Assembly: GCA_002353215.1 (NCBI GenBank)
Contig: DEJD01000058.1
Span: 18,734-24,035 of the forward strand
DNA from: Prevotellaceae bacterium UBA2757
GTDB lineage: Bacteria > Bacteroidota > Bacteroidia > Bacteroidales > Bacteroidaceae
Reading direction: 5' to 3'
DNA length: 5,302 nucleotides
Each line of letters opens with the position of its first letter. Position 1 is the first letter of the stretch. The notes under the pieces are model-generated. The model saw only the letters and a program-made list of their open reading frames with translations, had not been told where the DNA came from and searched no databases. Of this stretch, positions 1-5,302 are shown one piece after another. Made by a program: the position numbers and the translations under genes.

Positions 1-573
1 GGCATACTCCAGTATCCGTTCTTCGACATGCAGGCAGACGATGCCTTCAACTACGGAGCCATCGGCGTAGTCATCGGTCATGAGATGTCCCACGGATTCG
101 ACGACCAGGGTCGCCAGTTTGATAAGGACGGCAACTTCCGCGACTGGTGGACACCAGAAGATGCAGAACAGTACAAGCAGAGAGCACAAGTGATAAAAGA
201 CTTCTTCTCGGCTATTAAGGTACTTCCCGACCTCAATGGCAATGGCGACCTATGTTGCGGAGAAAACCTCGGCGACCACGGCGGTCTTAAGTTTGCCTAT
301 GCAGCACTGCAGAACGCCATGAAGACAAAACCCCTGGCAGTAAAAGAGGGCTTCACCCCCGAACAGCGATTCTTCCTCGCCTATGCAGGAGTATGGGCAC
401 AGAACATCACAGAAGCGGAAATCCGTCGCCGCACCACCATGGATCCCCACTCCCTGGGTGAATGGCGAGTAAACGGAGCACTCCCCCTCATCGACTCCTG
501 GTACGACGCCTTCGGCATCAAAGCCGACGACCCCCTCTTCGTACCATCCGACAAACGCGTAAAAATCTGGTAA
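1..573 (+). CDS. M13 family zinc metallopeptidase (PepO/neprilysin-like), C-terminal part
   Basis: This is the end of a neprilysin-type endopeptidase, a zinc enzyme that cuts peptides. In Bacteroidales such proteins are usually exported, but the N-terminus lies outside the window and cannot be checked. The frame is open from base 1, so the ATG at 28 is internal. Seen here: the zinc-binding and catalytic motif HEMSH (79-93) followed by GFDDQGRQFD; the second motif GENLGD (259-276), whose Glu (262-264) is the third zinc ligand and whose Asp (274-276) matches the conserved ENxxD; and DPHSLGEWRVNG (442-477), with His at 448 and Arg at 466 spaced like neprilysin H711 and R717. The protein ends in RVKIW; a terminal Trp is also typical of the family. 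About 190 residues are present of a usual length near 670-700. The catalytic core is intact. Family assignment is very secure; substrate is unknown. Confidence 0.96.
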   Translation, partial: GILQYPFFDMQADDAFNYGAIGVVIGHEMSHGFDDQGRQFDKDGNFRDWWTPEDAEQYKQRAQVIKDFFSAIKVLPDLNGNGDLCCGENLGDHGGLKFAYAALQNAMKTKPLAVKEGFTPEQRFFLAYAGVWAQNITEAEIRRRTTMDPHSLGEWRVNGALPLIDSWYDAFGIKADDPLFVPSDKRVKIW

Positions 574-593
574 CGAAAACCAAAACGAAAACC
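574..593. repeat. Hexamer repeat AAAACC/AAAACG between M13 gene and rnr
   Basis: Directly after the peptidase stop codon the sequence reads CG, then AAAACC (576-581), AAAACG (582-587) and AAAACC (588-593). It runs without a gap into the heptamer array that starts at 594. The whole 47-bp spacer between the two genes is therefore short tandem repeat. No promoter box of the TAnnTTTG type is visible in it. Confidence 0.55.
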
Positions 594-620
594 AACTTCT
601 AACTCCTAACTCCTAACTCC
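594..620. repeat. Heptamer array (AACTCCT)n abutting the rnr start codon
   Basis: Units are AACTTCT (594-600), AACTCCT (601-607), AACTCCT (608-614) and AACTCC (615-620); the next base is the A of the rnr start codon. Read on the minus strand the unit is GGAGTTA, close to the GAGGTTA unit found inside the S9 peptidase gene. The array occupies the whole ribosome-binding region of rnr, so rnr has no Shine-Dalgarno sequence. That is normal for Bacteroidetes. Confidence 0.85.
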
Positions 621-3035
621 ATGAAGAAAGGCTTGACAAAATCTAACATAAACAAACGGGAACTGACCCGGCAAGTGCTCGACCTGCTCGAAGAGAATGC
701 AGGGTTCAAGTACTCGATGAAACGCATATTCCAGGAACTGAAATACTCAGCACATCCTGTTCGTATGATGTGTGTCGATGTGCTCAACTCACTTGTAGCC
801 GACGGCACCATCATGCAGGACGACCGCGACGACTACTACATAGAGAAGACATCCCACACTGCCGAGGGTACCTTCTCGCGTACCAGCAGCGGACGCAACT
901 TCGTCGATACGGACGACGGAGTGGGCATAGCCATCTACGATGAAGACACCATGCATGCCCTGCCAGGCGACCGTGTCCGTGTCACCCTCTATCCCAAGCG
1001 TCGCGACAGCAGTAAGATGCACGGAAAGATTACGGAGATACTACAGCGCAGCGAAAAACCCTTCGTCGGCACCCTGCAGATCCAGCACGACATAGCCTTC
1101 CTCATCAACCCTACCAACATACTGCCGCAGGACATACTCATCCCGCAGCGCATGTTGAACGGCGGCGTCAATGGCGACAAAGCCGTGGTGAAGGTAGTCG
1201 ATTGGCCCGACAACTCCCGCAACCCCATCGGCGAGGTAGTGCAGGTACTGGGTAAGGAAGGCGACAACGAAACCGAGATGCATGCCATCCTTGCCGAATT
1301 CGGACTCCCTTACAGTTATCCGAAGGATGTGGAAGAGGCTGCCGAACTCCTCGATGCAGGTATCACCCCTGCCGAGATAGCCAAGCGCGAGGACTTCCGC
1401 GATGTGCTCACCATGACCATCGACCCTCGCGATGCCAAGGACTTCGACGATGCCATCTCCATCCGCGATGTATCGAAGAAATACAGTTCGTCCGACAACT
1501 CCAAGGTATGGGAAATCGGAGTACACATAGCCGATGTCAGTCATTATGTGGTGAAGGACGGCATCATCGACGAGGAAGCCCTCAAGCGTGCCACCAGCAT
1601 CTACCTTGTTGACCGCACCATACCTATGTTGCCCGAACGCCTCTGCAACGGCATCTGTTCCCTCCGTCCCAACGAAGAGAAACTCACCTTCTCCGTCATC
1701 TTCGACATGAACGAGAACGCAGTGGTACTCGACCGCCGCATCCGTCATACCGTCATCAAGAGCCGCCGCCGCTTCACCTATGAAGAAGTGCAGGCAGTCC
1801 TCGAGGCGCATGGCGAAGCCACCGAATGTGAAGCCATCCGCAAGGGCGAGACCAAACCCACCGAACCCATAGTGGCTCAGGAGGTGACCGTAAACGAACA
1901 GGGACAGTGTCTCTGCAGCGACGGCACAGTACAGCCCGATGCCGAGACCTTCGCCTCCGAACTCATCACCCTCAACCGCTTTGCAAAACGTCTGCGCGAA
2001 GAGCGCTTCAAGGCTGGAGCCATCAACTTCGACCGCGAAGAAGTGCGGTTCGAGATAGATGAGAAAGGCAAACCTGTCAGTGTCTATTTCAAGCGTGCCA
2101 AGGATGCCAACAAACTCGTCGAAGAATTCATGTTGCTTGCCAACCGAGCCGTAGCTGAGAGCATCGGCAAAGTACCGAAGGGCACCAAGGCGAAAGTGCT
2201 GCCTTATCGTATTCACGACCTGCCCGACCCCACCAAACTGGAGAACCTCGCAGTCATGGCGAGTCGTCTGGGTCATGTCCTCATCACCCAGGGTAATAAG
2301 ATTGCCGTGGCACAGAGTCTGAACAGTCTCCTGAAAAGTGTCAAGGGCGAACGTTGGGAAAACCTCATCGAGAGCGTTTCCCTCCGTGCCATGCAGAAAG
2401 CCCGTTACTCCACCTACAACATAGGTCATTACGGCTTAGCATTCGACTACTACACCCATTTCACCAGTCCTATCCGCCGTTATCCCGACCTGATGGTACA
2501 TCGTCTGCTCACCCTTTATGAGGAAGACCCGCAGAAGAATGTAAACCAGAAATACTACGAAGAACTCTGCACCCACAGTTCCGACATGGAACAGCTTGCA
2601 GCCCAGGCAGAACGTGCCAGCATAAAATATAAGCAGGTAGAATTTATGTCCGACAAACTCGGAGAAGAATTTGATGCCCATATCAGTGGAGTCAGTGAAT
2701 TTGGAATCTATGCAGAAGTGGATGACAACAAATGCGAGGGACTCATCTCCGTCCGCAACCTCGGCAACGAAGGCTTCGACTATGATGAAAGCACCTACAC
2801 CTTGATTGGTCGTCAGAGTCACCATCGCTTCACCTTAGGTGATCCAATCCGCATTAAGGTGGCAGCCGCCAACCTCTTCCGCAAACAACTCGACTACGAA
2901 TTTGTCCGCAAACTCACATCAGAGACTGCAGAGAGTCCAGCTCCCCGTCCGGTTCATATTACCAACAGGCCAAGCAAAAAGCCAAAGAATAAACCAACGA
3001 CAAAGAAGAAAAAAGGTAATAAGAAAAGGAGGTGA
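621..3035 (+). CDS. rnr: Ribonuclease R (RNase II/RNB family 3'-5' exoribonuclease)
   Basis: RNase R degrades structured RNA processively from the 3' end in the cytoplasm and takes part in rRNA quality control and mRNA turnover. Domains seen: winged-helix N-terminus (about 8-73), two cold-shock domains (about 82-143 and 146-212), the RNB catalytic domain (about 255-630) and an S1 domain (about 681-762). A Lys/Arg-rich tail (about 783-804, ending KKKKGNKKRR) probably helps bind RNA. The catalytic motif TIDPRDAKDFDDA (266-278) has Asp268, 274, 276 and 277 spaced exactly like RNase II D201, D207, D209 and D210. HFTSPIRRYPDLMVHR (613-628) is the second signature. The start at 621 is the only good one: an in-frame TAA lies at 600-602. 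Its length of 804 aa is near the E. coli enzyme but, from memory, longer than many Bacteroides versions. The excess seems to be a segment at about 400-442 plus the tail. The gene may be cotranscribed with the upstream peptidase and with comF. Confidence 0.97.
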   Translation: MKKGLTKSNINKRELTRQVLDLLEENAGFKYSMKRIFQELKYSAHPVRMMCVDVLNSLVADGTIMQDDRDDYYIEKTSHTAEGTFSRTSSGRNFVDTDDGVGIAIYDEDTMHALPGDRVRVTLYPKRRDSSKMHGKITEILQRSEKPFVGTLQIQHDIAFLINPTNILPQDILIPQRMLNGGVNGDKAVVKVVDWPDNSRNPIGEVVQVLGKEGDNETEMHAILAEFGLPYSYPKDVEEAAELLDAGITPAEIAKREDFRDVLTMTIDPRDAKDFDDAISIRDVSKKYSSSDNSKVWEIGVHIADVSHYVVKDGIIDEEALKRATSIYLVDRTIPMLPERLCNGICSLRPNEEKLTFSVIFDMNENAVVLDRRIRHTVIKSRRRFTYEEVQAVLEAHGEATECEAIRKGETKPTEPIVAQEVTVNEQGQCLCSDGTVQPDAETFASELITLNRFAKRLREERFKAGAINFDREEVRFEIDEKGKPVSVYFKRAKDANKLVEEFMLLANRAVAESIGKVPKGTKAKVLPYRIHDLPDPTKLENLAVMASRLGHVLITQGNKIAVAQSLNSLLKSVKGERWENLIESVSLRAMQKARYSTYNIGHYGLAFDYYTHFTSPIRRYPDLMVHRLLTLYEEDPQKNVNQKYYEELCTHSSDMEQLAAQAERASIKYKQVEFMSDKLGEEFDAHISGVSEFGIYAEVDDNKCEGLISVRNLGNEGFDYDESTYTLIGRQSHHRFTLGDPIRIKVAAANLFRKQLDYEFVRKLTSETAESPAPRPVHITNRPSKKPKNKPTTKKKKGNKKRR
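3025..3035 (+). promoter_or_regulatory. Strong Shine-Dalgarno-like AAAGGAGGTGA before comF
   Basis: The last codons of rnr (Lys-Arg-Arg-stop) spell AAAGGAGGTGA, a near-perfect Shine-Dalgarno sequence, which is uncommon in Bacteroidetes. AGGAGG ends at 3032 and the comF ATG is at 3045, a 12-base gap that is longer than the usual 5-9. It may aid translational coupling of comF to rnr, or it may be a by-product of the basic tail codons. Confidence 0.45.
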
Positions 3036-3044
3036 CGCATCGGT

Positions 3045-3779
3045 ATGTTTTCCGGCTTAAAACTACAATATAATCGACTTCTAGATCTCTTCTTCCCTCG
3101 TTATTGTGCGATATGTGATAATGTACTGGCAGAATCAGAACACCATCTATGCATCAAGTGTTTCATAGATCTGCCACGAACAGACCTACATAAAACCAAA
3201 GAGAACGTAATGGAGAAGATGTATTGGGGTAAGATTCCTATCGAACAAGCTAGTGCCTTCATGTATTACAAAGAAGGATTCAAGAATGTTGTCCTCAATC
3301 TAAAATACCGCAAAAACCATGCAATCGGAGAGTACTTTGGACGTCTAATGGCGGAAGAGGTCAGCGATTCATCCGATTTCTTTGAAGGCATAGATGCTAT
3401 TGTACCCATTCCTTTGCATTGTGCAAGACTTAGAAAACGCGGCTATAACCAAAGCGAATACATAGCTAAAGGCATACAAGAAGTCACCAATATTCCCATT
3501 TATACTGACGCCGTAGTCCGCACAGTAAACAACAAGAGTCAGACTCGTATGTCCCATTTCGAACGAAAGGAAAATGTGGAAGACATCTTCAAATGCGTCC
3601 AACCCAACCTAATGAAAGGCAAACACATCCTTCTTGTCGATGATGTTGTTACCTCTAACGCAACCACATTATCCTGTGCCACAGCCATAATGCAAGCCAT
3701 CGGAGTACCACTACCTTATGCTGGCGATACCACTACCATTCGCTTCAGCATTCTTTCTTTGGCATATGCAGGAAAATAA
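3045..3779 (+). CDS. comF: ComF family protein (zinc finger plus phosphoribosyltransferase fold)
   Basis: ComF proteins (GntX/ComFC type) pair an N-terminal zinc finger with a type I phosphoribosyltransferase domain. They are linked to DNA uptake in competent bacteria, but their exact reaction is unsettled. Seen here: four cysteines as C21-x2-C24 and C36-x2-C39 (FPRYCAICD, LCIKC); IDAIVPIPLH followed by RLRKRGYNQSE (about 116-138), typical of the family; NNKSQTRMSHFERKENV (162-178); and the PRPP-loop region LLVDDVVTSNATT (196-208). The usual loop reads VDDVxTTGAT, so Asn205 stands where Gly is expected. The length of 244 aa is normal. The gene starts nine bases after the rnr stop codon, so the two probably share a transcript. 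Hand counts of four 60-base rows give about 43% G+C against about 58% in rnr. The family call is secure; the biological role in this organism is not. Confidence 0.92.
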   Translation: MFSGLKLQYNRLLDLFFPRYCAICDNVLAESEHHLCIKCFIDLPRTDLHKTKENVMEKMYWGKIPIEQASAFMYYKEGFKNVVLNLKYRKNHAIGEYFGRLMAEEVSDSSDFFEGIDAIVPIPLHCARLRKRGYNQSEYIAKGIQEVTNIPIYTDAVVRTVNNKSQTRMSHFERKENVEDIFKCVQPNLMKGKHILLVDDVVTSNATTLSCATAIMQAIGVPLPYAGDTTTIRFSILSLAYAGK

Positions 3780-3805
3780 ATTAATCTAATATCCACATTT
3801 TCCAC

Positions 3806-3838
3806 AAAAAAACTGCCATCTTCAACAGACAGCAGTTT
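3806..3838 (-). terminator. Intrinsic terminator, minus strand
   Basis: The arms AAACTGC (3810-3816) and GCAGTTT (3832-3838) form a 7-bp stem around a 15-base loop. Read on the minus strand, the second arm runs into a T tract (complement of the seven A's at 3806-3812). That is the layout of a Rho-independent terminator for leftward transcription. On the + strand the stem is followed only by TTTAAG, so it is a poor terminator for comF, although some two-way action is possible. Confidence 0.55.
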
Positions 3839-3941
3839 AAGCGATAAGCATAAAAAATAATAATGAACCCTTATATCCTTTATCGTTTCCATGAAGAGAC
3901 TCGATTAGCCACATGGAAATAAACATGAATTTTACTTATCG
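3806..3941 (-). ncRNA. Candidate small RNA, about 136 nt, leftward
   Basis: A promoter box, a structured body and a terminator line up on the minus strand. CGATAAG at 3941-3935, right at the predicted 5' end, pairs with CTTATCG at 3848-3842. The helix continues with UAAAA (3934-3930) against UUUUA (3855-3851) after a 2-base bulge, giving about 12 bp. Inside, UUUCCAUG (3919-3912) pairs perfectly with CAUGGAAA (3893-3886) below an 18-base loop. The terminator hairpin follows directly. The long closing stem, open middle and inner hairpin recall 6S RNA in outline only, and I cannot place it in a known family. It lacks the tmRNA, SRP RNA and RNase P RNA signatures I know. No minus-strand gene follows, which argues for a free RNA over a leader. 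The same helices would form on the + strand, so direction rests on the promoter and the T tract. Confidence 0.42.
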
Positions 3942-3944
3942 GCG

Positions 3945-3952
3945 CAAAGATA
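3945..3952 (-). promoter_or_regulatory. Bacteroidetes-type -7 box TATCTTTG, minus strand
   Basis: The + strand CAAAGATA is TATCTTTG on the minus strand, an exact match to the Bacteroides -7 consensus TAnnTTTG. Transcription would start roughly 4-6 bases on, near 3939-3941, which is where the closing helix of the small-RNA candidate begins. No -33 TTTG is visible at the usual distance; that region is only AT-rich. Confidence 0.5.
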
Positions 3953-3961
3953 CAAAGAAAA

Positions 3962-4011
3962 ATTAATAATGAAAAATTTCGGGAATTGATAATTGACAAT
4001 TGACAATTGAA
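3962..4011. repeat. Heptamer array (AATTGAC)n with degenerate ATTAAAA-like units
   Basis: The clear part is AATTGAT (3984-3990), AATTGAC (3991-3997), AATTGAC (3998-4004) and AATTGAA (4005-4011). Just before it, ATTAATA (3962-3968) and ATGAAAA (3969-3975) resemble the ATTAAAA/ATGAAAA units found inside the S9 peptidase gene. The two blocks are joined by ATTTCGGG. Two different 7-bp units side by side is the same arrangement as in the coding array at 4731-4805. Confidence 0.7.
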
Positions 4012-4120
4012 AATAAAGAGTTTTTCTGAACACGAATGACTCTTTTGTCTTACAGAAACCACGGATATCACAAAAATGTTTTTTCGCACTGATTTTAGAT
4101 AACAGTCTTGTTGAAAACTG

Positions 4121-4150
4121 CTTTGTTGGAAAACAAAGGTTTTATTTTAT
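4121..4150 (+). terminator. Weak + strand hairpin with T-rich tail
   Basis: CTTTGTT (4121-4127) and AACAAAG (4132-4138) form a 7-bp stem with a GGAA loop, followed by GTTTTATTTT. The shape fits an intrinsic terminator, but only two of the seven pairs are G-C. It lies 340 bases past the comF stop codon, so it would serve only a long 3' tail or an unseen transcript. Confidence 0.25.
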
Positions 4151-4274
4151 AGAAGAACTTCTTACAGTTCACTTTAAAGATTCTTCAATCAAATAAAACT
4201 TATTATCTAAAATATTCCTCTGCACAAATTTCCGAGTGTTTCGTCATATTAGATGTTCTCGGAATAAATAATAT

Positions 4275-4380
4275 TAACGGCAATTGGCTCCGCCTAACCG
4301 CTTAATACCTCCAGAATGTTATACCCTACCCGCAGGGGCTACATCGGGTACTATTCTATGGTGGTCTTTACGAGGTTTCT
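4275..4380. repeat. Possible remnant of a dispersed repeat, with hairpin TACCCG/CGGGTA
   Basis: This block is richer in G+C than the AT-rich DNA to its left. It contains the perfect 6-bp inverted repeat TACCCG (4327-4332) and CGGGTA (4345-4350) around a 12-base loop. Read on the minus strand, it gives peptide-like pieces (HHRIVPDVAPAGR, then after a frame change YNILEVLSG, an amber stop, AEPIAVNIIYSEN). I have an unverified impression that similar strings recur among spurious short ORFs in Prevotella genomes. A dispersed repeat or a broken gene fragment are both possible. Confidence 0.3.
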
Positions 4381-4424
4381 CTAATTCTTGACAGTGATGA
4401 AGGGGATTTGTCGGAAGAATTGTG

Positions 4425-4432
4425 TATTTTTG
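4425..4432 (+). promoter_or_regulatory. Bacteroidetes-type -7 box TATTTTTG for the S9 peptidase gene
   Basis: TATTTTTG matches TAnnTTTG exactly and lies 19 bases before the ATG at 4452, giving a very short A-rich leader. A TTTG at 4407-4410 is only 14 bases away, shorter than the usual spacing of about 19, so the -33 element is uncertain. A minus-strand match (TACTTTTG, 4444-4437) overlaps the leader and is probably chance. Confidence 0.5.
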
Positions 4433-4451
4433 CAGACAAAAGTAATGTATC

Positions 4452-5302
4452 ATGAAATTTCTTAGAAGGTTTATGTATGTGGGGGCGCTGATGGCGCTGA
4501 CTACTGGTTCTCCTGCTATGGCTGTCACAGCGGAGGGAACATCGCAAATTACAAGTTGTATGGAAGAATCAAGTTTTAAAAGACAGGAGGTTGTCGTCAA
4601 GGATGGACTGATGACTCCCGAAGTTCTGTGGGCTATGGGACGCGTAGGCAGTTATGCTGCTTCGCCCAACGGTAAGTATGTGGCTTATCAGGTGGATTAT
4701 TATAGTGTGGAGGAGAACAAAAGCTTTAAAGAGGTTAGAGTTGAGAGGTTAGCGGTTAGCGGTGAGGAGAGGGGAAAATTAAAAATTAAAAATGAAAAAT
4801 TAAAAGTGGAGGGGACGGAGCCGGCATGGCTGGATGAGGAGACTGTGGCTTTCGTGCATGAGGGTGAGATATGGGCGATGAAGACGGACGGTAGCGGTCT
4901 GAGGCAGTTGTCGAGGACCGGAGGTAAGGTAGAGGGGTTTAAGTTTTCCCCGGACAGGAGGGCTGTGATTATCGTGAGAGCTGTGCCGTTCGATGAGGTG
5001 ATTGAGGCTAAGCCGGATGATCTGCCGAAGACGACAGGACTGGTGGTGAAGGATCTGATGTACCGACACTGGGATCATTATGTGGAGAGTATTCAACACC
5101 CATTTATATATAATGTAGGTGAGGGATGGACGGTTGAGGAGACTGGAAAGGATATCTTAGAGGGAGAACCGTATGAGTGTCCGATGGAACCGTTCGGCGG
5201 CATAGAACAACTAGACTGGAGTCCCGATTCGAAGGCTGTGGCTTATACTTGCAGGAAGAAGACTGGACTGGAGTATTCGATTTCGACGGATTCGGATATC
5301 TA
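4452..5302 (+). CDS. Secreted S9-family serine peptidase (DPP5/prolyl oligopeptidase-like), N-terminal part
   Basis: Open from the ATG at 4452 to the end of the window: 283 codons and two bases, no stop. The first 24 residues form a Sec signal peptide: Lys2, Arg5 and Arg6, a hydrophobic stretch from 7 to about 18, and a likely cut after Ala-Met-Ala (22-24). Thus it should act in the periplasm, trimming dipeptides or short peptides. The mature part shows the start of a beta-propeller: TPEVLWAMGRVGSYAASPNG, YQVDYYSVEENKSF, then repeated blade motifs such as EIWAMKTDGSGLRQLS, GFKFSPDRR and LDWSPDSKAVAYT. The segment DLMYRHWDHYVESIQHPF is typical of Bacteroidetes DPP5-like enzymes. The alpha/beta-hydrolase domain with the Ser-Asp-His triad lies beyond the window. 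Residues 94-118 are encoded by two heptamer arrays (4731-4805). The coding strand is G-rich, unlike rnr. No Shine-Dalgarno is seen; the leader is A-rich. The family call is strong and the exact subfamily less so. Confidence 0.9.
   Translation, partial: MKFLRRFMYVGALMALTTGSPAMAVTAEGTSQITSCMEESSFKRQEVVVKDGLMTPEVLWAMGRVGSYAASPNGKYVAYQVDYYSVEENKSFKEVRVERLAVSGEERGKLKIKNEKLKVEGTEPAWLDEETVAFVHEGEIWAMKTDGSGLRQLSRTGGKVEGFKFSPDRRAVIIVRAVPFDEVIEAKPDDLPKTTGLVVKDLMYRHWDHYVESIQHPFIYNVGEGWTVEETGKDILEGEPYECPMEPFGGIEQLDWSPDSKAVAYTCRKKTGLEYSISTDSDI
4731..4765. repeat. Heptamer array (GAGGTTA)n inside the S9 peptidase gene
   Basis: Five units without gaps: GAGGTTA (4731-4737), GAGTTGA (4738-4744), GAGGTTA (4745-4751), GCGGTTA (4752-4758) and GCGGTGA (4759-4765). 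Because 7 is not a multiple of 3, each copy is read in a different frame, and the encoded peptide is not itself repetitive. The differing copies 2 and 5 both remove a TAG that a GGTTA copy would have produced in frame. Confidence 0.8.
4778..4805. repeat. Heptamer array (ATTAAAA)4 inside the S9 peptidase gene
   Basis: Four units without gaps: ATTAAAA (4778-4784), ATTAAAA (4785-4791), ATGAAAA (4792-4798) and ATTAAAA (4799-4805). The single mismatch, G at 4794, turns what would be TAA into GAA in the reading frame. The array is separated from the GAGGTTA array by 12 purine-rich bases. Together they encode a Lys/Glu-rich stretch in the first propeller blade. Confidence 0.85.

Follow-up and report, generated by a model that had tools for sequence, protein, structure and literature searches.

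The 5' part of an S9 family peptidase gene was found to hold an in-frame block of degenerate heptamer repeats, and other repeats occupy this position in proteins nearly identical to its product, an indication that spacer DNA is being turned into protein loops. The gene lies at the end of the window, the whole stretch of 5,302 nucleotides that was analysed, and the overall reading that we consider probable is that heptamer arrays land in genes, where the copies in tolerant loops with an open frame survive.

The repeat block and its host gene

The window looks like DNA of Prevotellaceae type from its sequence, and its gene order (M13 peptidase, RNase R, ComF-like protein and S9 peptidase) is syntenic with that of the closest locus, L001 (metagenome-assembled genome UBA2448), whose S9 protein shows 91% amino-acid identity over 165 residues after the block. 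The product of the gene between RNase R and the S9 peptidase, which we take to be ComF-like, gave only a sub-threshold zinc-ribbon match in Pfam. The features of the window that are discussed below are as follows.

594..620, + strand: AACTCCT heptamer array, non-coding, ending directly before the RNase R start codon at 621
3969..3975, + strand: ATGAAAA unit, non-coding, a stop-avoiding variant between genes
3984..4014, + strand: AATTGAC heptamer array, non-coding, upstream of the S9 gene
4452..5302, + strand: S9 family peptidase gene, 5' part, with the ORF open at the window end and a signal-like N-terminus by eye
4731..4765, + strand: heptamer array of GAGGTTA/GCGGTTA type, 5 units, first half of the in-frame insertion at site 1
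4766..4777, + strand: purine link GGAGAGGGGAAA, 12 bases, counted by eye
4778..4805, + strand: heptamer array of ATTAAAA type, 4 units, second half of the in-frame insertion at site 1

The block 4731-4805 covers codons 94-118 of the ORF from 4452 (75 bp, 25 codons, in frame) and reads EVRVERLAVSGEERGKLKIKNEKLK, with a shift of 2 in unit phase across the purine link by a count by eye. TRF reported GGTTAGC x2.4 at 4747-4763 and AAAATTA x4.4 at 4775-4805. At lag 7 the two highest scores of the ORF were 18 and 12, which neither the codon permutations nor the synonymous redraws reached in a single case (0 of 5000 each); the 7-bp periodicity of the block is far beyond chance. The GAGGTTA-type and ATTAAAA-type arrays with a 12-base purine link, which had been claimed for this gene from the sequence alone, are present by TRF and by both of these nulls.

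A protein search with the L001 protein as query gave ten close proteins (P0001-P0010) among the best 120 of 7997 scored candidates, and from window residue 8 onward, where the two overlap, the window protein shows zero differences from P0009, of which P0008 is a near-twin. Membership of the S9 family was given by PF00326 (Peptidase_S9, prolyl oligopeptidase catalytic domain), which matches P0008 at residues 544-759 with an E of 6e-52. The gene part at 4452..5302 encodes beta-propeller and the catalytic domain lies past the window end; the window stops before the PF00326 domain, and its own ORFs gave no family match at E 0.001 for the S9 part. There was likewise no match at E 0.001 between PDB sequences and the 283 S9 residues of the window, no Rfam match in the window at the gathering threshold, and no inverted repeat of at least 8 bases in 4700-4830. 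The peptidase is probably exported.

The AlphaFold2 model of P0008 (57 sequences, mean pLDDT 73.6) has its best folds among S9 peptidases (8wt1, 5yzn/6ikg and 4hxg) and places a strand at residues 83-92, followed by residues 96-109 at pLDDT below 50; the region of a second loop, site 2, is of low confidence as well. In this model the first half of the array seems to supply the edge of the strand, and the remainder a floppy loop.

Different repeats at the same site in orthologues and near-identical proteins

The related loci were represented by the best 80 of 445 found, and the window's block was seen, by eye, in none of these 80. The usual orthologue segment at site 1, again as a summary by eye of the 80 loci, is NKS.QVLY.MNADGSGQQLLTTSAKNETDPAWL. 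Site 1 of L001 encodes the peptide NKKQSMVVVEDPPKSSLNREDLRMQVEGTEP, the underlying DNA of which is the palindrome TCCTCCCTgaacAGGGAGGA, and site 2 of that protein contains a related peptide as well. This palindrome pattern, with 2-12 bases between its arms, occurs at four places in G001, the closest genome (1.13 Mb of it analysed), including site 1 of L001 and MetH, and at none in G002. At the same S9 turn, the rumen Prevotella loci L029, L051 and L080 encode SPLPTSP(Q/K)GGG from a C-run/G-run palindrome, located at L029:5247, L051:5938 and L080:5938. The alignment of S9 orthologues, proposed earlier as a check, returned the block as missing or different, the near-identical proteins described below differ by whole arrays, including a step of 63 bp, and the outcome that was to speak against an insertion, namely orthologues with diverged DNA and the same amino acids, was looked for among them and not seen. 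An old protein segment with a 7-bp period by chance deserves virtually no credence: a plausible strand is encoded (the model strand at 83-92), but the scores were reached in 0 of 5000 draws in both nulls and the block is absent from the orthologues.

Outside the two loops, P0002, P0003, P0004, P0005 and P0007 are identical to P0008 at 692-694 of 700 positions and the shorter record P0006 at 672 of 679 (98.9-99.1% for the six against the window haplotype), and the site-1 array differs in all six. Its length is 34 aa in P0002-P0007, except for 13 aa in P0005; the sequence is KKQSLLFISGSKFQVSGSKTQLSTFNFQLSTSKFQ in P0002, P0003 and P0006, with small changes in P0004 and P0007, KKQSLLFISGSKFQ in P0005, and SFKEVRVERLAVSGEERGKLKIKNEKLK in P0008 and P0009. 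P0001, the record nearest to L001, is 89.8% identical to P0008 outside the loops and shares with L001 a palindrome-derived peptide at site 1. Judged from this one protein, P0002-P0009 appear to come from strains of one species. Site 2 (P0008 residues 378-403) reads KDERLAVSGERLERLKIKNEELKIKN in P0008 and P0009, with close variants in P0002, P0003, P0005, P0006 and P0007, and GGVRSEELGVRSEELAL in P0004; in P0010 hardly any sequence stands at this site.

In the window haplotype the second loop (ERLAVSGE...LKIKNE) is similar to the block peptide. The site-2 DNA of L001 holds a palindrome-like stretch and AGGTTAGCGGTGAGGGGTGAGAGGTTAGCG, and the exact matches that this L001 stretch shares with the block region of the window are at most 14 bases long. 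Since the site-2 peptide is kept in three haplotypes and AGGTTAGCGGTGAGGGGTGAGAGGTTAGCG stands in the same phase in L001, site 2 would be the older of the two, and it may have been the donor for site 1 of the window haplotype, the likeness of the sites there being one of peptides.

Growth in place by replication slippage from a short loop seed, with point changes keeping the frame and nothing entering from outside, is a rather unlikely alternative for these arrays. The site-1 arrays of P0002 and P0005 differ in length by 21 aa, that is 63 bp or 9 heptamers, as slippage or recombination within the array would give; a slippage origin has been put forward for heptanucleotide repeats (Mrazek et al. 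2007, as cited in PMC4679880), and the rarity of the stop-avoiding GGTGAG outside ORFs (see below) would suit slippage with point changes. Against this stand the compound structure of the block with its phase shift of 2, the similar compound peptide in the second loop of the gene, and the fact that near-identical proteins hold an unrelated array at this position. That the differing loops were produced by mixing in metagenome assembly is improbable in the extreme, for although no isolate is given for P0001-P0010 in the source lines and L001 and L002 are metagenome-assembled, the window haplotype is found in two separate records, P0008 and P0009, whose longest contigs measure 47.7 and 70.4 kb, and four others (P0002, P0003, P0006 and P0007) share the P0002-type loop pair, all of these being in frame.

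Period-7 arrays between and within genes

Short tandem arrays in the 914 kb of the 80 loci are dominated by period 7 (67 arrays, vs 0-25 for the other periods from 4 to 12), and in the 1,128,446 bases of G001 a score of at least 13 was reached by 151 period-7 arrays vs 1-23 arrays for periods 5, 6 and 8-11, with 0 period-7 arrays after G001 had been shuffled in 50-bp windows. Their density is 134 per Mb in G001, 34 per Mb in G002 (13 in 381 kb) and 73 per Mb in the 78 other loci. At score 12, the 173 arrays of G001 are made up of 114 intergenic, 49 ORF-edge and 10 in-ORF arrays, the last being at least 60 bases from either ORF end by a simple ORF and codon-score method. The genome-wide search suggested by the sequence-only reading thus showed intergenic period-7 arrays of many unit types to be frequent in relatives. 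The exact compound, GGTTAG followed within 30 bp by a pair of exact ATTAAAA units (ATTAAAAATTAAAAAT), occurs in only 1 of 301 family genomes; the idea of a single mobile cassette family was therefore rejected, and no intergenic donor was found by the pattern used. Four consecutive GGTTAGN units occur in 6 of 121 family genomes and the reversed control in 0. The AACTCCT array that abuts the RNase R ATG at 621 is shorter in L001, with about two units at the same place, and a 12-bp tandem repeat, AACGAAAACCAA, at 572-595 of the window spans the M13 peptidase stop codon.

Four of the 10 in-ORF arrays of G001 were compared with relatives (M3 peptidase, IleRS, MetH and epimerase, with gene identities by Pfam); three of the 10 are presumably not insertions, namely a native GH97 segment, a native UDP-glucose dehydrogenase segment and an N-terminal extension. 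The M3 peptidase (L165:2630-4726) has extra residues around NENYSQQLTAKSQKPENVV that are absent from G002 (94% identical), G040 and G014, and G011 has another, shorter insertion nearby; P0241, identical at 684 of 694 positions, carries a different insert and P0242 a longer loop, and the loop is short in 29 of the 31 proteins parsed among the first 34 of 120 listed. The IleRS of G001 (L142:940-4404) has a loop of AACTCTC heptamers plus a palindrome, with a shorter loop in G002 and a palindrome in G040. MetH of G001 (L132:17743-20000 and its continuation) has a palindrome insertion that is absent from G002, and in its linker GGTTCAT heptamers stand where G002 has other sequence, while the epimerase of G001 has heptamers where G002 has a different, longer loop.

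The IleRS loop, located before WTTTPWTLP, is highly variable, with 49 different peptides among the 119 proteins parsed of 120 listed close relatives, some of them read from heptamers or palindromes in the DNA. Peptide motifs picked post hoc classed 41 of these 119 as heptamer-like and 41 as palindrome-like, in a listing ranked by likeness to a repeat-bearing query, and these two counts are given no weight here. In the wider family, 16 loops were parsed of 34 loci; most of these showed no repeat, while period 7 was seen in 1 and inverted repeats in 2, and these three loops belong to close relatives. The controls gave 0 (period 7) and 25 (inverted repeats) of 776 windows, so that the two inverted-repeat loops among 16 are not beyond what a small sample may give. 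The in-gene repeats were therefore seen mostly in close relatives rather than family-wide.

The products of IleRS and MetH are, we assume, usually cytosolic, and that genes of this cytosolic type are affected too argues against antigenic variation as the main reason. A further reading is a contingency locus, in which the gain or loss of one 7-bp unit would shift the frame and switch the peptidase off or on. Seven is no multiple of three, and the array length varies among near-identical proteins, as such a switch would have it, but fewer than three perfect copies stand in a row (the longest exact lag-7 run is 2.7 copies), the close proteins P0001-P0010 are open, though out-of-frame alleles would go unlisted, and housekeeping genes bear repeat insertions as well, which makes the switch very unlikely.

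A three-phase reading rule for stop-bearing heptamers

Heptamer units cycle through three reading phases because 7 and 3 share no factor. The sequence-only reading had placed the mismatches of the block exactly at would-be stop codons, and a consensus restored one unit at a time gave a stop only at the units 4738, 4759 and 4792, the deciding bases of which (4743, 4764 and 4794) are G in the block and T in the consensus, while the other six units equal the consensus and stay open. Some mismatch lies elsewhere than at a stop, as unit 4738 differs also at 4741. The converse, which goes beyond that reading, is that G or A at 4750, 4780 or 4801 would create a stop, and all three are T. The reading constraints in the block are thus that T is barred at 4743/4764/4794 and both G and A at 4750/4780/4801, with 4736/4757/4787 being free, and all nine block units comply with this three-phase rule. 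The rule is obeyed in any open gene, and therefore the pattern alone is no proof of selection after entry.

With the block left out, G variants over all arrays, wherever placed, were 11 of 36 for GGTGAG and 16 of 52 for AATGAA (about 31% G), and the counts outside ORFs, from the intergenic arrays of G001 and 36 arrays outside ORFs in other loci, were 2 of 19 and 6 of 23. A simple product of frequencies puts the share of such double arrays that are open in any one frame at about 1% with the pooled counts and at about 0.15% with those from outside ORFs. Among single arrays not inside ORFs, 81% of the (array, strand, frame) triples are open if the consensus is stop-free and 6% if it is stop-bearing. 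The in-ORF arrays of G001 are stop-free in sense in 9 of 10 cases, vs 114 of 316 array-strands elsewhere (P about 7e-4); the window block, both unit types of which are stop-bearing on both strands, is unusual in comparison with these other in-ORF arrays.

The ATGAAAA unit at 3969-3975, which had been named as a caveat, is indeed present in the non-coding array. The earlier proposal that a repeat entered the gene and was then kept readable stood on the side of entry, with orthologues that lack the block or differ in it and near-identical proteins that differ by whole arrays. As a later repair it fared less well, for G variants occur outside ORFs too, the pattern is forced in an open gene, and a similar peptide lies in the second loop of the gene, so that the array could have been acquired in one piece, already readable. 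The readable pattern is rare outside ORFs, which makes copying from an already readable array, or later change, likelier than a lucky intergenic copy. Mutation after entry may have played a part, above all for the GAGGTTA half, the G variant of which is rare outside ORFs.

Relation to known repeats and proposed origin of the block

The original papers on Rickettsia palindromic elements (RPE) are said to be those of Ogata et al. These elements are dispersed, usually intergenic, and also found in frame within genes, with their exact function given as unknown in PMC1950309. The window block resembles them in being inserted in frame into a conserved gene when compared with orthologues, but the palindromic core of RPE is not in it, as it consists of tandem heptamers with 0 inverted repeats of at least 8 bases in 4700-4830, and, unlike in RPE, one repeat type replaces another at this S9 loop among near-identical proteins. 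The S9-loop palindromes of L001, L029, L051 and L080 are closer to RPE than the block is. By this analogy, the window block is best read as a heptamer counterpart of an in-frame RPE.

The TAACTGA direct repeats of Beggiatoaceae, Cyanobacteria and some Bacteroidetes are, according to PMC4679880, tandem 7-bp units that are mostly intergenic and have stops in all three frames in one orientation; some sets lie within ORFs, and many of these are found at ORF ends or in hypothetical proteins. The heptamer arrays of G001 are similar in being mostly intergenic (114 of 173), and the AACTCCT array at 594-620 is placed like TAACTGA repeats upstream of start codons. The TAACTGA unit itself is not that of the block, where the units are GAGGTTA/GCGGTTA and ATTAAAA, and the clade has many unit types rather than one. 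The arrays here also differ in lying inside conserved enzymes and in varying between near-identical proteins, and the window array has stop-bearing units that a three-unit pattern renders readable. Heptanucleotides are the most abundant class of long simple sequence repeats in most surveyed genomes (Mrazek et al. 2007, as cited in PMC4679880); compared with the long repeats described there, the present arrays are short, degenerate and located in protein loops. Among the matches listed for open-licence PMC literature, by titles and abstract openings, none was on such insertions in Prevotellaceae or Bacteroidales.

The explanation that we propose is that, in this Prevotellaceae clade, heptamer arrays and small G+C-rich palindromes are mainly intergenic and also enter genes, where a copy would persist only in a tolerant surface loop with an open frame through the repeat. 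The window block would be one of these copies, a compound array placed in the loop that follows an early propeller strand of the S9 peptidase. Instead of having formed locally, the site-1 array may be a copy of site 2 that arose by template switching or ectopic gene conversion, and gene conversion between arrays, template switching and slippage are candidate ways for arrays to move more generally. The loop contents would be near neutral, and the T/G pattern would act mainly as a filter on pre-existing variants rather than reflect later mutation, within the limit that the GAGGTTA-type G variant, at 2 of 19 outside ORFs, is rare there, so that a readable array would seldom arise by the filter alone. 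Since full-length protein listings hide frameshifted alleles, the survival of in-frame forms only is partly a sampling effect.

A wider proposal, which we put forward tentatively and regard as possible rather than likely, is that the intergenic pool of heptamers and palindromes serves as a renewable source of loops, with cassettes that overwrite and swap the loops of many enzymes, among them IleRS and MetH, from strain to strain at a higher rate than that at which the remainder of the protein evolves, and with a three-unit (21-bp) rule that makes stop-bearing arrays coding. If true, a class of short strain-specific insertions in Bacteroidales proteins would be translated spacer DNA. The simple reading rule for 7-bp arrays is testable. 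The findings are also a caution against taking loop insertions in Prevotellaceae proteins for adaptations, as they may be repeats. The arrays may catch protein sequence being born from non-coding repeats at near-strain resolution, in conserved enzymes and with its origin still visible in the DNA.
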